This document shows positions 1-64,000 of a DNA stretch of 64,000 bases, in pieces. Source of the DNA: Terricaulis silvestris. GTDB lineage: Bacteria > Pseudomonadota > Alphaproteobacteria > Caulobacterales > Aquidulcibacteraceae. Every line of letters begins with the position of its first letter. Position 1 is the stretch's first letter. Where the stretch lies: positions 1,178,001 through 1,242,000 of the forward strand of contig NZ_CP047045.1 in NCBI RefSeq assembly GCF_009792355.1, read 5' to 3'. The notes below the pieces were generated by a model, which saw nothing but the letters and a program-made list of their open reading frames with translations, had not been told where the DNA came from and did not search any database. A program made the position numbers and the translations under genes.

Positions 1-19
1 CGTTCGCCAAAACGTTCAT
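1..19 (-). CDS. possible 5' end of a gene cut by the window edge (rpoH by synteny)
   Basis: An ATG on the minus strand at position 19 opens a frame reading MNVLAN before the window ends. It lies about 94 bases downstream of the rluD stop on the same strand. In many alphaproteobacteria the gene after rluD is rpoH, the heat-shock sigma factor, so that is the best guess. Six codons carry no diagnostic residues, and the real start could be elsewhere. This is a pointer for the neighbouring sequence rather than a firm gene call. Confidence 0.2.
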
Positions 20-112
20 CAGAGTACCGCCCGAGAAAAATAACCGCGCGATCTTTCTAGGGTCGTTCACTGCGTCGCGGCAGGTGCCTGTTGCATGTTC
101 CCACAGTGAAAC

Positions 113-1159
113 TCAGAGCTTCCGGAGTACGCCGATCAGGGCTTCCATGTCGGTCGGCAGCGCGCTTTCGAAGCGCATCTCTTCTCCGGTTACCGGATGC
201 TTGAAGCCGAGTACGGCGGCGTGCAGCGCTTGGCGCGGAAAGGCGGCGACCGCGGTCGCAGCTTCGTCGGTGTGCTGGCCTTCGGCTTTGAACGCGCGCT
301 GCTTGCCGTAGAGCGGATCGCCGACGAGTGGCGCGCCGAGATGGGTGAGGTGCGCGCGGATTTGGTGCGTGCGTCCGGTGTGAAGGCGGCATTCCAGCAA
401 CGCCGCCGCAGGGCGGCCCGCGCTTGCGCCGGCTTGTTGGCCGAAGCTTTCGACGGTCCAGTAATCGGTGATCGCGTTTTTGCCGGCTTCCGTGTTTGGA
501 TCGCGCGCGACCACGTATTTTCGACGATCTTCGCCAGAGCGGACGAGGCGGTTCTCGATCCGCGCTGCGCGCTCTTTCGGTGCGCCGCGTGTGACCGCGT
601 AATAGACGCGCTCGAGATTGTGCTTGGCGAAGAGCTTGGCGAGGCCTTGGTGCGCGCGGTCGTGTTTGGCGACGACGACGAGTCCGGTGGTGTCTTTGTC
701 GATGCGATGCACGATGCCGGGGCGCGCAACGCCGCCGATGCCAGAAAGTGAATCGCCGCAGTGCGCGAGCAGGGCGTTCACGAGCGTGCCGCGCATCGAG
801 CCGGGTGCGGGATGCATCGCCATGCCGGAGGCTTTGTCGATGACGATGAGGTCGGCGTCTTCGTAGACGACGGTGATGGGCAGCGTTTCCGGTTGCGGCG
901 CAGCAGGTTCGGGCGGCGGTAGAATGAGCGCATAGCGTGCGCCGGCGCGCGGCTTATCCTTGGCGTGCGTTACCGGCGCGCCATCGACACTCAGCTTTCC
1001 CGCGCCGATCAAGCCTTGCACCCGCGACCGCGACAGGTCCGGCCAGAGCTGCGCCAGCCATACGTCCACGCGATCGCCGGCGCCATCTGGCGCGACGGCC
1101 GTGCGGGTTTCGCCGGGCTCCTCGCTATCCTGATCCTCATGCGACATGTGGCTCTGCAT
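113..1159 (-). CDS. rluD: RluD-family 23S rRNA pseudouridine synthase
   Basis: This 348-residue protein isomerises uridines to pseudouridine in large-subunit rRNA. The N-terminal part (about residues 25-75) is an S4-like RNA-binding domain (VDVWLAQLWPDLSRSRVQ). The catalytic domain shows the RluA/RluD motif I GIVHRIDKDTTGLVVVAK around residue 150, whose Asp is the nucleophile, then the conserved LLECRLHTGRTHQIRAHL and GDPLYGK motifs. The length is normal. An alternative start is the ATG at 1147, which would drop four residues. It is divergent from the phosphatase gene, with 70 bases between the starts. RluD rather than RluA/RluC is inferred from the S4 domain and the likely rpoH neighbour. 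Confidence 0.93.
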   Translation of the reverse strand: MQSHMSHEDQDSEEPGETRTAVAPDGAGDRVDVWLAQLWPDLSRSRVQGLIGAGKLSVDGAPVTHAKDKPRAGARYALILPPPEPAAPQPETLPITVVYEDADLIVIDKASGMAMHPAPGSMRGTLVNALLAHCGDSLSGIGGVARPGIVHRIDKDTTGLVVVAKHDRAHQGLAKLFAKHNLERVYYAVTRGAPKERAARIENRLVRSGEDRRKYVVARDPNTEAGKNAITDYWTVESFGQQAGASAGRPAAALLECRLHTGRTHQIRAHLTHLGAPLVGDPLYGKQRAFKAEGQHTDEAATAVAAFPRQALHAAVLGFKHPVTGEEMRFESALPTDMEALIGVLRKL

Positions 1160-1229
1160 ACCGGCTTGCGCGCGTCTGGCTAGGCATCATAGTGCGGCGC
1201 GGGAGCGAAACGCCGTGGGGAATCTCAGA

Positions 1230-3077
1230 ATGAGCAAACGTGGTTTCACGCGCCGCGGGGCGCTTGTTGTCGCTGCGGGCGCGGCGGCATGTTCGCAGAG
1301 TATCGAGACGCCGGCGTATGAGGGCGTTGTCGCTTTCAACCACGGCGTGGCCTCCGGCGATCCCAAGCATGATCGCGTGGTGATCTGGACGCGTGTATCG
1401 CCGGAGCAAACAGGACCGGTGCCGGTGCGCTGGATCGTCGCGCGCAATCGTGAACTCACCGACGTTGTGAAAACCGGCGTGGTCGAAACGAGCGAAGCGC
1501 GGGATTACACGGTGAAGGCCGATGTCACGGGCCTCCGCGCCGGCGCGCCGTACTTTTATGGCTTCCGCGCTGGCGCTGCGGAGAGCGCGATCGGCAAGAC
1601 CAAGACGCTGCATCGCGGGCGCACGCAGCAGGTGAAGTTCGGCGTGGTGTCGTGCGCGTCGTACTCGCACGGCTTCTTCAATGCGTACGAAGCGCTGTCG
1701 CAGCAAAACGATTTGGACGTCATCGTCCACCTTGGCGATTACATCTACGAATACGGCTTGTCCGGCTATGGCGGCGACACAGCGCTGCAATTGGGGCGCG
1801 TGCCGCAGCCGGAAGTGGAGTGCATCCGCGTCGAGGATTATCGCGCGCGGCATGCGCAGTACAAAACCGAACCGGAATTGCAGGCGGCGCATGCGATCGC
1901 GCCTTGGATCACAGTTTGGGACGATCACGAGATCGCCAACGATACGTTCTCGACCGGCGCAGAGAACCATCAGTCGACCGAGGGCGAATTCGCAAACCGC
2001 AAGCGTGCGGCGCTGCAGGCGTATTACGAATGGATGCCGATCCGCGAACCGGAACCGGGCCGCGCGTTCGAGGCGATCAACCGCTCGTTCGAGTTCGGCG
2101 ATCTGGCGACTTTGATTATGGTCGAGACGCGGTTGCTGGCGCGGACGCAACAGCTGGACTACGCGCAAACGCTGCCAATCAAGATGCAGCGCTGGAATGT
2201 CGCCAATCCCGCTGCGCCGGTGGCGTTGCGCGATCACGAAGCGGATACGCCCGCGATGCAGCGATTGCCGGCGATTTACGAGGAAGTCGGCACGGAGTTG
2301 CGTCCGGTGCTGGATTGGCGGCGTGCGCAAGGCTTGGTGGCGCGGGGGCAGAATTTGCCGGCGGGCTTTCACCTCGCGCCGGATGTCGATGCGATCAACG
2401 CGCTGTTGAGTGCGCCGGATCGTCAGCTGATGGGCGAGACCCAAGAGCAGTGGCTTGCGGGTGAGCTGGCGCGTTCGAAGCAAAGTGGTGCGGCGTGGCA
2501 AGTGCTGGGCAATCAGGTGCTGATGGCGAAGGTCGATGCGCCGGATCTCTCCGCGACGCCTGCGCCTCTTGCTGCGGCGCTCGAGCGGTTGCGTCCCGGC
2601 GTGACGCAGTTGCTGAAGCTGACCAAGTTTCCGTTTCCGTTGAACACGGATGCTTGGGATGGTTATCCGGCGGCGCGGGCGCGTGTGTTGGCGTCGTTGC
2701 GCGCGGCGGCTGGCAATGCGTTGGTGCTGACGGGGGATACGCATACGGCGTGGGCGAATGAGATCGATGATGGGCAAGGCCGTGTTGCGGTTGAGCTAGG
2801 CACAACTTCTATCACGTCGCCGAGTGATGCGGATTACTTTGCGCCGTTTGGGATCGATTTCGCTGCCGGCGTGATGGCGCGCAATTCTCAGGTGAAGTGG
2901 AATGATCCGCTGCACCGTGGGTTTCTGCTGCTGACGCTGACGCGCGAGCAGGCAACGGCGGAGTTCTTCACGGTGTCGAGCATTCTGGCCAAGCAATACG
3001 AGGTGGCGCGCGAGGCGGCGTTTACGATTGCTGCCGATGCAGGGCCGGGCGTCGGCGCGATCGTGGCAGTGACTTAA
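1230..3077 (+). CDS. PhoD-like alkaline phosphatase, TAT-exported lipoprotein
   Basis: A 615-residue phosphodiesterase/alkaline phosphatase of the PhoD family. The ATG at 1230 was chosen over an upstream ATG at 1146 because it puts a twin-arginine signal (MSKRGFTRRGALVVAAGAAA) and a lipobox Cys right at the N terminus. The PhoD N-terminal domain follows (GVASGDPKHDRVVIWTRVSP). The metallophosphatase core shows HLGDYIYEYG near residue 167, WDDHEIANDTF near 230 and TGDTHTAWANEI near 500, which are the metal ligands of the family. The likely role is release of phosphate from phosphoesters outside the inner membrane. It is longer than Bacillus PhoD because of an extended segment before the last motif. 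No Pho box was recognised. Confidence 0.9.
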   Translation: MSKRGFTRRGALVVAAGAAACSQSIETPAYEGVVAFNHGVASGDPKHDRVVIWTRVSPEQTGPVPVRWIVARNRELTDVVKTGVVETSEARDYTVKADVTGLRAGAPYFYGFRAGAAESAIGKTKTLHRGRTQQVKFGVVSCASYSHGFFNAYEALSQQNDLDVIVHLGDYIYEYGLSGYGGDTALQLGRVPQPEVECIRVEDYRARHAQYKTEPELQAAHAIAPWITVWDDHEIANDTFSTGAENHQSTEGEFANRKRAALQAYYEWMPIREPEPGRAFEAINRSFEFGDLATLIMVETRLLARTQQLDYAQTLPIKMQRWNVANPAAPVALRDHEADTPAMQRLPAIYEEVGTELRPVLDWRRAQGLVARGQNLPAGFHLAPDVDAINALLSAPDRQLMGETQEQWLAGELARSKQSGAAWQVLGNQVLMAKVDAPDLSATPAPLAAALERLRPGVTQLLKLTKFPFPLNTDAWDGYPAARARVLASLRAAAGNALVLTGDTHTAWANEIDDGQGRVAVELGTTSITSPSDADYFAPFGIDFAAGVMARNSQVKWNDPLHRGFLLLTLTREQATAEFFTVSSILAKQYEVAREAAFTIAADAGPGVGAIVAVT

Positions 3078-3259
3078 GCGGCTTCGTTGAATTGTTGCGC
3101 ATGGTGAACGATATCGCGCGGCGTGATGGGTTCGCCGGCGTGGACGGAGCGCATCAGCATCGTGTGCACGAACAGGTTCGACGCGTTTAGATCACGGCCG
3201 GAGTGCTGGGCGTAGGAGCGGAGCGCGTCGGCCAGGGAGAGGAATTGCTCTGCGGTCAT
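3074..3259 (-). CDS. small hypothetical protein (61 aa)
   Basis: A 61-residue soluble, helix-rich protein starting MTAEQFLSLADALRSYAQHS and ending QQFNEAA. It is convergent with the phosphatase gene and overlaps its last four bases, a packing seen repeatedly in this window, which favours a real gene. No signal peptide, membrane segment or known motif is visible. The family is not recognised. It could be an adaptor or regulator, but nothing in the sequence says so. Confidence 0.55.
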   Translation of the reverse strand: MTAEQFLSLADALRSYAQHSGRDLNASNLFVHTMLMRSVHAGEPITPRDIVHHAQQFNEAA

Positions 3260-3321
3260 AGCGCGACGTGTGCTGAGAGTCGGCGACAGCTTCGTGACTC
3301 CGGCGTGACACGATTGTGGCT

Positions 3322-4425
3322 CTAGGTTTTTTCATCTCCCAGGCGATTTGAGGCGATCGTGCGCTTGCCCATGAAGGCTTCGAGTTCGGGCGAGTGCTTG
3401 CCGGTCAGCCATTCTTCCGCGAGTTCGCCGAATACTGGCGCGTATTTGAAGCCGTGGCCGGAGCAAGCTGAAAAGAGCAACACGCGCTCGTTGGCGCTAC
3501 TTTGCGCGATGAGGAAATTTTCATCCGGCGTGACGGTGTAAAGGCAGCGCGACATGCGCACGGGGCGTGGGTCGTGCTTGGGCAGGAAGAGCGCGGCTTG
3601 CTGGCTTAACATCGCGGCGTCTTCGTCATCGGGTTCGCGGACGTCGTTGGGTTCGGTTGAGCCGCCGACGGCGTGGAGGCCGAGTTTGTAGAGGCCGCGC
3701 GGGGCGGACATGCCGTAGACGCCGACGTCGTTGTCACAGCAGATCACCGGCAGCATGCGCGGCGCTTCCGTCTTGAACCACGCCAGGATGCGGCGCTTGA
3801 CGGCGAGGCGGCCGGCGAATTCGGGCAGCAAGGTCGGCGCCCAAGCGCCGGCGGCGACGATGACGGCGTCGAAGGCGCGTTCTGCGCCGTTGATTTTAAG
3901 CGTCGTACTTTCGATCGGCGCTTCGATCTTGGCGCCGTGGAAGAGCTTGGCGCCCCAGCGTTGGACTTGGCGCGTGAGGAACGAACGTGTGGCGTCGGCG
4001 GCGATGACGCCGGCGTCTTCTTGGCGGAAGACGTCCCATTCGTAGGGCATGGCGATGTAGCCGCGGGTGATGACGTGGATAGCGTCGCCGCGCAGTGCGG
4101 CGACTGGCGTGGTGCTCATCGCTTTGCACGCGGCGACGAAGGGTGAATCTTGCGGGCCAGCCATTAGTGCGCCGGTCCATTCGATCAGCGGCTTGCCGGC
4201 GAGGCCTTCCCAGATGCGCCACAAGGGCAGAGCGCGCTTGGCGAGGCGGGCGTAGATCTCGCCTTCTCCGGGCGACATGCGCATGATGCGGGTGTCGCCG
4301 TGCGATGAGCCTTCGGTGTTCATCGGTTCGAACTGCTCGAAGCCCGAGACATCGTGGCCCGCTAGCGCCAGCCGCGCGCAGATGCTCAAGCCGGCAATGC
4401 CCAATCCGACGACGGCGATACGCAA
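3322..4425 (-). CDS. FAD-dependent amine oxidase, sarcosine oxidase / N-methyltryptophan oxidase type
   Basis: A monomeric sarcosine-oxidase-type flavoenzyme of about 367 residues that would oxidise a secondary amine or N-methyl amino acid to imine plus hydrogen peroxide. The FAD-binding GxGxxG lies at the very N terminus (IAVVGLGIAGLSICARLA). The segment RCLYTVTPDENFLI matches the place of the covalent-FAD Cys in this family, and SACSGHGFKYAP is the conserved C-terminal FAD loop. The start is uncertain: an ATG at 4569 would add a non-conserved tail and run into the next gene, so a TTG at 4425, six bases after GAGG, is preferred (a second TTG is at 4431). The substrate cannot be read from the sequence. 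It lies 70 bases downstream of, and on the same strand as, the rhodanese-ChrB gene. Confidence 0.85.
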   Translation of the reverse strand: MRIAVVGLGIAGLSICARLALAGHDVSGFEQFEPMNTEGSSHGDTRIMRMSPGEGEIYARLAKRALPLWRIWEGLAGKPLIEWTGALMAGPQDSPFVAACKAMSTTPVAALRGDAIHVITRGYIAMPYEWDVFRQEDAGVIAADATRSFLTRQVQRWGAKLFHGAKIEAPIESTTLKINGAERAFDAVIVAAGAWAPTLLPEFAGRLAVKRRILAWFKTEAPRMLPVICCDNDVGVYGMSAPRGLYKLGLHAVGGSTEPNDVREPDDEDAAMLSQQAALFLPKHDPRPVRMSRCLYTVTPDENFLIAQSSANERVLLFSACSGHGFKYAPVFGELAEEWLTGKHSPELEAFMGKRTIASNRLGDEKT

Positions 4426-4495
4426 CGGCAACCTCGATCTGGCTGTCCTTAGCGGCGATTCCAGCCTCTGTCGCCGTTGCGTATAGCACGCGCGG

Positions 4496-5311
4496 CTAGC
4501 CCTTCTTGGGTCCAGGCCAATCATGGCTCTCATCGACGGCGTCGCGCTGCCAACGATAAAAAGCGTCATAGATCAACATGCCGGCATCGAGTTGGGCGAG
4601 ATCGTCGCGGAACATTCGCGACAGCCCCAACGACGCGGCGAGGAGGCCGGCCGATTGCGGCGCGAGATCGAGCCTTGCGGTGTCGGCGCCGCGCACGATC
4701 AACGCCAGCGCATCGAGCGCCGGGGATTTCAGGCCGAATTCCTGCAGCATCACGTCGAAGGTGCAGAGTTCGCCGCGATGGCTCCAGAACACGCCGTCGA
4801 TATCGAAGGCCGCGCCGCCATAGCGCTCGGCGACTTCGAGGACCTCCGATTGTGCAACGAACAAGATGACGGCGTCGGGATCGACGAAGCGGCGAATGAG
4901 CCACGGGCAGGCGATGCGATCGACCTTGGGCCGGGCGCGTGTGACCCAGACGGTGTGACCTGCGGCGTCGCGCTTGGGCAGGCTGTCGGGGTTGACGAGC
5001 AAGCCGCCGCCGTCGCGCCATGCTTCGAAACCGCCGTCGAGAATTTCGGCCTCGATGCCTTCGGCGCGGAGCCAGGCTGCCGCGCCTTGGCTGCGCGAGC
5101 CGCCGCGTTGGCACACGACGACGACGTGTTTGCCGCGCAGTTCGTGTGCCCATGCCGCAACGGCGGTGGCGTCGCGCTGGCGCGACGCCGGCAGCAAGCG
5201 GCTGTCGGCGGCCGCGTCCGGCGGTTTGCGCACGTCGACGATGAGCGGCGCGCCGGGCACGCCGATCAGGCGTGTGAGCTGGGATACGTTGATAGATGTT
5301 GTCGATGGCAT
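4496..5311 (-). CDS. rhodanese domain fused to ChrB-like chromate-resistance domain
   Basis: A 271-residue two-domain protein. Residues 1-95 are a rhodanese domain (VDVRKPPDAAADSRL, then VVVVCQRGGSRSQGAAAWL with the active-site Cys). The rest matches the C-terminal domain of chromate-resistance protein ChrB (RPKVDRIACPWLIRRFVDP, then FDIDGVFWSHRGELCTFDVM). In chromate operons the ChrB C-terminal domain accompanies ChrA, but no ChrA lies here, so a role in chromate sensing or in sulfur/oxyanion handling is inference. The ATG at 5311 has AAGGG nine bases upstream; an ATG at 5320 is the alternative. It is divergent from the DUF817 gene, with about 150 bases of shared upstream DNA. Confidence 0.83.
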   Translation of the reverse strand: MPSTTSINVSQLTRLIGVPGAPLIVDVRKPPDAAADSRLLPASRQRDATAVAAWAHELRGKHVVVVCQRGGSRSQGAAAWLRAEGIEAEILDGGFEAWRDGGGLLVNPDSLPKRDAAGHTVWVTRARPKVDRIACPWLIRRFVDPDAVILFVAQSEVLEVAERYGGAAFDIDGVFWSHRGELCTFDVMLQEFGLKSPALDALALIVRGADTARLDLAPQSAGLLAASLGLSRMFRDDLAQLDAGMLIYDAFYRWQRDAVDESHDWPGPKKG

Positions 5312-5464
5312 TGCGTCCATCCCTTGCTGAGGGTTGCTGTTGGACGCGATTTTAGGCTGTCGCCTCACGGGGCAATCGCGGCGCCCCTTAGATCGGATGA
5401 CACCACCGCGCGCGCCGCACGTCAAGCATGACGAGATCGACGGCTTGTGGTGAGGTCCGCCCGC

Positions 5465-6385
5465 ATGAGTCTGAAGGACAAGATCAAGGCGCAGGTCGCC
5501 GTGTTCGATGCTTGGGCGCGGCCGTGGGCGGACAAGTCCAAGCTGCGTGGCTGGGCTTATGAGTTCCTGCTGTTTGGGCTGAAGCAGGCTTGGGCGTGCC
5601 TGTTTGGCGGGCTGATGCTGGCGTTGTTGGTCGGTACGCATTTGTTCTGGCCGGAGAACGCGCCGATCGCGCGGTATGATTTTCTGGTGCTGGCTTCGGT
5701 TGCGATCCAGGGCGCGCTGTTGGCGACCAAGCTGGAGCGGTGGGACGAAGCTGTCGTCATTCTGATCTTTCACGTCGTCGGCACCATCATGGAAATCTTC
5801 AAGACGGCGCATGGGTCTTGGATCTATCCAGAAGAGAGCGTGCTGCGCATCGGCGGCGTGCCGTTGTTCTCTGGGTTCATGTATGCGTGCGTCGGCTCGT
5901 ATGTGGCGCGGGCGATGCGGTTGTTTGAGATCAAGTTCGTCGGCTATCCGCCGTTGTGGACGACTTGGGTTCTGGCGCTTCTCGCGTACGTGAACTTTTT
6001 CACCCACCACTACATCATCGATATCCGGCTTGGGCTGTTTGCGTTTTCGGCGTTGATCTTTTGGCGGACGTGGTTCGTGTTCACGCCGGATAAGAAGCCG
6101 CGCTTCATGCCGATGCTGGTGGGCTTGTTGCTGGTGTCGCTGTTCATCTGGTTTGCGGAAAACCTTGGCACGTTCGCGGCGGCTTGGGTTTATCCGAGCC
6201 AGCAGGATGGCTGGCATGTCGTGCCGATCGAGAAGATGGGCGCTTGGTATTTGCTGATGTTACTGAGCTTTGTGCTGGTGACGCTGGTGCATAAGCCGGA
6301 GGCGTTTGAGCGCGCGGATTCGTCCGCCACCGGCGAGACGCCGGCGGTCCAAAATGGAGGGCGGAGACGCGAGGAAAGCGCCTAG
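5465..6385 (+). CDS. DUF817 family integral membrane protein
   Basis: A 306-residue protein with about eight hydrophobic segments beginning near residue 27 (AWACLFGGLMLALLVGTHLF) and a polar, charged C-terminal tail. The motifs GTIMEIFKTAHGSWIYPE and WFAENLGTFAAAWVYP are the signature acidic/aromatic stretches of the DUF817 family. The function of the family is not established. The ATG at 5465 is preferred to a GTG at 5447 because only the former is preceded by a spaced TGAGG. A hairpin at 6400-6419 (arms GCGCTGAAT/ATTCAGCGC) follows 15 bases after the stop and may help end the transcript. Confidence 0.85.
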   Translation: MSLKDKIKAQVAVFDAWARPWADKSKLRGWAYEFLLFGLKQAWACLFGGLMLALLVGTHLFWPENAPIARYDFLVLASVAIQGALLATKLERWDEAVVILIFHVVGTIMEIFKTAHGSWIYPEESVLRIGGVPLFSGFMYACVGSYVARAMRLFEIKFVGYPPLWTTWVLALLAYVNFFTHHYIIDIRLGLFAFSALIFWRTWFVFTPDKKPRFMPMLVGLLLVSLFIWFAENLGTFAAAWVYPSQQDGWHVVPIEKMGAWYLLMLLSFVLVTLVHKPEAFERADSSATGETPAVQNGGRRREESA

Positions 6386-6770
6386 ATTAGTTCTTTAGTG
6401 CGCTGAATGGATTCAGCGCCGACGCTTCGCTCGCGTCTCCGATGATCTGCTGCGCCGGCTCCGCGCAAGGAGGTCTTTCACTCCTCTGGTCAGTGCGCCG
6501 GTGGCGTGCGGGTTTGTGCTGTTCGCACAAGGCCCCGGTCTCGCTCCTCGCGGTTTCTATCCCGCGGGCTTCTGCTGTTGATGCGATACGCTGGACTTAA
6601 GAGGCTCGTTTTCGCCCTCTGGGCCGTGGCGCCTTCTCCGGTCGCTTGGAGAAGCATCAGAGCATCACGCTCGATCACCTCGCTTCGCGTTGGTTGAACA
6701 GAGGATCCAACTGCCCTCCATGCGAAAGCGATGGGGGATTGTAGCGCGGTGTGCGGGCGGTCGGATTGAA
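6386..6770. other. 385-bp gap with several hairpins, no gene recognised
   Basis: No convincing open frame spans this gap. It holds several stable inverted repeats: GCGCTGAAT/ATTCAGCGC at 6400-6419, an AGGAG/CTCCT hairpin near 6470-6486, a TTGTGC/GCACAA hairpin near 6514-6530, and CTTCTCC/GGAGAAG near 6631-6655. They could be remnants of repeat elements like the ones that follow, or an unrecognised structured RNA. I could not match it to tmRNA, 6S, RNase P or SRP RNA. Confidence 0.3.
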
Positions 6771-6834
6771 TCCCTTCTCCCCCGCGAGGGGGAGAAGGTG
6801 GCCGAAGGCCGGATGAGGTGGGCGAGCCTCAGAA
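6771..6834 (+). repeat. left inverted arm of the DUF559 element
   Basis: The arm starts TCCCTTCTCC and ends GAGCCTCAGAA. Its own strong hairpin (11-bp stem, loop GCGA) is followed by GGCCGAAGGCC. Its reverse complement recurs at 7209-7274 with two one-base insertions. Confidence 0.85.
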
Positions 6835-6842
6835 AACGGCGC

Positions 6843-6848
6843 TATAAT
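6843..6848 (+). promoter_or_regulatory. -10 box (TATAAT) of the DUF559 gene
   Basis: A perfect TATAAT lies inside the element, with its last base 10 bases before the ATG at 6859. Transcription would therefore start at or next to the start codon, giving a leaderless mRNA; no Shine-Dalgarno sequence is present. No good -35 hexamer is visible at the usual distance, where the left arm ends. Confidence 0.5.
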
Positions 6849-6858
6849 CAACGCTGCG

Positions 6859-7203
6859 ATGCGAAACTACGACTCTATTCAGCGGGCTAAACGCAACCGC
6901 AAGGACAGGACCAGTTCGGAGGAAAGGCTCTGGTCAATCCTCCGGAGTGGGCGATATCGCGGCATCAAGTTTCGACGCCAGCATGCGATTGGGCCGTATG
7001 TGGTCGACTTTGCGTGCGTGGCGCGGCGGTTGGTGATTGAGGTCGATGGGCCATCGCACGATGACGAGGAGCAACGCGCGTTCGATGCGCAACGCACAGC
7101 ACTTCTGGAGCGGTCAGGTTGGCGGGTGGCGCGGATACCGAACGCGGCGGTGTTCGATCGTGAGGGCATATTTCTGAGTTTGGATGAGGTGGTGGGGCCT
7201 TAG
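6859..7203 (+). CDS. DUF559 domain protein, predicted restriction-like endonuclease
   Basis: A 114-residue protein that is almost entirely a DUF559 domain, related to very-short-patch-repair endonucleases of the PD-(D/E)XK fold. Visible landmarks are SSEERLWSILR near residue 19, FRRQHAIGPYVVDFACVA near 38 and LVIEVDGPSHDDEEQRAFD near 58; the Glu, Asp and Glu-x-Asp in these are the expected metal-binding and catalytic residues. The biochemical role of the family is not settled. The gene sits alone between inverted REP-like arms with its own -10 box and no Shine-Dalgarno, so a role in moving or maintaining these repeats is a reasonable hypothesis, not shown. Confidence 0.88.
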   Translation: MRNYDSIQRAKRNRKDRTSSEERLWSILRSGRYRGIKFRRQHAIGPYVVDFACVARRLVIEVDGPSHDDEEQRAFDAQRTALLERSGWRVARIPNAAVFDREGIFLSLDEVVGP

Positions 7204-7208
7204 CTTTA

Positions 7209-7274
7209 TTCTGAGGCTCGCCCACCTCATCCGGCCCTTCGGGCCACCTTCTCCCCCTCGCGGGGGAGAAGGGA
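7209..7274 (-). repeat. right inverted arm of the DUF559 element
   Basis: This is the reverse complement of 6771-6834 apart from two extra bases in the small hairpin (GGCCCGAAGGGCC against GGCCGAAGGCC). It ends eight bases before the stop codon of the next, convergent gene, so it may also act as a bidirectional terminator. Confidence 0.85.
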
Positions 7275-7282
7275 GGGCTGCA

Positions 7283-8041
7283 TCAATACGCCGGCCAGTA
7301 CTCCTCCGGCGGCGCTTCCTCGCTCTGATCTTCGTAGTAGCGCTCTTCTTCGCGGCGGCGTTGTTCGCGGCGGGCGCGGCGTTCGGCGCGCCAATCATCC
7401 TCCCAGCCGTCGTAGCTGCCTTCGTTATCGGCGTAGTGTTCGTCGTAATAGGCTTGATCGTCTGCGGGTTGTTGCGCGACTTGTTGCTGATCGTCTGGAC
7501 CGAAATCGGCCTGGTACGCCGCGGGGACATCTTGGATGGCGGGAGCTTCGCGTTCGGCGAGATGCTCGATCGTGGACTGACGCGGTGTTTGTAACGGCGC
7601 TGGGCGCGCGCGTTCGGCGCGGGCGCGGAGTTCGCGACGGCTGCCGCGCGGCTCGGCGCGTTGGCGGCGTGCTTCGATGCGCGGCGCGTTGTCTTGGCCG
7701 CCGAGCAATGGGGCGGTTACGACGATTTCGGACGCCGGCTCAGGGACGACTTCAGGCTCCGGTAACGGCGGCGGCGCCATGCTGGGCGGCGCCTCCGCGA
7801 CCGTGACTGGCGCGGTTTCGCAGATATCCACTTCAGCGCAAAAGCTGGCGGCGGCGCGTTCGGCTAACGCGCCGCCTTCGCGCATCGCGTCGTCCGTAAA
7901 GCCGGAGAGAGCAGACATCTCTTCGTCCGTCGGCGGACCCGCGATGGCGAAGGAGAGCGCGACGGCGACGGCGGCCGTCCCGCCCGCGAACAGGCCGAGG
8001 CCAAGGAGCCAGTTGCGGATAAGGGATAGCACCGCGCCCAT
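7283..8041 (-). CDS. membrane-anchored, proline/charge-rich hypothetical protein
   Basis: A 252-residue protein with one N-terminal membrane anchor (residues about 5-33, NWLLGLGLFAGGTAAVAVAL) and a long, low-complexity exported or cytoplasmic region. That region has a Pro-rich stretch (MAPPPLPEPEVVPEPASE), an Arg/Glu-rich helix and a very acidic, Tyr-rich tail ending EEYWPAY. The ATG at 8041 removes 38 non-conserved residues of a longer frame starting at 8155. No family is recognised. The pattern of anchor plus disordered linker recalls envelope-spanning or scaffold proteins, but this is only shape. Confidence 0.6.
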   Translation of the reverse strand: MGAVLSLIRNWLLGLGLFAGGTAAVAVALSFAIAGPPTDEEMSALSGFTDDAMREGGALAERAAASFCAEVDICETAPVTVAEAPPSMAPPPLPEPEVVPEPASEIVVTAPLLGGQDNAPRIEARRQRAEPRGSRRELRARAERARPAPLQTPRQSTIEHLAEREAPAIQDVPAAYQADFGPDDQQQVAQQPADDQAYYDEHYADNEGSYDGWEDDWRAERRARREQRRREEERYYEDQSEEAPPEEYWPAY

Positions 8042-8221
8042 GAGGCCGCGCTCGCTCCACCAGTAGATGTGTCCCTCGAGCGCAAGAGATGCATGAGCGG
8101 AGCGCTGGCGTAAGTAGAGAAAGCAGTCATGCGGCGCCGGGCGCTGTTTCGGCACGTGGAAGCGCTATGGTGCGTGGCGTTTGTGCATCAGGAGCGGGCG
8201 GTGGCGAAGGGGGCAAGGACG

Positions 8222-8656
8222 ATGGGGCCGACGCGGGCGGAGGCGCGGTGCGCGTGCGGCGACGTGGTGATGGAGATCGCCGTGCCGGCGCAGTGGGCTT
8301 GGCATGATCATTCGCGCGGGAGCCGCGTCGCGCATGGGGCGGCGTATGCGACCTATGTTGGGACGTGGAAGAGCCGGTTCCGGTTTGTGCGGGGCGAGGA
8401 TTGTGTGACGCGGTACGAAACGGACGGCCGCGTGCGTGGGTTTTGCGGGCGGTGCGGGACGCCCGTGACGTACGAGCGCTCGGCGCAGCACGTGAACATT
8501 CCGCGCGCGCTGTTTACCAGCGGCGTCGGCCGCGAGCCGCGCTATCACATCGCGATCGATGAGCTGCAGGAATGGACCTATCTCGGCGAACCGCTCGGAC
8601 CGCTGAAGGGATTTCCGGGTGTGGTTTGGAATAAGGGGCGGAGGAAGCGGGGGTGA
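8222..8656 (+). CDS. GFA-family (Mss4-like) zinc protein
   Basis: A 144-residue protein of the GFA family, named after the glutathione-dependent formaldehyde-activating enzyme, with the Mss4-like zinc fold. The zinc ligands are visible as ARCACGDV near the N terminus and GFCGRCGTPVTYE near residue 78. The C-terminal part (YHIAIDELQEWTYLGEPL) is typical of family members. Most such proteins have no proven enzyme activity, so a formaldehyde role should not be assumed. The ATG at 8222 is preferred because it starts just ahead of the conserved domain; an upstream frame from 8129 adds residues unlike the family. Confidence 0.8.
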   Translation: MGPTRAEARCACGDVVMEIAVPAQWAWHDHSRGSRVAHGAAYATYVGTWKSRFRFVRGEDCVTRYETDGRVRGFCGRCGTPVTYERSAQHVNIPRALFTSGVGREPRYHIAIDELQEWTYLGEPLGPLKGFPGVVWNKGRRKRG

Positions 8657-8678
8657 GTCTGTTGTTCGCCGGAAGCGG

Positions 8679-8906
8679 TCATTCGCGCCAGGCCCGCAAG
8701 AGCCACCAGATCATCCCTAGATAAGCAGGTACTGCGATTATCGCGATGATGGGCCAAGACCGGAGAGCGGCAATGGCGGTCGGAATGCCGCCTGAAAAAT
8801 AGACTTGCATTGCGCCGATGCCGATAAGAGCAACCCACGCAATCATCGCCAGGGCAGCCGGGTAGAGCGCGGTGAAGACCAATAGTCTAATCTGTCGCTT
8901 GGACAT
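8679..8906 (-). CDS. small two-helix membrane protein
   Basis: A 75-residue protein starting MSKRQIRLLVFTALYPAALA, with two hydrophobic segments (about residues 8-34 and 48-70) and a short basic end (LLRAWRE). It is convergent with the GFA gene, 22 bases from its stop. The family is not recognised. The compact gene with a plausible start and typical membrane composition supports it being real. Confidence 0.6.
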   Translation of the reverse strand: MSKRQIRLLVFTALYPAALAMIAWVALIGIGAMQVYFSGGIPTAIAALRSWPIIAIIAVPAYLGMIWWLLRAWRE

Positions 8907-8984
8907 GTCTTTTGGTTAGGGCGCCTCCTGAACCGAATGCAACGGCCGCTTCGGGCCAGAAGCAGAATGTTATGCCGGCCTGCG

Positions 8985-9170
8985 TCCCTTCTCCTGGTTA
9001 AGGAGAAGGTGGCCGCGGAGCGGCCGGATGAGGTTTGCTGCGCTATCCGGAAAGAATGTGCGTTTCATTCTGATGAGCCGGTAAACCTCACCCGTCGTTC
9101 GCTTCCGCCTTCGCTAAAGCTACGGCGGACAAGCCGCGAACGGACACCCTCTCCCTAACCGGGAGAGGGA
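8985..9170. repeat. REP-like palindromic element without a gene
   Basis: A 186-bp inverted-repeat element. The left end forms CCTTCTCC/GGAGAAGG followed by GTGGCCGCGGAGCGGCCGGA and TGAGGTTT. The right end, read on the other strand, forms a similar hairpin (TCCCTCTCCC/GGGAGAGGG) followed by GGGTGAGGTTTAC. The centre has its own AGAATG/CATTCT stem. The order of parts (hairpin, GTGGCC palindrome, GATGAGG) matches the arms of the DUF559 element 1.7 kb away. It ends 13 bases before the serpin stop codon and may terminate that transcript. Confidence 0.7.
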
Positions 9171-9183
9171 ACGCGCCTCACGT

Positions 9184-10416
9184 CTACACCGTCGCGATCC
9201 GGCCCAAGAACAGCCGCGTCCGCGTTGGTTTGTGGTGGAGCACGATGAAGAAGGGGTGATCGGCTTTGAACTCGATCGGCGGCGGTGGTGGCGGGCCTGA
9301 AGGGGCCGCAGTGGTGACGATGTCGATGGCGGTGACGGCGGCGGCTTCGGTGCCTTCTTCGTCTATGGCGAGGAAAGTTTTGTGGATGACTTGGCTGATC
9401 ATCAGGTTGGGATCGTCGGCCATGGCGTCGAGATCGGCGCCGTAGGTGAACGCTTCGCGCACGCCCATGGCTTGCAGCGCTTCGTTCAGCATGTAGTTGG
9501 CGCGCATCTCCACTTTCGGCAGCGTGAGATCGAGGCGCGGGCGCTCGGCGCTTGAGAGCTGGTTCATCCAGCCGTCTAAGCGCGCGCCTGTGAGCTCGCG
9601 TTCGAACGCGGCGAGACCGGTGCGTTGGCGAGGGAGGAAGACGGCGAGCGCGAAGGCGCCGTCGTCGTAGTCGAAATCGGCGGCTTGGAATGTGGGCGTT
9701 TCGATGTAGCGGGCGTTGGTGAGTTGGCGCATCAGGCGCGTGGGGACGCGGGCTGTTTCGCTGGTGAAGAAGTCGCCGTCGCGGGTGCTGCTCGCCCTGA
9801 ACTGATGGCTCCACTTGCCTTTGAAATAGACGGCGTTGGTGAGCACGAGGCGGCGGTCGGGATTCTCTTCGGTGAGGATGCTGGGGATGCGGTCGCGGGT
9901 TTCGCGCGCGGCCCAGGCGTTGATGGTGCGGAGCGCGGCGGGCTGGTTGGCGATGAAGGGGACGGGTTCGATCGTGCCGCCGATGGTGTCGCGAATGGTG
10001 CGCGCGTAGGCGGGGCGGAGCTGCATGGTTTGTTCGACCCAGGCGGCGTTGGCGACGGTGAAATCGCTGCCGCCGGTTTGGGCGCGGAGCGAGTCTGCGA
10101 GCGTGCGGGTCTCGCGCGCTTCGGTTTCGGCGGAGGCGTCGAAGCCGAACACCGTGGCGATCTCGCTCGCGGTTTGGCCGCCGGCGCCGGGATAGACGAG
10201 CGCGAACGCGCTGGAGACGCTGTAGGGCGAGACAAATTGGTTGCCGGGCTCGGTGGCGACGGCGCGGTAAAGCGCGGTGTCGAACGCGGCGTCGTTGGGA
10301 TCGATTGCGGGTGGTGCGGTGGGTTCCATCGGCGCGTCCGGTTCGTTTGCCGTTGGCGCGGCGCACGCGGTGATTGCGAGCGCGGTGGCGGATAAGAGCA
10401 GAGAGCGGCGATGCAT
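9184..10416 (-). CDS. serpin-family protease inhibitor, predicted lipoprotein
   Basis: A 410-residue serpin with a lipoprotein signal (MHRRSLLLSATALAITACAA) and a Pro-rich linker. Serpin landmarks are FVSPYSVSSAFALVYPGAGG, VLTNAVYFKGKWSHQF, LDLTLPKVEMRANYMLNEAL and the C-terminal HPFFIVLHHKPTRTRLFLGR. The hinge of the reactive-centre loop, DEEGTEAAAVTAIDI, matches the consensus of inhibitory serpins, so it should trap proteases by loop insertion. Counting from the hinge by analogy with antitrypsin puts P1-P1' at Thr-Ala in IVTTAAPS, which suggests a protease preferring small residues. Serpins are patchy in bacteria and probably arrived by transfer. It is monocistronic and divergent from the next gene. 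Confidence 0.93.
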   Translation of the reverse strand: MHRRSLLLSATALAITACAAPTANEPDAPMEPTAPPAIDPNDAAFDTALYRAVATEPGNQFVSPYSVSSAFALVYPGAGGQTASEIATVFGFDASAETEARETRTLADSLRAQTGGSDFTVANAAWVEQTMQLRPAYARTIRDTIGGTIEPVPFIANQPAALRTINAWAARETRDRIPSILTEENPDRRLVLTNAVYFKGKWSHQFRASSTRDGDFFTSETARVPTRLMRQLTNARYIETPTFQAADFDYDDGAFALAVFLPRQRTGLAAFERELTGARLDGWMNQLSSAERPRLDLTLPKVEMRANYMLNEALQAMGVREAFTYGADLDAMADDPNLMISQVIHKTFLAIDEEGTEAAAVTAIDIVTTAAPSGPPPPPPIEFKADHPFFIVLHHKPTRTRLFLGRIATV

Positions 10417-10581
10417 GTGAAATCTCCGACGTGCAGCGTCGCGCAGCGCAATGTGCCGCGCAAGGTTCCAGCGTTACTGTGAATTAAACCAAAGATGTGG
10501 CGCCGATGCGCCGGTTCCCGCGTTGTGCCGCCGCGTTTCCCCATGCCGGCGCGGGTCGGCTTATCCCTCGGAGAAAACTCG

Positions 10582-11202
10582 ATGAAGAAAATTCTGGTTA
10601 CGACCGCTGCTGCGGCGGCGTTGGCGTTTGCCGCTCCGGCATTTGCTCAACTTGGCGGCGCTGTAGGCGGCGTCGTGCAAGGCCAAGCGCAGACGACCGT
10701 CACGCCGGCGCCCGTGATCGACCAAGCCAACCAAGTGCGCGAGAATGCGCAAGAAGAGGCAAGTGACGCCGCCGATGCTGCGCGCGAGCAAGTGCAAGCG
10801 ACGACGCCGGATCAAGCCAACGCTTCCGTGGCTGGCGCGGCGAGCGTCGATGCGCCGCCGGCTTCGGCTGCCGTGCAAGGCTCTGCTACGGCGTCGGCGA
10901 CATCGCCGGCTGACGGCGCGCTTGATACGGCCGATGCGGCTGCTGATAGCGCCACGGCGGCGGCCGATGACGCGGCGGACGCCGCGACGGCGGCTGCTGC
11001 CGGAACGAGCGTGACGGCGAGCGGCTCGGCCAGCGCGTCGGGCTCGGCGACTGCTAGCCCTAGTGGCGCGGCCGCGAGCGGCGCGGGCGCGACGCAAGTC
11101 GCGGCGAACGCCGATCTGCCGGATGAAGTCGAGAACGCGGTCTCTGACGGGCGTTACACGACGGACGATCTGAACCGCGCGCAATTGGCCGCGCTGCAAT
11201 AA
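10582..11202 (+). CDS. alanine-rich secreted hypothetical protein
   Basis: A 206-residue exported protein. The signal peptide MKKILVTTAAAAALAFAA ends in AFA before QLGG. The mature part is mostly Ala, Ser, Asp and Thr in low-complexity runs (SASGSATASPSGAAASGAG), with a slightly more ordered, acidic end (DLPDEVENAVSDGRYTTDDL). The start at 10582 has GGAG eight bases upstream; a longer frame from 10495 lacks this. The family is not recognised. The composition suggests a disordered periplasmic or surface protein. A strong terminator follows. Confidence 0.75.
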   Translation: MKKILVTTAAAAALAFAAPAFAQLGGAVGGVVQGQAQTTVTPAPVIDQANQVRENAQEEASDAADAAREQVQATTPDQANASVAGAASVDAPPASAAVQGSATASATSPADGALDTADAAADSATAAADDAADAATAAAAGTSVTASGSASASGSATASPSGAAASGAGATQVAANADLPDEVENAVSDGRYTTDDLNRAQLAALQ

Positions 11203-11222
11203 CAACGACGCAGACGAAAAGA

Positions 11223-11253
11223 AACCGCCCCGGATTGCTCCGGGGCGGTTTTG
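11223..11253. terminator. bidirectional rho-independent terminator
   Basis: A perfect 11-bp stem (AACCGCCCCGG/CCGGGGCGGTT, loop ATTGCT) is followed by T residues on both strands. It sits between the stops of the convergent Ala-rich and RcnB-like genes. Confidence 0.9.
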
Positions 11254-11268
11254 CGTTGGTAGTTTGCG

Positions 11269-11853
11269 TTATTGGCTGAGGATGATGCTCAGGATAACGC
11301 CGGTGGCGATGCCGACCAGCAGCATGTCGCCGCGATCGTCTTCGACGTAGCGATAGCCACGCGGCGGGGCGCGCAGGTGCTCGCGGCGGTAGTCGACTTG
11401 GCGATAGCGCGACTGGTAGTAGGACGGCAGACGCTCGCCGCGGCGCCAGTTGCGGTAGCCGGACTCGTAACCGTTGCGGCCTTCATAGGCGCCCGGCGGC
11501 GGGCCGTAATACCAGCGGCCGTTATAGGTATAGCCGTTGTGGCGTTGGTTATCCCAGCGGTGACGGCGGTTGTCGCCACGGCGGTCATCGCGCCGGTCGC
11601 GCCGGTCTGAACGGTCGCCACGGCGATCACCGCGGTTCCAGTCGTTGTCGTCGCGGCCACGATCGGCGCGATCATCATTGCGATCGCCGCGGTCGCCGCG
11701 GTTCCAATCGTTGTCGGTGCGGCCGCGATCGCCGCGGTCGTCACGGTCGGTGACGTCGCCGCGTTGCCCGCGATAGTCTTGTGCAGACGCCGTGCCCACT
11801 AGCGGGCCGGCCATCATAAGCGCTGCCGCGGCAGCGAGCGTAATGCGTTTCAT
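11269..11853 (-). CDS. RcnB-family periplasmic protein with Asp/Arg repeats
   Basis: A 194-residue exported protein with a clear signal peptide (MKRITLAAAAALMMAGPLVG, cleavage after ASA). The C-terminal 80 residues carry the RcnB-type motif YRNWRRGERLPSYY, then LRAPPRGYRYVEDDRGDMLL and a hydrophobic end. RcnB of E. coli acts in nickel/cobalt homeostasis in the periplasm, but most alphaproteobacterial members are uncharacterised. The middle (residues about 30-105) is a highly charged repeat of DNDWNRGDRGD-type units; the DNA repeats with a 66-bp period (near 11630 and 11696). Repeat number may vary between strains. Confidence 0.85.
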   Translation of the reverse strand: MKRITLAAAAALMMAGPLVGTASAQDYRGQRGDVTDRDDRGDRGRTDNDWNRGDRGDRNDDRADRGRDDNDWNRGDRRGDRSDRRDRRDDRRGDNRRHRWDNQRHNGYTYNGRWYYGPPPGAYEGRNGYESGYRNWRRGERLPSYYQSRYRQVDYRREHLRAPPRGYRYVEDDRGDMLLVGIATGVILSIILSQ

Positions 11854-12067
11854 GGGTCTTGCTCCTCAACGAAACGGCGCCGCGGGGGAGCGGACGTCTC
11901 TCGTCTAGGGCAGACAATGACCGCCACACACTGAACCACCTGTGGGGAGGTTGCTCAGACTCTGCATAAGGTTGTGCCAGAGTTTGTCTCGGGCTCGCTT
12001 TACGCCGTCGGAACCCTGCGGTCAGGCTATGGGACTTCGCCCACGCAGGATCGACAGGAAGAGATCG

Positions 12068-12796
12068 CTAGGCATTTCCTCGTTCCTCTTCGTTCTGGAT
12101 GAAGTGTTTTCGGGTGATGCGGTTCACGACGCGAATCGGTTGACCGGGCGCTGGCCACACCAGTGAACCGCGTAAGCTGTTCAACCAAGGCAGCTCATTT
12201 TTGATGCGCCGCGTCACCGGCGCATCAACCACGGACACCGTCACCGCCTCGATCGCGGCGCTTGCACCGAGCGCGCTCGTCAAATTGTCAGGATCGGCCA
12301 ATTCAACAGTGGATCGATCGGCGACATCGCGAAACCGAACCATCGCCGGCCAATGCTCGCGCGCGAGCTGACGCACGCCGGTTAGCCCGGAAAGTCCTTG
12401 GCGCACATCATCGCCAGAAACGGTGAGACCTTCTCGCTCTGCCTCGGACAACAACGGAATGAGCGCAAGCTCGGGGGAGGAAACGGAAAAACCGGAATCG
12501 GCTAGCCCCTGCGCCGTCAGCAGTCCAAAGAGCTTTCCGTGTTCGCCGAGGTCAACAACAATGGCTTCTCCATCGGGCTCGCGAACGAATGCATCGCCGC
12601 CATTGAGATTGGCCGCACCGCCAATATCCTCCCAGACCATGGAAAGCACGCTCGCGCCCGTATGCACGCGCTCGCCAACACGCGCGGCGATCTCAAGGCG
12701 ATAGCGCAGACGGTACTTCGGCCGCGAACTACAGCCCACGAGTAGCCCTCCCGCTCCCGCCAGGAGATGACGTCTGTTCATGAAAGCTCGCACCAT
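12068..12796 (-). CDS. TAT-type lipoprotein of unknown function
   Basis: A 242-residue exported protein. The N terminus RAFMNRRHLLAGAGGLLVGC combines a twin-arginine-like signal and a lipobox Cys. The mature part has no motif I recognise; it contains VWEDIGGAANLNGGDAFVRE and ends in a charged tail (KHFIQNEEERGNA). The ATG at 12796 has GAGGG five bases upstream; an ATG at 12781 (MNRRHLL) is the alternative. It stands alone, with a 213-bp gap before the RcnB-like gene in which I see no gene. Confidence 0.7.
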   Translation of the reverse strand: MVRAFMNRRHLLAGAGGLLVGCSSRPKYRLRYRLEIAARVGERVHTGASVLSMVWEDIGGAANLNGGDAFVREPDGEAIVVDLGEHGKLFGLLTAQGLADSGFSVSSPELALIPLLSEAEREGLTVSGDDVRQGLSGLTGVRQLAREHWPAMVRFRDVADRSTVELADPDNLTSALGASAAIEAVTVSVVDAPVTRRIKNELPWLNSLRGSLVWPAPGQPIRVVNRITRKHFIQNEEERGNA

Positions 12797-12866
12797 TTCT
12801 GCCCTCGCTGTATTGCTGCGCGAGTTCAGAATAGACGAGTCTCGCGGACATCGCGTGTTCGATTGG

Positions 12867-13043
12867 GAGCGCTGGCTTCCAGCTGGGATTTGCGCGTCAA
12901 CCTCCCGCGGTGCGTGAGCCGCGCTTCGACAGGCTCAGCGTGACGCAATGAGAGAATTGCGCTGGTGGATGAATGCGTCAGCCTGAGCTTGTCGAAGGCC
13001 GATGCCTGCACCGCACGAAGATGCTGGCTGGAAGCCGGCGCTC
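12867..13043. repeat. nested inverted-repeat element (MITE/REP-like)
   Basis: Outer arms of 17 bases at 12867-12883 and 13027-13043 (GAGCGCYGGCTTCCAGC and its complement) enclose inner arms of 24 bases at 12924-12947 and 12974-12997 (core CTTCGACARGCTCAG). The whole 177-bp unit can fold as one long hairpin. It ends six bases before the cysS stop and contains no gene. It is a different family from the 6.8-kb and 9.0-kb elements. Confidence 0.7.
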
Positions 13044-13048
13044 CGAAG

Positions 13049-14425
13049 TCAGCCCTTCCGCCGCCAGGTGCTTCCCGTGGCGCCGTCCATCACCTCCACA
13101 CCGCGCGCGGCGAGTTCGTCGCGGAGGCGGTCGCTTTCGGCGTAGTTCTTGGCGGTGCGGGCGGTGACGCGGGCGGCGACGAGTTGGTCGATCTCGGCGG
13201 CGGCGTCCCCGAAGCTGGCGCGGAACCAGTGTTCGGGATCGTTTTGCAGGACGCCGAGCAATTTGGCGGCGGCTTGGAGTTGGCCTTTGGCTTGGGCTTG
13301 CTCGATGGGTTTTTTGGCGATGTTGGCGGCGGTGGCGAGCGCCGAGAGTTCGGCGATGGCCGCCGGCGTGTTGAGATCGTCGGCCAGCGCATCGATGAAG
13401 GCTTGCGGCGCTTCGTTGTCGATGGCGTCGACATCTTTCAGGCGCAACAGCGCGCCGTAGAGGCGGTCCAAGCTGGCTTGGGCTTGGCGCATCAGGTCTT
13501 CGCTCCAGTCCAGCGGCGCTTTGTAGTGCGCGCTAAGCAGCGCCCAGCGCAGGGTTTCGCCTTGCCAGCCTTGTTCGAGCAATTCGCGCGGCGTGATGAT
13601 GTTGCCGAGCGATTTGCTCATCTTCGCAGCGTCCATGGTGAGGAAGCCATTGTGCATCCAGACTCTAGCCAACGGGTGTCCGTGCGCGGACTCGCTTTGC
13701 GCGATTTCGTTTTCGTGGTGCGGGAAGATGAGGTCGATGCCGCCGCCGTGGATGTCGATCGGTGAGCCCAGTTCGGCTTCGATCATGGCGGAGCATTCGA
13801 TGTGCCAGCCTGGGCGGCCGGCACCGAAGGGCGCGTCCCACGAGGGCTCGCCGGGCTTTGCGGTTTTCCAAAGCGCAAAATCTGCAGGGTCGTTCTTGTC
13901 GCTTTCGGCCTCGATGCGCGACTCGGTGGTGAGATCGTCTGGATTGCGGCGCGAGAGCTTTCCGTAATCGTCGGATTTGCGCACGTCGAAATAAACGCCG
14001 CTGCCCACAAGGTAAGCCTTGCCGTTGTCGATCAGCTTTTGAATCAGCGCGATCATGCCGTCGACGTTTTGCGTCGCGCGTGGCGTGAGCGTTGGTTTCA
14101 GCACACCGAGCGCGCCGGTGTCTTCCTCGTAGGCGCGTTCGAACTGCTCGGTGATGGCGCCGATCGGCACGTTTTTCTCGACGGCTTGCGCGATGATGCG
14201 GTCGTCGATGTCGGTGTAGTTGCGCGCGTAGATTACGGCGTCGTCGCCGTAGGTGTGGCGCAGCAGGCGGAAGAGCACGTCGAACACGACGGGCGGGCGC
14301 ATGTTGCCGATGTGGGCGTAGTTGTAGACGGTGGGGCCGCACACGTAGAGCGTCACCCGTTTAGGGTCGGCGGGGACGAACGGCTCTTTTCGCCGCGTCA
14401 ATGTGTTCGTGAGCTGGATATTCAT
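13049..14425 (-). CDS. cysS: cysteinyl-tRNA synthetase
   Basis: A 458-residue class I aminoacyl-tRNA synthetase that charges tRNA-Cys. The N terminus has the zinc-ligand Cys and HIGH-type motif together (CGPTVYNYAHIGNMRP, near residue 29). Other zinc ligands are in GWHIECSAM and GGGIDLIFPHHENE, and the KMSKS loop is AAKMSKSLGN near residue 268. The length is normal. The ATG at 14425 opens directly at the conserved N terminus. It is divergent from folE, with about 170 bases between them that hold the folE leader structure. Confidence 0.97.
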   Translation of the reverse strand: MNIQLTNTLTRRKEPFVPADPKRVTLYVCGPTVYNYAHIGNMRPPVVFDVLFRLLRHTYGDDAVIYARNYTDIDDRIIAQAVEKNVPIGAITEQFERAYEEDTGALGVLKPTLTPRATQNVDGMIALIQKLIDNGKAYLVGSGVYFDVRKSDDYGKLSRRNPDDLTTESRIEAESDKNDPADFALWKTAKPGEPSWDAPFGAGRPGWHIECSAMIEAELGSPIDIHGGGIDLIFPHHENEIAQSESAHGHPLARVWMHNGFLTMDAAKMSKSLGNIITPRELLEQGWQGETLRWALLSAHYKAPLDWSEDLMRQAQASLDRLYGALLRLKDVDAIDNEAPQAFIDALADDLNTPAAIAELSALATAANIAKKPIEQAQAKGQLQAAAKLLGVLQNDPEHWFRASFGDAAAEIDQLVAARVTARTAKNYAESDRLRDELAARGVEVMDGATGSTWRRKG

Positions 14426-14494
14426 GCGGGTTGGGTTCTAGCGGAGGGGTGTGGTAGACTCCATATCCAACCGGGGCGCTGATTGCCCCGTCGC

Positions 14495-14573
14495 CTGAGG
14501 GTGCATCTCGGGCGGGCGTTAAGTCCGGGTGCCTCCATAGGAGGACCCTCCCGGCTCGACCTCCGTCCCTCAG
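14495..14573 (+). promoter_or_regulatory. structured folE leader, candidate THF-II (folE motif) riboswitch
   Basis: An extended hairpin lies just upstream of folE. P1 is CTGAGGG (14495-14501) with CCCTCAG (14567-14573). P2 is CGGG (14509-14512) with CCCG (14550-14553). P3 is GGGT-g-CCTCC with GGAGG-ACCC (14527-14548, loop ATA). An asymmetric purine-rich loop, GCGGGCGTTAAGTCC, lies between P2 and P3. The Shine-Dalgarno AAGGA (14577-14581) follows P1 directly. The folE motif, now called THF-II, is a tetrahydrofolate-sensing RNA in front of folE in alphaproteobacteria, so position and overall shape fit; I cannot check the consensus base by base. Confidence 0.5.
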
Positions 14574-14594
14574 ACTAAGGATCGTCAGTTTCCC

Positions 14595-15209
14595 ATGAGT
14601 GAAATACTGAAGTGGCGCTCGCCCGACGAGGCGAACGAGAACCGGCCGTCGCGCGACGAAGCGATGGAGGCGGTGCGGACGCTGATCGCGTGGGCGGGCG
14701 ACGATCCGGAACGCGAAGGGCTGAAGGATACGCCGAAGCGCGTGGTCGACGCCTATCGCGAATGGTTTCGCGGCTACGACGAATGCCCGGCGACCGAGCT
14801 CAGCCGCGTGTTCGAAGACGTGCAGGGCTATGACGACATCGTCATGCTGAAGAAGATCGACGTCGAGAGCCATTGCGAACACCACATGGCGCCGTTCCTG
14901 GGCAAGGCGTACGTCGCCTACCTGCCGACGGAAGCGGTGGTCGGGATTTCGAAGATCGCGCGCGTTGTGGAGATTTTCGCGAAGCGCCTGCAGACGCAGG
15001 AAACCATGACCTCGCAGATCGCCGAGGCGATCAACGAAACGCTGAAGCCGAAGGGCGTCGCGGTGTTGATCGATGCGGAGCACCAATGCATGTCGACGCG
15101 CGGCGTCCACCACAAGGACGTGACGACGGTGACGACGCAGTTCACCGGCGCGTTCAAGGACGATGCGGAGCTGCGGAATCGGTTCTTGAAGCTGGCGGGC
15201 TACGGCTGA
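14595..15209 (+). CDS. folE: GTP cyclohydrolase I
   Basis: A 204-residue enzyme that converts GTP to 7,8-dihydroneopterin triphosphate, the first step to tetrahydrofolate. The zinc and catalytic residues are in [12 protein letters not shown] near residue 95 and [11 protein letters not shown] near 161; [19 protein letters not shown] is the family signature. Length and start are normal, with AAGGA 13 bases before the ATG. It probably stands alone; a leader hairpin just upstream suggests feedback control by folate. The downstream gene is convergent, three bases away. Confidence 0.97.
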
Positions 15210-15212
15210 GGT

Positions 15213-16007
15213 TCAGCGCAGCTGGACGTGGATGTGATCGTCGTGCCGTGCGGCGCGACAGCCCTGGAAGCGGATCACCTCACCATGCACGTTGAGGCGC
15301 TGAGCCAGATGCGGTTCGACGAACACCTTCCCAACGCCCTCTTGTGCTCCGGAGCTGGCTAACCAGCGCAACGCGTAGCGGGTGCGGCCGGCATTGAGTT
15401 CGAGATCGTCTGCTGTGAACGGCGCGAACCAAGCCATATTCCACCGCAAGCCAGTGCTAGCGCCGCCGCACGGTTGAGCTTCACCTGAAGCGGGTTGCTC
15501 GAAGCGCCAATAACCGATTGGCGAAGCGAGAGCGCCGGGTCGGTACTCGCCATTGCGCCTGTAATAAAAGGCGAGATCGAGTTTCTCGCCGTCGTCGTGC
15601 GAGAGATGCGGCGGCAGGGGAAGTCCATCGATGAACGGAAAACTTCCATCGAGCGTCCGCGTGATCGTGCCGGGAAAACGCCGATCCATGTCGTTTGCGA
15701 GTCGAGAGGCGATAGAGACCAGTCGCGCATCAGCGTAGTGGCGATGCAGGACGCACGAGAACGCGCTGCTGCTAAGACCGGCGCGCTCAATGCAGGGCAG
15801 GGAGGCGCGGCCGCTCACTGCGGCGATGCGCTCTATGGGCCACCACGACGCCGCGTAGAGCGCGACGAACAGCAGAGCGAACCCGGCCGGCGTGCGCGCG
15901 AATGGCGCATAGCGGCGCGTCCCGAGGGCGGCGGCGTAAATCAAGGCGCCGACCTGCGTCAGCAGCGTCAATGCCAGGATCAGCGCAGCGTGAATCGCAA
16001 TCCGCAT
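15213..16007 (-). CDS. membrane protein with LAS-type (M15/M74-like) zinc peptidase motifs
   Basis: A 264-residue protein with two N-terminal membrane segments (residues 5-28 and 41-58) and an exported domain. Two motifs fit the LAS metallopeptidases that cut peptidoglycan cross-bridges: LSHDDGEKLDLAFYY near residue 135 matches HxxGxxxD (first two zinc ligands), and CRAARHDDHIHVQL at the C terminus matches the HxH that supplies the last ligand and base. It is therefore a candidate membrane-anchored murein peptidase. The spacing fits MepA/M15-like enzymes, but the middle is not familiar, so an inactive or differently used domain is possible. Confidence 0.65.
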   Translation of the reverse strand: MRIAIHAALILALTLLTQVGALIYAAALGTRRYAPFARTPAGFALLFVALYAASWWPIERIAAVSGRASLPCIERAGLSSSAFSCVLHRHYADARLVSIASRLANDMDRRFPGTITRTLDGSFPFIDGLPLPPHLSHDDGEKLDLAFYYRRNGEYRPGALASPIGYWRFEQPASGEAQPCGGASTGLRWNMAWFAPFTADDLELNAGRTRYALRWLASSGAQEGVGKVFVEPHLAQRLNVHGEVIRFQGCRAARHDDHIHVQLR

Positions 16008-16140
16008 GAGCCGAAACTCATCCCCTCAGCACCGAGCCTAACGACAATCTTGCTATGGCCAAGTCTCAGACATGCCGCGCCCGCCTTGAACCGCCCACGC
16101 CCGCCCTCTAAGCCCTACCCCGGGGGACGAGGAGACGCCG

Positions 16141-16593
16141 GTGCGGGTTATCTACGCTTTTGTCGTTGCGGCGGGATTGGCCGCGTGCGCGTCGGACGGT
16201 GCGCCGATGCAGAGTTCGGCAGCGCCCGGCGATTGGCCGTTTCCGGTGGAGCGTGGGTCGGCTTTGCCGCCGCCGGCGCCGTCGAGCACGCAGAGCGCGC
16301 CGCCGCAGGGGGCAGGCGCTGGCGGCATCGATTTTGGTCAGTGGCGCGCGGCTGATCCGGCTACGTACGGCCCGGCGTTCCAGGCGCAGGTGCGTCAGCG
16401 TTACGCCGGCCAGAGCGCCGACCAAGTCCGGGCCGATCTGACGGCCAACGGTTTCGCCTGCACGGGTAACGGCGTGAATTGCCGCATCGAAATCATGGAG
16501 CAAAGTTGCGCGATTGACTGGTATGTTGTCGCCGACCGCGCCCAGCCCGAGCTGGCGGCGGGGTTCGACCGGATGTGCCTTGGCGCGCGATAG
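16141..16593 (+). CDS. lipoprotein of unknown function, first of a paralogous pair
   Basis: A 150-residue lipoprotein (GTG start with GGAG upstream; lipobox GLAAC near residue 16), followed by a Pro/Ser linker and a folded C-terminal domain of about 80 residues. That domain shows FGQWRAADPATYGPAFQAQV, RADLTANGFACTG and four Cys that could form disulfides (CTGNGVNC, QSCAIDW, RMCLG). The next gene encodes a relative with the same W..A, RYG, LRRNEF.C pattern. The family is not recognised. The pair has nine bases between the genes and is likely one operon. Confidence 0.75.
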   Translation: MRVIYAFVVAAGLAACASDGAPMQSSAAPGDWPFPVERGSALPPPAPSSTQSAPPQGAGAGGIDFGQWRAADPATYGPAFQAQVRQRYAGQSADQVRADLTANGFACTGNGVNCRIEIMEQSCAIDWYVVADRAQPELAAGFDRMCLGAR

Positions 16594-16602
16594 GGGTTCG
16601 AG

Positions 16603-17052
16603 ATGAAGCGTTTTGCCGTGGCTGCAGCTTTGGCTTTCGCGCTTGCCGCGTGTGAGACCACGCCGGTGAGCGCGCCGGCCGAGCCGTCGGGGCCGTCGGC
16701 GATCCCGTCCGGCGATTTGAGCTTGGGCGATTGGCGTAACGCGTCAGAGGCGGCGACGCTGGAAGCGTTCTCAGAGAGCGTGTCGGGCCGCTATGGCGCG
16801 GGGCTGGCGATCAGCGCGGCGTCGGCGGACTTGCGGCGCAATGAGTTTAACTGCGGCCCGGCGCCTGCCGCCGATCGCGGACGCGGCGATCCGCCGGCGC
16901 AAGTGTGCCGGCGCACGACGACGGCGAGCGGCTGCACGCACACGTGGCAAGTTCACTTGTTCGACGAAGGCGGCAATGCGCGTCTGGCGCGGACGCGTGG
17001 GTTGTACGATCGCCGCTGCGGCGGCGATGGCCTATTGGGTGGGCCCGGCTGA
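16603..17052 (+). CDS. lipoprotein of unknown function, second of a paralogous pair
   Basis: A 149-residue lipoprotein (MKRFAVAAALAFALAAC) with a Pro-rich linker and a domain resembling that of the upstream gene: LGDWRNASEAATLEAFSESV, ADLRRNEFNCG, VCRRTTTASGCTHTW and YDRRCGG. The number and order of Cys match the paralogue. Both are likely outer-membrane-facing lipoproteins. The 3' end overlaps the convergent SseB-like gene by 21 bases. Confidence 0.75.
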   Translation: MKRFAVAAALAFALAACETTPVSAPAEPSGPSAIPSGDLSLGDWRNASEAATLEAFSESVSGRYGAGLAISAASADLRRNEFNCGPAPAADRGRGDPPAQVCRRTTTASGCTHTWQVHLFDEGGNARLARTRGLYDRRCGGDGLLGGPG

Positions 17053-17535
17053 GGCTGAGCCTTCGGTCGCCAAATAGGTGGCGATGTCTTCGTCATCGAG
17101 CGTCAGCATCGGGATCAGACGATAATTGATCACGGCGTTCTTGCCGCGCAGGCGCTCTAGTGCGGCGCGGCCGTTCAAGATGATGCGCGGCGCGTCGGCG
17201 CCGAGGACCGCGTCCATGCGTGCGGCGGTGGTGAAGATGGCGCCGGCGGTGAAGCCGTTGCGCACCTGCACTTCGCGCGGCGCCGGCTCGGGTCCCTCGG
17301 CCAGCGCGAGCACGACACTGGTGTCGAGCAGATAGCGGCGGAAGATCGGACGCATGCGCGCGTCGTCGAGGCCAGCGACGAAGGCGAACTCAAGCGGCGT
17401 TGAAGGGTCGATGGGTTCGCCGCTCACCGGTCTTGCGGTGTCCGGCGTCGCGGGCGGGGCCGGCGTTTCAGTCTGGGCGTGCGCGATGGCGGGAAGCGAC
17501 GCCAGGGCCGCGGCGACAAAAGTGCGTCTGCGCAT
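17032..17535 (-). CDS. secreted protein with SseB-like N-terminal domain
   Basis: A 167-residue protein with a signal peptide (MRRRTFVAAALASLPAIAHA). The mature part resembles the SseB N-terminal domain: FVAGLDDARMRPIFRRYLLD, then GAIFTTAARMDAVLGADAPR and ALERLRGKNAVINYRLIPML. SseB-type domains are usually cytoplasmic and their function is vague; export is unusual. The ATG at 17535 was preferred over one at 17592, as it puts the signal peptide at the N terminus. The assignment is by pattern only. Confidence 0.6.
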   Translation of the reverse strand: MRRRTFVAAALASLPAIAHAQTETPAPPATPDTARPVSGEPIDPSTPLEFAFVAGLDDARMRPIFRRYLLDTSVVLALAEGPEPAPREVQVRNGFTAGAIFTTAARMDAVLGADAPRIILNGRAALERLRGKNAVINYRLIPMLTLDDEDIATYLATEGSASAGPTQ

Positions 17536-17602
17536 GAATAAGCCTCTCCGCGCTCCTATTCTGCCCGTTGCTTGGCCGCCAAGGAAGGCCACATAAAGGC
17601 AA

Positions 17603-18034
17603 ATGGACGACCTCTACCACCCGCGCATTCTCGAACTCGCCGGCGACATGCCGCATGTGGGGCGGCTCGATGCGCCGGATGGGGCGTCGACCAAGGTGAG
17701 CCGGGTGTGCGGCTCGGTGGTGACGGTGGAACTCAAGCTCGCGGACGGCGTGGTGAGTGAGATCGCGGTGCATCCGAAAGCTTGTGCGCTCGGCCAGGCC
17801 GCGACCGGCGTGCTGGCGATGCACGCAATTGGCGCGACGCCGGATGAAATACGCGCGGCGCGCGATGGTTTGCGCGCGATGCTGAAAGACGGCGCGCCGG
17901 CGCCGGGTGGGCGGTTCTGGGAGCTGCGGCATCTGGAAGGCGTGCGGGAATACCCGGCGCGGCACGCGAGCACGATGCTGGCGTTTGATGCTGCGGTGGA
18001 CGCGCTGGATCAGGCGAAGGCGAAAGCGCGCTAA
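17603..18034 (+). CDS. IscU/NifU-like iron-sulfur scaffold family protein
   Basis: A 143-residue protein of the IscU/NifU N-terminal family. The first two ligand positions are present (SRVCGSVVTVELKL near residue 36 and HPKACALGQAATGVL near 61). The third Cys of true scaffolds is replaced by His in REYPARHASTMLAF, a substitution seen in the alphaproteobacterial branch that lives near folE and yidD, as here. Fe-S assembly is therefore plausible but not certain. It is followed 15 bases later by the MmcQ/YjbR gene. Confidence 0.85.
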   Translation: MDDLYHPRILELAGDMPHVGRLDAPDGASTKVSRVCGSVVTVELKLADGVVSEIAVHPKACALGQAATGVLAMHAIGATPDEIRAARDGLRAMLKDGAPAPGGRFWELRHLEGVREYPARHASTMLAFDAAVDALDQAKAKAR

Positions 18035-18049
18035 GCGCAGGAGGCGCGT

Positions 18050-18469
18050 ATGTCAGCCAACCCGCCATTGAAACACACCGATGGGAAAGCGTTGCGCAAG
18101 GCGGCGCTGGTCTATCCCGACACGGTCGAGGATTTCCCGTGGGGCCACATCGCGATGAAGGTCGCGGGCAAGAAGGCGTTCGTGTTCATGGGCGCGACTG
18201 AGGATGGCGGGTTTTCGTGTTCGCTGAAGCTGCCGTTCCGCAATGAGGAAGCGCTGAAGCTGAGGGGCGCCGAGCCGACCGGGTACGGTATGGCGAAGTC
18301 GGGCTGGGTTACGTTCACCTTCGGACCGAAGGCGAAGCCGCCGATGGTCAAATTGATTGATTATCTGGACGAAAGTTGGCGCGCCGTGGCGCCGAAGAAA
18401 CTGTCGGCCGCGTTCGCGCCGCCGACCGTGACGAAGAAGGCCGCGCCAAAGAAACGCAAAGCGACATAG
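18050..18469 (+). CDS. MmcQ/YjbR-family protein
   Basis: A 139-residue protein of the MmcQ/YjbR family, a CyaY-like alpha/beta fold thought to bind DNA in some members. Typical segments are LVYPDTVEDFPWGHIAMKVA, KKAFVFMG and LKLRGAEPTGYGMAKSGWVT. The C terminus is a basic tail (VTKKAAPKKRKAT), consistent with nucleic-acid contact. It follows the scaffold gene closely and may share its transcript. The molecular role of the family is not settled. Confidence 0.85.
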   Translation: MSANPPLKHTDGKALRKAALVYPDTVEDFPWGHIAMKVAGKKAFVFMGATEDGGFSCSLKLPFRNEEALKLRGAEPTGYGMAKSGWVTFTFGPKAKPPMVKLIDYLDESWRAVAPKKLSAAFAPPTVTKKAAPKKRKAT

Positions 18470-18530
18470 CGCGCTAGGCGCAGGCCGCGGGCTGGGCTAG
18501 CTTCGCGGCAGGGGAACAAGGGAGACGTTC

Positions 18531-18824
18531 ATGCTGAGGCTGGTTCTGCTGCTCATCGTCATCGTCGGCGTCGCCGGGTATTTTACGCGACCAACAGAGG
18601 CGGTGATGCGCGAAGGCGCTGACGCGGTGCTGAGCGATCCGTCGAATATTTCCGAAGGCCTTGAGGGCATCGGCGCGACGATCGCGGGTGATCGCGCCTA
18701 CAGCAATTACTATGTCGCCGCGAAGTATGACGTGACGCTGGACGGCACGCCGGTGGTGAGCTGCTGGGGCGCGTTCCAGCAAGTGAAGTGCAGCCGCCAG
18801 GCCGACACTCGCACGGGCGGCTAA
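18531..18824 (+). CDS. small single-pass membrane protein, tandem paralogue A
   Basis: A 97-residue protein with an N-terminal hydrophobic anchor (MLRLVLLLIVIVGVAGYF) and a small exported domain with SNYYVAAKYDVTLDG and VVSCWGAFQQVKCSRQ. The two Cys probably form a disulfide. The next gene is a clear paralogue. The family is not recognised. The gene has GGGAGAC upstream and is three bases from its partner, so the two are probably co-translated. Confidence 0.7.
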   Translation: MLRLVLLLIVIVGVAGYFTRPTEAVMREGADAVLSDPSNISEGLEGIGATIAGDRAYSNYYVAAKYDVTLDGTPVVSCWGAFQQVKCSRQADTRTGG

Positions 18825-18827
18825 CGC

Positions 18828-19160
18828 GTGCGCCTTTTACTGCTGCTTATCCTGATTGGCGTCGGCGCATATTTTACTGTGCCGACGCGCGAGGCGCATG
18901 AGACGGCAGCGCGCGCGTTCTTGGAAGCGCGGACGGAAGAGCAGACGGCAGGCGTGGAAGCGCAATTGCCGGGGATGTCGCTCGATGGCGTCGTGGACTT
19001 CCTCACCGGCATGGTGGCGGGGCAAGGGCGCTACGAGACTTACTACGTGGCGTCGAAGTTTACCGCAGACTTGCCGGGCTCGGCGTTCATTGAGTGCTAT
19101 GGCGCGTTCACCTTTGTCCGTTGCTCAGAGGCTGGATCGGACGCTGCCTCGGGCGTCTGA
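18828..19160 (+). CDS. small single-pass membrane protein, tandem paralogue B
   Basis: A 110-residue relative of the preceding gene: anchor MRLLLLLILIGVGAYFTVP, then ETYYVASKFTADLPG and FIECYGAFTFVRCSEA. GTG start. The YYVA-K and C-GAF-V-CS pattern is shared with paralogue A, so the pair arose by tandem duplication. The last 64 bases overlap the convergent ATP-grasp fusion gene, an unusually long overlap; the C-terminal tail is not conserved between the paralogues. Confidence 0.68.
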   Translation: MRLLLLLILIGVGAYFTVPTREAHETAARAFLEARTEEQTAGVEAQLPGMSLDGVVDFLTGMVAGQGRYETYYVASKFTADLPGSAFIECYGAFTFVRCSEAGSDAASGV

Positions 19161-21232
19161 GGCGGTGTCGCGGGCGGCAGAGACTTGGCGCGGCGTTCTT
19201 CGGCGCGGGCGTAGGCGGTGTCCACCAGTGCGCGGAAGAGGCGGCGGAACGGGGCGCGGTAGATCAAAAATTCCGGATGGAATTGTACGCCGATCCAGAA
19301 CGGCTGTGACGGATCTTCGATGCCTTGAATGACGCCGTTGGGTTCGCGGGCGCTGACGGTGAGGCCGGCGCCGAGGCGGTTGATGGCCTGTTGGTGGATG
19401 GCGTTGACGTGCATCTCAGCGGAGCAGTGCGTGATCTTCGCAAGCTTCGACTTGAAGCGGATGCGGATCGGCAGGCGGTGAAAGAAGCGCCAGAGGATGT
19501 GATCGGGGCGATCGACTTTGAAGCCGGTGAGATCGCCATGCAGCGTGCCGCCGGCGAGGACGTTGAGCATTTGCGCGCCGCGGCAGACGCCGAGCACAGG
19601 CAGATCGTGACGGCGCGCGGCGAGCGCCCATGAGGCTTCCATGTCGCCGCGGGCGAGATCGTAGCGATAGCCGGGTTTTGGGTTGCCTTGGTAGCGCTTG
19701 GGATAAACGTCTGAGCCGCCGCCGAAGATGAGGCCGTCGATGGTGCGCGGATCGCGCGGGGCGCGGGCGGTGAGCTTCACCGGATCGCCGCCGGCGATCC
19801 AGACCGCGAGGCGCATGGCGAGATACGGGATGGTGTCGCCCTCTTCGGGCTTGGTGATGCCGATGATGGGGCGCTTGCGGGCTGGCGGCGGTTCGAAGCT
19901 TTCAGGCGGCGTGTCTTCGGCTTTGTAGGTGACTTCCGGCGGCAGCTTGCCGTGACGCGCTAGCGATGAAAGCACGAAGAGGGCGCCGAGACCTACGAGC
20001 GGATCTTTCGCATCTGTCAGTTCACTGGGCGCTTCCTTGAGATCGCGGACGGCGCTGCGGAGTTCGCTGAGCGCTTCGCGGACGTTGAGCGATTTGCCGA
20101 CCGCTTTGCTGGCATTTTCGATGGCGGAGAGGAATTCGCCGGATTTGGCGTGGGTTTTGGCGTCGGCCCAGGCTTCGGCGGCGGCGTTGAAGTGTGGGTC
20201 GGAGTTGGCGACGTCTTCAATAGCGGCGAGCAGCCAAGCGCCGGAGGTTTTGGTGGTGGCGCCGATTTCGGCGTCCTCCTCGTGCGTATCAGCGAGGCCG
20301 ACGGTTTGTTTGTAGAGCAGCCACGGGAAGTCGACGCCGGATTCGACCGAGTGGAAAATGCCGGCCCAGAAGCGGGCGTTGACTTCGATCAGCTTGGGCG
20401 CGTCTTTCGCGGCGCCACTCCAGCGAAAATCGAGTTGCGCGACGCCGTTCCAATTGGTGGCGGCGATGAGCTTTTCCGCTTCGGCACGGAAGGGTTCGGC
20501 ATCGACGGTTTCGCGCACGGCGCCGGCGCCGGCTTCGCGTGGGAAGGTGGTGACGTTCCGGTACGCCATCATGGCTTTGAGTTCGCCGGCGCTGGCGAGC
20601 ACGCAGACGCAATAGTCTTCGCCGTCGATGCATTCTTGGATTAGCGGCGGATTGTCGAAGCCGAGGGCTGCGGCTTGTTCTTCCATCTCTTCTTGGGTTT
20701 GCGCGCAGGAGACGCCGCGGCCGCCAGTGCCGTCCACGGGTTTGACTATCACGGGGTAATCGAAGCTTGGCGCGAGTTCTCGCAACGCTTCGAAACTTTC
20801 GGGGCGCCAGGTGTCGGGGATGTCGAGGCCGTGTTCGCGGGCGAGGTCGGCGAGGCGATCTTTTGGTGTTACGAGTTCGATGCTGGCGATGCTGGGGGCG
20901 GCGAGCTTGATGGTCGGTTCGAAGCGGGCGCGGTTGCGGGCGATGAGATCGATCTCGCGGAACACCGGCATTAGCACGTAGGGGCGACCGTCGGTCGGCG
21001 CGTAGTCGCGGACGGCGGCTTCCATGTCTTGCAGGAATTGCTCGGGATCGGTGTCCCAGGGCGCGACCGTGAAGGTCTCCTGCACGTGGCGGGAGAAGGA
21101 GAGCACGGTCATGCCAACGTCGTCGCAACCGATCACTTCGACGCCGCGCTCAGCCAGCGAACGGGCGATCACCAGCGCCATCAGGCTCCGGCCATAGGTG
21201 AGGATGACCCGCCCCGGGCTGCGCGCACTCAT
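19097..21232 (-). CDS. ATP-grasp ligase fused to class I glutamine amidotransferase-like (peptidase C26) domain
   Basis: A 711-residue fusion. Residues 1-330 are an ATP-grasp ligase: pre-ATP domain (GRVILTYGRSLMALVIARSL), ATP-binding loop YPVIVKPVDGTGGRGVS near residue 180 and metal/ATP site KLIEVNARFWAGIFHSVES near 285. A helical linker follows. From about residue 455 a class I amidotransferase-like domain begins (KRPIIGITKPEEGDTIPY), with GGGSDVYPKRY, the nucleophile elbow LGVCRGAQMLNVLAGG and VQFHPEF supplying His and Glu, as in gamma-glutamyl-GABA hydrolase. The pairing suggests making and cutting of a gamma-glutamyl or other amide bond on one chain; the substrate is unknown. Probably cytoplasmic and monocistronic. 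Confidence 0.88.
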   Translation of the reverse strand: MSARSPGRVILTYGRSLMALVIARSLAERGVEVIGCDDVGMTVLSFSRHVQETFTVAPWDTDPEQFLQDMEAAVRDYAPTDGRPYVLMPVFREIDLIARNRARFEPTIKLAAPSIASIELVTPKDRLADLAREHGLDIPDTWRPESFEALRELAPSFDYPVIVKPVDGTGGRGVSCAQTQEEMEEQAAALGFDNPPLIQECIDGEDYCVCVLASAGELKAMMAYRNVTTFPREAGAGAVRETVDAEPFRAEAEKLIAATNWNGVAQLDFRWSGAAKDAPKLIEVNARFWAGIFHSVESGVDFPWLLYKQTVGLADTHEEDAEIGATTKTSGAWLLAAIEDVANSDPHFNAAAEAWADAKTHAKSGEFLSAIENASKAVGKSLNVREALSELRSAVRDLKEAPSELTDAKDPLVGLGALFVLSSLARHGKLPPEVTYKAEDTPPESFEPPPARKRPIIGITKPEEGDTIPYLAMRLAVWIAGGDPVKLTARAPRDPRTIDGLIFGGGSDVYPKRYQGNPKPGYRYDLARGDMEASWALAARRHDLPVLGVCRGAQMLNVLAGGTLHGDLTGFKVDRPDHILWRFFHRLPIRIRFKSKLAKITHCSAEMHVNAIHQQAINRLGAGLTVSAREPNGVIQGIEDPSQPFWIGVQFHPEFLIYRAPFRRLFRALVDTAYARAEERRAKSLPPATPPQTPEAASDPASEQRTKVNAP

Positions 21233-21430
21233 GCTGGAGGGAAAGCCGGGCGGCGGCGCTTAGTTCCCCGGCGCGGAACAGTAGCCAGCGCCAGCGAACA
21301 CGCTTATATCCGGCGCATGGACCGGCGTTTCGTCACCACGACTACCTGCTAAAGCCGGCGGCGCGAGATCGGGCGCGCCGCAGCGGCCGCGCATTGACCC
21401 GGTCCTCACACCAACACATCGCTGATCGTT

Positions 21431-21760
21431 ATGTCGCCGAGCATTCCAGCACGGGGCCTTCTGGGCCTTATCCAACTTTATAAGTGGTCGCTGTCGCCGT
21501 TAATTGGGCGCGGCTGCCGCTACCTGCCGACGTGCTCGACGTATGCGGCGGATTCGATCCGTACGCACGGCGCGTGGGCCGGAAGCTGGATGGCCGGAGC
21601 GCGGCTTTGCCGGTGCCAGCCATGGGGCGGACATGGCTGGGACCCGGCGCCGCGCGAGATCAAGACGAACTCGTGGTGGCGGCCGTGGCGCTATGGCGAT
21701 TGGAAGGGCGGCTATCGCGCGCCGCCCGAAGGCATCGAACTCGATACGAGCAAATTATGA
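21431..21760 (+). CDS. yidD: membrane protein insertion efficiency factor YidD
   Basis: A 109-residue YidD protein. The core [38 protein letters not shown] and [17 protein letters not shown] is diagnostic, with the Cys positions of the family. YidD assists YidC in inserting inner-membrane proteins. The C-terminal extension of about 30 residues is common in alphaproteobacteria. Its stop overlaps the thrS start (ATGA at 21757-21760), so the two are translationally coupled. About 200 bases upstream hold no gene. Confidence 0.93.
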
Positions 21761-23685
21761 GCATTTCTCTCAAATTTCCCGATGGCGCCGAGCGTTCGTA
21801 TGACGACGGGACGACGCCGCTGGCTGTGGCGGAAGGCATTTCCAAGTCGCTGGCGAAGAAGGTTGTTGCGGCGAAGATCGATGGCGCGTGGTGGGATTTG
21901 ACGCGGCCTCTGGAAGGCGGCGGCAAGTTCGAGCTGGTCATGCGCGATAGCGCGGACGGGCTTGAAGTGCTGCGTCACGACGCGGCGCACGTGCTGGCGC
22001 AGGCGGTGCAGGAATTGTTTCCGGGCACGCAGGTGACGTTCGGCCCGGTGACGGAGGACGGCTTTTACTACGACTTCGCGCGCGACGAGCCGTTCTCGAC
22101 GGACGATTTCGAGAAGATCGAAAAGCGCATGAAAGAGATCGTGGACGCCGATCTGCCGATCATCCGCAAGGTTTGGCAGAAGGACGAGGCGATCGCGCAC
22201 TTCAAGTCGATCGGCGAAATCTACAAAGCCGAGACGATCGACGAGGTGATCAAGCCGGGCGATCCGATCACGGTCTATTCGCACGGCGACAAGTGGGGCG
22301 ATCTCTGCCGTGGGCCGCATTTGCCGTCGACGGGGAAGCTCGGCAAAGCCTTCAAGCTGATGAAGCTCGCGGGCGCGTACTGGCGCGGCGATCAGAACAA
22401 CGCGCAGCTGCAACGAATCTACGGCACGGCCTGGGCCGACGAGAAGCAGTTGGAGGGCTATCTCCATCGGCTCGAGGAAGCCGAGAAGCGCGATCACCGT
22501 AGGCTTGGGCGCCAGTTAGAGCTCTTCCACATGCAGGAAGAGGGCAAAGGCATGGTGTTCTGGCATCCGAAAGGATGGACGCTGTGGCGCGTGCTGGAGA
22601 ATTATCTGCGCCGCCGCCTCGACGAGGCCGGCTATAGCGAAGTGAAGGCGCCGCAGATTCTGGATCGTTCGCTGTGGGAGCGTTCAGGTCACTGGCAGAA
22701 ATTCCACGCCAATATGTTCACGTGCGAGACGGTCGAGGGTGAAACCCTTGCGGTGAAGCCGATGAACTGTCCCGGCCATATCCAGATCTTCAACCAGGGC
22801 CAGAAGAGCTATCGCGATCTGCCGCTGCGCTTGAGCGAGTTCGGTTCATGCCATCGCTACGAACCGTCGGGCGCGCTGCAGGGCCTGATGCGCGTGCGGG
22901 CTTTCGTGCAGGATGATGCGCACATTTTCTGCACGGAAGAGCAGCTGGTGCCGGAGACGATCGCGTTCTGCAAATTGCTGCGCTCGATCTACGAGGATTG
23001 CGGCGTCGAACTGCACGCGGTGAAGCTGGCGTTGCGGCCGGAGTTGCGCTTCGGTGAAGATGAGATTTGGGACAAAGCCGAACGCATCTTGCAGGAAGCC
23101 GCTGAAGCGGCCGGTGAGAAGCTCGAATTCCTGCCGGGCGAGGGCGCATTCTATGGGCCGAAGCTCGAATTCCACCTGCGCGACGCCATTGGCCGCACGT
23201 GGCAGTGCGGCACGCACCAGCTCGACTTCGTGCTGCCGGAGCGCCTCGATGCGGAATATGTCGGCGAGGATGGCGCCAAGCATCGTCCTGTCATGTTTCA
23301 CCGCGCCATTTTCGGCTCGTTCGAGCGTTTCCTTGGCATTCTGATCGAGCACTACGCGGGCGCTTTCCCGATGTGGATGGCGCCGGTGCAGGTAGTGATC
23401 GCCACGATCACGCAGGACGCGGATGGCTACGCCAACGAGGTCGCCGCCGAGATGAAGAAGGCGGGGCTGCGCGTTGCGCTTGATCTGCGCAACGAGAAGG
23501 TTGGCTACAAGGTGCGTGAGCATTCGCTGGCGAAGACGCCGGTGATTGCTGTCGTTGGGCGCAAGGAAGCCGACGAGCGCAAAGTGGCGCTACGCCGTCT
23601 CGGTAGCCAGGATCAGAACGTGATGGAGCTGGATGCCGCGATCGCAGCGCTCAGCGCTGAAGCGACGCCGCCGGACTTGCGCTGA
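21757..23685 (+). CDS. thrS: threonyl-tRNA synthetase
   Basis: A 642-residue class II synthetase. In order: an N-terminal TGS domain ([20 protein letters not shown]), the editing domain with [19 protein letters not shown] and [10 protein letters not shown], the class II core with [20 protein letters not shown] and [20 protein letters not shown] (motif 2), [17 protein letters not shown] with zinc-ligand residues, and the anticodon-binding domain with [17 protein letters not shown]. The start at 21757 overlaps the yidD stop. Length and domain order are normal. The last 35 bases overlap the convergent globin gene. Confidence 0.97.
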
Positions 23686-24091
23686 CGCCGTAGGCGGCTT
23701 CGCACATGGCGTCGGACATAAGCTTGTAGGCGGTGGTCCAGGCCAAGCGTGCTTCCGGCGTGAAGTCGGGCCCGAGTTCGTGGCGGAAAGTGCGCATCAG
23801 CGCGGTGCCGACGATTGCGTAGTGACGCGCTTCGACGCCGTAGCCGACGTGGCGGACGCCGAGTTCGCGGACGGCCGGCAGGATGGCGTCCAGCCGGTCA
23901 AGTCCCTGGACGATGTAGGCCAGGAACATCATCAGCTGCTCGCCCTGGCGGATCATGTCGCCGCTGAACATGCGCTTCAGCGGCGGCTCGATCAGGAAGA
24001 GCTCGTTGTAGAACGTGGCCGAGAAATGCGGACCGATCCGCGCGGCGCGCTCGAAGGTGCGCTGCACCAAGGCGGCTTGTTGCGGGTCCAT
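23651..24091 (-). CDS. single-domain bacterial globin
   Basis: A 146-residue globin of the bacterial haemoglobin type (related to Vitreoscilla Hb and the flavohaemoglobin head domain). The E-helix/F-helix region reads [20 protein letters not shown], where the His in RHVGYGV is the proximal haem ligand. [20 protein letters not shown] and [18 protein letters not shown] match the A-C helices. There is no reductase domain. Likely roles are oxygen or nitric-oxide handling. It is probably monocistronic, and its 3' end overlaps thrS. Confidence 0.88.
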
Positions 24092-24266
24092 CTGGCCTTA
24101 CTCCGTCGAATCTCGACCTGTGGATTGCCGCATTTACGGGTTAATCGAGGATGAAGCCTTTTTCATGCGTCTGCTAAAACCCACATCAGTGGGGTCGCTG
24201 GACGGCGGGCGTAGGCCGTTACAGGATAAGACTCGAACCAACGGGCGCCGGGCGGAGAGACATTAG

Positions 24267-25169
24267 GTGGACAAGTTCCCCTCACGCGAACGCGCGACAG
24301 CGCAGGCGCTAGCGCCGCGAGTGTCGGCCGTTGTCGTTGTGCGCGACGCGCGTGCGGGCGCTCAGGCGCCACTGGATTTGTGTTTGCGCAGTGCGCTGGC
24401 TGAACCTTGGATCGATGATCTCGTGGTCGTCGATCACGGCAATGCGCCGGGTGTGTCGGCGATGCTGCGGGCGCTGCAGGCGGACCGGCGCGATGTGAGA
24501 GTGGTCACGGTTGAGGCGCAGGAGAGTTCAGCGGCGGCCGCGAACGCCGGCGCCGAGAACGCGCTTGGGCGCTGGTTGTTGTTTCTCGATCCAGACGTGG
24601 TGCTGCAGCGCGGCGCGGTTGCGCGGATGGCGGCGGCCGGCGGCGGCGCGCGGACGCCGTGGATTGTTGGCGGGCGGCTCACTGACATTGAAGGCCGCGA
24701 GCGCCGCGCGGCGCGTGGCGGCGCGCTCAACACCTGGTCGGCGATCGCGGTGGCAATGGATTGGGCCAAGAAGCCGCAAGCGCGGCGGAGCAGCGTGAGC
24801 GGCGATGCGCCGGAGCCTGCTTCGGTAGCGGCGGTGTCGGGCGCGTTCATGCTGATCCCGTGTGGCGATTTCCAAGCGCTCGGCGGGTTCGACGAAGGCT
24901 TCGCGACCGACGGGGCCGATCTCGATCTTTGCCGCCGTGCGACGGATGCGGGCGGCAGCGTGCTGTTTCAGCCGGACGCTTCCGGCGTGAAGTTCTCGCG
25001 TCGCCCGCGCGGCGGCCGCAAGCAGGCGCAAGGTCTGGCGCGGTTTGCGGTGAAGAGTGCGAAAACGCCGTTTCAACGCGCGTTTGCGGCGATCGCTGCG
25101 CCGACGCTCGCGGTGCTACTGGGCGGGCGCGATTTTATCGCGGGACGTCAGCCGGCGGCGCGGCGCTGA
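24267..25169 (+). CDS. family 2 glycosyltransferase
   Basis: A 300-residue GT2 (GT-A fold) enzyme. It has VSAVVVVRDARAG at the start of the fold, DDLVVVDHGNAPG, WLLFLDPDVVLQRGAVARM (the DxD-like metal site) and GAFMLIPCGDFQALGGFDEG followed by DGADLDLCRRATDAG, all typical of rhamnosyl/galactosyl-type transferases. GTG start with GGAG upstream. No membrane segments; a short basic tail. It probably acts on a lipid-linked or surface glycan together with the two neighbouring transferases; donor and acceptor are unknown. It overlaps the convergent gene by 35 bases. Confidence 0.85.
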   Translation: MDKFPSRERATAQALAPRVSAVVVVRDARAGAQAPLDLCLRSALAEPWIDDLVVVDHGNAPGVSAMLRALQADRRDVRVVTVEAQESSAAAANAGAENALGRWLLFLDPDVVLQRGAVARMAAAGGGARTPWIVGGRLTDIEGRERRAARGGALNTWSAIAVAMDWAKKPQARRSSVSGDAPEPASVAAVSGAFMLIPCGDFQALGGFDEGFATDGADLDLCRRATDAGGSVLFQPDASGVKFSRRPRGGRKQAQGLARFAVKSAKTPFQRAFAAIAAPTLAVLLGGRDFIAGRQPAARR

Positions 25170-26844
25170 TCGGGCGTAGTTCGCCGACAAACAACGCAAC
25201 GCGATCCAGGTTGGCGATAGTGAGGCCGCGCACCGGTTCTTCCGCTGGCGTGAATTGCAAGTCGCGTGTGGCGAGTTGGGTCGTCATGTCTTGCATGGCG
25301 CGGCCTTCGATCACGATCGCATCGCCGATTTGCGCTTCGCCGCCGGCTTCGACGGGGCCGGCGAGGCGAATGTCTGTGCGCGTGATGAAGATGAGGCTTG
25401 GCTCGCTGTAGCCGACAACCCAGAGCGGGCGATCGTCGCGTGGGGTGAGGCGTGCGCGGGTGAGGGCGGCGACGACTTCGCTGCTGACATTGAGCGCGCG
25501 CGCTTCCGGCAGAATGCGTTCGCGGAAGCTGAAGGAGAGCGCCAGCGCGCACGCCACGAGCACGGCGCAGCGCGCGGCGGGGCGGCGCAGCATGATGAGC
25601 GCAGTGAAGCTCGCGGCGACGATGCCGACGCCGATCAGCGCCGTGGAAATGGCGCGGCGCGTGTCGGCGGCGAAGTCCCCGGGCATGAAGGTGGCGGCAA
25701 TCGACATCAGCGCGACGATGACGCCGCCGGCGACGGCGAACAGCGCGACGCCGGCGGGATGCGTGGTGCGCCAGCGGCGGCCGGTCATGGCGGTGAGGCC
25801 CGCGCCGCAGAGCAGCGCGATCGCCGGATATGCTGGGAGTGCGAAGTGCGGGAGTTTCGCCGGCGTGAGTTCGAACACGAGGAGGATCGGCAGCGCCCAG
25901 CAGATGAGAAAGCGGAACGCGGCGTGATCCTCGTCGGCGAGGGGCGCGCGGATGGTTTCGATGCTGAGACGCGCGGCGGCGGGGAGCGCGTAGGTGGCGG
26001 GGAAGATGAGGAACGGCAGCAGGAAGAGGTGGAAACCGGGGAGTGTGAACTGATCCAGTCCGCCGCGTTCGAAGCTGAACAGCGTGCCGAGGGAAAGCGC
26101 GGCGACGATTGCGAACAGGAGCGGGCCGGGCCACCAGAGCAGCGGCTTCATCCATGCCGCGCGACGTTCCCAGGCGAAGAGCGACGCGAGTGTCAGCGTC
26201 GCCGCCAGTGGTGCGATGAAGCCTTTGATGAGGACGCCGCACGCAAGCGCGAACCAGAAGAGCAGTGAGATGACTTTCTTTCGTTGCGGCGCACGAAGCC
26301 GCGCCAGCGCCGCCAGTGCGAGCGTGGTGAAGCCGAGCAGCAACGCGTCGGCGGTGGCGGCCATGCCTTGGAAGCCGGCGAGCATGGCGACGCTCAGGAG
26401 TGCCGCGCCGAACAGCGCGCTGCGTTGGCCGATCAATGCTGCGCCGCCCCAGAGCGTGGCGATCGCGGCGAGGAGGAGCCCAAGCGTCGATGGCAGCCGG
26501 TAGAACCAGATCGCGTTGCGCTTGTGGGTCAGTGGTTCGGCGGCGTTGACGGCCGCCGCTTGCAGCCAGTGAACGCCGATCGGCCGAGCGCTCTGAGTTT
26601 CGGTCTGCAAGCGAACGTGGGCGTAGTCGCCGGCCTCGACCATCTGGCGCGTGGCTTGAGCGAAGCGCGCTTCCTCGGGATCCATCACCTGCATGCGGCC
26701 GGCGCCGAACTGCGCGGAGAGGAACGCGATCAGCGCGATCAGCGCGTAGCTGCGCCAGCCTTGGGCGAACTGGTCGAACAGAGAAGCGGGTTGCGGGGCG
26801 GACACGAGGGCGGGTGTACCGGGTTTCGGGCGGGCGGGGACCAC
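25135..26844 (-). CDS. ArnT/PMT-like GT39-type integral membrane glycosyltransferase
   Basis: A 569-residue multi-pass protein (about 11-13 membrane helices) of the dolichyl-phosphate-mannose/undecaprenyl-phosphate-Ara4N transferase superfamily. The first periplasmic loop carries the diagnostic MDPEEARFAQATRQMVEAG, with the catalytic acid, then RPIGVHWLQAAAVNAAEP and FYRLPSTLGLLLAA. Such enzymes move a sugar from a polyprenyl phosphate to lipid A or a protein in the periplasm. The C-terminal exported domain ends DLQFTPAEEPVRGLTIAN. The donor is plausibly made by the neighbouring GT2 gene at 26.9 kb. Confidence 0.88.
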   Translation of the reverse strand: MVPARPKPGTPALVSAPQPASLFDQFAQGWRSYALIALIAFLSAQFGAGRMQVMDPEEARFAQATRQMVEAGDYAHVRLQTETQSARPIGVHWLQAAAVNAAEPLTHKRNAIWFYRLPSTLGLLLAAIATLWGGAALIGQRSALFGAALLSVAMLAGFQGMAATADALLLGFTTLALAALARLRAPQRKKVISLLFWFALACGVLIKGFIAPLAATLTLASLFAWERRAAWMKPLLWWPGPLLFAIVAALSLGTLFSFERGGLDQFTLPGFHLFLLPFLIFPATYALPAAARLSIETIRAPLADEDHAAFRFLICWALPILLVFELTPAKLPHFALPAYPAIALLCGAGLTAMTGRRWRTTHPAGVALFAVAGGVIVALMSIAATFMPGDFAADTRRAISTALIGVGIVAASFTALIMLRRPAARCAVLVACALALSFSFRERILPEARALNVSSEVVAALTRARLTPRDDRPLWVVGYSEPSLIFITRTDIRLAGPVEAGGEAQIGDAIVIEGRAMQDMTTQLATRDLQFTPAEEPVRGLTIANLDRVALFVGELRPISAAPPADVPR

Positions 26845-26937
26845 TTCACCTTGCAGGATGGGCGCCTCGATTTAGGGCCGGTGACCGGCTAAGAGGGCGC
26901 GCCCTGGCTTAGGTTTCTTGGGCGACGAGACGGGAAC

Positions 26938-27669
26938 TTGACCGAAAGCATCGAATTCAGCGTGGTCGTGCCGGTGAAGGACGAGGTCGGGAATGCGGCC
27001 GCGTTGGCGCGCGAGATCGCTTCGGTGCTCGATGGGCGTTCGTACGAGATGATCTTCGTCGATGACGCCAGCCGTGACGACACCAAGGGCGAACTGGCGC
27101 TGCTAAAGCGGGAATTGCCGGCGCTTCGCATCATCGGCCATCGCAACAATTCCGGGCAAAGCCGTGCTGTGCGCACCGGCGTGCTGGCGGCGCGGGCGCC
27201 GATCGTGGGCACGCTTGACGGCGACGGGCAGAACGATCCGGCGGACTTGCCGAAGCTCTTAGCTAAACTCACGCGTGCAGAGGCGCCGGGCAATTTGGGC
27301 ATGGTCGCCGGCAAGCGCGGCAAGCGTCAGGATGGTTGGAGCAAGCGCTGGGCCTCCAAGATCGCCAATGACATCCGCAAGGCTGCCTTAAACGACGGCG
27401 CCGACGATAGCGGTTCCGGCGTCAAGGTGTTCAAACGGGAGGCTTTTTTGCGCCTGCCGTACTTCGATCACATGCACCGTTTCATGGCCGCACTGATGCT
27501 GCGCGAAGGCTATGCAGTGGAGTTTTTGGAGGTTAATCATCGACAGCGGAGCGCCGGGCGCTCGAAGTACACGAACCTAGGCAGGTTGGCCGCGAATATG
27601 ACCGACCTATTTGGCGCGATGTGGCTTCGAAGCAGGGCGCGCCTGCCGGGAGGGACAGACGAGTTATGA
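26938..27669 (+). CDS. dolichol-phosphate-mannose-synthase-like GT2 glycosyltransferase
   Basis: A 243-residue GT2 enzyme of the DPM1-like type that would load a sugar onto polyprenyl phosphate. It reads FSVVVPVKDEVGNAAALARE, YEMIFVDDASRDDT, GTLDGDGQNDPADLPKL (DxD site) and DSGSGVKVFKREAFLRLPYF, and ends with VNHRQRSAGRSKYTNLGR. No C-terminal membrane helices. TTG start. It is divergent from the GT39-like gene, which could use its product. The ATGA at its stop overlaps a possible upstream start of the next gene. Confidence 0.88.
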   Translation: MTESIEFSVVVPVKDEVGNAAALAREIASVLDGRSYEMIFVDDASRDDTKGELALLKRELPALRIIGHRNNSGQSRAVRTGVLAARAPIVGTLDGDGQNDPADLPKLLAKLTRAEAPGNLGMVAGKRGKRQDGWSKRWASKIANDIRKAALNDGADDSGSGVKVFKREAFLRLPYFDHMHRFMAALMLREGYAVEFLEVNHRQRSAGRSKYTNLGRLAANMTDLFGAMWLRSRARLPGGTDEL

Positions 27670-27761
27670 ACGACCGCGTCGATCCTGGTGAACGTATCGC
27701 ACTTCAAGCAGCGACGACGCGGGGGCGTCGGTCTCGCACGCAATCACAGCAGGGGGGCCCA

Positions 27762-28202
27762 ATGGGCGCTATTTTCAACGTATTTCCGCTGATCCTCGTC
27801 CCGGTCCTCACCTACAATATCTGGGCGTTCGGAGCGACGGCGACTTCCAATGGCGACGGCGCCGGCGTGCGTCAGCATCTGGCCGATGTCTGGGTCCGAG
27901 TGCCGATGGCGTCTGGCGCGGAGTGGACCATCGCGTTCGGCGATGTGCTCATGCTGCTCGCGCTGATCTTGCTCTTCATCGAATTGCTGAAATCAACGTC
28001 GACCGGCACCGCGGCGATTTTCAATCACGCGCTCTCGATGCTGGTGTTCATCATCTGCCTGGTCGAATTCCTGCTGCACCCGGCTTTTGCCACGAGTGTG
28101 TTCTTCGTCATCCTGGTGATGGCGCTGTTGGACGTGCTCGCTGGTGTGGTGGTTACGATCATCTCGGCCCGCCGCGACGTGGAGTTCGCGGGCCAGCACT
28201 GA
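27762..28202 (+). CDS. four-helix membrane protein of unknown function
   Basis: A 146-residue protein with four hydrophobic segments: MGAIFNVFPLILVPVLTYNI, GDVLMLLALILLFIELLKS, FNHALSMLVFIICLVEFLL and FVILVMALLDVLAGVVVTI. The ATG at 27762 has an AGGGGGG tract upstream; an ATG at 27666, overlapping the stop of the previous gene, would add a polar 32-residue leader that does not look conserved. The family is not recognised. It may be in one operon with the DPM1-like gene. A good terminator follows at 28226-28256. Confidence 0.7.
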   Translation: MGAIFNVFPLILVPVLTYNIWAFGATATSNGDGAGVRQHLADVWVRVPMASGAEWTIAFGDVLMLLALILLFIELLKSTSTGTAAIFNHALSMLVFIICLVEFLLHPAFATSVFFVILVMALLDVLAGVVVTIISARRDVEFAGQH

Positions 28203-28225
28203 GCCTAACAATTCAGCTAACGTTG

Positions 28226-28256
28226 ATCGGCAGTCGGTATCCGGCTGCCGATTTTC
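28226..28256 (+). terminator. rho-independent terminator
   Basis: Stem ATCGGCAG/CTGCCGAT with an 11-base loop, followed by TTTTCGTTTG. It lies 24 bases after the stop of the four-helix membrane protein gene. Confidence 0.8.
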
Positions 28257-28347
28257 GTTTGTTTACAGGCACCACATTCCGATCGCGAGCGCGATTGCGA
28301 AGTCGAGCGTGCGTGCGAATCGGGGGAAGATGAAGCCGTCCATAGAC

Positions 28348-28376
28348 GCCGAGCCTGCAGGTTCGGCGCCGCTTTT
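28348..28376 (+). terminator. terminator-like hairpin just before a start codon
   Basis: Stem GCCGAGCC/GGTTCGGC (tight loop TGCA, one G-T pair), then GCCGC and five T residues. The ATG of the next gene is 14 bases further on. It may end read-through from upstream or act as an attenuator for the downstream gene; no leader peptide was found. Confidence 0.45.
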
Positions 28377-28390
28377 TGGGTGGGTGCAAA

Positions 28391-28726
28391 ATGTCCCTCT
28401 TCTTCGACGCCGACTGGTTCGACGCGAAATTGGCTGAGCGCGGTTTGGATCGCGCGGCGTTAGCCATAGCGGCAGGGCTTGAGCGCACCGACTTGCATGC
28501 CGTGTTCATCAATGAACGCGCGCCCACAGCAGAAGAGTTGGAGACGTTCGCGCGCGTGTTGCAGTCGGACTTGGTAGAAGTGACGCTGAAGAGCGGTGTC
28601 GCTGCGCGCGAGGCGCCGCCGACGAACGCTGAGCCGGAAGATCGGATCGAGAGCATCGAAGCGCGGCTTGATGCGATCGATAACTGGCTGGCGGAATTCG
28701 AGCAGTCGAAGAAGAAGAGCGCTTAA
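28391..28726 (+). CDS. small helix-turn-helix-like protein
   Basis: A 111-residue protein. Residues 5-70 look like an XRE-type helix-turn-helix: WFDAKLAERGLDRAALAIAA, GLERTDLHAVFINERAPTAE and ELETFARVLQ. A short acidic, helical C-terminal part (RIESIEARLDAIDNWLAEFE) may dimerise. Unusually, the domain starts directly with an aromatic SLFFDADWF. A DNA-binding regulator is likely, but the target is unknown. The upstream hairpin with a T tract sits 14 bases before the start. Confidence 0.65.
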   Translation: MSLFFDADWFDAKLAERGLDRAALAIAAGLERTDLHAVFINERAPTAEELETFARVLQSDLVEVTLKSGVAAREAPPTNAEPEDRIESIEARLDAIDNWLAEFEQSKKKSA

Positions 28727-28947
28727 GCGCGCGTGTTCACCACGATGCCGGGACGGGGGCCGCACGGCGTGCTGGCATAGCCGTGTGCGTATTGCGTTTC
28801 TTTCGGCGCGATTTGGTTGACGAGGGTGGCGGCGAACAGCGGGTCGAGCCAGCGGCGCGGGGCGCGGCGATCCGTGGCGCGGCGGTCGCTGTCGCGACGG
28901 TCGCCGGTTTCCTCCACGTAACGGAGCGGGATTGGGCCTGCGCTCAT
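28723..28947 (-). CDS. small hypothetical protein (74 aa)
   Basis: A 74-residue, Arg-rich protein (RYVEETGDRRDSDRRATDRR near the N terminus) with a C-terminal segment ending GPRPGIVVNTRA. It is convergent with the HTH gene, overlapping four bases. No signal or membrane segment. The family is not recognised; the orderly C terminus suggests a real gene. Confidence 0.5.
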   Translation of the reverse strand: MSAGPIPLRYVEETGDRRDSDRRATDRRAPRRWLDPLFAATLVNQIAPKETQYAHGYASTPCGPRPGIVVNTRA

Positions 28948-29019
28948 GGGCTAGGCGCTGCATCAGACGTGCCAAACGCGGATTAACCGCTTAACGTTCT
29001 CGCAAACGCGGAGGCGCAC

Positions 29020-30447
29020 ATGAGTTTCGCTGAATACGCCGACTATGATGGCTTGGGCTTAGCCGAGTTGATCCGCAACAGGGACGTGACGCCGAGCGAA
29101 TTGCTTGAGGCCGCGATCGAGCGGATCGAGCGCAACAACGGCAAACTCAATGCGGTCGTTCATAAAGCTTACGACGAAGCGCGCGGTGTCGCGGCTGGCA
29201 CGTTGCCGGACGGGCCGTTCAAAGGCGTGCCGTTTCTGATCAAGGATCTGGGCGTTAGAGTTAAGGGCTGGCCGCGCACGTCGGCGAGCCGGTTTGCGCA
29301 AATCGATGCGGACGACAGCGATAGTGAATTGATCACGCGCTATCGCGCGACGGGCGCGGTGCTAGCGGGAAAGACCAATACGCCGGAGTTTGGCATTCCG
29401 GGCGTAACCACGTCGGCGCTGCTGGGGCCGTGCCGTAATCCTTGGAATACGGATCACATCACGGGCGGCTCTTCTGGTGGCGCGGCGGCTGCCGTGGCGG
29501 CCGGGATGGTCCCACTGGCGCATGCGAGCGATGGGCTGGGCTCGATCCGGATACCGGCGGCGTGTTGCGGGCTGGTTGGCATGAAGACGACGCGCGATCG
29601 CAATCCGAATGGTCAACACGATACCGATCGTGCCATCGGGCTCTCGGTGGATCACGTCGTGTCGCGCACGGTGCGCGACAGCGCAGCGATGTTGGATGCG
29701 ACGGGGTATCCGGAGGGCAACAGCCCGTTTGCGTATCCGGCGAAGGAGCGTCCGTACGTCGAGGAGATTGCGCGGGGGCCGGGCAAGCTGCGCATTGGCT
29801 GGTCGAGTGAGACGCCGCGTGGCGAGCCGATCGAGCCAGAAATTCGAGCGGCGCTGGAGCGAACGGCGGAAGCGTTGGGCAAGCTCGGGCACGACGTGCG
29901 CAAAGGGGGCTTGGGCATCGACTATCGCGCGCTTTATCGTGCGCAAGGCTTGGTCTCGGCGTCAAACTTCGCGGCGGGGATCAAACGCTGGATCGAGATC
30001 AAGGGCCGCGAGCCTGGCGACGACATCGAGGGCTTGGCGCGGCGCGCTTATGAGGCGGGCAAGAAGATCAGCGGCCAGGACGCGATGTGGGGTTGGCAGC
30101 AATTGCGGCTGATGAACCGGGAGATACTCAGCAAGTTCGAGACGTGGGATGTTTGGCTGACGCCCGTGTTGAGCACCAATGTGCCGCGCGTTGAATTTCT
30201 CGATACGCTGATGGAGGATTTGAAGGAGTTCGATCGGCGCCAAGCCACGACGTTCGGCTTCACGCCGCCGTTCAATCTGACAGGGCAGCCATCGCTGTCG
30301 CTGCCGCTGTGGCAGAGCGAAAGCGGGTTGCCGATTGGGATGATGTTCACGGGGCGCTACGCGGACGAAGGCACGCTCTATCGGCTGGCGGGGCAGCTGG
30401 AGAAAGAACTGCCTTGGGCCGTGCGGAAGCCGCCGGTTTGGAATTAG
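29020..30447 (+). CDS. amidase-signature family amidase
   Basis: A 475-residue amidase-signature enzyme that hydrolyses an amide using a Ser-cisSer-Lys triad. The Lys is in [14 protein letters not shown] near residue 74, and the Gly/Ser-rich signature is [18 protein letters not shown] near 148 with [20 protein letters not shown] near 168, containing the nucleophile Ser. The overall resemblance is to 6-aminohexanoate-cyclic-dimer hydrolase-type amidases, but substrate cannot be assigned. No signal peptide. It is likely monocistronic; a palindrome follows the stop. Confidence 0.92.
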
Positions 30448-30460
30448 GCGCAAGCGTGGA

Positions 30461-30540
30461 CAGGTTGGAGCGCAGGGCTTCAGCCCCGCACCTTGGACCC
30501 GGTGGCGCTAAGCGCGCTTGAAGGGGCGCGCTCCAACCTG
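30461..30540. repeat. palindromic repeat element
   Basis: Perfect 13-bp arms CAGGTTGGAGCGC (30461-30473) and GCGCTCCAACCTG (30528-30540) enclose a GC-rich centre with a further GGGCTTCAGCCC hairpin. It lies in the 245-bp gap after the amidase gene and may terminate it. No gene was seen in the rest of the gap. Confidence 0.65.
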
Positions 30541-30692
30541 CAATCACAAAGACGTTGAGCAAAGTTCGTTGGCGTTTCGGTCGAAGCCACGTGAGCTGGA
30601 GTCTGCCAGAAGCCTGGACGTGACGCAGGGCACGGCGCGCCGGGAGCGCTGCGCTTAGCCCGCGTCCATTGGTTTGAACAAAGGATAAAGCG

Positions 30693-31505
30693 ATGAACCC
30701 GAATAAGGCTCTTTGGGAAAAAGGCGACTTCACTCGTTTGGCGGCCACCATGCGCGAAAGCGGCGAGGCGCTGACCGATAGCATCGGCGTGCGGCGTGGG
30801 CTGAAAGTGCTCGATCTGGGCTGCGGCGACGGCACCACGGCCGTGCCGTCAGCGAAGCGCGGCGCGGATGTGCTGGGCGTTGATATCGCCGCCAATCTGG
30901 TCGCGGCCGGCAACAAGCGGGCGCAAGAGCTAGGGTTGACCAATCTCCGCTTCCAGGAAGGCGATGCGTGCAATCTCGAAGGCATCGCCGATCACAGCTT
31001 CGATCTCGTCGTCACGATTTTCGGCGCGATGTTTGCGCCGAAGCCATTCGATGTGGCCAAGGAAATGGTGCGCGTTACCAAGCCGGGCGGCCGCATCGTG
31101 ATGGGCAACTGGATCCCGAACGATCCGACTTTGGTGGCGTCGATCCTGAAGATCAGCTCGGCATACTCGCCGCCGCCGCCGGAAGGTTTCATCAGCCCGA
31201 TGACGTGGGGCGTGGAGGGCAACGTGGTGGAGCGCTTCGAGGCTGCGGGCATCGCGCGCGACAGAATCGCGTTCCTGCGTGACACCTACACGTTCAACGC
31301 CGAAGCCACGCCGGCGCAATTCCTGAACACGTTCCGCACGTATTATGGGCCGACGATGAATGCGTTCGAAGCGGCGGCGAACAACGGCAAGGAAGCCGAG
31401 CTGCAGCGCGAACTTGAAGCGTTGTTCGCGGCGCAGAACAAGAGCACGCGTCCAGACTACACTTCGATCCCGGCGACGTTCCTGCGGGTCACAGTTTCGG
31501 TCTAA
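30693..31505 (+). CDS. class I SAM-dependent methyltransferase
   Basis: A 270-residue Rossmann-fold methyltransferase. Motif I is LKVLDLGCGDGTTAVPSAKR near residue 38, the acidic end of strand 2 is VLGVDIAANLVAAG, and motif post-I/II are FQEGDACNLEG and FDLVVTIFGAMFAPKP. MVRVTKPGGRIVMGNW is the usual PGG turn. The C-terminal 100 residues form a substrate cap. The substrate is unknown. The stop overlaps the convergent second methyltransferase gene by four bases; the two are homologous only at superfamily level. Confidence 0.9.
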   Translation: MNPNKALWEKGDFTRLAATMRESGEALTDSIGVRRGLKVLDLGCGDGTTAVPSAKRGADVLGVDIAANLVAAGNKRAQELGLTNLRFQEGDACNLEGIADHSFDLVVTIFGAMFAPKPFDVAKEMVRVTKPGGRIVMGNWIPNDPTLVASILKISSAYSPPPPEGFISPMTWGVEGNVVERFEAAGIARDRIAFLRDTYTFNAEATPAQFLNTFRTYYGPTMNAFEAAANNGKEAELQRELEALFAAQNKSTRPDYTSIPATFLRVTVSV

Positions 31506-32311
31506 CGCTTCTTGGCGGCGTAGACGTGGGCCTCGAGCGGCATGCGTGACGGGGCCTTGCCAAAGCGTTCTTCAAGTTCGCCGGCAATGGCCTCCACCAT
31601 GTCGTCGGGGTTCACGCCGCCCGCGCGGATGTCGACGATCATCGGGTTGCCGTAGATGGCGCCGGTGGCGAAGTGGCGCCAATCGGGCACATCGCGGCTG
31701 AACTGAACCACCGCGTGATCCACTTCTCGGAAGCCGCCGGCGAGCAGGTCTGCGCGCACTTGCGCCGAGTCTGAGTAGCCGAACGGCGTCAGATAAAATT
31801 TCGGTGGGTTGTCCGGCAGGAAGCGTTCGGCATCGCGGTGCGCGATTTCGCCGAACGGATTGGATTGCATCGAGCCCCAGGCATTGAACAGCAATGTGCC
31901 GCCAGGCTTTAGCACGCGGCGCGCTTCGGCGTAGGCCGCGGGACGATCGGGAAAGAACATGACGCCGAATTGGATCACGACGAGATCAAAGGCCGCGTCG
32001 GCGAAAGGAAGAGCCATGGCGTCGGCGGTTTGGAAGCGGACGTTGCCCGCTGAGATTTTGGTCTGGGCGATCTCCAGCATGGCGGCGTTCAAGTCCGTGG
32101 CGGTGATGTTGGTTGCCGGCGGCAGCGCCTGACGCAAAGCGGCGGTGGAGATGCCGGTGCCGGCGGCGATCTCCAGCACATCGCTGGGCGCGAGGGATGC
32201 GGCGCGACGGGCGAGGTCTTCGGCGTAGCCCTGGAAAATGATCGGGCCGAGGTGTTGGTCGTAGAAACGCGGGATGTCGCCAACGAATTGGGCGGCGGCG
32301 GGCGTGGTCAT
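31502..32311 (-). CDS. class I SAM-dependent methyltransferase
   Basis: A 269-residue methyltransferase with motif I DVLEIAAGTGISTAALRQAL, then ITATDLNAAMLEIAQ, RFQTADAMALPFADAAFDLV and ARRVLKPGGTLLFNAWGSM. UbiE/COQ5-like in overall pattern, but the local neighbourhood gives no quinone link. A start ATG at 32311 with GGAGG upstream is good. It converges with the other methyltransferase gene. Confidence 0.9.
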   Translation of the reverse strand: MTTPAAAQFVGDIPRFYDQHLGPIIFQGYAEDLARRAASLAPSDVLEIAAGTGISTAALRQALPPATNITATDLNAAMLEIAQTKISAGNVRFQTADAMALPFADAAFDLVVIQFGVMFFPDRPAAYAEARRVLKPGGTLLFNAWGSMQSNPFGEIAHRDAERFLPDNPPKFYLTPFGYSDSAQVRADLLAGGFREVDHAVVQFSRDVPDWRHFATGAIYGNPMIVDIRAGGVNPDDMVEAIAGELEERFGKAPSRMPLEAHVYAAKKR

Positions 32312-32442
32312 GCGCGGCCTCCTGATGACAATGCGGGGAGAGTATCGCAGATGCCTTCGCGCCGCTCATGACGTTCGTTACACGCGTAGCGGGCGTTTCG
32401 CGTCTTGGCGGAACGCGGGTCCCGGCGTAGCGTTATGCCGTC

Positions 32443-32607
32443 ATGACGTATGAAGCTTCACACGCAGGCCACGGCCACGCCGATACCGGCGGCGCCTGGC
32501 TTTTCCCGATGCTCGGCGGGAGCATCCTCACGCTGATCTGGAGCGCCTACACGATCTATGTGATCGCGCACCTGCTGCCGATCGCGCTGCCGGCTTATCC
32601 GGGCTAG
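32443..32607 (+). CDS. His-rich single-pass micropeptide (54 aa)
   Basis: A 54-residue reading frame starting MTYEASHAGHGHADTGGAWL, with a His-rich N terminus and one clear membrane helix (GGSILTLIWSAYTIYVIAHL). It ends four bases inside the convergent phaR gene, the same tight packing seen for other genes here. A His cluster before a single helix recalls small metal-binding or respiratory-complex subunits, but no family was recognised. No strong Shine-Dalgarno is visible. Confidence 0.45.
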   Translation: MTYEASHAGHGHADTGGAWLFPMLGGSILTLIWSAYTIYVIAHLLPIALPAYPG

Positions 32608-33254
32608 CGCTTCGCCATCTGGTCGAGCTGCTTTTGCATCGCTTCCATTTGGCGGCGGAGCAGAGCGAGTTGTTCGTCCTTGTCGGCGTCGTCTTCGGCG
32701 GCGGGGGCTGACGCTGGTTTGGCGCCGGGCATGCCGGGATAGTTGACCATGCCGCCAGGCGCGAACGGCGCCCAAGCCTGTATCGCTTGCTGGAAGATGG
32801 CCATGTTGCGCTGGGCTTGCTCTTCGAACGCGGCCATCGGCGTCGTGGCGCCGAACGCGCGCGACATGTTTTCGCGCATCTTCTCTTGTGCGTTGGAGAA
32901 GCTCTCCATGCTCATTTCGAGATACGGCGGCAGGAAGCCCTGCATTTGGTCGCCGTAGAAACGGATGAGGCGGCGCAGGAATTGAACCGGGAGCAGGTTC
33001 TGGCCCTTGCTCTCTTCTTCGAAGATGATCTGCGTCAGCACCGAGCGGGTGATGTCGTCGTTGGTCTTGGCGTCGAGGACGATGAAGTCGATGCCCTCGC
33101 GGACCATTTCCGACAAATGGTCGAGCGTCACGTAGCTCGACGCCGCCGTGTTGTAGAGCCGCCGGTTGGCGTACTTCTTGATGATGACCTGCTCGGTTTG
33201 AGCCTCGGCCGCGCCGCCAGCGTCCCCCGCTGCCTGGCCGTTAGCATCCGCCAC
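32604..33254 (-). CDS. phaR: polyhydroxyalkanoate synthesis repressor PhaR
   Basis: A 216-residue regulator that binds DNA and polyhydroxybutyrate granules and controls phasin genes. The N-terminal PHB/PHA accumulation domain reads VIIKKYANRRLYNTAASSYV and FIVLDAKTNDDITRSVLTQI; FEEESKGQNLLPVQFLRRLI follows. The C terminus is a coiled coil (QLALLRRQMEAMQKQLDQMA). The GTG at 33254 has AAGGA six bases upstream and is preferred over a frame starting at 33326. Divergent from phaA, as in many alphaproteobacteria. Confidence 0.92.
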   Translation of the reverse strand: MADANGQAAGDAGGAAEAQTEQVIIKKYANRRLYNTAASSYVTLDHLSEMVREGIDFIVLDAKTNDDITRSVLTQIIFEEESKGQNLLPVQFLRRLIRFYGDQMQGFLPPYLEMSMESFSNAQEKMRENMSRAFGATTPMAAFEEQAQRNMAIFQQAIQAWAPFAPGGMVNYPGMPGAKPASAPAAEDDADKDEQLALLRRQMEAMQKQLDQMAKR

Positions 33255-33459
33255 TTGAGTGTCCTTTGATCTCTGGCGCCCGCGAAGGCGGGCTTTGGCC
33301 ACAAATTCACGCGTCCTTGGGTGCAATGCAAGACAAAGCCGCCGTTTTCGCCAGTCGATGGCGCCTGGTTGACTTGGATTTCGCTTGGCGCTTGTGCGAT
33401 AGGGACGCTTAAGTCTCCGTTTCCATCCAAAGCCTTCGCCGCTTCAGGAGCATGGGCCC

Positions 33460-34632
33460 ATGACAGATGTCGTAATCGTCTCAGCCGCCCGCACGCCGGT
33501 GGGCTCGTTCAACGGCAGCTTTGCTGCAGTGCCCGCGCATGAGCTGGGCAGAACAGCGATCACAGCCGCGCTGCAGCGCGCAAAAGTCGACGCCAAAGAG
33601 GTGTCGGAAGTGGTGCTGGGGCAGGTGCTGACGGCCAACCAAGGCATGAACCCCGCGCGGCAAGCCAGCCGTGCGGCGGGCGTGCCGGATGAGAGCCCCG
33701 CGTGGTCATTGAACCAGGTATGCGGATCGGGCTTGCGCGCTGTCGTGGTCGGCTACCAGCAGCTGAAGGCCGGCGACGCTAAGATCGTGGTCGCAGGCGG
33801 GCAGGAGAGCATGAGCCTCGCGCCGCATGCAGCGCATCTGCGCAACGGCCAGAAGATGGGCGATCTCTCGTTCACCGATACGATGATCAAGGACGGGCTG
33901 ACCGACGTCTTCAATCAATATCACATGGGCATCACGGCCGAGAACGTCGCCGAGAAGTGGCAGATCACGCGTCAGCAGCAGGACGAGTTCGCGACGCTCT
34001 CGCAGCAGAAAGCGAGTGCTGCGCAGAAGGCCGGCAAGTTCAAGGATGAGATCGTCGCGGTGACCGTGAAGGGCCGCAAGGGCGATACGGTCGTGGAGAA
34101 CGACGAGTACATCAAACATGACGCGACGGTGGAAGGCGCCGCCGGTTTGCGCGCGGCGTTCAAGAAGGACGGCACCGTCACGGCGGCGAATGCGTCCGGC
34201 ATCAACGACGGCGCTGCGGCTTTGGTGCTGATGACTGCGGATGAAGCGGCCAAGCGCGGGCTGACGCCGCTGGCGCGGATTGCGTCTTGGGCTTCGCGCG
34301 GTGTTGATCCGAGCGTGATGGGCACGGGGCCGATCCCGTCGTCGAAGGCGGCGCTGGAGCGCGCGGGCTGGAAGGTTGGCGAACTGGACTTGGTCGAGTC
34401 CAACGAAGCGTTCGCGGCGCAGGCCTGTGCAGTGAACAAGGACATGGGCTGGGATTTGGACCTGGTGAACGTCAATGGCGGCGCGATCGCGATTGGCCAC
34501 CCGATCGGCGCGTCCGGCGCGCGCGTGCTGACGACGCTGCTTTATGAGCTGCAGCGCCGTGGGAAGAGCAAGGGCCTCGCCACGCTCTGCATCGGCGGCG
34601 GCATGGGCATTGCGGTGTGCGTGGAGCGGTGA
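33460..34632 (+). CDS. phaA: acetyl-CoA acetyltransferase (beta-ketothiolase)
   Basis: A 390-residue thiolase that joins two acetyl-CoA to acetoacetyl-CoA, the first step of PHB synthesis and of the ethylmalonyl-CoA pathway. The acylated Cys is in SLNQVCGSGLRAVVVG near residue 88; the other catalytic residues are in GGAIAIGHPIGASGARVL (His) and [16 protein letters not shown] (Cys). EVVLGQVLTANQGMNPARQA is family-typical. The ATG at 33460 is unambiguous. phaB is 2.3 kb away rather than adjacent, separated by small genes and a frameshifted regulator. Confidence 0.95.
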   Translation: MTDVVIVSAARTPVGSFNGSFAAVPAHELGRTAITAALQRAKVDAKEVSEVVLGQVLTANQGMNPARQASRAAGVPDESPAWSLNQVCGSGLRAVVVGYQQLKAGDAKIVVAGGQESMSLAPHAAHLRNGQKMGDLSFTDTMIKDGLTDVFNQYHMGITAENVAEKWQITRQQQDEFATLSQQKASAAQKAGKFKDEIVAVTVKGRKGDTVVENDEYIKHDATVEGAAGLRAAFKKDGTVTAANASGINDGAAALVLMTADEAAKRGLTPLARIASWASRGVDPSVMGTGPIPSSKAALERAGWKVGELDLVESNEAFAAQACAVNKDMGWDLDLVNVNGGAIAIGHPIGASGARVLTTLLYELQRRGKSKGLATLCIGGGMGIAVCVER

Positions 34633-34892
34633 ACGTGACAGGCCGGCGCGTTTTTGGCGTCGCCTGGGTTGTGCTTACGGGCGCAAACGCACTTCTAGCA
34701 TTTTACGCCGGTAAGCCCGGGCTCACTGGTCTCTGGGTGACACTATTGGTGGTCGCCCTCATCAGTGTTGCCACCGATTGGAATAAGCCACCGGAGGACG
34801 TCTCCGCACATCCGCTGCGAACGCAATTGGTGTTTGGCGGAGTTCTGCTTAGTGCCGTCGCGCTGTGGTGGTTCGCGCGAGGGGCGACGTAA
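34629..34892 (+). CDS. small membrane protein coupled to phaA
   Basis: An 87-residue protein with three hydrophobic segments ([54 protein letters not shown]). The GTG start overlaps the phaA stop (GTGA), and its own stop overlaps the next ATG, so all three genes look translationally coupled. The family is not recognised. It need not be related to PHB metabolism. Confidence 0.65.
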
Positions 34893-35281
34893 TGGTCCAA
34901 GCGAAGTCCAAATCGGCAAAAGCCGCTGAACCGAAAAAGCACCGCATCTATTCGATCAGCGTCGCGAGCGTTTATCCGCACTACATCACGAAGGTGGAGA
35001 AGAAGGGGCGTACGAAGGCGGAGGTCGATCAGATCTTTCGCTGGCTGACGGGCTATCGTCAGCAGGCGCTCGAAGCTCATCTGAAGAAGAAAACAACCTT
35101 CGAGGATTTCTTTGCACAGGCGCCAAAGCTCAATCCTGCGCGCTCGCAGATCACGGGCATGATCTGCGGCGTGCGGATCGAAAACATCGAAGACCCGCTG
35201 ATGCGGGAGTTGCGTTACCTCGACAAGCTTATCGACGAACTCGCCAAGGGTCGGCCGATGGAGAAGATCCTGCGCGCATGA
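34892..35281 (+). CDS. DUF2200 family protein
   Basis: A 129-residue basic protein of the DUF2200 family: [37 protein letters not shown] and [20 protein letters not shown] are the conserved stretches. Function is unknown. The ATG overlaps the stop of the small membrane protein gene. The N terminus is a Lys/Ala-rich tail ([16 protein letters not shown]). Confidence 0.85.
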
Positions 35282-35285
35282 GTGG

Positions 35286-35663
35286 CTACGCCTGCGACAA
35301 GCTCAGAACGTTGCCGTCGGGATCGTTGAACCAGGCGACTTTAGTTTTGCCGTCGGGCGAACTCCAGATGCCGAGGTCGTCTTGGCCCATGCCGTCGTAG
35401 ATGGTGAAGGTGACGCCGCGGGCGCGCAGTGAAGCGGCGGCGGCGCTGATGTCCTCGACATTCCAGCCGAGCACTGGGTGTGCGCCGGGCTTGTGATCCG
35501 CCATCGCGGTGAGGCGCATGAGCGCGCCGTCCAGTTCCAGGAAATCGCCGTGTGGATCGCTGCTGCGGAGCTCGAGGCCGAGCGTGTCGCGGTAGAAGGC
35601 GAGCGCGCGATCGCGGTTGGCGACGTTAATGAAGGTAACGGTCGTGCCGGTGATGCGGTCCAT
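35286..35663 (-). CDS. VOC superfamily (glyoxalase-like) protein
   Basis: A 125-residue vicinal-oxygen-chelate fold protein with two beta-alpha-beta units: VTFINVANRDRALAFYRDTL and GLELRSSDPHGDFLELDGAL, then VEDISAAAASLRARGVTFT and WFNDPDGNVLSLSQA. The terminal Glu metal ligand of true glyoxalases is Ser here (NVLSLSQ), so the metal site may be altered. The substrate is unknown. It probably heads a short transcript running away from the DUF4199 gene. Confidence 0.85.
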   Translation of the reverse strand: MDRITGTTVTFINVANRDRALAFYRDTLGLELRSSDPHGDFLELDGALMRLTAMADHKPGAHPVLGWNVEDISAAAASLRARGVTFTIYDGMGQDDLGIWSSPDGKTKVAWFNDPDGNVLSLSQA

Positions 35664-35674
35664 GGTGTGTGTCC

Positions 35675-36214
35675 TTAAGCCCGCGCCGGCAGCACTTTGG
35701 GATTGCGCAGGATGGCGGCTGAGATCAGCGCGATGGTGAGACCGACGGGGAAGATCTCGATGAAGGTCATCGGCAGGCGGAAGAGCGGGTTGGCGTACAT
35801 CACTTTCATCTCTTCCATTTGTGCGATGAAGGCGTCGAGTTCGGCGCCGGTAACGCCGGCATCGCGTTGGTTCTGGATCATCGCCGCCGTGTAGTTTTCC
35901 ATGAACGGATAGTGCGAGACGGCCAGAAAGGTCTCCCAGGCGGCCACGTAAACGACGCCCGCTATGGCGGCGACGAGAAGGCCGAGGCCGAAGGCGGGCA
36001 GGAATTTGATGACGCCGCCGAGCTTTTTGTTCCGGTAGTCACGGATCGCCAGAAAGATCGTCGACAGCGCGAGGATCATGACGAGGTAGCCGAACCACAT
36101 CGAGGATGAGGCGTGGCCGCCGCCGGGGCCGTCGGCATAGAGCATGCCGGCGACGATGACGCCGACGACAACCAAGCCTGAAATAGCGCCGTAGCGGAGT
36201 GCGGTTGCGAACAT
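35675..36214 (-). CDS. DUF4199 membrane protein
   Basis: A 179-residue protein with four membrane segments: YGAISGLVVVGVIVAGMLYA, SMWFGYLVMILALSTIFLAI, LPAFGLGLLVAAIAGVVYVA and FIEIFPVGLTIALISAAIL. The loop NYTAAMIQNQRDAGVTGAEL and EEMKVMYANPLFRLP is typical of DUF4199. Function is unknown. The ATG at 36214 has GGAGCACCC upstream and is chosen over one at 36277. The VOC gene is 11 bases downstream, so the two are likely one operon. Confidence 0.8.
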   Translation of the reverse strand: MFATALRYGAISGLVVVGVIVAGMLYADGPGGGHASSSMWFGYLVMILALSTIFLAIRDYRNKKLGGVIKFLPAFGLGLLVAAIAGVVYVAAWETFLAVSHYPFMENYTAAMIQNQRDAGVTGAELDAFIAQMEEMKVMYANPLFRLPMTFIEIFPVGLTIALISAAILRNPKVLPARA

Positions 36215-36322
36215 GGGTGCTCCTCGTGCTTCGTGTTGAGCGGAGCTAGCCCGCGTTGCGGCCGGAAACTCCATCACCCGAAAGGATGAAATCGTCCAGA
36301 TCGGCCGTTTGGCGCCGTGGTC

Positions 36323-36735
36323 TTACGGGATCAGCGCCAGTTCGCGGGCTTTTTGCACAGCTTGGGTGCGGCGCTGAACTTCGAGCTTTTGGTAGAGGCT
36401 GGCAATTTGCGTCTTCACGGTGTTGGGGGAGACGCCGAGTTTCTGGGCGATCTCCTTGTTGGATTTGCCGGCCGCCAACAGCGCCAGCACCTCCTGCTCG
36501 CGCAGCGTGATGCCGAGCGTGGCGAGGGCGGCGGTGTTCTTCTCGAACGTCGCGGACGCAGGACGGCGCGCGAGACGCATCCCGGCCCAACGCCGAGGCC
36601 GGCGAAGGCGAGCGCGACGAGGCCGATGTAGATTTCGGTGGTGAAGGCGCGGACGAGGTAATTGTACTGCAGCCATTGCAGCGCGAAGGCGCCGGCGGCC
36701 AGGCCCAGGGCGTAGAGGATGATGATCCGCGTCAT
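36323..36735 (-). pseudogene. LuxR-type HTH membrane regulator, broken by a one-base deletion
   Basis: Two frames together make one protein. The first part, from the ATG at 36735, reads MTRIIILYALGLAAGAFALQ, two membrane segments and LVALAFAGLGV. The second frame continues AGMRLARRP and then a LuxR-type helix-turn-helix (LGITLREQEVLALLAAGKSN, KLGVSPNTVKTQIASLYQKL) to the stop at 36323. Adding one A to the + strand near 36589-36591 restores the continuous join V-W-A-G-M. The whole protein would be about 137 residues. Either a recent inactivation, a sequencing error in a short run, or programmed frameshifting; the first two are more likely. Confidence 0.8.
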
Positions 36736-36886
36736 GGAAGCGGTGTCATAGCACGGCGGCTCGGCGCCAGCGCAAAGCAAGTCTGCGGGTTTCCGGGGTG
36801 AAACCGGGGCCGCGCGTATGGACAGCGCGGACAAGTCGCGCAATGTGACTTCAGATTTTCGCATCAGACGAAATCGGGAGGCAGGA

Positions 36887-37609
36887 ATGGCGCGCGTGGC
36901 TTTTGTGACGGGTGGAACGCGGGGCATTGGCAAGGCCATCTCCGAGCGGCTCAAGGCTGACGGCATGAAGGTCGCGGCCGGCTATTCGGGCAATGACGCC
37001 GCCGCCGCGGAAACCGCCAAGCAGCTCGACATCATGGTGGTGAAGGGCAATGTCGGCTCGTTCGAGGATTGCGTCGCTGCCGCCAAGGCTGTTGAGGATC
37101 AGCTCGGGCCGATCGATGTGCTGGTGAACAATGCCGGCATCACGCGCGACGGCTTCTTCCACAAGATGAGCCATGAGCAATGGTCGGAAGTGATCCGCGT
37201 CAACATGGATTCCTGTTTCAACATGACGCGCCAAGTGATCGACGGTATGCGCACGCGCGGCTGGGGCCGCATCATCAACATCAGCTCGATCAACGGCCAA
37301 AAAGGCCAAGTTGGCCAGGTGAATTATTCGGCTGCCAAGGCCGGCATGATCGGTTTCACCAAAGCGTTGGCGCAAGAGAGCGCGAACAAGGGCATCACGG
37401 TGAACTGCGTGGCGCCGGGCTACATCGAGACCGACATGGTCGCGGCGGTGCCCGAGGAAGTGTTGAAGAAAATCATTAGCGGCATTCCGGTGGGACGCCT
37501 CGGCAAAGCCGAAGAAATCGCAGGCGCGGTTGCGTTTTTGGCGTCGGACAGTGCGGGCTTTATGACGGGTTCCACGCTTACGATGAACGGTGCGCAATAC
37601 ATCACGTAA
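36887..37609 (+). CDS. phaB: acetoacetyl-CoA reductase
   Basis: A 240-residue short-chain dehydrogenase that reduces acetoacetyl-CoA to (R)-3-hydroxybutyryl-CoA with NADPH. The cofactor motif is VAFVTGGTRGIGKAISERL at the N terminus, NNAGI follows (VLVNNAGITRDGFFHKMSHE), and the catalytic Ser-Tyr-Lys set is in NISSINGQKGQVGQVNYSAA. The C terminus reads FMTGSTLTMNGAQYIT. The ATG at 36887 with GGGAGG upstream is preferred to an upstream ATG at 36818. FabG-like activity is the alternative, but the SINGQKGQVGQ sequence is typical of PhaB. Confidence 0.92.
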   Translation: MARVAFVTGGTRGIGKAISERLKADGMKVAAGYSGNDAAAAETAKQLDIMVVKGNVGSFEDCVAAAKAVEDQLGPIDVLVNNAGITRDGFFHKMSHEQWSEVIRVNMDSCFNMTRQVIDGMRTRGWGRIINISSINGQKGQVGQVNYSAAKAGMIGFTKALAQESANKGITVNCVAPGYIETDMVAAVPEEVLKKIISGIPVGRLGKAEEIAGAVAFLASDSAGFMTGSTLTMNGAQYIT

Positions 37610-37665
37610 CCGGAACTCCGCATCTGTGATCTGCGTTTCTCCTCCATTCCAAGGAGAATGGATTC

Positions 37666-37854
37666 ATGGACAAAGAACACGTCAAAGGCGCGGCCGATAA
37701 AGCGTCGGGCGCGATCAAAGAAGGTGTTGGCAAGGCCGTCGGCGACAAGTCGCTTGAAGCCAAAGGCAAGATCGACAAGGCCAAGGGCGAAGCGCGCGAA
37801 GCGCTCGGCGACGCGAAGGACGCAATGCGGAAATCCGACGACCGTCCGAACTAA
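37666..37854 (+). CDS. CsbD-family stress protein
   Basis: A 62-residue, Lys/Ala/Gly-rich, hydrophilic protein: MDKEHVKGAADKASGAIKEG, KSLEAKGKIDKAKGEAREAL. The CsbD family is induced by general stress in many bacteria, but its action is unknown. A Shine-Dalgarno (AAGGAGAA) is close upstream and a strong terminator follows, so it is probably transcribed with or just after phaB. Confidence 0.9.
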   Translation: MDKEHVKGAADKASGAIKEGVGKAVGDKSLEAKGKIDKAKGEAREALGDAKDAMRKSDDRPN

Positions 37855-37873
37855 GTTCGGTGTGAAGTGCTGC

Positions 37874-37903
37874 AACGGCCCGCGTGAAAGCGCGGGCCGT
37901 TTT
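37874..37903. terminator. rho-independent terminator
   Basis: Stem AACGGCCCGCG/CGCGGGCCGTT (11 bp, loop TGAAAG) with a T tract, located between the convergent csbD-like and VOC genes, so it may serve both strands. Confidence 0.9.
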
Positions 37904-37906
37904 GCT

Positions 37907-38335
37907 TTATGGCTTGTGCACGTACTCGAGCTTCAGGCCGTCCGGATCGGCGAAGAAGACGGCGTAGTAGGTCGGGCCGTATTTCGGGTACGCGGCTGGC
38001 GGATTGAGTATCGTTGCGCCGATGCTGATGAGATGCTGGTGCATGGCGTCGACGTCTTCGCGGCTCGCGGCGTTCCAGGCGATGTGGTGGAGGCCGGGGC
38101 TGTGGCGGTCGTGTTCGCGGCCGGCGTTCTCGCCGCGTGCGCTGAGGATGCCGATGGAGCAGAAATCGTCGCCATCGCGCAGATCGAAATCGTAGCCGTT
38201 ATGCGGCGCGGCGGGGATGTCGGAGATCGGGGCCGTGTAGCGATAGCCCATGAAGCCGAGCATGCTTTCGTAGAACGCGCGCGAGGCGTGCGCGCCTTTG
38301 ACGGTGAGATCGATGTGATGGACGGCGCCGCGCAT
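37907..38335 (-). CDS. VOC superfamily (glyoxalase-like) protein
   Basis: A 142-residue VOC protein: AVHHIDLTVKGAHASRAFYE with a metal-ligand His, LHHIAWNAASREDVDAMHQH and VFFADPDGLKLEYVHKP with the terminal Glu ligand. Related proteins include lactoylglutathione lyases and antibiotic-resistance proteins; substrate is unknown. Its start shares one base with the stop of the adenosyltransferase gene upstream, so the two are co-transcribed. Confidence 0.87.
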   Translation of the reverse strand: MRGAVHHIDLTVKGAHASRAFYESMLGFMGYRYTAPISDIPAAPHNGYDFDLRDGDDFCSIGILSARGENAGREHDRHSPGLHHIAWNAASREDVDAMHQHLISIGATILNPPAAYPKYGPTYYAVFFADPDGLKLEYVHKP

Positions 38336-38904
38336 CAGCGGTTGGCTCCTGGTTTCCAGAGCAGATCGGCGCGGCCCTGGTCGTTGGCGTAGCGCGCGGC
38401 GACGAAGAGCAAATCCGAGAGCCGGTTGGCGAACTTCACGGCTTCGGGCGAGATCGCTTCGACGTCGGCCAGTGCGACGATGGCGCGTTCGGCGCGGCGC
38501 GCGATGGCGCGGGCGAGGTGGAGGTGCGCTGCCGCGGGTGAGCCGCCGGGGAGGATGAACGAGGTGAGCGGGGAGAGCTTTTCGTTCAGCGCGTCGACTT
38601 CCGTTTCGAGGCGATCGGTTTGGCTCGACTGAATGCGCAGCGGTTCGAACTTGAGATCGGGCGAGTCCGGCGTGGCGAGATCGGCGCCGAGATCGAAGAG
38701 ATCGTTTTGCAAACGATCCAAAATTGGATCGAGCACGGGATCGCTTGTGGTGTGGAGACGTGCGACGCCGATGGCGGAGTTGGCTTCATCCACAGCGCCG
38801 TAGGCTTCGACGCGCGCGCTCGCCTTGGAGACAGGCTCGCCGGTGGCGAGGCGCGTCTTGCCGCCGTCGCCGGCCTTGGTGACGATCTTGTCCAGCCTAA
38901 CCAT
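38335..38904 (-). CDS. pduO: cob(I)alamin adenosyltransferase, PduO type
   Basis: A 189-residue trimeric ATR that transfers adenosyl from ATP to cob(I)alamin. It has the N-terminal ATP-binding GDGGKTRLATGEPVSKASAR, VEAYGAVDEANSAIGVARL, and FILPGGSPAAAHLHLARAIA with RRAERAIVALADVEAISPE in the active site, then NRLSDLLFVAARYAN. The product, adenosylcobalamin, is the cofactor for the MeaA mutase at 53.7 kb. It overlaps the upstream HIG1-like gene by eight bases and the downstream VOC gene by one. Confidence 0.94.
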   Translation of the reverse strand: MVRLDKIVTKAGDGGKTRLATGEPVSKASARVEAYGAVDEANSAIGVARLHTTSDPVLDPILDRLQNDLFDLGADLATPDSPDLKFEPLRIQSSQTDRLETEVDALNEKLSPLTSFILPGGSPAAAHLHLARAIARRAERAIVALADVEAISPEAVKFANRLSDLLFVAARYANDQGRADLLWKPGANR

Positions 38905-39097
38905 GCGACTGCTTCCACCACATGGCTGCGACTAGGATCATGATCGCAACGAACTGCGCCACGACACGAAATCGCATCGCTTTGTTGGACCAGGAGCGCG
39001 AGAAATCGCCGCCGCGGAACAGCGTGTAGATGCCGAAACACAACACCAGAAAAACGGCGATCAGCGCGGCAGGGATTAGGTAACTAAAGACGTCCAT
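38897..39097 (-). CDS. HIG1-like twin transmembrane protein
   Basis: A 66-residue protein with two membrane helices (YLIPAALIAVFLVLCFGIYT and VAQFVAIMILVAAMWW) and, between them, SWSNKAMRFRVVAQFV, which matches the N-x-x-M-R-x-R-V-x-x-Q core of the HIG1 family. HIG1 proteins associate with cytochrome oxidase in mitochondria; bacterial members often sit beside the PduO gene, as here. The overlap with pduO suggests coupled translation. Confidence 0.82.
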   Translation of the reverse strand: MDVFSYLIPAALIAVFLVLCFGIYTLFRGGDFSRSWSNKAMRFRVVAQFVAIMILVAAMWWKQSHG

Positions 39098-39199
39098 GGC
39101 CAGGAACTTACGCCTGCGGGCGGTCTTTCGCCATGCGCCAAAGTTATCCTATATGTGACGGGCATGTGGTCGGGTCCGGCAGACTGCTAGGCTCCCGAA

Positions 39200-40501
39200 A
39201 TGACCGAATCGCTTTTGCTTTTGCTGGCCGTGGCTGCTATCGGCGCCGCTGGCTGGTTTGCCTACCGCTCCGCAGGCGTCGAGCCCATCCGCGCTGAGCG
39301 CGACCGCCTGCGTGGCGAGCTAGACGCCGTGCGCAAGGAGAACACGCAACTCGCGGCCGATCTGGCTGGCGCGAAAGCCGGCGCGGGCGCGCGCTCGGAG
39401 TCCGAGGAGGCGCGCTTCTTGGCGCTGGCGGCGAAGGCGCTGGAGGCGTCGCAAGCGAGCTTCATGACGCTGGCGAACGAGACGTTCGAGAAACACAAGC
39501 AAGCGGCCGCCGGCGGCGTGAAGGAAGTACTGACGCCGGCGCAGGAAGCGTTGGCGAAGCTCGCGGGTTCGGTGGACGCGCTGGAGAAGGCGCGGCTGCA
39601 AGATAAGTCTGCGATGGGCGAGCAGGTGCGCCAGATCATGGACGCTGTGGGCTCAACGAATAAGACGACGCAGAATTTGCTCACCGCATTGCGCGCGTCG
39701 CCGAAGATGCGCGGGCGCTGGGGTGAGCAAACGCTGCGCAACGTGCTGGAGCTGTCGGGACTCGCGGCGCATGTCGATTTTACTGAACAGGTGACGACGA
39801 GCGATGGCGAAGGTTCGCGGTTGCGGCCGGACGTGGTGATCAATCTGCCGGGCGGGCGCTGCATCGTGGTGGATTCGAAGGTCGCGCTTTCTGGGTATCT
39901 CGACGCGATGGAAGCGACGGACGACGCTGCGCGTGAGACGTTCCTGAAGAAGCACGCGGCGGAGTTGAAGAGCCACGTCAAGAATTTGGCGTCGAAGGAT
40001 TACTGGAAGCACGTGCCAGCGACGGCGGATTTCGTGGTGTTGTTCGTGCCGGGCGAGAACTTCCTCGCGGCGGCGGCGGAGCGTGATCCGAATTTGTTCG
40101 ACGAAGCGTTCGCGCAGAAGGTGATCATCACGACGCCGTCGACGATGGTGGCGCTGGCGAAATCGGTTTCGTACGGCTGGCGCCAGGAACAGAGCGCCAA
40201 GAACGCGCAGGAGATCGCCGAGCTTGGCCGTGAATTGTATCGGCGCATGGCGGTGATGGCCGACCATTTGGGTAAGGTCGGCGACGCGATCGGCAAGTCG
40301 GTGACGACATATAATGGTCTGTTGAGCTCGATTGAAAGCCGGGTCATGCCGCAAGCGCGCAAGTTCAAGGAATTGGGCGCGGGCGATACGGGCATCGATA
40401 TTTCCGCGCCGCCGCAGATCGAGGTGGCGCCCCGTCTGCCTGCGCCGCCGGAGCAGCTGGAACTCACGCCACCGCCGCAGACGCAGCGGCGCGGCCGCTA
40501 A
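39200..40501 (+). CDS. rmuC: DNA recombination protein RmuC
   Basis: A 433-residue protein with one N-terminal membrane anchor (LLLLLAVAAIGAAGWFAYRS), a long coiled coil (residues 25-150) and the RmuC nuclease-fold domain: SPKMRGRWGEQTLRNVLELS, GEGSRLRPDVVINLPGGRCI and VDSKVALSGYLDAMEATDD, with VLFVPGENFLAAAAERDP and ITTPSTMVALAKSVSYGW later. RmuC limits inversions between short repeats in E. coli. The C-terminal tail is Pro-rich. The gene stands alone. Confidence 0.94.
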   Translation: MTESLLLLLAVAAIGAAGWFAYRSAGVEPIRAERDRLRGELDAVRKENTQLAADLAGAKAGAGARSESEEARFLALAAKALEASQASFMTLANETFEKHKQAAAGGVKEVLTPAQEALAKLAGSVDALEKARLQDKSAMGEQVRQIMDAVGSTNKTTQNLLTALRASPKMRGRWGEQTLRNVLELSGLAAHVDFTEQVTTSDGEGSRLRPDVVINLPGGRCIVVDSKVALSGYLDAMEATDDAARETFLKKHAAELKSHVKNLASKDYWKHVPATADFVVLFVPGENFLAAAAERDPNLFDEAFAQKVIITTPSTMVALAKSVSYGWRQEQSAKNAQEIAELGRELYRRMAVMADHLGKVGDAIGKSVTTYNGLLSSIESRVMPQARKFKELGAGDTGIDISAPPQIEVAPRLPAPPEQLELTPPPQTQRRGR

Positions 40502-40606
40502 ACTCTGCGTGATCGTGCGTGATCTGGACGACCGGCAGGGCCGTTCGTCGTGCTGGGGATGCGTTCCTGCGCCGATCGCGCTAGTTGAAGCGCGGGAGGA
40601 TCGCAC

Positions 40607-41392
40607 ATGAAGCATTTTCTGGTCGCCGCTGCCGCCGCGTTTGTACTCGCGGCTTGCGGACAAAGCACTGAAGCGCCCGCGCCTGCGGCGCCGGCTGAAG
40701 TCAGCGCGGATGCGCCGAATATCGTAGCAGCTTTGGCGGATTCGCGCCGTCCGGCGGAAGAGCGCGCGCGCGATGCAGCACGGCATGCCGCCGACACGCT
40801 GGCGTTTGCGCGGATCGAGCCGGGTGACCGGGTAGCGGATATCTTCCCAGGCGGCGGGTATTGGACGCGGTTGTTTGCAGTGGCGGTTGGCGATGAAGGC
40901 CGGGTGTATCCGACGATCCGCGCTGACGGCGTGGCCGGTGAGTATGAGCTGCCGGTGTTGGCGGTCGCGGCGCAGTATCCGAACGCGGTGATGTCGCGGA
41001 CGCCCTACGATGCGCTGGCGTATCCTGAGCCGCTCGACGTGATTTTCACGGCGCAGAATTACCATGACTTGCCGATCGCTTCGTACAATCTGGGCGATCG
41101 CAACGCGGTGAATGCCTCAGCGTTTGCGGCGCTGAAGCCAGGCGGCATTTATGTGATCATCGATCACGCGGCGGTCGATGGCTCACCGGTGCAGACCGAA
41201 GACAACGACGCGACGTTGCATCGGATCGATCAGGCGACGGTGCGTCGTGAAGTGGAAGCAGCGGGGTTCGTGTTTGATGGCGAAAGCCAAGTGCTGCGCA
41301 ACGCGGCGGACGCGCGGACGGTGAGCGTGTTCGATCCGTCGATCCGCGGCAGCACCGATCAGTTCATGATGCGGTTTAGGAAGCCGGAATAG
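40607..41392 (+). CDS. exported methyltransferase-like lipoprotein (COG4798 type), copy 1
   Basis: A 261-residue lipoprotein (MKHFLVAAAAAFVLAAC) followed by a methyltransferase-like Rossmann domain: ALADSRRPAEERARDAARHA, RVADIFPGGGYWTRLFAVAV in place of motif I, FTAQNYHDLPIASYNLGDRN and FAALKPGGIYVIIDHAAVDG. The predicted export of a methyltransferase fold is odd, because SAM is cytoplasmic; the domain may bind another ligand. A close paralogue lies 640 bases downstream with arfB between them. A palindrome follows the stop. Confidence 0.82.
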   Translation: MKHFLVAAAAAFVLAACGQSTEAPAPAAPAEVSADAPNIVAALADSRRPAEERARDAARHAADTLAFARIEPGDRVADIFPGGGYWTRLFAVAVGDEGRVYPTIRADGVAGEYELPVLAVAAQYPNAVMSRTPYDALAYPEPLDVIFTAQNYHDLPIASYNLGDRNAVNASAFAALKPGGIYVIIDHAAVDGSPVQTEDNDATLHRIDQATVRREVEAAGFVFDGESQVLRNAADARTVSVFDPSIRGSTDQFMMRFRKPE

Positions 41393-41400
41393 TCGCGACG

Positions 41401-41501
41401 TCCCTCGCCCCGCAACGCGGGGGAGGGGTTGGGGAGGGGGAAATACACTGTCCCCCTCCCGTCGCTTCGCGACACCCTCCCCCGCTGTGCGGGGCGAGGG
41501 A
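41401..41501. repeat. palindromic repeat between convergent genes
   Basis: A 101-bp palindrome with 27-bp arms (41401-41427 and 41475-41501; two mismatches) starting TCCCTCGCCCCGC and ending GCGGGGCGAGGGA. An inner GTCGCTTCGCGAC hairpin lies near 41461-41473. It exactly fills the space between the lipoprotein stop and the arfB stop, so it may terminate both transcripts. It is a different family from the 6.8-kb element. Confidence 0.75.
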
Positions 41502-41924
41502 TCAATCGTGATCACGCACCTTGCCTCGTTTCGCCTTCACGTCGCCGCGGCGGACTTTGCCTTCTAGCCGCTTTAGTTTTTCGCCCTTTGGCACACGCGT
41601 CTTGTGCCGCGGCTTTGGCCGGTGTGAAGCTTGCTTCACCAGGTTCACCAACCGCGCCTGCGCTTCGGCGCGGTTGCGATCCTGGGTGCGGTGTTCGTCG
41701 GCGCGGATGACGATCTCGCCGTCGAGCGTGAGGCGGCGGCCGGCGAGTGTTTCCAGCCGTCCGCGCACGTCATCTGGAAGTTGCGTGAAGCCGCCCAAGC
41801 GGAAGCGCAGTTCGACCGCCGTCGACACCTTGTTGACGTTCTGGCCGCCGGGGCCAGCGGCGCGGATGAAGCGCTCTTCGAGGTCGCGCTCGTCGAGGGC
41901 GATGGAGGGGGTTACGGGAATCAT
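41502..41924 (-). CDS. arfB: alternative ribosome-rescue peptidyl-tRNA hydrolase ArfB
   Basis: A 140-residue release-factor-like protein that frees stalled ribosomes. The catalytic GGQ loop is FIRAAGPGGQNVNKVSTAVE near residue 27, and the basic C-terminal tail (PRHKTRVPKGEKLKRLEGKV) binds the empty mRNA channel. This marks it as ArfB (YaeJ) rather than a release factor, which would be far longer. It lies between two paralogous lipoprotein genes on the other strand. Confidence 0.95.
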   Translation of the reverse strand: MIPVTPSIALDERDLEERFIRAAGPGGQNVNKVSTAVELRFRLGGFTQLPDDVRGRLETLAGRRLTLDGEIVIRADEHRTQDRNRAEAQARLVNLVKQASHRPKPRHKTRVPKGEKLKRLEGKVRRGDVKAKRGKVRDHD

Positions 41925-42032
41925 GTCGGTTCAATGTAACGGCTAGCGGTTTCCAATCGTTCACGACGGCTGGAAGAGCAAGACAGGCCGCGCTCGGCAG
42001 GCTAAATCCCCGGTGCGACGGTGGAGGACGAC

Positions 42033-42797
42033 ATGCGGAATTTGCTGGCTGGCCTGGGTGTGGCCCTGTTCATCGGCGCGTGCGCGGGCGGCGCGGTGCC
42101 TGGGATCATGCTGGCGACCGTGGCGCCAAACCCGGGGATCGAGGCAGCGCTCACCGACGCGCGGCGGCCGGCGGCGGACGTGGAGCGCGACGCGCTGCGG
42201 CACCCACGTGAGATCCTGACGTTTAGCGGCGTGCAGCAGGGCTGGCGCGTGGCCGATGTCGGGCCGGGCGGCGGGTATTACACGCGGTTGTTCTCCGTGG
42301 CGGTTGGCGAAACGGGTCGCGTTTTCGCGATCGATCGGCCGAACACGCCGGAACGCACGCGGCCGATCCTGGCGGTGGCGCCGGCTTATCCGAACGTCAC
42401 TGTGGTGCAGCAGGGCTATCAGGGCTGGGTTACGGATGAGCCGCTCGATGCGATCTTTATTTCGCAGATCTATCACGACTTCTTCCTGTCGCAGCTCAAC
42501 ATCGATGTGCCGCGCCTGAACCGCGAGATGTTCGCGGCGCTGAAGCCAGGCGGCGTGTTGGTGATCATTGATCACGCTGCCGTCGATGGCGCGCCGACAA
42601 GCACCGATGGCGCGACTGCGACGCACCGGATCGATCGCGCGCAAGTCGTTCGTGAGCTGGAGGCGGCGGGCTTCGTGCTCGAGGAAGAGAGCGAAGTGCT
42701 GCGCAATCCGGCGGACAACCGCACCGTGCGTGTGTTCGAAGGCGACATTCGCGGGCGCACGGATCAGTTCGTGCTGCGCTTCCGGAAGCCGGCCTGA
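42033..42797 (+). CDS. exported methyltransferase-like lipoprotein (COG4798 type), copy 2
   Basis: A 254-residue paralogue of the gene at 40607: lipobox signal MRNLLAGLGVALFIGACAGG, then LTDARRPAADVERDALRHPR, WRVADVGPGGGYYTRLFSVA, FISQIYHDFFLSQLNIDVPR and FAALKPGGVLVIIDHAAVDG. The two share the same order of motifs and C-terminal sequence (TDQF-LRFRKP), so they are a recent duplication. The ATG at 42033 has GGAGG six bases upstream. The nudC gene starts two bases after the stop. Confidence 0.82.
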   Translation: MRNLLAGLGVALFIGACAGGAVPGIMLATVAPNPGIEAALTDARRPAADVERDALRHPREILTFSGVQQGWRVADVGPGGGYYTRLFSVAVGETGRVFAIDRPNTPERTRPILAVAPAYPNVTVVQQGYQGWVTDEPLDAIFISQIYHDFFLSQLNIDVPRLNREMFAALKPGGVLVIIDHAAVDGAPTSTDGATATHRIDRAQVVRELEAAGFVLEEESEVLRNPADNRTVRVFEGDIRGRTDQFVLRFRKPA

Positions 42798-42799
42798 TC

Positions 42800-43711
42800 T
42801 TGGCTTTGCTGCCGCACAATCCGAACGCGTTTGCGCGCTCGCCGTTGGACCGCGCCGGGCATCACCGGCGCGACGAGGCTTGGCTGGCGACGGCGCTCGC
42901 GGCCGAGACGACGCGGATCGTGCCGTTCTTCCGGCACCGGCCGTTTGTGGTGGACGATGGCGACGCGGTGGCGGTGGGTTGGCTGGGCGCGCATGCGCGG
43001 AGCGCGATCGCACCGGCGGATGCGCGCACGCTGTTTCTCGGCTTGGACGCGGAAGGTGCGGCGCATTTCGCCGTGGATGTGCCGGATGATGCGCCGCTGA
43101 ACGACATCGGCCGGTTCGATGACCTGCGCGCGCTGGGGCCACGTCTGTCGCGTGAGGAGTTGGCCACGATTGGGCCGGCCAAAGCCGTGTTCGAGTGGCA
43201 CGCCAAGAGCGGGTTCTGCGCTAATTGCGGGGTCGCCACCGTGGTGTCGGAGGCCGGGTGGAAACGCGAGTGCCCCACTTGCAACGCCGAGCACTTTCCG
43301 CGCGTCGATCCGGTTTGCATCATGTTGCCGGTGATCGGGGAGAAGTGTTTCTTGGCGCGGCAGCGGATGTGGCCGCGCGGGATGCATTCGGCGCTGGCGG
43401 GGTTCATCGAGCCCGGTGAGACCATTGAAGAAGCGGTGGCGCGTGAGACGCTGGAAGAGGCGGGCTTGCGGGTGTGCGAGGTGCGGCTGCATTCGACGCA
43501 GCCGTGGCCGTTTCCGCATTCGCTGATGATCGGCGCGATCTGTGAGGTCGACGATGATCGCGAGACCGTCGATACGCACGAACTGGAAAGCGGGCGCTGG
43601 TTCACGCGTGATGAAGCGCGGGCGCTGATGGCGGGCAAGCACCCGGACGCTTTCTGCCCGCCGCCGTTCGCGATTGCGCATCAGTTGCTGAAGACTTGGT
43701 CTGAAGGCTAG
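42800..43711 (+). CDS. nudC: NAD+ diphosphatase / NAD-cap hydrolase NudC
   Basis: A 303-residue Nudix hydrolase that cleaves NAD(H) and removes NAD caps from RNA. The zinc ribbon is GFCANCGVATVV and CPTCNAEHFPRVDPVCIML near residues 138-172. The Nudix box is GFIEPGETIEEAVARETLEE followed by AGLRV, and the NudC-specific motif is TQPWPFPHSLMIG. TTG start right behind the upstream stop, so it is probably in one operon with the preceding lipoprotein. Length is slightly above average. Confidence 0.94.
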   Translation: MALLPHNPNAFARSPLDRAGHHRRDEAWLATALAAETTRIVPFFRHRPFVVDDGDAVAVGWLGAHARSAIAPADARTLFLGLDAEGAAHFAVDVPDDAPLNDIGRFDDLRALGPRLSREELATIGPAKAVFEWHAKSGFCANCGVATVVSEAGWKRECPTCNAEHFPRVDPVCIMLPVIGEKCFLARQRMWPRGMHSALAGFIEPGETIEEAVARETLEEAGLRVCEVRLHSTQPWPFPHSLMIGAICEVDDDRETVDTHELESGRWFTRDEARALMAGKHPDAFCPPPFAIAHQLLKTWSEG

Positions 43712-44619
43712 CAGTGCTCGCAATCGTCGCGCTGGGCGCGTTCGATTTGTAGCGTCACGTGCGAAATGCCGAATTTCTGCGTGATGCCGTCGGCGACTTC
43801 GGCCAGGAACACGTCGTCGCCGCCGTCGGGACGCACGAGGTGCGCGGTCAGCGCGGGCTTGGTGGCGCCCATGGCCCAGATGTGGAGGTCGTGCACGGCC
43901 GTCACCCCGGCTTGCGATGCGAGGTAATCGCGCACGGCGGCGACATCGATATTGGCGGGGGCGGCGTCGAGGGTGAGATCGAGGGATTCTTTCAGCAGGC
44001 CCCATGTGCCCCAAAGGATCAGCAGCACGACGGCGACGGAAATCGCGGGATCAATCCACTGTGCTTGTGTCAGCCAGATCGCGGCGCCGGCGACGATGAC
44101 GGCGGCGGAGACGCCTGCGTCAGCGAGCATATGGAGGTAAGCGCCGCGCACGTTCACGTCTTCCTTGCGGCCGGCGAGGAAAAGCATGGCAGTCGCGCCA
44201 TTGATGACAACGCCGATAGCGGCGACAGCCATGATGAAGCCGGGCTCGACAGGTTCGGGCGCGAAGAAGCGGCGGCCTGCTTCCCAGAGAATGCCGCCGC
44301 AGGCGATGACGAGCACGAGAGCGTTGGCGAGGGCGGCGAGTACCGTCGCTTTGGAGTACCCGTAAGTGCGGCGTTCGCTGGTTTGCTGTTTCGCCAACCA
44401 CGCCGCGCCGCCGGCCAGTGCGAGGCCCAGCACGTCGGAGAGGTTGTGCGTCGCGTCGGAGAGCAGCGCGGTTGAGCTGGCGAAGAAACCCGCCGCGCCT
44501 TCGACCAAGACGAAGGCCAGGTTCAACGCGATGGCGATGGTATAACGTTTGTCGCTGGGGGCGGGGCGGTGATGAGCGTGGTCGTGATGATCGTGCGCGT
44601 GACCCTGATGCCCATGCAT
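43708..44619 (-). CDS. cation diffusion facilitator metal transporter
   Basis: A 303-residue CDF family exporter with six membrane helices and a cytoplasmic C-terminal domain. The N terminus is His-rich (MHGHQGHAHDHHDHAHH), typical of Zn transporters. TM2 and TM5 carry the metal site: ALLSDATHNLSDVLGLALAG and LHMLADAGVSAAVIVAGAAI. The C-terminal domain reads VTAVHDLHIWAMGATKPALT and ends DDCEHC. Zn or Co export from the cytoplasm is likely. The ATG at 44619 has no strong Shine-Dalgarno. It overlaps the nudC stop by four bases. Confidence 0.93.
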   Translation of the reverse strand: MHGHQGHAHDHHDHAHHRPAPSDKRYTIAIALNLAFVLVEGAAGFFASSTALLSDATHNLSDVLGLALAGGAAWLAKQQTSERRTYGYSKATVLAALANALVLVIACGGILWEAGRRFFAPEPVEPGFIMAVAAIGVVINGATAMLFLAGRKEDVNVRGAYLHMLADAGVSAAVIVAGAAIWLTQAQWIDPAISVAVVLLILWGTWGLLKESLDLTLDAAPANIDVAAVRDYLASQAGVTAVHDLHIWAMGATKPALTAHLVRPDGGDDVFLAEVADGITQKFGISHVTLQIERAQRDDCEHC

Positions 44620-44695
44620 GGCGTTGATGTGTGCCAGAATCGCCTGAACGGCAAGGCTGGATTGACATGGGGTGCGCGCGCCGTCTGATGCGCGG

Positions 44696-45829
44696 ATGTC
44701 ATCACGACGCATGATCTTGGCGTTGGGCGGGGCGAGTTTGGCTTCGTCGTGTGCCGCAACGCGTGGGTTTAGCGAAGGCTTGATGCGCGATCTGGGCCAC
44801 GCGCCGCGCGAGCGGGTGCGGCTGGCGCCGGTGATCGTGGACGAGAGCCGGATCATCCGCATTGATGTTGGTTTGCGCCCGTTCCGGCCGAGTGGGTTTC
44901 GCGTTGAGCGCGAGGCGTTGGGCGACAAAGTGCTCGCGCACAATTATGGGCACGGCGGCGGTGGGATCACGCTGTCGTGGGGATCGGCGAAGCAAGCGGT
45001 GGATTTGGGTTTCGATTCGTCGAAACCGGATTGCGCGGTGTTGGGTTGCGGCGCGGTTGGCTTGGCGACGGCGGCGCTGTTGCAGCAGCGCGGCGCGCGG
45101 GTGCGGATCTATGCGAAGGATTTGCCGCCGAACACGACGTCGAACGTCGCGGGTGCGCAGTGGTGGCCCGCGTCGGTGTACGACCATGATGTGATCACTG
45201 ACGCCTACCGCGCGCAGCATGTGGAGGCGGCACGGTTCGCATACCGCCGCTATCAGGGGATGGTCGGCGGCGGCTACGGGGTCGAGTGGGAAGCGAACTA
45301 CAATCTCTCCAACCGGCCGATCACGACTTATCCGTCGCGTGAAGACAGCCCGATGCGGGCGCTGGTCGCCAATCAGCGCGACCTTGGCCACGAAGAGCAC
45401 AATTTCGGCGCGCCCTATGTGCGCCGGTTCGACACCATGATGATCGAAACGCCGCTCTATCTCAGGCGCATGGAGGCCGACGTGCGCCTGGCGGGCGCGG
45501 AGATCGTGGTGCGTGAGTTCGCGGACGTGGCGCAGGTGCGGGCGTTGCCGGAGCGGACGATCTTCAACTGCACTGGGTTGGGCGCTGGCGCGTTGTTCGG
45601 CGATCGCGAGATCATGCCGGTGCGTGGGCAGTTGGTGATCCTGCTGCCGCAGCCGGAGGTCGACTACAACGTGATCGCGTCCGAGGGTTACATGTTCGGC
45701 CGGCGTGACGGGATCGTGCTGGGCGGGACGTTCGATCGCGGCGAGTGGTCACTTGAACCTGATCCAGATGCGATCGCCGGGATCATTCGCGGCCACAAGC
45801 ACATCTTTGGCGCCATGGACGTTGCTTAG
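44696..45829 (+). CDS. D-amino-acid-oxidase-like FAD protein, circularly permuted, TAT-exported
   Basis: A 377-residue exported flavoprotein. The N terminus has a twin-arginine signal and a Cys ([19 protein letters not shown]). Residues about 40-100 then carry motifs that end normal D-amino-acid oxidases: [19 protein letters not shown] and [20 protein letters not shown]. Only after these comes the Rossmann FAD motif [19 protein letters not shown] near residue 115, followed by [33 protein letters not shown] and [13 protein letters not shown], and the protein ends in the helix that precedes the first motif in ordinary enzymes. The order is a circular permutation. An ATG at 44696 is chosen over a GTG at 44672. 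The substrate is a D-amino acid by analogy. Confidence 0.85.
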
Positions 45830-46290
45830 AGCGGGATGTGCAGGACGCGGCCGCCGCGCTCAGATGCGATCGTGCGCGCGCTACGGCAATCGGTTGCTTC
45901 TGGTTGCGCCGAGACGTCCACGTCATCCAGCCAAGCGCGGCAATAGCCCGCGCGCGGCAGCGCATCAGCGGGCACGCCGGTGAAATCGTTGCGGCCATTG
46001 TAGGCGGCTTGTTCGACTTCGCCCTCGCTGGTTTGTTCGAGAACGCGGCCGCCCCAACTTTTGGCAACCCAATTCGCGTGCTCGCACTCCATCGCCGCCG
46101 GTTGGCGATCAGCGGGCAGCGCTTCGTAGTGGATGCGGCATTCGCCAAGTTCCATCGTGCTCAGCGCACGCTCGACCGGCGCTTGCACGATCGTTTGCGC
46201 AGGCGCGTTACGCACGGCGACGATGGACGAACCGCCGAGCGCCAGCACCGCGAGTGCTGTTGCAAAACCGGAGGCGGCTAACTTGGTCAT
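45826..46290 (-). CDS. secreted hypothetical protein with paired cysteines
   Basis: A 154-residue exported protein with an N-terminal hydrophobic signal ([20 protein letters not shown]) and a mature part with four Cys ([39 protein letters not shown]) that could form two disulfides. The stretch [19 protein letters not shown] is the most conserved-looking part. The family is not recognised. It overlaps the oxidase stop by four bases. Confidence 0.62.
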
Positions 46291-46617
46291 GTCTCCCTAA
46301 CTCCCCGTGCGCAGGCGGTGTTTCCTGAGCACAAGATGAATGTAGGAAGCGCAATGGATGCGCGACGTGACGTTGGTCACGCTACAAAATCGGTTCAATC
46401 ACAATGAGTTGAGCGCCGGTATCGGGCTGTCGCTTTCGGGCAAGAGTGATGTCGTTTGCGGGTAAGTCGGCGCTGCTTGCCGCCTAGCAGATACTGCAAA
46501 ATTTCGCGGGAAAACGCAGGAACGGATTCGCGCAGGCGGTGTTCTTATGCCGCTACCCGCATGCGTGACGCGCGACAGGCGAGCGCCACTGGGCATTTGC
46601 GGGGCCGGGGCAACGTC
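46291..46617. other. 327-bp gap, regulatory region with no gene recognised
   Basis: This is shared upstream DNA between a divergent pair (secreted protein on the minus strand, TIR-like protein on the plus strand). A Crp-like palindrome lies at 46366-46381. A frame on the minus strand at 46399-46596 (65 codons) has coding potential only on paper and was not accepted. Confidence 0.4.
46366..46381. promoter_or_regulatory. Crp/Fnr-type palindrome candidate
   Basis: The 16-base sequence CGTGACGTTGGTCACG is an inverted repeat and matches GTGA-N6-TCAC, the core of Crp-type operators. It lies about 75 bases upstream of the minus-strand gene at 46290 and 240 bases upstream of the plus-strand gene. 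A single short palindrome can occur by chance. Confidence 0.3.
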
Positions 46618-47478
46618 ATGGCGGACGTCGTGTTGGTGTGCGTGCGTCAGGACATCGAGCGGGCCGAAGCGCTCGCGGAGATGTTCGACGATTTTGGCTT
46701 TTCCGTTTCGGATGTCGCAGACGACGACACGCTGCCCTGGTGCGGCGCAGGCGTTGTCGTGTGGACGGAGGCGGCGAAGGCGTCAGCGGACCTTGGCGTC
46801 GTGGTCATGCGCATCATCGCGACGGGCAAAGGCGTCGTGTTGAACTTTACGGATACGGCGGCGCCCGAAGGCGCAGCGCTGTGCTTCGACATGACTCAAT
46901 GGAACGGCGATCCGGACGATGCGTCGCTCGATCGGATGTTCTTTGCGCTCGACCGCATGATGATTGCCGCCCGCGCCAGCCGGCCGGCCGATTGGCGGCC
47001 TCCGGTCGAAAAGACCATCGCGCAGTTTCCTGTTGCGCGGCGGCCGGCTCGCTCGGGGCCGGCGCCCGCTTTTCGCGCGCTCGCGACGGCTTTGGTCGTG
47101 ATCGGCGCGGTGTTGGCGACGGGCCTTGCGATTGGAGCGAGCCGTGAACAGCCCTCACGCGCCGTTGTCGTTCGGTTGCCTGTTGAGCATCAGGCGCGTG
47201 TCACGCTGGCGGATGTTGCGCCGGTGGGCGTTGCTTACGATTTGGCCGCGAGCCCAGTGGAGGACACGCCTGTTGGCCGGCGGGGGATTGAACCGCCGTC
47301 GGCCACCAGCGTCTGGCGTGCAGAACGCACGCCAGCGCCGGTGCGCTCGTGGGATCGCTTGGGGGATCGGCCGGAACGCGTGACGCCGATGGCGTTCAGT
47401 GTTGAGCCGGCCAATGCCTCAACCACTGACCCGGCTGCCGACAAGCCGGAGCGCGATAAGCCCGAAGGACATGTCTAA
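46618..47478 (+). CDS. TIR-like domain protein with a single membrane helix
   Basis: A 286-residue protein. Residues 1-115 look like a TIR-type fold: ADVVLVCVRQDIERAEALAE, DDFGFSVSDVADDDTLPWCG, AGVVVWTEAAKASADLGVVV and IATGKGVVLNFTDTAAPEG. The Glu that NAD-cleaving TIR domains carry after the W-S-x-x-S-type segment is missing. A membrane helix (FRALATALVVIGAVLATGLA) lies near residue 150, and a disordered, Pro/Arg-rich tail of about 120 residues follows on the other side. It may be a scaffold or sensor rather than an NADase. The start at 46618 is chosen because the domain begins there. Confidence 0.55.
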   Translation: MADVVLVCVRQDIERAEALAEMFDDFGFSVSDVADDDTLPWCGAGVVVWTEAAKASADLGVVVMRIIATGKGVVLNFTDTAAPEGAALCFDMTQWNGDPDDASLDRMFFALDRMMIAARASRPADWRPPVEKTIAQFPVARRPARSGPAPAFRALATALVVIGAVLATGLAIGASREQPSRAVVVRLPVEHQARVTLADVAPVGVAYDLAASPVEDTPVGRRGIEPPSATSVWRAERTPAPVRSWDRLGDRPERVTPMAFSVEPANASTTDPAADKPERDKPEGHV

Positions 47479-48578
47479 CTCACATCGCGCAATGCGCTGG
47501 AGATGGCGGCGAGGCCGCCGGCGAGTTCGTCTTGTGTTGGCCAACCGTAGCCGATGCGGAAGAAGCGGTCGGATTGTTCGAACCAATGGCCGGGGCCGAC
47601 GTATGCGCCGTAATGGTTGTTGAGGCGATCGTAGAATTTCGCAGTGTCGATGCCTTCGCGCATGCGCGGGAAGCAGACGCAGCCGCCTGTCGGCTCGACC
47701 CATTCCAGCAATTGCTCGCGGGCGATCCATTGTTTCACGGTGGCGAAGGCAGCGGCGATGGCTTGGTCGTTTTGCTTGAGCCAAGCGTCGGCTTGTTCGA
47801 CGGCGCGGAGGCCGATCTCTTGGTCGATGATGCTGCCGCAGATGCCGATCTGCTCCTTGGCGCAGAGCAGGCGGTAGAGCAGGGCTTTGTCGCGCGAGAT
47901 GATCCAGCCGAGCCGAATGCCGGGGATGCCGAAGCTTTTGGAAAGCGAGGCGACGGAGATGACGCGCTCGCCGTATGCGGTGGCGACCGGTGTTTTCGGG
48001 ACGAAGGACATCTCGCGGTAGGTTTCATCCACCAGCACGTAGGCGCCGTTAGCTTCCGCAATGGCGACGATTTGTTTCAGTTGCTCGGCGCTGAGGGCGA
48101 CGCCGGTTGGGTTGTGCGGCGTGGTAATCGAGATGAGCTTGGTGTTGGGGCGGACCAGGGATTTCAGCTTCTCGATGTCGAAGGCAAAGCCTTGGTCGAA
48201 ATCGAGATCGACGTAATCGATGGCGCAGCGGATGGCGCGGGGCGTTTCGATGTTGGTGGCGTAGTTGGGCCTGACGACCACGATGTGGTCGCCCGCGTCG
48301 AGCAATGAAATCGCGACGATGAAGAGTGCTGCGGCGGCGCCTGCGGTGATGAGGACGTTGTCGGCGTCGAGGACGCCGCCGGCGCGGGCGGCGACGAGAG
48401 CGCGCAATGGCGGATGGCCGGTGTGATCGGTGTAGGCGAGGACGATTTTGCCGAGGTCGAGGTTCAGATCGGCCAGCGTGCGGTCGCGCACGGAGGATTC
48501 AGTCAAGTTGAATTTGATCTTGTCGTAGCCTAGCTGCTCGGGGCTCTCTTCCTCGATCGGCATGCGCGGGAAATGCAT
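47475..48578 (-). CDS. PLP-dependent class I/II aminotransferase
   Basis: A 367-residue fold-type I enzyme. Key pieces are the AGAAAALF loop that holds the phosphate (VLITAGAAAALFIVAISLLD), PNYATNIETPRAI, LISITTPHNPTGVALSAEQL with the Asn that contacts PLP, YVLVDETYREMSF with the Asp, and VASLSKSFGIPGIRLGWIIS with the internal-aldimine Lys. The substrate is not clear; the overall pattern resembles aspartate/aromatic-type aminotransferases. The stop overlaps the convergent TIR-like gene by four bases. Confidence 0.9.
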   Translation of the reverse strand: MHFPRMPIEEESPEQLGYDKIKFNLTESSVRDRTLADLNLDLGKIVLAYTDHTGHPPLRALVAARAGGVLDADNVLITAGAAAALFIVAISLLDAGDHIVVVRPNYATNIETPRAIRCAIDYVDLDFDQGFAFDIEKLKSLVRPNTKLISITTPHNPTGVALSAEQLKQIVAIAEANGAYVLVDETYREMSFVPKTPVATAYGERVISVASLSKSFGIPGIRLGWIISRDKALLYRLLCAKEQIGICGSIIDQEIGLRAVEQADAWLKQNDQAIAAAFATVKQWIAREQLLEWVEPTGGCVCFPRMREGIDTAKFYDRLNNHYGAYVGPGHWFEQSDRFFRIGYGWPTQDELAGGLAAISSALRDVS

Positions 48579-48611
48579 GGGAGCGTCCTCTGTGGTGAGC
48601 GTTGCGCGACC

Positions 48612-49049
48612 TCAGCGCAGGACGCCGCGTTTCCGCATCAAGTGCGCGTAGAGCAGAACCGCGAAGGCGAGCAGCACGATGACGACGGTCGCGATCGTTG
48701 CTCCCGTATTTGCGAAAGCACGCGATGTGCCGTTTGCCAGTTCGATCCCGTTGTTCAACAGAATGAAAACCAGGGCGATGGCGAAGAGCCACACGGCGGG
48801 GCGTGAACGCATGAGCAAAAGCGCTGAGGCCAGAGCCGATCCGTAGGTGGAGATGGCGGTTATGGCGATAAGCCACACTGGCTTAGCGGCGTAATACGCG
48901 ACCTCGTCTGGTGAAAGGTGAGGCAAGCGGCCAAGTTGCGCCATCTGTATCGTGTAGGTGCCGGCACCATACCACAAAAGGCTCACGATACCGACCACCC
49001 ACAAATGCCAAGGGGTACGGGCTCTCGTTTCTGATGTTTGCGTGTTCAT
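48612..49049 (-). CDS. four-helix membrane protein of unknown function
   Basis: A 145-residue protein with four membrane segments (LWVVGIVSLLWYGAGTYTI, VWLIAITAISTYGSALASAL, AVWLFAIALVFILLNNGIEL, TVVIVLLAFAVLLYAHLM) and a short basic end (RKRGVLR). The ATG at 49049 has GAGGGTGAAA directly upstream. The family is not recognised. It lies upstream of the aminotransferase gene on the same strand, 33 bases away, and may be co-transcribed. Confidence 0.7.
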   Translation of the reverse strand: MNTQTSETRARTPWHLWVVGIVSLLWYGAGTYTIQMAQLGRLPHLSPDEVAYYAAKPVWLIAITAISTYGSALASALLLMRSRPAVWLFAIALVFILLNNGIELANGTSRAFANTGATIATVVIVLLAFAVLLYAHLMRKRGVLR

Positions 49050-49159
49050 TTTCACCCTCAGCGCACATATCGCCAGCCAAAAGGGTGAAGCCAAGCAAAA
49101 AGCAAAGGGCGCGGACGTTTCCGTCCGCGCCCAGCACTCTAATCCAACCAATCAGCGTG

Positions 49160-51037
49160 CTATTGGCACGCCAAGCATTCTTCGTAGTCGGTCTTTTCCG
49201 TCATCTGCATCGCGTCTTCGGGGACGATGTCGGCTTTGTTGTCTTCGCCGGCGAAGCCGGCGCGTTGCACGGACTTGGAGCGGCAGTAGTAGAGGCTCTT
49301 CACGCCGCGCTCCCATGCCATCCAGTGCAGCATGTGCAAGTCCCACTTATCGACATCGCCGGGGATGAACATGTTGAGCGATTGCGATTGGCAGATCAGC
49401 GGCGTGCGGTCGGCGGCGAGCTCGATGACCCAGCGTTGATCGATTTCGAACGCGGTCTTGAAGATCGACTTCTCGTCGTCGCTCAAGCAATCTAGGTGCT
49501 GCACCGAGCCTTCGTTCTTCAGGATCGAGGACCACACCGGTTCGGTGTTCTTGCCCTTCTCTTCGAGCAGCTGCTCAAGATAGGGGTTCTTCACCGCGAA
49601 GGAGCCCGAGAGCGTCTTGTGGGTGTAGATGTTGGCCGGGATCGGCTCGATGCCGGCGGACGTGCCGCCGCAGATGATCGAGATCGAAGCCGTCGGCGCG
49701 ATCGCGAGCTTGTGGGAGAAGCGCGCCATCACGTTGTTCTCGGCGGCGTCCGGGCAGGGGCCACGCTCTTGCGCGAGCTTCACCGACGCAGCGTCGGCGC
49801 CGCGGCGGATGTGGCGGAAGAGGCGGTTGTTCCAGACCTTCGCCATCGCCGATTCCATCGACACGCCTTGCTTCTGCAGGAAGGAGTGGAAGCCCATCAG
49901 GCCCAGACCAACGCTGCGCTCGCGCATGGCGGCGTAGATGGCGCGTTCCATTTCCGGCGGCGCGCGCTCGATGAAGTCTTGCAGCACGTTGTCGAGGAAG
50001 CGGAACACGTCGTCGAGGAATTCCGGCTCCTTTTCCCACTCAAGGAACGTCTCGGCGTTCAACGAGGAGAGACAGCAGACGGCGGTGCGCTCGCGGCCAT
50101 TATGATCCATGCCGGTGTGCAGCATGATTTCCGAGCACAGGTTCGATTGGCGAACCTTTAGTCCCAGCTTGCGCTGGTGGCTCGGCATCGCCTTATTCAC
50201 GGTGTCGGAGAAGATGATGTAGGGCTCGCCGGTTTGCAGGCGGAGCTCGAGGATTTTCTGCCAGAGCTTCCGGGCATTGACGTGCTTCAGCGGCGCTTGG
50301 TCTTTCGGCGAGCGCAGCGCGAACGGAAGATCGTCGCGCACGGCGATCATGAATTCGTCGGTGAGGTTGAGCCCGTGGTGCAGGTTCAAGCTCTTGCGGT
50401 TGAAGTCACCGGCGGCTTTGCGGATTTCGAGGAATTCCTCGATCTCGGGATGGTGGATGTCCAAGTACACCGCCGCCGAACCGCGGCGCAGTGAGCCTTG
50501 GCTGATTGCGAGCGTCAGCGAGTCCATCACGCGGATGAACGGAATGATGCCTGACGTTTGTCCGTTTTGGCCGACCTTTTCGCCGATGGAACGAACGCCG
50601 CCCCAATAGGTGCCGATGCCGCCGCCATTGGAAGCGAGCCACACGTTCTCGTTCCACGTGTCCATGATGCCGTCGAGTGAATCGCCGACAGCATTCAAGA
50701 AGCACGAGATCGGGAGCCCGCGTTCGGCGCCGCCATTAGAAAGGACGGGCGTCGCCGGCATGAACCAGAGCTTGGAGATGTAATCGTAGATGCGTTGCGC
50801 GTGACCGATGTCGTCTGCGAACGCCGTCGCGACGCGCGCGAACATGTCTTGATAGGACTCGCCCTGCAGCAAGTAGCGATCGTTGAGAGTCGTCTTGCCG
50901 AATTCCGTCAGCAGCGCATCGCGGCTCGGATCCGTAACGACCTTCTCGACAACCTTCATCGGGCGTAGCGGCTTGGGCTTGCCGCGATGGACCTCGCCCA
51001 TGCGGTGGACCCCTGCTTTTTCCGCCCGTGCCTGCAT
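49160..51037 (-). CDS. nrdA: ribonucleoside-diphosphate reductase alpha subunit (class I, no ATP cone)
   Basis: A 625-residue class I RNR large subunit that makes deoxynucleotides. The active-site pair is GLPISCFLNAVGD and AVCCLSSLNAETF, the thiyl-radical Cys is in RQSNLCSEIMLHTG, the radical-transfer Tyr pair is SLYYCRSKSV, and the C-terminal redox Cys pair is ECLACQ. There is no N-terminal ATP-cone, so overall-activity control by dATP is absent. The start is taken at 51037 after GGGGGC; a frame from 51097 adds unconserved residues. The B subunit is not in the window. A NrdR-like site lies upstream. Confidence 0.95.
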   Translation of the reverse strand: MQARAEKAGVHRMGEVHRGKPKPLRPMKVVEKVVTDPSRDALLTEFGKTTLNDRYLLQGESYQDMFARVATAFADDIGHAQRIYDYISKLWFMPATPVLSNGGAERGLPISCFLNAVGDSLDGIMDTWNENVWLASNGGGIGTYWGGVRSIGEKVGQNGQTSGIIPFIRVMDSLTLAISQGSLRRGSAAVYLDIHHPEIEEFLEIRKAAGDFNRKSLNLHHGLNLTDEFMIAVRDDLPFALRSPKDQAPLKHVNARKLWQKILELRLQTGEPYIIFSDTVNKAMPSHQRKLGLKVRQSNLCSEIMLHTGMDHNGRERTAVCCLSSLNAETFLEWEKEPEFLDDVFRFLDNVLQDFIERAPPEMERAIYAAMRERSVGLGLMGFHSFLQKQGVSMESAMAKVWNNRLFRHIRRGADAASVKLAQERGPCPDAAENNVMARFSHKLAIAPTASISIICGGTSAGIEPIPANIYTHKTLSGSFAVKNPYLEQLLEEKGKNTEPVWSSILKNEGSVQHLDCLSDDEKSIFKTAFEIDQRWVIELAADRTPLICQSQSLNMFIPGDVDKWDLHMLHWMAWERGVKSLYYCRSKSVQRAGFAGEDNKADIVPEDAMQMTEKTDYEECLACQ

Positions 51038-51094
51038 CGCTTTAGCCCCCGAATTTAGCTCTGTGTTAATCCGACTCGGTTCTGGCCCAAACCA

Positions 51095-51136
51095 CACGTC
51101 CTTGGGTCCTTAGTCGCGCCGTACCGCTATATATAG
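51095..51136 (-). promoter_or_regulatory. NrdR-box-like operator upstream of nrdA
   Basis: CTATATATAG at 51127-51136 matches the 10-base core of the NrdR box. A weaker copy, CACGTCCTTG at 51095-51104, has its centre exactly 32 bases away, the usual distance between paired NrdR boxes. The pair lies 58-99 bases upstream of the nrdA start. The TATA-rich box may double as a -10 region. A role in dNTP feedback through NrdR is inference from known nrd regulation. Confidence 0.5.
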
Positions 51137-51310
51137 TGATGCCACCCGTTAATGCAGGGTCAATGGGGGACAGCCTCAGCAGCGAATTTTCGAGTGTCGA
51201 ATCTGTGAACACAGAGGGTGTTGTAGGCCCAAAGGTTAATGCAATAGCGGTATCCAGATAGCGTAAAATGGACCCTTGCACCCCGCCGGAATCCGGCGTT
51301 TTTCAAGCGC

Positions 51311-52195
51311 ATGGCGGATCATTCGGGGCAAGGAAAAGCGGCGCTCGCGGCGTTAACGGGAGCCTCGCTGATCGGGCTCGCGCCGATCGCTATTCGCCTG
51401 TCCGAGGTCGGCCCGAACGCCACCAATCTCTGGCGATTCTTGTTCGCCCTGCCGATTCTGGCGGTCTGGGCGGGGATGAGCCGGCCGATTCCCAGCCAGC
51501 GGCAGACACTATGGCTGGTGTTGGGCGGGCTCTTGTTTGGGCTGGAGATCTCGCTCTGGGCAATTGCCCTGAACCTTACGACTGTCACAAACGCCACCTT
51601 GCTGGTGAACCTGACGCCGGTGTTTGCGGCGCTGTTCGGCTGGATCTGGCTCAAGGAGCGGTTGAGCACGCCCATCCTCGCTGGAGGGGCGGTGGCTTTG
51701 GCGGGAGCGGTCACCTTGGCCCTGGCGCGGGCGCAGACGGGCGGCGGTCCGGCGGAGGCGCCTGAGCATGGCTGGATCGGCGACTCGATCTCGCTCCTCG
51801 GTGCGCTCTTCTACGCGGGCTACCTGATGATCGTGCGCGCGCTGGGCAAGAACGTCAGCGTCGGCGCCGTCATGTTTTGGGCGACGTTGGCTGCGGCGTG
51901 TGTGGCGGCGGTCATCAGCTTTGCGATGGGCGAGACGACGCTGCCGCAAACCTGGGTTGGCTGGGCGATCGTGATCGGGCTTGGGTTGTTCGTGCAGGTC
52001 GGCGGGCAGGGATTGATTGCGTACGGCGTGGGTCGTTTGCCGATTGTTGTTTCCACCGTGCTGCTCTGGATGCAGCCGCTGGTCGCTGCCGCGCTTTCAT
52101 GGGCTCTGTTCGATGAAGCACTGAGCGCCGTTGCGTTATTTGGCGCAGCGCTTGTTCTGACCGGCATTTACGTGGTGCAGCGCAGCCGCCAATAG
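51311..52195 (+). CDS. EamA/DMT-superfamily transporter
   Basis: A 294-residue protein with ten membrane helices in two EamA repeats. It begins AALAALTGASLIGLAPIAIR and reads NLTTVTNATLLVNLTPVFAA and WIWLKERLSTPILAGGAVAL in the first repeat, and LIAYGVGRLPIVVSTVLLWM with FDEALSAVALFGAALVLTG in the second. DMT proteins export amino acids or small metabolites; the substrate is unknown. The ATG at 51311 has GGAATCC upstream. It abuts the convergent lepB gene with no gap. Confidence 0.9.
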   Translation: MADHSGQGKAALAALTGASLIGLAPIAIRLSEVGPNATNLWRFLFALPILAVWAGMSRPIPSQRQTLWLVLGGLLFGLEISLWAIALNLTTVTNATLLVNLTPVFAALFGWIWLKERLSTPILAGGAVALAGAVTLALARAQTGGGPAEAPEHGWIGDSISLLGALFYAGYLMIVRALGKNVSVGAVMFWATLAAACVAAVISFAMGETTLPQTWVGWAIVIGLGLFVQVGGQGLIAYGVGRLPIVVSTVLLWMQPLVAAALSWALFDEALSAVALFGAALVLTGIYVVQRSRQ

Positions 52196-52957
52196 TCAGT
52201 GATGCAGCGGCTGCATCCAGCGATCCATCGGGCATGACAGCGTCGGATTGCCGCTGCATGAGCGCGTTGCGTAGACGATTTCTGCGCGGCCGATAAGGTT
52301 CTCGACCGGCACCGAGCCCATGCCGTCCCAACGGCTGTCGAGCGAGTTGTCGCGATTGTCGCCCATGAAGAAGATATGGCCCGCCGGCACTACGAAGGGT
52401 CCGAACTCGTCGAGCGGTTCGTCCGGCGCCAGATCGTGGACGGAGTGCGTGTATCCGTTCGGCAGCGTTTCTTCGGAACGCCGCGCCCATTCGCGGCCTT
52501 GCTGGTAGCGTTCGCGCATCAGCAGCACAGGCTCCGTCGTCGCGGCTGCTTCGCCATTGATCCAGAGCGCGCCGCCGCGCACTTCGATGGTGTCGCCCGG
52601 CAAGCCTATGGCGCGCTTGATCATGACGATGCCGGTGCGCGGATGAATGAAGACGGCGACATCGCCGCGTCGCGGCAGGCGTTCGAGAAAGCGATGTTGA
52701 GAGCGAGGCAGCATGAAGCCGAGATTGAGCGGCAGCGAGAAGCGGCTGTAGCCGTAAGCGAACTTCGAGACGACGACGCGGTCGCCAACTTCGAGGTGCG
52801 GCACCATGCTTTCCGAGGGGATGCGATAGTTCGCGAACGCAACCGTCGTAAACGCCAGATAGGCCAGGAAGGCGCCCGCGATGGTTTTTGCCCATTCCAC
52901 GGCGTGCTCGCGCCATGTGGTCTTGCGCTCGGGCGTGTCTTCGTCGTCGGTCGTCAT
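52196..52957 (-). CDS. lepB: signal peptidase I
   Basis: A 253-residue leader peptidase with one N-terminal membrane helix (AGAFLAYLAFTTVAFANYRI). The catalytic Ser is in RIPSESMVPHLEVGDRVVVS, the Lys in VMIKRAIGLPGDTIEVRGG, and the signature GHIFFMGDNRDNSLDSRWDG follows. It cleaves signal peptides after export, of which this window has many. The length is normal. It may be one of several LepB copies in the genome. Confidence 0.95.
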   Translation of the reverse strand: MTTDDEDTPERKTTWREHAVEWAKTIAGAFLAYLAFTTVAFANYRIPSESMVPHLEVGDRVVVSKFAYGYSRFSLPLNLGFMLPRSQHRFLERLPRRGDVAVFIHPRTGIVMIKRAIGLPGDTIEVRGGALWINGEAAATTEPVLLMRERYQQGREWARRSEETLPNGYTHSVHDLAPDEPLDEFGPFVVPAGHIFFMGDNRDNSLDSRWDGMGSVPVENLIGRAEIVYATRSCSGNPTLSCPMDRWMQPLHH

Positions 52958-53029
52958 GGTCGTCCCCTGGCGGCGCAGGGTGGAGAGCGGCTAGTTTACC
53001 GTCAAGCGGGGCAACGCCGGGAGACTGCT

Positions 53030-53680
53030 TTGAGTAAGGTTGTCGCAGCTATCGCGGGTGGGCTGAAGGACGTGTTCTTCGGGCGGCTGACGCTGCTGGC
53101 GCTGCTGAACTTAGTGATCGCGGTGACGCTGACGGCGACGGCGGCGTGGGCGATTATTACGCATGCCGTGCCGCTCATTCCCAATGGCGGCGGTTGGGTG
53201 CGTTACGTGTCGCAGGGCGGCGAACTGCTGGCGAGCCTCGTCGTGGTGGTGTTGGCGATCGCGCTGTCGCCGGCGATTTCGATGATCGTCGGCGGGGTGC
53301 TGTTCTTCGACATCGCGGCCGACCGCGTGGAGAAGAAGATCGGCGCGCCGAAGGGCCGTATCGTGCCGGTGCATCAAGCGCTGTGGAATAACGTGCGCAT
53401 CGCGTTGCCGGCTTTGGTGCTGAACCTGATCGCGATTCCGCTCTATTTCATACCGGTGGTGAACGCGATCGTGTTCTGGTCGCTCAATGGATTTCTGATG
53501 GGGCGGGAGTACGCGACAGTCGTTGCCGCAAGGCACATGAGCTATGCGGATGCGGTGAAGCTGCGCAAGCGCAACGGCGCAGCGGTGTTTCTAGTTGGAC
53601 TCGCGTGTTCGTTCATTCCGTTCTTCGCGCCACTCGTTGGCGCAAGCGCTATGACGCGGCTGGTGCAATCGCTTCGTTAG
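53030..53680 (+). CDS. EI24/CysZ-like membrane protein
   Basis: A 216-residue protein with four to five membrane segments and the EI24-type pattern: GGLKDVFFGRLTLLALLNLV, LAIALSPAISMIVGGVLFFD, LVLNLIAIPLYFIPVVNAIV and LNGFLMGREYATVVAARHMS. CysZ members are sulfate permeases, but many EI24 proteins are uncharacterised. A TTG start at 53030 with GGGAG six bases upstream fits; no ATG lies nearby. The stop overlaps the convergent mutase gene by four bases. Confidence 0.78.
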   Translation: MSKVVAAIAGGLKDVFFGRLTLLALLNLVIAVTLTATAAWAIITHAVPLIPNGGGWVRYVSQGGELLASLVVVVLAIALSPAISMIVGGVLFFDIAADRVEKKIGAPKGRIVPVHQALWNNVRIALPALVLNLIAIPLYFIPVVNAIVFWSLNGFLMGREYATVVAARHMSYADAVKLRKRNGAAVFLVGLACSFIPFFAPLVGASAMTRLVQSLR

Positions 53681-55644
53681 TTCGCGCGCTCCACCAGTTT
53701 CACGACGTCGCTCATGATGCCCGTGATCTTGAAGTCCTTCGGCGTGTAAACGCCGGCGACGCCCATTTGTTTGAGGGCGAGCGCATCGGCGGGCGGGATG
53801 ATGCCGCCGACGACGAGGGGGACGTTGTCTAGGCCCTCGGCGCGCATGAGGCGCACGACTTCTTGCACCAGATCGACGTGGCTGCCGGAGAGGATGGAGA
53901 GGCCGACGGCGTGCGCCTTCTTCTCCTTCGCGGCGGCGACGATCTCGGCAGGCGTGAGCCGGATGCCTTCGTAGATCGCGTCCATGCCGACGGCGCGGGC
54001 GCGGGCGGCGATTTGTTCGGCGCCGTTGGAGTGGCCGTCGAGGCCGGGTTTGCCGACGAGAAAGGTGAGTTGGCGGCCGAGTTTTTCGCTGAGCGCGGCG
54101 ACGTCGCGCTTTACGGCCTCGGTATCTTCGCCGCTGGTTTCGATGACGAGTGCGACGCCGGTGGGGCCGCGGTACTCGCCGTAGACTTTGCGCAGTGTGG
54201 CGGCCCATTCGCCGGTGGTGACGCCGGCTTTGGCGGCGGCGAGACTGGCGGGCATGATGTTTTTGTCGGCGCGGGCATCGGCTTCGAGTGAGGCGAGAGC
54301 CGTTTCAGCTGCGTTATTGGCCCGCGCCGCGCGCCAGGCTTTGAGGCGCGCGATCTGTTCGGCTTCGACGCTGAGATCGACAGTGTGAATGTTCTTTTCG
54401 CCGGCTTCGAACGGCGAGGGTTCGCCTTCGGTGAAAGCGTTCACGCCGATGATCTTCTGCGCGCCGCTTTCGATTTGCTCGATGCGGCGGCGGTTGGAGT
54501 CGACGAGCGCGGCTTTGAGGTAGTCAAGCGCGGCCGCTGCGCCGCCCATGGCTTCGATGTTGGCGAGTTCGGCGCGGGCGCCGATGGCGAGGTCGCGGAC
54601 CTTGGCCTCGATGACTTTGGAGCCTTCGAAGATGTCTTCGTATTCTAGCAAGTCAGTCTCGTAGGCGAGCACTTGCTGCATGCGCAGCGACCATTGCTGA
54701 TCCCAGGGCCGCGGCAGGCCGAGTGCTTCGTTCCATGCTGGCAGTTGCACAGCGCGGGCGCGAGCGTCTTTGGAGAGCGTGACGGCGAGGGTTTCGAGCA
54801 GGATGCGGTAGACGTTGTTTTCCGCTTGCTGCTCTGTGAGGCCAAGTGAGTTGACCTGCACGCCGTATCGGAAGCGGCGCGCTTTTTCGTCGGTGACGCC
54901 ATAACGGTCGCGGCCGATCTCGTCCCACAGCAGCGTGAACGCGCGCATCTTGCAGGTCTCGGTGATGAAGCGGAGGCCTGCGTTCACGAAGAAGGAGATG
55001 CGGGAGAACACGTCGGCGAAGCGCTCGGGCGCAATCTCGCCACGCGCTTTGACTTCGTCGAGCACGGCGATGGCGGCGGCAAGCGCGAAGGCGAGTTCTT
55101 GCTCTGGCGTGGCGCCAGCTTCTTGCAAATGGTAGCTGCAGACGTTCATCGGATTCCATTTTGGAATCGTCGAGAGGCTCCAGGCGATGGTGTCGGCGGT
55201 GAGTTTCAAGCTCGGCGCCGGTGGGAAGATGTAGGTGCCGCGTGAGAGATATTCTTTGAGGATGTCGTTCTGCGTGGTGCCGGTGAGCTTGGCCGGATCG
55301 GCGCCTTGCTCTTCGGCGAGCGCGACATAGAGCGCTAGCAGCCAGGCGGCGGGCGCGTTGATCGTCATCGAGGTGTTCATCTGCTCGAGCGGGATGCCGT
55401 CGAGCAGTGCGCGCATGTCGCCGAGGTGGCCGACCGGCACGCCGACTTTGCCAACTTCGCCGCGCGCGAGGATGTGGTCGCTGTCGTAGCCGGTCTGGGT
55501 GGGGAGATCGAAGGCGACGGAAAGCCCGGTTTGGCCACGGGCCAAGTTCACCCGGTAAAGCTTGTTCGACTCCGCCGGCGTGGAGTGGCCGGCGTAGGTG
55601 CGGAAGATCCAGGGCGGGTCCGGGGGGTGCTGGAAGCGAGTCAT
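53677..55644 (-). CDS. ecm: MeaA-type acyl-CoA mutase, probable ethylmalonyl-CoA mutase
   Basis: A 655-residue B12-dependent mutase of the MeaA type, the ethylmalonyl-CoA mutase of C2 assimilation. The substrate domain reads PWIFRTYAGHSTPAESNKLY, GLSVAFDLPTQTGYDSDH and NTSMTINAPAAWLLALYVAL, and the B12 domain carries LVGKPGLDGHSNGAEQIAAR, with the DxHxxG base-off motif, and VPLVVGGIIPPADALALKQM. The start is taken at 55644 (MTRFQHPPDPPWIF). A single chain with both domains excludes two-subunit mutases. The partner enzyme Ccr lies 1.5 kb away on the other strand, and the B12-modifying enzyme is in the window at 38.3 kb. Confidence 0.9.
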   Translation of the reverse strand: MTRFQHPPDPPWIFRTYAGHSTPAESNKLYRVNLARGQTGLSVAFDLPTQTGYDSDHILARGEVGKVGVPVGHLGDMRALLDGIPLEQMNTSMTINAPAAWLLALYVALAEEQGADPAKLTGTTQNDILKEYLSRGTYIFPPAPSLKLTADTIAWSLSTIPKWNPMNVCSYHLQEAGATPEQELAFALAAAIAVLDEVKARGEIAPERFADVFSRISFFVNAGLRFITETCKMRAFTLLWDEIGRDRYGVTDEKARRFRYGVQVNSLGLTEQQAENNVYRILLETLAVTLSKDARARAVQLPAWNEALGLPRPWDQQWSLRMQQVLAYETDLLEYEDIFEGSKVIEAKVRDLAIGARAELANIEAMGGAAAALDYLKAALVDSNRRRIEQIESGAQKIIGVNAFTEGEPSPFEAGEKNIHTVDLSVEAEQIARLKAWRAARANNAAETALASLEADARADKNIMPASLAAAKAGVTTGEWAATLRKVYGEYRGPTGVALVIETSGEDTEAVKRDVAALSEKLGRQLTFLVGKPGLDGHSNGAEQIAARARAVGMDAIYEGIRLTPAEIVAAAKEKKAHAVGLSILSGSHVDLVQEVVRLMRAEGLDNVPLVVGGIIPPADALALKQMGVAGVYTPKDFKITGIMSDVVKLVERAN

Positions 55645-55801
55645 GGCGCGCCTGTGATCATGGAGCGGGCATTGTTGCCGTGCAACAGAGGGCGCGCGGC
55701 GCGCGATTGCGCCTGCCTTGCCGACACCACGCAAAAAGCACCGGCCGCGATTGCAGCGATTGCGCGCGCTTCCTAGCGTCGGCGCTGCCTGAGGGAATCG
55801 C

Positions 55802-57109
55802 ATGGTTTATTCGCTCGAAAACGCGCGCAGCTTGATCGCGGTCGTTTTGATCATTGCGATTTGCTGGCTGTTGTCGGAGCGGAAGCGGCGCTTTCCGTTC
55901 ATGCTCGCGATCGGCGCGCTGGCGGCGCAGGCGGGGCTGGTGCTGGCGCTGTTCGCCATCCCCAACTCACAGGCGATGCTGAGCGGCATGACTGCGGTCG
56001 TCGATGCGCTGGCCGATAGCAGCGATCGCGGGGCGCAGTTCGTGTTTGGGCATTTGAGCGGCGGCCTTGCGCCCTTCGCCATGCAGCCTGATGGCGCCGT
56101 GTTGCCGTTCATTTTCGGCTTTCGCGTGCTGCCGTTGATCCTGGTGATCTCCGCGCTCTCGGCGCTGCTGTGGCATTGGCGCATCCTGGAATGGGTGACG
56201 CGGTTCTTTGGCTTTCTGTTCGAGAAGACGATGGGCCTTGGCGGCGCCTCCGCGCTTGCAGTGGCGGCCAATATTTTCATGGGCATGGTCGAAAGCCCGA
56301 TCGTCATTCGCGGCTATCTCGACAAGCTGTCGCGCTCCGAGCTGTTCTTGATGATGGTGGTGGGGCTGGCGACGGTCGCGGGCTCGACGATGGTGGCGTA
56401 CGCCGTGATCCTCGCGCCGGTGCTGCCGAATGCGGCGGGCCATGTGCTGGCGGCGTCTATTATCTCGGCGCCGGCGGGTATTTTGCTCGCGCGCATCATG
56501 ATTCCTGAAGCGCCGGACGCCGCGCCGCCGGACTATGACGTCACGCTGAAATACGAGAGCTCGAAGGACGCCATCACCAAGGGCGTTCAGGACGGCGTCA
56601 TGGTCGCGGTCAACGTCGCGGCGTTTCTGATCGTGTTCGTGGCTTTCGTTTGGATCGCTAACCATCTGCTCGCATCGGGACAGGCGGGCGCGGTGCAACT
56701 GGGCTTGGTTTCGCCAAGCGCGAGCGTCGTCACGCTTCAGAGCATTTTCGGTTACGTCTTTGCGCCGGTCGCCTGGATCATCGGCGTGCCGTGGAATGAA
56801 GCGCTGGCCGCGGGCAACATCCTCGGCACTAAGCTTTTCCTCACCGAGTTCATCGCCTTCATCGATCTCGGCGCCATTCCCGCCGACGCGATGACCGACC
56901 GCACGCGCATGATCCTGACCTACGCCATCTGCGGTTTCGCCAACGTCGCCTCCGTCGGCATCATGACCGGCGGCATGACCGTGTTGATGCCGGCGCGGCG
57001 GAGCGAAATCCTTGGGCTCGCGTGGAAGGCGTTGCTGCCTGGGTTCATGGCGACACTGATGACAGCCGCGATTGTCGCAGCGTTTCCGGCGGACTTGTTC
57101 GGGCGTTGA
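55802..57109 (+). CDS. concentrative nucleoside transporter family protein
   Basis: A 435-residue multi-pass protein of the CNT/NupC family, with Na+ or H+ symport of nucleosides. It has FVFGHLSGGLAPFAMQPDG, GGASALAVAANIFMGMVESP, GSTMVAYAVILAPVLPNAAG and ITKGVQDGVMVAVNVAAFLI, and in the C-terminal half NILGTKLFLTEFIAFIDLGA and CGFANVASVGIMTGGMTVL. Length and order are normal. It lies between ecm and ccr, although a nucleoside transporter has no clear link to C2 metabolism. Confidence 0.88.
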   Translation: MVYSLENARSLIAVVLIIAICWLLSERKRRFPFMLAIGALAAQAGLVLALFAIPNSQAMLSGMTAVVDALADSSDRGAQFVFGHLSGGLAPFAMQPDGAVLPFIFGFRVLPLILVISALSALLWHWRILEWVTRFFGFLFEKTMGLGGASALAVAANIFMGMVESPIVIRGYLDKLSRSELFLMMVVGLATVAGSTMVAYAVILAPVLPNAAGHVLAASIISAPAGILLARIMIPEAPDAAPPDYDVTLKYESSKDAITKGVQDGVMVAVNVAAFLIVFVAFVWIANHLLASGQAGAVQLGLVSPSASVVTLQSIFGYVFAPVAWIIGVPWNEALAAGNILGTKLFLTEFIAFIDLGAIPADAMTDRTRMILTYAICGFANVASVGIMTGGMTVLMPARRSEILGLAWKALLPGFMATLMTAAIVAAFPADLFGR

Positions 57110-57160
57110 CGCTCCGACCAATGTCGGCCCATTGTGCGCCGCAGCAAATTCGAGAGACTC

Positions 57161-58432
57161 ATGGCCCAGGCGAACCTGAAAGCGGTGAAGGACATCTACG
57201 ACGTAGGGGAAATCCCGCCCCAGTTTCACGTCCCGGAAAAGATGTGGGCGTGGGCGATCCGCAAGGAGCGGCACGGCCGCCCGCTGACGGCGATGCAGCT
57301 GGAGCAGGTGCCGACGCCGCAGATCGGCGAGGACGAGGCGCTGGTGCTCGTGATGGCGGCGGGCGTGAACTACAACGGCGTGTGGGCGGCGCTGGGCGAG
57401 CCGATGAGCGTGCTCGATGTGCACAAGCAGCCCTATCACGTCGCGGGCTCTGATGCGGCGGGCATCGTGTGGGCGGTTGGCTCGAAGGTGAAGCGCTGGA
57501 AGCCGGGCGACGAAGTTGTCATCCACTGCAACCAGGACGATGGCGACGACGAGGAGTGCAATGGCGGCGATCCGATGTTTTCGCCAAGCCAGCGCATCTG
57601 GGGTTACGAAACGACGGACGGTTCGTTCGCGCAGTTCTGCAAAGTGCAGGCGCGCCAGATGATGGCGCGGCCGAAGCACCTCACCTGGGAAGAGAGCGCT
57701 TGCTACACGCTGACGCTGGCCACGGCGTACCGGATGCTGTTCGGCTGGCGGCCGAACGTGCTGCGGCCGGGTCAGAACGTGCTGGTGTGGGGCGCATCGG
57801 GCGGGCTTGGCGTGTTCGCGGTTCAGCTTTGCGCCGTGAGCGGGGCGCACGCGATCGGTGTTGTTTCTAGCGATGACAAGAAAGACTACGTGCTCTCGAT
57901 GGGCGCGAAGGCGGTGATCAACCGCAATGACTTTAACTGCTGGGGTCAGCTGCCGAAGGTGAACGGGCCCGAGTTCGGCGACTACATGAAAGAGAGCCGC
58001 AAGTTCGGCAAAGCGATCTGGGAAATTACCGGCGGCAAGGATGTCGATATCGTGTTCGAACATCCGGGCGAGGCGACGTTCCCGGTTTCGGTGCTGGTGT
58101 GTAAGCGCGGCGGCATGGTCGTGATCTGCGCCGGTACGACGGGCTACAATCTCACCATGGACGCGCGTTTTCTCTGGATGCGGCAAAAGCGCGTCCAGGG
58201 CTCACACTTCGCGCACCTATATCATGCGAGCCAAGCCAATCAGCTGGTGATTGACCGCCGGATCGATCCGGCGATGTCGGAAGTGTTTCCGTGGGACAAG
58301 ATCCCGGACGCGCACGAAAAGATGCTCGATAACAAGCACGCGCCTGGCAACATGGCGGTGCTGGTGAGCGCGCAGCGCAGCGGGCTGCGGACGGTCGAAG
58401 ATGTCGTGGAGCTTAGCGGTTCGCGCGGCTGA
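57161..58432 (+). CDS. ccr: crotonyl-CoA carboxylase/reductase
   Basis: A 423-residue member of the MDR superfamily that carboxylates and reduces crotonyl-CoA to ethylmalonyl-CoA with NADPH. The N terminus is VKDIYDVGEIPPQFHVPEKM, with MAAGVNYNGVWAALGEPM carrying the Asn of the CO2 site. The distinctive loop HCNQDDGDDEECNGGDPMFS is typical of Ccr, as are WGYETTDGSFAQFCKVQARQ and NVLVWGASGGLGVFAVQLCA in the cofactor domain, and KRVQGSHFAHLYHASQANQL. The ATG at 57161 is preferred to one at 57134. Ccr defines the ethylmalonyl-CoA pathway. Confidence 0.95.
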   Translation: MAQANLKAVKDIYDVGEIPPQFHVPEKMWAWAIRKERHGRPLTAMQLEQVPTPQIGEDEALVLVMAAGVNYNGVWAALGEPMSVLDVHKQPYHVAGSDAAGIVWAVGSKVKRWKPGDEVVIHCNQDDGDDEECNGGDPMFSPSQRIWGYETTDGSFAQFCKVQARQMMARPKHLTWEESACYTLTLATAYRMLFGWRPNVLRPGQNVLVWGASGGLGVFAVQLCAVSGAHAIGVVSSDDKKDYVLSMGAKAVINRNDFNCWGQLPKVNGPEFGDYMKESRKFGKAIWEITGGKDVDIVFEHPGEATFPVSVLVCKRGGMVVICAGTTGYNLTMDARFLWMRQKRVQGSHFAHLYHASQANQLVIDRRIDPAMSEVFPWDKIPDAHEKMLDNKHAPGNMAVLVSAQRSGLRTVEDVVELSGSRG

Positions 58433-58480
58433 TCACGATCCGCCGCCGCCGACATCGGCAGCGGCGGAGTCATCTTCGAC

Positions 58481-58774
58481 CTAAGGCGTTGTGGTCGTGG
58501 CGGCGGTGACGCCGCTATCGGTGATCGTGATCGACGTGGTGGCGCCGTTTTGCGTGCCGGTGGCGGTCCATGTGCCATCGGCGTTCTGCATCAGGCCCGT
58601 GATGGCGGTGTAGCCTGCGCCTTCGGCGCGCGTGCGCGCGTCGGCTTCCGTAAGCACGACTACCGTCGGCGCTGGGGCTTCGACTGTAGCCGGTTCGGCG
58701 GGCGCTTCGACGGTCGTGGTCTGGCCGCAGGCGGCGAGTGCTGCGACGGCGGCGATGGTGAGTAGAGTACGCAT
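58481..58774 (-). CDS. small lipoprotein with PepSY-like domain
   Basis: A 97-residue lipoprotein (MRTLLTIAAVAALAACGQTT) with a short Thr/Ala/Pro linker and a C-terminal domain resembling PepSY: LTEADARTRAEGAGYTAITG, MQNADGTWTATGTQNGATTS and SITITDSGV. PepSY domains inhibit or regulate peptidases and bind metals in some contexts. GGGAGAGG is a good Shine-Dalgarno upstream. It is convergent with ccr. Confidence 0.72.
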   Translation of the reverse strand: MRTLLTIAAVAALAACGQTTTVEAPAEPATVEAPAPTVVVLTEADARTRAEGAGYTAITGLMQNADGTWTATGTQNGATTSITITDSGVTAATTTTP

Positions 58775-58874
58775 GGGGCCTCTCCCTTGGGTTGGAAGCC
58801 GGTAAACGGATCGCGGCGCGCCCTGTTCCGCGCGGTGAGCTATGCATTCGCGAATCGGGAACCGCCGCTTTTGC

Positions 58875-59318
58875 CTAGTTCGGCTTTTCCGCGCCTTGCA
58901 TCACCGTGATGCGGAATTTCCAGGCGCCGTCGCCTTCGCGAGTCAGCGTGTAGGTTGAGGTTTCTGCGCCGCGCTCCATGCCTTGCACGTCGAGGTAGGG
59001 CCAGCGGACGCGGACCATGACGAGGTGATCGTTGATCTCGTCCAGACGGACGATCTGTGGCCTGGTGTCAGTGATGCCGAGTTCGTTGTACTGATCTTTC
59101 GCGCCTGCGAAGAAGGCTTCGACTTCTTCGCGCGAGTTGACCGCGCGGGCCATGCCGTCGCCGAGCACGAAAGCGGGCGTCTCCCACATGTCTGCTATCG
59201 CAGCGCCGTCGCCGGCGGTGAGTGCTTTGCCGAAGCGATCGAGGAAATTTTGCACGCCGAGATCGTCATCGGGCTGCGCCTGAGGCAGCATGCTTTCCAA
59301 GTGCGGTTCGCGCGCCAT
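58875..59318 (-). CDS. NTF2-like (SnoaL/DUF4440-type) protein
   Basis: A 147-residue protein with the NTF2-like alpha+beta fold: FLDRFGKALTAGDGAAIADM, WETPAFVLGDGMARAVNSRE, EVEAFFAGAKDQYNELGITD and YTLTREGDGAWKFRITVMQG. These folds act as lyases, isomerases or binding domains; no catalytic set is evident. The ATG at 59318 has GGAG upstream. No signal peptide. Confidence 0.75.
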   Translation of the reverse strand: MAREPHLESMLPQAQPDDDLGVQNFLDRFGKALTAGDGAAIADMWETPAFVLGDGMARAVNSREEVEAFFAGAKDQYNELGITDTRPQIVRLDEINDHLVMVRVRWPYLDVQGMERGAETSTYTLTREGDGAWKFRITVMQGAEKPN

Positions 59319-59494
59319 GAAGGGTCTCCAGGAGGTTCAGAAGGCAAACTCAGGCGATGGCGACGCGTTCCGCCCCTGACGGGATGCTCGCGGGGCGAAG
59401 GCTCGCGTGGTTCGGGAGTCTGGCGCGTTAAAGTTGAACGCGCGCCTTCGCGCGCGTAGCGTTGTGTTCCGTTCGGCGAGAGGGACGCCGCGTC

Positions 59495-60247
59495 GTGCAC
59501 GCGACAGACACCGTAGCGCTTCATGAAACGCCCGCCGGACGACGCGCCGGCGTGCTGCGCTGGTTTTTTGTCATTCTCGCGGTGTGGTGCATGGCGTTGG
59601 CGCTGTCCGGTTTCGGACCGAGCTTTGTCCAGTATCTATCCGGCCGATCGCCATTTCCGCCGATCATCCATTTCCACGGCGCGATCATGATGGCCTGGCT
59701 CGTCACCTACGCGACGCAGGCCACCTTCGCCGCGCGCACCGATCTGCGCATGCACAAGAAGGTGGGCCAGCTCGCGATCGGCGTCGCCGGCGCGGTGTGG
59801 CTGGCGATGGTGGCCGTCACAATCGTGACGTTGAAGCGGCTCGACCCGACAGTCTATCAATTCCTGGTGCCGCCGCTCTTGGTGCAGGTGGGCGCGATCG
59901 TGATGTTTCCGCTCTTTGTCAGCTGGGCCTATCTCGGGCGCCGGAACGCCGGCTGGCACAAGCGCATGATGACGTTTGCAACGTTCACGCTGGTGCAGGC
60001 CGCGCTCGATCGCATGGACCTGCTGCCGAACCAAGTCTCGCACGGCTTCCTCGATAGCGCGCTCAGGCTCTACGTGCTTCTGATCCTGCCGCTGATCGTG
60101 TTCGACTTTGCGACGCAGCGACGGCTGCACCCGGCCACATTGATGGGTGGGTTCATGGTCGTCGCCATGCATGCCATCATCGCCGCTTTGGTGACCCATC
60201 CAGCCTGGAGTGTAGTGGCCAACGCGTTCTGGAACTGGCTAAGATGA
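59495..60247 (+). CDS. seven-helix membrane protein with an HFHG motif
   Basis: A 250-residue membrane protein with seven hydrophobic segments. It begins with a cytoplasmic tail and then VLRWFFVILAVWCMALALSG, IIHFHGAIMMAWLVTYATQA with a His pair inside the second helix, LAIGVAGAVWLAMVAVTIVT and HKRMMTFATFTLVQAALDRM. The HFHGA-x-x-x-x-W pattern recurs in uncharacterised membrane proteins and could bind haem or metal, but this is not shown. GTG start. It is followed three bases later by the racemase gene. Confidence 0.7.
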   Translation: MHATDTVALHETPAGRRAGVLRWFFVILAVWCMALALSGFGPSFVQYLSGRSPFPPIIHFHGAIMMAWLVTYATQATFAARTDLRMHKKVGQLAIGVAGAVWLAMVAVTIVTLKRLDPTVYQFLVPPLLVQVGAIVMFPLFVSWAYLGRRNAGWHKRMMTFATFTLVQAALDRMDLLPNQVSHGFLDSALRLYVLLILPLIVFDFATQRRLHPATLMGGFMVVAMHAIIAALVTHPAWSVVANAFWNWLR

Positions 60248-60250
60248 GCC

Positions 60251-60976
60251 GTGCTCCACATCGGTATTCTCGGCCACTCGGCTGACGGCTCGGCGCTCTG
60301 CTATCTGGAGACGGTGCGCGAAAGCGCGCGGCGCCTGGGCGATCACACGCATCCCGAGATTACGCTGTCGCTGATGCCGATGGGGCCGACCATCCCGTGG
60401 TGGGAAGCCGGCGATCTGGATCAGATCAACGTGCACCTGCGCGCCACGGCGGAGCGCTTGGCGAGAGCCGGCTGTGACTTCTTCGTGTGCCCCGACAACA
60501 CCGCGCACATTGCACTTGAAGCATCCCGCGAACTTTATCCATTGCCAGGGCTGCACATCGCCGAAGTCGTGGCGCGGCAGGCGAAGGCGGAAGGGCGCCG
60601 TCGCATCGCGTTGCTCGGGACGCGCTACACGATGGAAGGCTCGGTCTATACGGCGGCGTTTGCGCGCCATGGTCTGGAGATGCGGACGCCCGGCGCGGCT
60701 GACCGTCGGTTGCTGAATGCGATTATTTTCGACGAGCTCTGCCTTGGACGTTTTGAGGAGTCGGCGCGCAGCGAATTCCTGCGCGTGATCGATGCGCTGA
60801 AGACTGAAGGGTGCGACGCGGCGGCGCTCTGCTGCACCGAAATCCCGATCCTGATCACACCGGAGATTTCGCCGCTGCCGACGCTGGATTCGACGCGTTT
60901 GCTGGCGCACGCGGCGGTGGCCGTGGCCACAGGCCAACAGCCGAAGGCGACATGGCGTGGCGGGCCGCTGAATTGA
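60251..60976 (+). CDS. aspartate/glutamate racemase family protein
   Basis: A 241-residue PLP-independent racemase. The two catalytic Cys are visible in CDFFVCPDNTAHIALEA near residue 78 and CDAAALCCTEIPILITPE near 192, the two-base pair of the family. IGILGHSADGSALCYLETV is the N-terminal strand. Aspartate racemase or a related broad-specificity enzyme is likely; exact substrate is unknown. GTG start, three bases after the membrane protein stop, so likely one operon. Confidence 0.9.
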   Translation: MLHIGILGHSADGSALCYLETVRESARRLGDHTHPEITLSLMPMGPTIPWWEAGDLDQINVHLRATAERLARAGCDFFVCPDNTAHIALEASRELYPLPGLHIAEVVARQAKAEGRRRIALLGTRYTMEGSVYTAAFARHGLEMRTPGAADRRLLNAIIFDELCLGRFEESARSEFLRVIDALKTEGCDAAALCCTEIPILITPEISPLPTLDSTRLLAHAAVAVATGQQPKATWRGGPLN

Positions 60977-61077
60977 GCGCATTCTATCGAAGTTCTGGGC
61001 GTTGACCTGACTGCGCGGCAGGTCCCTAATCTTGGGTCAAGGGAGCGCGCCGAGACGCGCATAGGGGACGTCTACTT

Positions 61078-62556
61078 ATGGTGCGCTTAATTTTGGCGGC
61101 GCTCGCGGTGCTGCTGGTCGCGGTCGCGGGCTTTGTTGGCTACCGGACGTATTCGTTCACGGCGCCACCGCCGCCAGCGGAAGCGGCGATCCCCGATACG
61201 AGCGCGTATCAGATCGATGCGAGTGCCGCGGCGATGCGGCTGGGCGAAGCGATCCGCTTCCGTACCGTGTCGTTGGTGGAAGCGACCGACGACCGCGCGC
61301 AGTTCGAGCAATTCCATGCGTGGATGCAGGCGCGCTATCCGGCCTTTCACGCGGCGGCACGGCGTGAGGTGATTGGCGAGCTTTCGCTGATGTACACCTG
61401 GGAAGGCAGCGATGCGGGACAGCCGCCTATTCTGTTGTTGGCGCACCAGGACGTGGTTCCGGTGCCTGAGGACACGCGCACGCAATGGCAAGTCGATCCG
61501 TTCGGCGGCGTGATTCAGGATGACGCGATTTGGGGCCGCGGTTCGATTGACGACAAAGGCTCGCTGGTCGCGCTGCTGGAAGCGGCGGAGTATCTCGCGG
61601 CGCAAGGCAAGCGGCCGGTGCGGACGATCGTCTTCGCGTTCGGGCACGACGAAGAACTTGGTGGCGACGGCGGCGCTGTGCTGATGGCGCAGGCGCTTGC
61701 CGATCGCGGCATTCGCGCGTGGTTCGTGCTGGACGAAGGCTTGGCGGCGTTGGAGCGGCATCCGCTGACGGGCGGGCCTGCTGCGATGATCGGGATTTCG
61801 GAGCGCGGTTCAAGCACGATGCGGGTGCGCGCGGTGGGGCAGCCTGGGCACTCGTCGATGCCGCCGCCGGAGACAGCAGTGTCGCTGTTGGCGGAGGCGA
61901 TCGATCGAATTCATTCGATGCCGATCGAGCAACGGCTCGAAGGCGGGCCGGCTTTGGGTATGATGCGGGCGTTGGCGCCGGAGCTCTCCTTTACCAATCG
62001 CATGGCGGTGTCGAACGAATGGCTGTTTGGGCCGCTGTTGAAGCAGCGCATGGATGGCAATCCAGCGGCGCGGGCGCTGTTGGGCACGACGGTGGCGCCG
62101 ACGATGGTTTCGGGCGGCTCGCGGCCAAACGTGTTGCCGGCGGAAGCGACGGCGATGATCAATTTCCGCATTCATCCACGCGATACGACGGCGGATTTAC
62201 TGCGCGAGGCGCGGCAGGCGGTGGCGGATCTCGACGGTGTGACGGTGGAGTGGGCCGATGAGCCGACGGATGCGAGCCCGATCTCGAGCACGACATCGAC
62301 GAGCTACGGCCTTATCGCGGCGTTGTCGCAGCAGATGATGCCGGACGCGCCGGTGGCGCCGGGGCTGGTGCTCGCGGGCACGGATTCGCGGCACTACACC
62401 GATGTCGCGGAGAACGTGTACCGGTATCAGCCGATCATGCTGAACGATCAAGATTTAACGCGGCCGCATGGTTTGAACGAGCGGCTGTCGGTCGAGAACT
62501 TCGAGCGCATGATCCGGTTCTATATCGGGTTGATGGAAGCAGGGGCGATGCAATGA
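61078..62556 (+). CDS. M20-family metallopeptidase, CPS1/PM20D1-like
   Basis: A 492-residue M20 peptidase with an N-terminal membrane anchor (LILAALAVLLVAVAGFVGY). Zinc ligands and catalytic acids are in ILLLAHQDVVPVPEDTRTQW, IWGRGSIDDKGSLVALLEAA, FAFGHDEELGGDGGAVLMAQ, AWFVLDEGLAAL and the late His (RPHGLNERLSVENF). The dimerisation domain carries GQPGHSSMPPPETAVSLLAE. It would hydrolyse exported peptides or N-acyl amino acids. Its stop overlaps the next gene's start (ATGA), so it is coupled to the DUF1028 gene. Confidence 0.9.
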   Translation: MVRLILAALAVLLVAVAGFVGYRTYSFTAPPPPAEAAIPDTSAYQIDASAAAMRLGEAIRFRTVSLVEATDDRAQFEQFHAWMQARYPAFHAAARREVIGELSLMYTWEGSDAGQPPILLLAHQDVVPVPEDTRTQWQVDPFGGVIQDDAIWGRGSIDDKGSLVALLEAAEYLAAQGKRPVRTIVFAFGHDEELGGDGGAVLMAQALADRGIRAWFVLDEGLAALERHPLTGGPAAMIGISERGSSTMRVRAVGQPGHSSMPPPETAVSLLAEAIDRIHSMPIEQRLEGGPALGMMRALAPELSFTNRMAVSNEWLFGPLLKQRMDGNPAARALLGTTVAPTMVSGGSRPNVLPAEATAMINFRIHPRDTTADLLREARQAVADLDGVTVEWADEPTDASPISSTTSTSYGLIAALSQQMMPDAPVAPGLVLAGTDSRHYTDVAENVYRYQPIMLNDQDLTRPHGLNERLSVENFERMIRFYIGLMEAGAMQ

Positions 62557-63533
62557 GGGCATTGATTGTTGCGTTGGCGCTGTGCGCCGCTGCGCCTGCA
62601 TTCGCTCAGGAGACGGAGCCGCGCCGCCCTGTGCATACGTTCTCCATCGTCGCGCGCGATGCTGCGACCGGGCAGATGGGTGTGGCGGTGCAATCGCACT
62701 GGTTCTCGGTTGGCGGCGTGGTGACGTGGGCGGAGCCAGGCGTCGGCGCGGTGGCGACGCAATCGTTTGCGCTGCGCAGCTATGGCCCGCTTGGGCTGGA
62801 GCTGATGCGCAACGGCATGACAGCGGATCAAGCGCTGACGGCGCTGGTTGCAGGCGATGCGCACCCGGAAGGTCGGCAGGTCGGTATGGTCGATGCGCAC
62901 GGCAATGTCGCGAATCACACCGGGCCGAGTGCGATCCGCGAAGCGTGCGACATCGAAGGCGAAGGCTTCACAGTGCAGGCCAATATGATGGGGCCATCGA
63001 CGGTGTGCACGGCGATGGCGGCGGCGTATCAAGCGGCGCAAGGCGATCTCTCGGCGCGGTTGATGGCGGCGTTGCACGCGGCGCAGCGTGAGGGTGGCGA
63101 TATTCGTGGGCAGCAATCGGCGGCGTTGCTGGTGGTGTCGGGCGATCGCGCGCAGCACGCATGGAGCGGGCGGATTTTCGATCTGCGGGTGGAAGATCAT
63201 CAGCGGCCGATTCAGGAGTTGGAGCGGCTGCTCGGGTTGGCGCGCGCTTACAATCTGATGACCGAAGGCGATGACGCGATGGCGGCGGGCGATGTCGCGA
63301 CGGCGCGGCAGCGTTACACCGCGGCGATGGCGTTGGCGCCGGACAACCACGAGATGGTGTTCTGGACGGCAGTGACGCTCGCGAGCACCGGCGACGTGGA
63401 CGAGGCGTTGCCGCTGTTTCGCCGTGCGTTTCGTATGCATCGGCCATGGCGTGAGCTGCTACAGAGATTGCCTGCGGCAGGACAGTTTCCGGATGACCCG
63501 GCTTTGATGAGCCGCATCCTGGCGGTGCGATAG
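62553..63533 (+). CDS. secreted DUF1028 protein with C-terminal TPR
   Basis: A 326-residue exported protein (signal MRALIVALALCAAAPAFA). Residues 28-235 are DUF1028, an Ntn-hydrolase-like fold: TFSIVARDAATGQMGVAVQS, WFSVGGVVTWAEPGVGAVA, NHTGPSAIREACDIEGEGFT and GDIRGQQSAALLVVSGDR. The last 90 residues are TPR-like (AMAAGDVATARQRYTAAMAL, DVDEALPLFRRAFRMHRPWR). Such proteins often accompany peptidases, as here, and may be amidohydrolases. Translationally coupled to the M20 gene. Confidence 0.88.
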   Translation: MRALIVALALCAAAPAFAQETEPRRPVHTFSIVARDAATGQMGVAVQSHWFSVGGVVTWAEPGVGAVATQSFALRSYGPLGLELMRNGMTADQALTALVAGDAHPEGRQVGMVDAHGNVANHTGPSAIREACDIEGEGFTVQANMMGPSTVCTAMAAAYQAAQGDLSARLMAALHAAQREGGDIRGQQSAALLVVSGDRAQHAWSGRIFDLRVEDHQRPIQELERLLGLARAYNLMTEGDDAMAAGDVATARQRYTAAMALAPDNHEMVFWTAVTLASTGDVDEALPLFRRAFRMHRPWRELLQRLPAAGQFPDDPALMSRILAVR

Positions 63534-63543
63534 GAGTGAACTC

Positions 63544-63987
63544 ATGCGCTTTGCATTTTTCGCGGTCGCGTTGCTGGCCGCCGCGTGCGCGCCGGCGCCG
63601 AGTGAAGACGTGGCTTCCGTGAACGGACCGGTTGCCGCGCCGACGCCGGATGATGTCGCGGTGCGCATCACGGCGGAGCAAGCGGGGCAGACGGTCGAGA
63701 TCGGTGTCAATCAGCGTTTCGCCATCGAACTCGTGGGCGTGCCGACGGCGGGATACGTCTGGGCGCCGGCGCAGATGCCGGCGTTCGTGCAGCGCGCGGG
63801 CGAGGCCAGCGGCGCCACCACGCAAGCGCAATCGCAGCCGGGCTTTACCGGCGGCAATCATTGGGAGGTGACGATGTTCGTCGCCACCGCGCCGGGGACG
63901 GGCGAGATCGTGATGGAGCAGCGGCGGCCTTGGGAAACCAATGAGGCGCCGAACAACACGTTTCGCGTGACCGTGACGGCGCGCTGA
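63544..63987 (+). CDS. chagasin-like (I42) cysteine-protease inhibitor lipoprotein
   Basis: A 147-residue lipoprotein (lipobox LLAAAC near residue 15) with a chagasin-type beta-sandwich. The three inhibitory loops are recognisable: VGVPTAGYVWAPA (BC loop, usually NPTTG), QPGFTGGNHWEVTM (DE loop) and MEQRRPWETNEAPN (FG loop, R-P-W). Chagasins block papain-family Cys proteases. The BC loop has Val-Pro-Thr-Ala where Asn-Pro-Thr-Thr is canonical, so affinity may differ. It follows the peptidase/DUF1028 pair by ten bases. Confidence 0.88.
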   Translation: MRFAFFAVALLAAACAPAPSEDVASVNGPVAAPTPDDVAVRITAEQAGQTVEIGVNQRFAIELVGVPTAGYVWAPAQMPAFVQRAGEASGATTQAQSQPGFTGGNHWEVTMFVATAPGTGEIVMEQRRPWETNEAPNNTFRVTVTAR

Positions 63988-64000
63988 CGTTTTGCTCGTT

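Follow-up and report, generated by a model that had tools for sequence, protein, structure and literature searches.

We found that a short DUF559 gene in the genome of Terricaulis silvestris is enclosed exactly by a pair of cognate inverted arms, that related genes in other genomes carry such arms at differing genomic sites, that gene and repeat co-occur across genomes, and that the protein keeps an invariant core of nuclease type. The unit is probably a minimal chromosomal mobile element, composed of a YcjD/DUF559 nuclease gene between inverted BoxC/PIT-like cognate ends. A nuclease-driven element with its own ends is the best-supported reading of the data, and homing of the gene into existing arms is its main rival. 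The window, the whole stretch of 64,000 nucleotides that was analysed, is C1:1178001-1242000 of the single-contig 3.86-Mb genome. The features of the unit at 6771-7274 and of one gene-less doublet are, in window coordinates:

6771..6834, + strand: left arm, 64 nt, read from outer to inner end; inverted partner of 7209-7274; fold z -4.07
6773..6798, + strand: left arm hairpin 1, 11-bp pyrimidine/purine stem, loop GCGA
6800..6810, + strand: left arm hairpin 2, GGCC-GAA-GGCC
6811..6821, + strand: left arm tail GGATGAGGTGG, a potential third strand that mirrors the purine strand of hairpin 1; mirror match 0.91
6859..7203, + strand: DUF559 gene, 114 aa, Vsr-like PD-(D/E)XK nuclease
7209..7274, - strand: right arm, 66 nt, inverted; fold z -3.58
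7222..7232, - strand: right arm mirror-repeat tail, with the sequence of 6811-6821 on the other strand
7233..7245, - strand: right arm hairpin 2, GGCCC-GAA-GGGCC
7247..7272, - strand: right arm hairpin 1
8987..9169, no strand assigned: inverted doublet without a gene, from a second arm family (genome 1186987), with hairpins at 8987-9009 and 9147-9169

The original prediction, made from the window alone, had described an ORF between two inverted arms of 64-66 bp with two one-base indels, and both points were confirmed: the 114-aa ORF lies between the two arms, and the arms are complementary in perfect blocks of 33 nt and 28 nt, with one-base indels between. Terminal inverted repeats therefore bound the unit, as in insertion sequences and MITEs. 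Read inward, each arm consists of an 11-bp pyrimidine/purine hairpin (CCTTCTCCCCC-GCGA-GGGGGAGAAGG), a GGCC(C) hairpin and the tail GGATGAGGTGG; both arms fold better than dinucleotide shuffles (z -4.07 left, -3.58 right). In a search of the host genome, one arm matched the other with 104 bits (E 9.6e-23), and the hairpin pattern CCYTCTCCN{2,16}GGAGARGG was found 35 times in the 3.86 Mb, against 0 for the reversed pattern used as control; chance is thus ruled out for the arms. The arms had also been called REP-like, which is right for their organisation; the stem-mirroring tail after the hairpins places them closer to the BoxC/PIT triplex repeats than to GTAG REPs. A separate repeat of about 414 bp (window 6356-6769) adjoins the left side of the unit, with other genome copies at 985651 and 3170794, partial copies at 1834569 and 321524, and further copies in relatives; two copies are located near BoxC-like hairpins.

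The 114-aa ORF matches Pfam DUF559 (PF04480) with 105.5 bits, the curated cut-off being 20.6, and Pfam gives the function of the entry as unknown. The residues R14, E21, D50, F51, E61, D63, G64, H67, D76 and R92, and others too, are invariant among 40 sequences and form a conserved core of nuclease type. The nearest solved fold is 3HRL, followed by I-Bth0305I and Vsr (21-29% identity over the fold to the I-Bth0305I-type and Vsr structures), so the window protein is by sequence and fold a member of the YcjD/DUF559 group (PF04480; PDB 3HRL) and has the catalytic fold of the Vsr type, as in Vsr-like homing endonucleases. A single-sequence AlphaFold model was poor (pLDDT 57). I-Bth0305I-type homing endonucleases and Vsr have intron or repair roles, whereas the window gene is free-standing between its own arms. 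By protein, the closest named relatives among the best 80 of 589 matches are MAGs of Hyphomonadaceae and Caulobacterales. Relatives were few in phages (2 of 50,697 records) and in plasmids (44 of 72,556 records), so the units look mainly chromosomal. The openly licensed PMC literature yielded no biochemistry of a DUF559 protein on such arms.

The host genome contains eight DUF559 genes. By the pairing score six are arm-flanked, and the arms of most have a sequence of their own; by eye, the host gene L009 has divergent arms, and the host gene L008 has hairpins on one side only. Nine of the 35 pattern hairpins are located less than 500 bp from a DUF559 domain, beside four of the eight genes. The remaining 26 comprise 18 in nine gene-less doublets (starts 97-160 bp apart) and eight single hairpins, and the copies examined are largely intergenic-looking. 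The doublet 1834316/1834442 resembles the arms of the 6771-7274 unit (83-88%), and the doublets at 1186987 (window 8987-9169) and 2399443 resemble the arms of the DUF559 gene at 3569389; the window doublet is also related to a doublet at genome 3569721. Judged by such likeness in sequence, host arm families match particular DUF559 genes. The many solitary arms that the original prediction expected are thus present, in the host and also in relatives, and the arms are not confined to the one unit. Three clustered pyrimidine/purine hairpins at window 41402-41500 are possibly a further doublet of the same class; the 64-kb window holds 13 pyrimidine/purine hairpins in total and shuffled windows 6-11.

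One might speculate that the nuclease is a host or repair enzyme which processes fold-prone repeats without moving them, and whose proximity to them serves regulation or protection. The Vsr-like fold would suit such a role, as would Caulobacter VsrA, another DUF559 protein, which the available part of PMC12907096 ties to DNA damage in methylase mutants and not to repeats, and the instability of BoxC sites in E. coli described in the available part of PMC4666352. However, there are several genes per genome (8 in the host), mostly with arm sequences of their own, the flanking is exact, and the genes are located at unrelated sites in relatives, so we regard this role as improbable.

To score the flanking of DUF559 genes elsewhere, we aligned the 350 bp on the left of each gene locally with the reverse complement of the 350 bp on its right, a measure independent of orientation. 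In a first set of 58 loci, 35 scored at least 20: six of the eight in the host, 14 of 30 from the best phylum matches, and 15 of 20 picked in DUF559-rich alphaproteobacteria. Flanks shifted by 600 bp gave 0/58, and mispaired flanks 36/600. In the genus set (60 genes fetched out of 76 matches, 18 genomes), 47 genes scored at least 18, and shifted flanks 0/59. For named genomes we took the best 80 of 589 confirmed matches, 77 of them with both flanks and partly overlapping the genus set; 52 of the 77 loci scored at least 18, and shifted flanks 0/65. In the genus and named sets DUF559 orthologues are thus mostly arm-flanked, in favour of the original prediction. By record title, matched pairs in this best 80 of 589 were found at 39 of 57 loci of Proteobacteria in the broad sense and at 13 of 20 from other or unnamed phyla, though some of the MAGs may be mis-binned, since the arms of L284, titled Sumerlaeota, are nearly identical to host arms. 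One case from an isolate outside Pseudomonadota is L316 of Prevotella conceptionensis, with a pairing score of 34.5.

We also searched within 350 bp of the gene for Y/R hairpins, defined by a stem of at least 8 and one strand at least 85% pyrimidine. Among the best 80 of 589, they were found at 75 of the 77 loci, on both sides at 56 and on one side at 19, and the two loci lacking them have a matched pair by alignment; of the 65 loci that also had a control, all 65 have at least one such hairpin, versus 8 of 65 when the flanks are shifted by 500 bp. There was no matched arm pair at 25 of the 77 loci from the best 80 of 589; the enterobacterial L287, L318 and L319 have no matched pair and a hairpin on one side only.

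The architecture of the arms was compared in 97 left arms, taken from the genus set and the named set; in 90 of them the tail is long enough. The mean best mirror match between the tail and its own purine stem was 0.823, with 50 of the 90 arms at 0.85 or above, versus 0.679 (3.7%) for shuffled tails and 0.733 (17%) for tails of arms with another stem. Of the 80 distinct arms long enough for a second hairpin, 65 keep one (shuffled 17%), with 24 different stem sequences in all. The arms are thus conserved in fold rather than in sequence. The plan of the arm (pyrimidine/purine hairpin, second hairpin, mirror tail) is by its predicted fold that of the E. coli BoxC/PIT/TM 'intrastrand triplex' repeats.

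These results bear on a further reading, in which the arms are no more than terminators, or hairpins protecting mRNA, that lie beside the gene by chance. The intergenic look of most examined copies would be expected of such hairpins, but the two arms of a gene are cognate to each other and go with its protein clade, shifted flanks gave zero, the tail mirrors its own stem, and PIT elements showed neither promoter nor terminator activity according to earlier work cited in the available part of PMC4666352; this explanation is hardly credible.

In the genus set, arm similarity tracks protein identity between genomes with rho 0.444, and within-genome permutation gave rho 0.084 +/- 0.067, with 0 of 1000 permutations reaching the observed value. 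For gene pairs sharing no flank, rho was 0.415 vs 0.082 permuted (0/1000), and where the nearest protein of another genome sits at a different site, its arms are the most similar ones of that genome in 182 of 227 cases vs 76.1 expected. Such a correlation is expected of any unit travelling whole, so it indicates co-movement of arms and gene and not binding of one by the other.

The fold match to a homing endonuclease raises the question whether the repeats are targets and not ends. By homing, arms or doublets would exist beforehand, the nuclease would cut gene-less arm sites, and the gene would be copied in by homologous repair. The gene is, however, found at sites that are armless in relatives. 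Of 81 cross-genome gene pairs in the genus with at least 60% identity, 65 have no detected shared flank, as judged from flanks of up to 700 bp, shorter at contig ends, by which some shared sites may be missed; all seven relatives of the window gene at this identity sit elsewhere. Orthologues of the neighbouring gene (window 5447-6385) are followed by the pattern hairpin in 0 of 24 congeners (1.45-1.5 kb searched, 141 bp in one), and by some Y/R hairpin within 700 bp in 3 of 24. Homing alone, moreover, makes no new doublets. We consider homing unlikely on these grounds, though it is the rival with the strongest claim. Downstream of one such orthologue, L136 (G450) carries a GCTCCCCCGTAAACGGGGGAGC hairpin and a second hairpin, resembling the arm family of the host L009.

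Twelve places with arms of the same family as the 6771-7274 unit were fetched from relatives: gene-less doublets occur at eight (two doublets at one of them), single arms at two, and a DUF559 gene at the other two. We further compared empty and filled sites, as the original prediction had proposed, in the slot between fabI and aroC in the family of G241, where 119 genomes were searched, 30 loci read and 25 readable on both sides. Five are filled with a DUF559 sequence between arms (tblastn; one matching only partly), one holds a single arm, and one has two hairpins and no gene. In a further locus the arm is accompanied by a degraded partner and in another by a different repeat; eight have at most 10 bp, and the last eight have other content. 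One slot is therefore found empty, single-armed, gene-less or filled. The arms lie a few bases from the fabI stop and the aroC start, which indicates that the unit ends at the arms. In L105, L112, L113, L117 and L127 the slot contains several unrelated-looking stretches and may be a general insertion hot spot, and in L104 and L112 it contains repeats resembling CGTC REPs by eye.

At the site of L014, 30 congeners including the host were searched, 25 loci read and 20 readable; two are filled and the other 18 contain no pattern hairpin. The site measures 1, 13 and 19 bp in three of the 18 and is taken up by other sequence in many. L014 (G000) and L227/L239 (G465) occupy the same intergenic site, with the arm-gene-arm unit inverted between the flanks and the gene at 83% amino-acid identity. 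No clean target-site duplication was seen in any comparison, a point against the mobile element; the genomes compared are diverged or the alleles otherwise different. The original prediction of a self-contained mobile or repeat-spreading unit is supported by these comparisons, from which, and not from an observed event, its mobility is inferred.

The co-occurrence of gene and repeat was counted in one draw of 299 Pseudomonadota genomes, with strong DUF559 set at E <= 1e-10 and hairpin-rich at five or more pattern hairpins. Sixty genomes have both, 20 have DUF559 only, 15 are hairpin-rich only and 204 have neither, giving an odds ratio of 41 and a p of 3e-31, which is optimistic as the genomes are related. 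In family f11, the DUF559-positive genomes contain 16-90 hairpins, against 0, 2 and 8 in the negative ones; the separation is looser in family f4 (1-175 in positive vs 0-34 in negative genomes). Among the 80 DUF559 genomes, 20 have fewer than five pattern hairpins; one of these, G259, is DUF559-rich with zero pattern hairpins, but the two loci read there carry cognate arms that differ in sequence from the pattern.

The original prediction had counted against itself DUF559 orthologues without flanking arms and arms in genomes without the gene, and this occurs in part, in the 25 unpaired loci of the 77 (best 80 of 589) and in 15 of the 75 hairpin-rich genomes, which lack a strong DUF559. A missed gene was considered for the latter. 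Searched with a profile of family members, 9 of the 15 had matches at E <= 1, all weak; the best was 2.1e-7, and the strongest five lie in open frames of at least 585 codons. With weak or no DUF559 matches in these hairpin-rich genomes, orphan repeats exist.

Other enzymes were tried as drivers of the repeat in the same 299 genomes. Y1_Tnp gave counts of 36/138/39/86 and an odds ratio of 0.58, and Vsr (PF03852) gave 25/43/50/181 and an odds ratio of 2.1 (p 0.016). Inside the DUF-positive and DUF-negative strata, neither had an effect on hairpin richness, the Y1 odds ratios being 0.875 and 0.68, and a profile search revealed no Y1_Tnp match in the host genome. We therefore rejected RAYT as the driver, as well as Vsr, whose weak overall association vanishes inside the strata. 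The Y1 values make it very improbable that a RAYT or another transposase moves the arms with the DUF559 gene as passenger, a reading that the REP-like doublet organisation would favour, together with the RAYT genes flanked by GTAG REPs or other inverted repeats that are described in the available part of PMC3733652.

The unit resembles the REP/REPIN and RAYT system in its inverted doublets of short palindromes, the dedicated gene between a pair, the many gene-less copies and the mainly chromosomal location. It differs in that the enzyme is a Vsr-like PD-(D/E)XK nuclease and not a Y1 HUH protein (TnpA-REP), and in that the window arms have no GTAG tag at the foot of the hairpin and do have a mirror-repeat tail; the comparison with RAYT made in the original prediction is thus apt for the logic and not for the enzyme, with no Y1 transposase match in the host. 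The CGTC REPs are mainly alphaproteobacterial, mostly in doublets and stated to be without a dedicated transposase, but their AT-first stem of 8-9 bp, CGTC-type tag and CCA tail do not fit the window arms (PMC3733652, available part).

The closer likeness is with BoxC/PIT/TM_ECO, in which a pyrimidine/purine hairpin is followed by a mirror purine strand, some copies form inverted doublets, the location is intergenic, and many bacteria carry the repeat (PMC4666352, available part). Where this repeat has a second loop of 3 nt, the window arms have a second hairpin. Its strict consensus, CCCTCNCCCN3-6GGGNGAGGGN3GGGNGAGGG, is not fitted by the left arm (CCTTCTCCC), which has a 12-nt linker with hairpin 2 instead of N3. 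BoxC/PIT has been on record for E. coli from the 1990s onwards, and more than 260 genomes contain a close motif; the available part of PMC4666352 reports no function or mover, and no mobility gene or functional class in the vicinity, and, unlike the present case, ties no gene class to the repeats. We found no paper linking DUF559 to these repeats in the openly licensed PMC literature, and the association is new as far as searched.

For a nuclease-driven element with its own ends, we infer the action of the nuclease on the arms and every chemical step as follows. The arms would fold as a hairpin and potential triplex when single-stranded during replication or repair; the nuclease, being like Vsr and homing endonucleases, would recognise the fold and cut or nick at the arm; and host repair or replication would complete the copy. 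Gene-less arm pairs may be non-autonomous copies that the nuclease mobilises in trans, as RAYTs are thought to do with REPINs. Nucleases of the Vsr-like class are not known to transpose by themselves.

The logic of the unit is that of REP and RAYT, and a nuclease-only mechanism would make it a new class. The results suggest that the DUF559 family spreads a widespread repeat for which no mover had been reported, and, if true, the link between DUF559 and BoxC/PIT would explain both at once. Spread of the repeats by the nuclease alone would amount to a REP-like system on a different enzyme class. We give about even chances to the broader proposal that DUF559/YcjD represents a new, phylum-spanning selfish class, in which a lone Vsr-like nuclease with ends that form intrastrand triplexes copies itself and, in trans, gene-less BoxC-type repeats in large numbers, without transposase, integrase or HUH chemistry.

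The question can be tested in E. coli K-12, where ycjD is present and 23 BoxC/PIT/TM_ECO copies and five inverted doublets are listed (PMC4666352, available part). K-12 ycjD is a DUF559 gene (167 bits) and adjoins the BoxC copy TM_ECO 9, which lies between fabI and ycjD (L254, 1351204-1351760); a degenerate BoxC copy touches its stop codon. Both copies are on one side of ycjD, so the locus is not a clean unit, which speaks against the proposed element. One E. coli control genome has no PF04480 match and may lack ycjD. Copies like TM_ECO 9 occur in 5,357 of 5,426 E. coli genomes, with a median of 14 and a range of 1-26, and strain elppa9, whose best match to the ycjD region covers the fabI part only, still has 11; given this wide spread, no conclusion is drawn from copy number in E. 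coli. Three BoxC doublet sites differ between strains by partial deletions and absences, with no clear duplication. The ycjD gene itself is variable, with 3,333 of the 5,426 genomes holding at least 80% of the K-12 region, in agreement with the available part of PMC12817139.
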